A stretch of 6,429 nt of DNA, from contig JAPLDV010000374.1 in NCBI GenBank assembly GCA_026391235.1, positions 1-6,429 of the forward strand. The letters run 5' to 3'. The notes under the pieces are model-generated. The model worked only from the letters and a program-made list of their open reading frames with translations, made no database searches and was not told where the DNA came from. Source of the stretch: Bacteroidia bacterium (GTDB lineage: Bacteria > Bacteroidota > Bacteroidia > Bacteroidales > UBA12481). The translations under genes were made by a program, and so were the position numbers. Each line of letters opens with the position of its first letter. The stretch's first letter is position 1. Positions 1-6,429 of the stretch are shown here, in pieces.

Positions 1-573
1 CCAGAAACATCCAACGATTTTGATTTAAAGCATATAATACGCGAAAATGCTCAAACTTCTGTTAGCATTGGCTCATCAAACCAGGTTGTCTGTGAGAATC
101 CAGAGTATTCCGATATGCTTACACTACCTCATGAATTGAAGGGTTATTTCGACTACGACCAGGCTTTGGTGTGTGCAAAAGCTCAGAATAAACCTGTTTT
201 TATTGACTTTACCGGACACGGTTGTGTTAATTGCCGGGAAATGGAACAAAGTGTTTGGGTTGACCCGCGTGTTTTGCAAAGATTGAAAGAAAAATATGTT
301 GTTGTTGCGTTATACGTTGATGATAAGGTCATTAAGCTTCCTGAGTCCGAATGGGTGAGATCTACCTATGACGGTAAAGTAAAAAAGACCCTGGGGAAAA
401 AGTACCAGGATTTCCAGATCACCCGGTTTGGGCAAAACACTCAGCCACAGTACGCTCTGCTCGATACGGATGGAAAATTACTGATCCCCACCCGATCCTA
501 TGACCTCAATGTGGATTCTTTTATTGAATTTCTGGATAAAGGACTCAAAGAATTCAACAGCAGGCACAAATAG
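1..573 (+). CDS. dsbD: C-terminal part of a DsbD-type thiol:disulfide interchange protein (5' partial)
   Basis: The reading frame is open from the first base, so the true start lies left of the window; 190 residues are visible. The Met at 115 is internal, not a start: it lies inside the open frame, just before the redox domain. The visible part is a linker (about residues 1-45) followed by a thioredoxin-like domain (about 46-185). This resembles the periplasmic gamma domain of DsbD, which takes electrons from the membrane domain and reduces periplasmic thiol proteins or apocytochromes. The active-site motif is Cys-Val-Asn-Cys at 223-234, in the context DFTGHGCVNC. The motif TQPQY further on probably supplies the cis-proline loop. 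The expected transmembrane half would be upstream and is not seen. The gene converges on the decarboxylase gene, with 18 bp between the stops. Family assignment is strong; the exact partner proteins are unknown. Confidence 0.85.
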   Translation, partial: PETSNDFDLKHIIRENAQTSVSIGSSNQVVCENPEYSDMLTLPHELKGYFDYDQALVCAKAQNKPVFIDFTGHGCVNCREMEQSVWVDPRVLQRLKEKYVVVALYVDDKVIKLPESEWVRSTYDGKVKKTLGKKYQDFQITRFGQNTQPQYALLDTDGKLLIPTRSYDLNVDSFIEFLDKGLKEFNSRHK

Positions 574-594
574 AGACGTTTATAAGCGTCTCTA
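571..594. terminator. Inverted repeat spanning both stop codons of convergent genes; candidate bidirectional terminator
   Basis: TAGAGACG (571-578) is a perfect reverse complement of CGTCTCTA (587-594). The 8-nt spacer TTTATAAG could add up to three further pairs, one of them G-U. The first three bases are the dsbD stop TAG, and the last three are the ubiD stop read on the other strand. Leftward transcripts have only a three-T run after the stem, and rightward transcripts have none. This is therefore a weak intrinsic terminator by the classical rule. A role as a 3'-end stabilising hairpin is equally possible. Confidence 0.55.
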
Positions 595-2490
595 CGGCCT
601 AACAGTCTTCCTCACAGCACCTTCCTGGTAAAATTTCGAATATTTTGATGAAGGAGAAGAAATAAGAGCTCCAGCACCATAAACCGGCCATTTATGATCA
701 ACCATTCTGATCGTTTCCTCGTCCATAAGGGTTGGGTTTGGCCATTGGCGTGAAAACCCGTCAAGTTCAGGTGTTTTAACAGTAGCATCAATGAACATCA
801 TGCCGGCAGTTCTTCCTTTGGCTGCGGGAAAAATCCGGATATCCGAAAGCACTTCCACATTGCTTCCGGTAAGCCAAACAATTTCATGAGGGTCTGCCAG
901 ATCCACCCAGTCATCGAAAACAATCCAAAACCTGATATCATTAAACGAATCGGACAGCCTGATCTCATCAGCAATTTCATTCACAGCTCCGGAATAGGTT
1001 TTACACAAAGAGATTAATCCGATTGATACACCCTCCTTAATCCAGTTCAGATTCATGTCCATTATTTGTGGGTGCTGCGAACGGAAGGCGATAGCCATTT
1101 GCTTATCAATAGTTTTAGATATCTGGTCGTCATAGAATAGTTCCGGTCCGGTAGCATCGAAACCCAATTTCCCACCGAATGCTGGTTCTCTCGATGAGTG
1201 ATCCAGAATATCCAATGGCCCTGAAGCCTTTTCTATATGCCTTGCAGGATCAACCCGGCGCGAAATATATCTTGCCAGATTGAGGTAATCCTGTAACTCC
1301 GAACCATCTCCGGTAATCACGGCGAACTTGGTAAACATCATCTGGCCGGCACCCCACAAAGTATGCAACACTTTACGACCTTGTCCGGGAAAGGATGGAC
1401 AAATTTTGGCCAGAACAAGGTTATGAGCGACCCCTTCAACAGGTAAATGGAATTCTGTCAATTCGGGAATCAGCGCCAGTTTGATCATTGGTTGAAATAG
1501 CCGCTCGGTAACCCATGCCAGCCAGGCATCCTCCTGGGGAGGAATTCCGACAATTGTCGCAGGATATATCGCTTTTCGCCGATGGGTTATTGCAGTCAGG
1601 TGAAAAACAGGAAACTGATCTTCAAGTGAATAAAAACCGGTATGATCACCAAATGGTCCTTCCGCTTTTAATGGCTCTTCCGGATCCACATAACCCTCCA
1701 AAATAAAATCACAATCCTCGGGTACCCACAATTCCTGGGTTACACATTTGACCATCGTTACCGGCTTATTCCGGATAAAGCCAGCCAGAAGATACTCATC
1801 AATCCCATCAGGCAAAGGGGCCGTTGCACAATAGGTATAAACCGGATCGCCACCAAGAGCTACCGCTACTGGCATTTTTGTACCCATTTTCTGATATTCG
1901 CGATAATGGCGGGCTCCGGTTTTGTGCATGTGCCAATGCATCCCGGTCGAGCCAGGTCCGAAAACCTGCATGCGGTACATCCCTAGATTCGAAGATCCGG
2001 TTACGGGATCAACAGTATGAACCAGCGGTAAGGTAATAAATGGTCCGCCATCAAAAGGCCAGCAAGTTAAAACAGGTAATTTACAGAGATCTGGTGCCAG
2101 ATTGATTATCTCCTGGGAGGCTCCCCTTCCTCTTCTGCGCTTTGGCATCCACCGGGCAGCTTTCCCTATGAGAGGAATCTTCCTGATTTTTCCGGCAAAA
2201 CCAGAGTCACCGTCAGTAAGAATGCTGATCATCTTATGGATCTCACCTGCCAGCTCATCTGGTGACCGGCCTCCGAATGCAATCCTGATTCGATTTTGGG
2301 ATCCCAGCGAATTTATCAAAACCGGGTATTCAGTTCCGGTCTTTTCAAAAAGAAGAGCTTTGCCACCTTTAGCCAGCTTTGAAAAACGATCTGCTATTTC
2401 AGTTATTTCAAGATGGGGAGAGACTTCCTTTCCTATCCTGATAATTTCACCTGCTTTTTCTAATTTCTTGATATATGTCGAAAGATTCAT
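592..2490 (-). CDS. ubiD: UbiD-family prenylated-FMN-dependent decarboxylase
   Basis: This 632-residue protein is long for UbiD (E. coli UbiD is about 500), but similar long forms are usual in Bacteroidota. UbiD enzymes reversibly decarboxylate aromatic or unsaturated acids using prenylated FMN made by UbiX. Family motifs are present in order: NLGMYR (Asn168, Arg173), a His-rich stretch GMHWHMHK (184-190), DEYLLAG around 231-237 and EGPFGDHTG (Glu277, Asp282). As I recall the fungal Fdc1 structure, the Arg/Glu/acidic triad corresponds to Arg173, Glu277 and Asp282, and Asn168, a His and Glu232 would bind the metal and cofactor phosphate. The substrate is not readable from sequence. A menaquinone-pathway role is often assumed for such proteins but is unproven here. 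ATG at 2490 starts the family-typical N-terminus (MNLSTYIKKLEKAGE). It lies downstream of the ribosomal operon terminator, so it probably has its own promoter. No ubiX is in the window. Confidence 0.9.
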   Translation of the reverse strand: MNLSTYIKKLEKAGEIIRIGKEVSPHLEITEIADRFSKLAKGGKALLFEKTGTEYPVLINSLGSQNRIRIAFGGRSPDELAGEIHKMISILTDGDSGFAGKIRKIPLIGKAARWMPKRRRGRGASQEIINLAPDLCKLPVLTCWPFDGGPFITLPLVHTVDPVTGSSNLGMYRMQVFGPGSTGMHWHMHKTGARHYREYQKMGTKMPVAVALGGDPVYTYCATAPLPDGIDEYLLAGFIRNKPVTMVKCVTQELWVPEDCDFILEGYVDPEEPLKAEGPFGDHTGFYSLEDQFPVFHLTAITHRRKAIYPATIVGIPPQEDAWLAWVTERLFQPMIKLALIPELTEFHLPVEGVAHNLVLAKICPSFPGQGRKVLHTLWGAGQMMFTKFAVITGDGSELQDYLNLARYISRRVDPARHIEKASGPLDILDHSSREPAFGGKLGFDATGPELFYDDQISKTIDKQMAIAFRSQHPQIMDMNLNWIKEGVSIGLISLCKTYSGAVNEIADEIRLSDSFNDIRFWIVFDDWVDLADPHEIVWLTGSNVEVLSDIRIFPAAKGRTAGMMFIDATVKTPELDGFSRQWPNPTLMDEETIRMVDHKWPVYGAGALISSPSSKYSKFYQEGAVRKTVRP

Positions 2491-2520
2491 TTGATCCGTT
2501 CTCTATTTTTTTACAAGATA

Positions 2521-2550
2521 AAAAAACCCGGGTAATGTTTACCCGGGTTT
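2521..2550 (-). terminator. Rho-independent terminator ending the ribosomal protein operon
   Basis: An 11-bp perfect stem pairs 2524-2534 with 2540-2550 around the palindromic core CCCGGG, with a 5-nt loop. On the minus strand the stem runs straight into seven consecutive T residues. It begins 24 nt past the rplQ stop, which is the expected place to end the operon. In the rightward direction the T tract is interrupted (TTTATATTTT), so it is directional, for leftward transcripts. It also insulates ubiD from ribosomal transcription. Confidence 0.9.
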
Positions 2551-2574
2551 ATATTTTGCAGGTGCAGATACAAT

Positions 2575-3171
2575 CTATTCTTTACCTTGTTTCAAATCTT
2601 CGCCAACCTCATCCTTAGCAGGTTGTTCAATAATTTCCTCTGCTTTTGCTTTAGTGACTGTTTTTTCAGCCAATTCAACCTTTTTCTTCGCTGTTTTAGC
2701 GGCTGGCTTCTTTTCAACGGTTGCCGTTGTGTCATCAGCAGCCGTTTTGGAAGGCTTTCTTGAACGACGAGTTGCTTTAGCCTTGACATCGGCTTTAGAG
2801 GATAGCATATTCACATTAAAGTCGACCAGCTCGATAATGCACATTTCAGCACTATCTCCAAGGCGGGTTCCGGTTTTCAGAATACGGGTATAGCCGCCTG
2901 GTCTGTCGCCGATTTTTTGTACCACATCACGGAAAAGTTCTGTAACAGCTTCTTTATCACTTAAATATGCAAAAACAGTTCTACGTGAATGGGTAGTGTC
3001 TTCTTTAGCTTTTGTTATCAGAGGTTCGACATATTTCCTTAGAGCTTTTGCCTTGGCCACTGTGGTACTAATCCGCTTATGCTTGATCAGGGAACTAGCC
3101 ATATTGCCAAGCATTCCTTCTCGATGAGCACTCTTTCTTCCTAAATTATTTTGTTTATCTCCGTGTCTCAT
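2575..3171 (-). CDS. rplQ: 50S ribosomal protein L17 with long charged C-terminal tail
   Basis: L17 binds 23S rRNA in the large subunit near the peptide exit side. The core is about residues 1-118, from [17 protein letters not shown] through the conserved [10 protein letters not shown] stretch (90-99) to IIELVDFN. This matches the roughly 120-residue bacterial L17. A tail of about 80 residues follows. It is first strongly basic ([10 protein letters not shown]), then Ala/Lys/Thr-rich, and ends acidic. It is low in complexity and probably disordered; extended L17 tails are common in Bacteroidota. The gene starts 4 nt after the rpoA stop, so translation is likely coupled. AAGGA at the end of rpoA lies 8 nt before the ATG and could serve as a ribosome-binding site. 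It is the last gene of the operon and is followed by a strong terminator. Confidence 0.97.
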
Positions 3172-3175
3172 TGTA

Positions 3176-4168
3176 CTATTCCTTATCTAACTTGTATTTA
3201 ACTACATCCATTCCAAAGTTCAAATTCATTATTTTCAGTAAGTCTTCCAGTTCAGTGAGGGATTTTTTACCAAAATTTCTGAATTTCAACAAGTCATTCT
3301 TATTGTAGGCAACCAGATCACCAAGAGTTTCAACGTCGGCAGCTTTCAAACAATTCAATGCCCGAACCGAAAGATCCAAATCGGTTAACTTGGTCTTAAG
3401 TTGCTGTCTCATATGCAATACTTCCTCATCAAACTCCTCGCTGTCCATTTTCTCATCAGATTCCAAAGTAATCTTGTCATCCGAAAACAACATGAAATGG
3501 TGGATAAGAATTTTTGCAGCTTCCTTTAGCGCGTCTTTCGGGTTAATGGAGCCATCGGTTTTGATTTCAATTATCAGCTTTTCATAGTCAGTTTTTTGTT
3601 CGACCCTGAAATTTTCGACCATATACTTAACGTTCCTGATTGGAGTAAAAACTGAATCAAGAGCAATTATACCAATCTCAGCATCTTCTGATTTATTTTC
3701 ATCAGATGGCACGTAGCCGCGACCTTTGCATATTGTGATCGTCATTTGCAGTTTTACTGCCGGATCCATCCGACAAATCACTAAATCAGGGTTCAGGATT
3801 TTAAAACCGCTTAGGAAGTTGTTCAAATCTGCTGACCTAAACTTCTCCTGGCCGGTCACAGTGATAGTAACACGCTCGTCTTCAACTCCTTCGATTTGTT
3901 GTTTAAACCGAACTTGTTTCAGATTCAGAATAATTTCGGACACGTCCTCCAATACTCCTTTAATGGTTGAGAATTCGTGGTCCACTCCTTCGATTTTCAC
4001 GGTAGTGATCGCGAATCCCTCGAGCGAGCTGAGCAGAATACGGCGAAGGGCATTACCTATTGTAATCCCATAGCCCGGTTCAAGTGGCCGGAATTCGAAC
4101 TTTCCATAACTGGGGTCCGATTCAAGCAGGATAACCTTATCAGGTTTCTGAAATGATAGAATGGCCAT
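3176..4168 (-). CDS. rpoA: DNA-directed RNA polymerase subunit alpha
   Basis: This is the alpha subunit, whose dimer scaffolds beta and beta' and whose C-terminal domain contacts UP elements and activators. Its 330 residues match the normal length. The N-terminal assembly domain (about 1-235) carries the dimerisation signature [10 protein letters not shown] (39-48). An acidic linker (about 236-257, [13 protein letters not shown]) precedes the C-terminal domain (about 258-330). The DNA-contact residues known from E. coli (Arg265, Asn268, Cys269, Gly296, Lys298, Ser299, Glu302) all have identical counterparts at a shift of +4: Arg269, Asn272, Cys273, Gly300, Lys302, Ser303 and Glu306. The gene lies between rpsD (17-nt gap) and rplQ (4-nt gap), the canonical alpha-operon position. 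No Shine-Dalgarno sequence is visible before the ATG. Nothing appears damaged. Confidence 0.98.
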
Positions 4169-4185
4169 TGATCAGGATTTTACGT

Positions 4186-4794
4186 TTACTTGGAATATAA
4201 TTCAACGATAAGCTGTTCCTTGATGTTCTCCGGAATTTCAGTCCTTTCAGGAATGCTCAGAAATTTACCGGACATCATAGAGTGATCCCATTCCAGCCAG
4301 GAATACCTGGATCTGGAGGCGGTGGCAAGAGAATTCAATATTACTTCAAGTGATTTCGATTTTTCACGAACTCCTATGACTTCACCGGGTTTAACGAGGT
4401 AAGATGCAATATCGACCACCTTACCATTAACCACGATATGTCGGTGGTTAACCAGCTGCCTGGCAGCTGCACGTGTTTGGGAAATTCCAAGTCGGAATAC
4501 AACGTTATCCAGGCGTGTCTCGAGAAGTTGCAATAACACTTCACCGGTAATACCTTTTGTCCTTTGGGCTTTATGAAACAGATTGGCAAACTGTTTCTCG
4601 AGTACCCCATAGGTATACTTAGCTTTCTGTTTTTCTTTCAGTTGAGTACCATATTCTGAAAGCTTTCTTCTTCTTCTTGAAGGACCATGAAATCCCGGTG
4701 GATAATTCCTTTTATCAAAATTCTTATCCGGTCCGTAAATCGGTTCCCCAAATTTTCTTGCGATTCTGGTCTTTGGTCCAGTATACTTAGCCAT
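4186..4794 (-). CDS. rpsD: 30S ribosomal protein S4
   Basis: S4 is a primary 16S rRNA binder that nucleates 30S assembly and helps form the mRNA entry channel. The protein is 202 residues, the usual length for the family. The N-terminal region ([17 protein letters not shown]) opens a basic domain that contains RRRRK (39-43). The S4 RNA-binding fold spans about 92-150, including [11 protein letters not shown] and [10 protein letters not shown]. It has no cysteines, so it is the zinc-free form. In E. coli, S4 represses the alpha operon by binding the mRNA leader ahead of rpsM. The short 36-nt spacer ahead of rpsM here gives no evidence for an equivalent pseudoknot. A 35-nt gap separates it from rpsK upstream. 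Confidence 0.98.
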
Positions 4795-4829
4795 CTAACT
4801 CTGATTTATCGTTTGTTAATTCGAATTTC

Positions 4830-5222
4830 TTAGACTCTCCTGCGTTTGGGAGGACGGCAGCCGTTATGCGGCAGCGGCGTTACGTCAACGATCTCGATAA
4901 CTTCGATACCGCTGTTATGAATAGTACGGATAGCAGATTCCCTGCCATTGCCAGGTCCTTTTACGAAAACTTTTACTTTCCGAAGGCCCAGGTCGTATGC
5001 TACTTTTGAAGCATCCTGAGCTGCAATCTGAGCTGCATACGGGGTATTTTTCTTCGACCCCCGGAAACCGTTTTTTCCGCTTGAAGACCAAGAAATTACC
5101 TGTCCGGAATTGTTGGTCAGGGAAACAATAATGTTGTTAAATGAAGAATGGATGTGTGCCTGCCCGAGTGCTTCAACCTGCACAACCCGCTTCTTCGCTG
5201 CTTTAACTTTCTTCTTTGCCAT
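4830..5222 (-). CDS. rpsK: 30S ribosomal protein S11
   Basis: S11 lines the platform of the 30S subunit near the E site and the mRNA exit. With the ATG at 5222 the product is 130 residues, the normal S11 length, starting [14 protein letters not shown]. The conserved regions are complete: [49 protein letters not shown], and the basic C-terminus [15 protein letters not shown]. The frame stays open upstream to 5402, but residues before this ATG belong to a broken rpsM, so the ATG at 5222 is preferred. It lies 10 nt after the original S13 stop (5233-5235). No Shine-Dalgarno motif is visible, so expression may depend on ribosomes arriving from rpsM. Because of the rpsM deletion these would now produce an S13'-S11 fusion. 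Confidence 0.96.
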
Positions 5223-5232
5223 AGTCTGACGG

Positions 5233-5402
5233 TTATTTAGTCGCTTTCTTTTTGTTTGCCAGTCCTGAACTTTTCGATCTTTATCAACACCAGCTTCGTC
5301 CAGAATCTTACGGGATGTGCTTCTGCCAATTCCATAGATATAAGTGAGTGCGATTTCGCCCCTCTTGTTGTTTGGTATATCAACACCAACGATACGTGCC
5401 AT
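5233..5402 (-). pseudogene. rpsM: 30S ribosomal protein S13, internally deleted and frameshifted
   Basis: S13 sits in the 30S head, forms bridges to the 50S subunit and touches the P-site tRNA with its C-terminal tail. Codons 1-48 (from 5402; [17 protein letters not shown]... to KVQDW) are a perfectly ordinary S13 N-terminus. At about 5257-5261 the match stops. In a different frame the last codons of S13 follow (GCA AAC AAA AAG AAA GCG ACT AAA TAA, encoding ANKKKATK and a stop at 5233-5235). S13 of this type is about 125 residues, so about 70 codons are missing, and the missing length is not a multiple of three. The frame from 5402 skips the S13 stop, adds 12 unrelated residues ([12 protein letters not shown]) and enters rpsK in frame. 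Lost parts include the rest of the helix-two-turn-helix region and nearly all of the rRNA- and tRNA-binding C-terminal half. AAGGA lies 9 nt before the ATG. Confidence 0.9.
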
Positions 5403-5438
5403 AAAAGATATTCCTTTTGAGTTGTTTCAAAATACCAG

Positions 5439-5555
5439 TTATCCCTGACGTTGCTTGAACTTGGGATTTTTCTTGTTAATTACATATAATCGTCCTTTCC
5501 GACGTACAATTTTGCACTCGGCGGAACGCTTCTTAACGGATGCTCTTACCTTCAT
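5439..5555 (-). CDS. rpmJ: 50S ribosomal protein L36
   Basis: This 38-residue gene was read directly from the sequence: ATG at 5555 and TAA at 5439-5441. It begins [17 protein letters not shown] and ends [12 protein letters not shown]. Both ends match L36, a small 50S protein that stabilises 23S rRNA folding. Classical L36 binds zinc with three Cys and one His. Here only one cysteine (Cys14) remains, and the usual Cys11, Cys27 and His33 positions hold other residues (Ser11, Asn27, Phe33), so this is the zinc-independent form. It sits 15 nt downstream of infA and 36 nt upstream of rpsM, the standard order. Confidence 0.96.
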
Positions 5556-5570
5556 GATCGCTAAATATTA

Positions 5571-5792
5571 TCAGTTTTTGTATCGGTACGCAATTCGTCC
5601 TTTTGTCAAATCGTATGGTGACATTTCGACTCTCACCTTGTCTCCCGGCAATATTTTAATATAATGCATACGCATCTTCCCGGAGATGTGGGCGGTAATA
5701 ACGTGCCCATTCTCCAATTCTACGCGGAACATAGCATTGGACAGAGCTTCGACAATTGTTCCATCCTGTTCTATAGAAGGCTGCTTTGGCAT
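5571..5792 (-). CDS. infA: Translation initiation factor IF-1
   Basis: IF-1 binds the 30S A site and helps IF-2 and IF-3 set up initiation. The product is 73 residues, one more than the usual 72. It is a single S1-like OB fold with the hallmark runs [20 protein letters not shown] (19-38) and [18 protein letters not shown] (39-56), closing on [13 protein letters not shown]. The ATG at 5792 is 3 nt after the map stop, so translational coupling with map is likely. The start gives [11 protein letters not shown], close to the usual MAKQ-IEQDG opening. No defects are seen. Confidence 0.98.
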
Positions 5793-5795
5793 ATA

Positions 5796-6429
5796 TTAAA
5801 CTTTAGAAACTGCTTCTTCAATTATATTAAAATCAGACAATACATCTGCTATTTGATCCATGACCACCACGGAATGTTCAAAATGTGCTGACGGCTTTCG
5901 ATCACCAGTCCGCATAGTCCATCCGTCCTGATCTTGATGAATGTGCCTTTTGCCCATATTAATCATCGGTTCTATCGCAATGGTCAGCCCTTTTTGCAGA
6001 ACCTCTCCGGTTCCGGACTTCCCATAATTAGGAACTTCAGGTGGTTCGTGAAGAAGCCGTCCAACACCGTGTCCGACCATTTCTCTTACAACCGAGAACC
6101 CATTAATCTCTGCGTGCCTTTGAATGGCATGACCGATGTCGCCGATTCGTTTTCCTGTGATTGCCTGAGAAATTCCCAATTTCAAACATTCTTTGGTAAC
6201 CCTGAGCAGTTTTAATACTTCTGGTTTAACAACACCTATTGTGAAGGTAAAAGCAGAATCACCATTGAAGCCATTCATCAAGACTCCGCAATCTACCGAC
6301 ACGATATCGCCATCTTTAAGAAGTCTCCGTGACGGAATTCCATGAACTACTTCATCATTGACCGAGACACAAAGCGTAGCAGGGTAGCCCTGATAACCTT
6401 TAAATCCCGGCACTCCACCATGATTACGG
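5796..6429 (-). CDS. map: Type I methionine aminopeptidase (5' partial)
   Basis: This enzyme removes the initiator methionine from nascent proteins in the cytoplasm. The gene runs off the right edge with 210 codons visible of about 250-260, so roughly the first 50 residues are missing. The frame is open to the last base (RNHGGVPGFKGY...), and the GTG at 6413 is an internal valine codon, not a start. All five metal ligands expected for the family are present in fragment numbering: Asp46 (VSVDCG), Asp57 (NGDSAF), His120 (VGHGVG), Glu153 (IEPMINMG) and Glu184 (FEHSVVV). The substrate-contact His29 (VVHGIP) is also present. In this operon type map normally follows secY, which would lie beyond the edge. 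The stop at 5796-5798 is 3 nt before infA. Confidence 0.97.
   Translation of the reverse strand, partial: RNHGGVPGFKGYQGYPATLCVSVNDEVVHGIPSRRLLKDGDIVSVDCGVLMNGFNGDSAFTFTIGVVKPEVLKLLRVTKECLKLGISQAITGKRIGDIGHAIQRHAEINGFSVVREMVGHGVGRLLHEPPEVPNYGKSGTGEVLQKGLTIAIEPMINMGKRHIHQDQDGWTMRTGDRKPSAHFEHSVVVMDQIADVLSDFNIIEEAVSKV

Follow-up and report, generated by a model that had tools for sequence, protein, structure and literature searches.

An internal 208-nt gap in rpsM of a Bacteroidales ribosomal protein cluster is probably an artefact or a very rare molecule

According to the sections of PMC4538834 that deal with S13, this protein forms bridge B1b together with L5, and ribosomes lacking S13 translocate faster. 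In E. coli, rpsM is listed among the genes that are nonessential by deletion (PMC7096426, Table 1). The statement of the initial annotation that loss of S13 is severely harmful in known bacteria therefore needs to be tempered, at least for viability in E. coli as given in that table. Ribosomal protein genes are often missing from MAGs, which is ascribed largely to binning in the relevant part of PMC9723686. Such binning losses are related to the case described here but do not explain an internal deletion of rpsM.

The stretch analysed here (the window, 6,429 nt) belongs to a Bacteroidales family. It carries on its minus strand the genes map-infA-rpmJ-rpsM-rpsK-rpsD-rpoA-rplQ, followed by ubiD, and a convergent thioredoxin-like gene; map and the thioredoxin-like gene are cut by the window ends. 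Earlier searches for relatives, starting from Bacteroidales matches, gave identities near 70%, and the best RpoA matches were 77–78% identical (among the best 80 matches of a contig scan). The order-wide DNA search, for which 393 genomes were taken (277 scored, 116 not scored), yielded genome G279 with 90% identity over query bases 1–2685. The window aligns end-to-end and colinearly with a 7.7-kb stretch of G279 in two pieces that meet at position 5259, with 86% identity (10 gap openings) and 93% identity (1 gap opening), respectively.

The break at this position was found repeatedly. In one DNA search, four of 12 genomes (G002, G005, G007 and G008) gave two alignment pieces that both ended at query base 2685 and lay 207 nt apart in the relative, and in a second search the same 207-nt break at the same query base was found in five of 12 (G279, G389, G483, G621 and G642). 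The remaining genomes of both searches gave a single piece or a break at nearby query bases. In all seven genus relatives aligned, rpsM has 378 nt and encodes an intact S13 of 125 aa, compared with 170 nt in the window (Table 1), where, in the alignment with these seven, sense bases 1–144 and the final 26 (TAA and the 23 coding bases before it) are kept and 208 nt are gone at 5258|5259. Since 208 nt correspond to 69 codons plus one base, the tail of rpsM is frameshifted. The reading of the initial annotation, in which the start and the end of S13 adjoin in different frames, thus holds against all seven relatives. Only positions 1–50 of the 128-position Pfam S13 profile are matched (43.8 bits, residues 3–52 of the 190-codon frame); the full-length domain expected of a functional uS13 (PF00416) is absent, and the remnant lies between rpmJ and rpsK, as expected of uS13.

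Table 1 Features of the rpsM-rpsK region, in window positions
Feature	Position	Strand	Description and evidence
rpsM as found	5402..5233	-	170 nt; S13 codons 1-48 plus last 23 coding bases and stop
rpsM remnant, S13 codons 1-48	5259..5402	-	Pfam S13 match; alignment with 7 relatives
Deletion junction, 208 nt of the relatives absent	5258..5259	-	DNA searches, alignments with relatives
Last 23 coding bases of rpsM and native TAA (5235-5233), in another frame	5233..5258	-	Identical in G642, G645 and G389
Open frame of 190 codons joining S13 residues 1-48 to complete S11 by a frameshifted linker	4830..5402	-	ORF list, Pfam
rpsK (S11) from its own ATG, 130 aa	4830..5222	-	ORF, Pfam; identical to P0030, listed as window-encoded
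CAG codon in the rpsK frame	5226..5228	-	Stop in 7/7 relatives (6 TAG, 1 TAA)

The surroundings of the break are in good order. The nine genes other than rpsM, including the cut map and thioredoxin-like genes, align to G279 without a lasting frameshift, and all neighbours are open; one pair of compensating 1-nt gaps occurs in ubiD and another in the thioredoxin-like gene. This agrees with the earlier description of a discrete deletion amid intact genes. The 48 kept S13 codons differ from those of G279 by three synonymous and two amino-acid changes, and K32 of the window is found in the intact S13 P0121 and E36 in the S13 of G645. Because neither the kept codons nor the neighbours show decay, the break is either very recent or not biological. 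Two further features of this cluster were noticed. The TAA that precedes the rpsM start in all seven relatives is AAA in the window (spacer upstream of 5379–5402). In L17 (2575–3171), the Pfam domain covers residues 20–116 of 198 and is followed by a long C-terminal extension rich in Lys and Ala; this protein differs from G279 by amino-acid changes in 31 of 199 codons, more than S4 or RpoA.

The bases at the junction do not bear out the three-base TGG microhomology proposed for the breakpoint. It would require GTG GCA in the undeleted gene, and GTG is found in none of the seven relatives, six of which read GTA and one GTT; the G that precedes CAAAC is the sole base clearly in common, so that about one base is shared. 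A single shared base is no more than is expected by chance, and it makes the junction different from a long-repeat collapse of the common assembler type. The motif ACTG occurs near both deletion arms but is offset and was given no weight as microhomology. A hairpin-driven deletion was also set aside, as the counterpart stretch of G279 (one fold, without shuffle control) showed no stem clearly linking the breakpoints.

A feature absent from the first account is that the shifted rpsM frame stays open up to rpsK and enters that gene in its reading frame, which creates a continuous S13N-S11 frame with the complete Pfam S11 profile (1–110 of 110) at residues 80–189. One could suppose that the cell uses this frame as a fusion protein, and that the loss of the stop ahead of rpsK favoured the fusion once the deletion was in place, because the frame runs uninterrupted over 190 codons and lacks the rpsK-frame stop of all seven relatives. 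However, the linker consists of nothing but S13 tail read in the shifted frame, and stops within 24 nt upstream of rpsK are similarly common in all frames: of 78 distinct loci, 65 have one in the rpsK frame, and 58 and 68 have one in the two remaining frames. The idea that the stop before rpsK is a conserved safeguard was rejected for the same reason, although a stop in the spacer or in the last nine rpsM codons closes the rpsK frame at 90 of the 92 loci, which include several per genome. Four-fold sites differing from G279 amount to 17/65 in rpsK, 21/83 in rpsD and 28/117 in rpoA, and with 24–26% divergence and about equally stop-rich frames one lost stop is unremarkable. We regard a used fusion as the least probable of the explanations considered here. 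The broader claim that a free-living Bacteroidales lineage has dispensed with S13 and produces S11 carrying a piece of S13 at its N terminus, in ribosomes without the normal S13-L5 bridge, is only slightly more credible and seems highly improbable to us; if it were true, it would represent a natural S13-free ribosome.

A real deletion could also be made harmless by a second full-length rpsM elsewhere in the genome. Exactly one full-length S13 match (profile 1–128) was found in seven of the eight genus genomes; the eighth gave no S13 match, its operon match being cut short within rpsK by the end of the contig. Sister genomes thus share no such loss, S13 being intact in seven and the eighth cut off. 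Across the order, 284 of 295 sampled Bacteroidales genomes have an S13 match, with a best E-value of at most 8.2e-24 in 281. On inspection, two of the three weaker matches are located where a contig ends, and the third is a divergent S13 whose single open frame was matched in two pieces; the stronger matches were judged by E-value, among those listed. As far as seen among these, no comparable S13 loss occurs in the 284 genomes, and the event is therefore rare in curated genomes. More than one S13 entry is listed for 11 of the 284, three of which were inspected: in G371, three contigs each carry a match above the cut-off, which may point to contamination, the extra entries of G425 are weak matches in long frames, and those of G458 are two pieces of one frame. 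Additional S13 copies or contaminant contigs occur in the order but not in this genus. Multiple entries in 11 genomes, among them G371 with its three matches, speak for a second rpsM, but the single match in seven of eight genus genomes makes it very unlikely. The initial annotation had left the choice between an intact rpsM elsewhere and an artefact or subpopulation; the former half finds no backing in the genus, and the balance tips towards an artefact or a minor molecule, also in view of the recurring public breaks described below. The DNA pattern of the intact copy gave no match in IMG/VR.

If the loss were natural, the same junction might be expected on independent contigs or genomes; it was not found again among the matches listed. 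No copy of the 190-aa S13N-S11 protein is among the best 120 of 8000 scored protein matches, and a 58-aa query gave no match with at least 90% coverage above 77% identity among the best 120 of 494 significant ones, a search that contigs whose gene caller retained only the 130-aa S11 would escape. The window S11 (P0030) is listed on 16 contigs. The closest intact S13 among the matches listed is P0121 (98% over residues 1–48, on 11 contigs), and none of them has exactly the 48 residues of the window. The S11 protein P0033, one residue from that of the window, is listed with a 5,379,043-bp contig; no S13 partner of this contig is among the best 120 S13 matches, where clustering may hide one.

A real, recent deletion of rpsM in part or all of the population would mean S13-free ribosomes and S11 made from its own ATG or in extended form. 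Consistent with it, the junction is clean and the rest of the cluster intact. Such a mutant is conceivable because E. coli survives without S13 where rpsM is listed as dispensable (PMC7096426), and S13-less ribosomes, as described in the part of PMC4538834 cited above, still work. Nevertheless, the single intact copy in seven of eight genus genomes (the eighth being cut off), the lack of a second contig with this junction among the matches listed and a remnant without decay argue against it, and we consider this explanation unlikely.

Similar breaks recur in public proteins. Among the best 120 of the 8000 protein matches scored, a motif test identified 31 S13-S11 fusions, 29 of which are counted on one contig; P0014 stands apart on two contigs. 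In 16 of the 31, counted by eye, the S13 tail and the S11 head meet in KKTVA-like stretches that resemble each other, and the others have their junctions elsewhere. The KKTVA-type fusions among the matches listed (P0002–P0007, P0010–P0016, P0023, P0026 and P0027) have 240 or 241 aa; one of them is on a 177,583-bp contig and one on two contigs. They may reflect repeat-driven collapse or genuine recurrent fusion.

Searching for short S13 proteins with the 58-aa query yielded 501 candidates, 494 of them significant. In a rough local alignment, 66 of the best 120 carried a foreign tail of at least five residues; many of the short S13s listed simply reflect a contig end or an indel. P0248, P0276, P0280, P0301, P0302 and P0325 have in-frame internal deletions with the normal tail kept, and P0252 and P0258 have apparent out-of-frame deletions ending in a shifted tail. 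P0325, a 58-aa S13 on a 1,299-bp JGI contig, joins its first 46 residues in frame to the last 12, with breakpoints nearly those of the window in another lineage. One common S13 N-terminus is found with different breaks (deletion or frameshift, some frameshift alone) in 16 of the 360 listed proteins, and two of these represent several member sequences (P0260 with 11, P0268 with 15), so that not all S13 breaks are singletons. Because it is not credible that one organism or close group comprises many separate S13-less lineages, we take most of these breaks as technical or as rare molecules. Singleton S13 breaks with scattered junctions suggest artefacts or rare molecules, with the reservation that the survey covered S13 breaks alone and the base rate of artefacts is uncalibrated.

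We therefore estimate at roughly three in four the probability that the 208-nt gap is an artefact or a very rare molecule and does not belong to the resident genome. The intact S13 of all seven aligned relatives, the lack of decay, the recurring one-off breaks and a junction not refound among the matches listed support an artefact; about one shared junction base, the multi-member P0260 and P0268, the rarity in 284 genomes of the order and the viability of E. coli without S13 count against it. We hypothesize a local error, in which a chimeric or deleted library molecule was assembled or two contig ends were joined directly where coverage was missing; alternatively, the gap may come from a very rare mutant molecule. 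The host Bacteroidales chromosome would then carry one ordinary rpsM, and the S13N-S11 frame would be a by-product of the frame of end-joining and one spacer substitution. As it stands, the case serves mainly as a warning. Public protein collections repeatedly contain conserved operon genes that are broken on a single contig, some of them as neat in-frame fusions, and inferring gene loss from such breaks requires support from reads.

Compared with described systems, the window shares with bacterial uS13 (rpsM, PF00416) the start, the first 48 codons, the last bases and the position between rpmJ and rpsK, and differs by lacking the middle 208 nt and by the frameshifted tail. It resembles singleton rpsM deletions and S13-S11 fusions (P0009, P0050, P0258, P0325) in the internal loss from rpsM, in or out of frame; some of these continue into S11, and they are mostly on one contig each. 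In contrast to the window, they stem from other organisms with other breakpoints, and P0325 is in frame. With the E. coli rpsM deletion strains listed in PMC7096426 it would share the absence of full S13 from the cell, but those are deliberate laboratory deletions, whereas the window is known from DNA alone.
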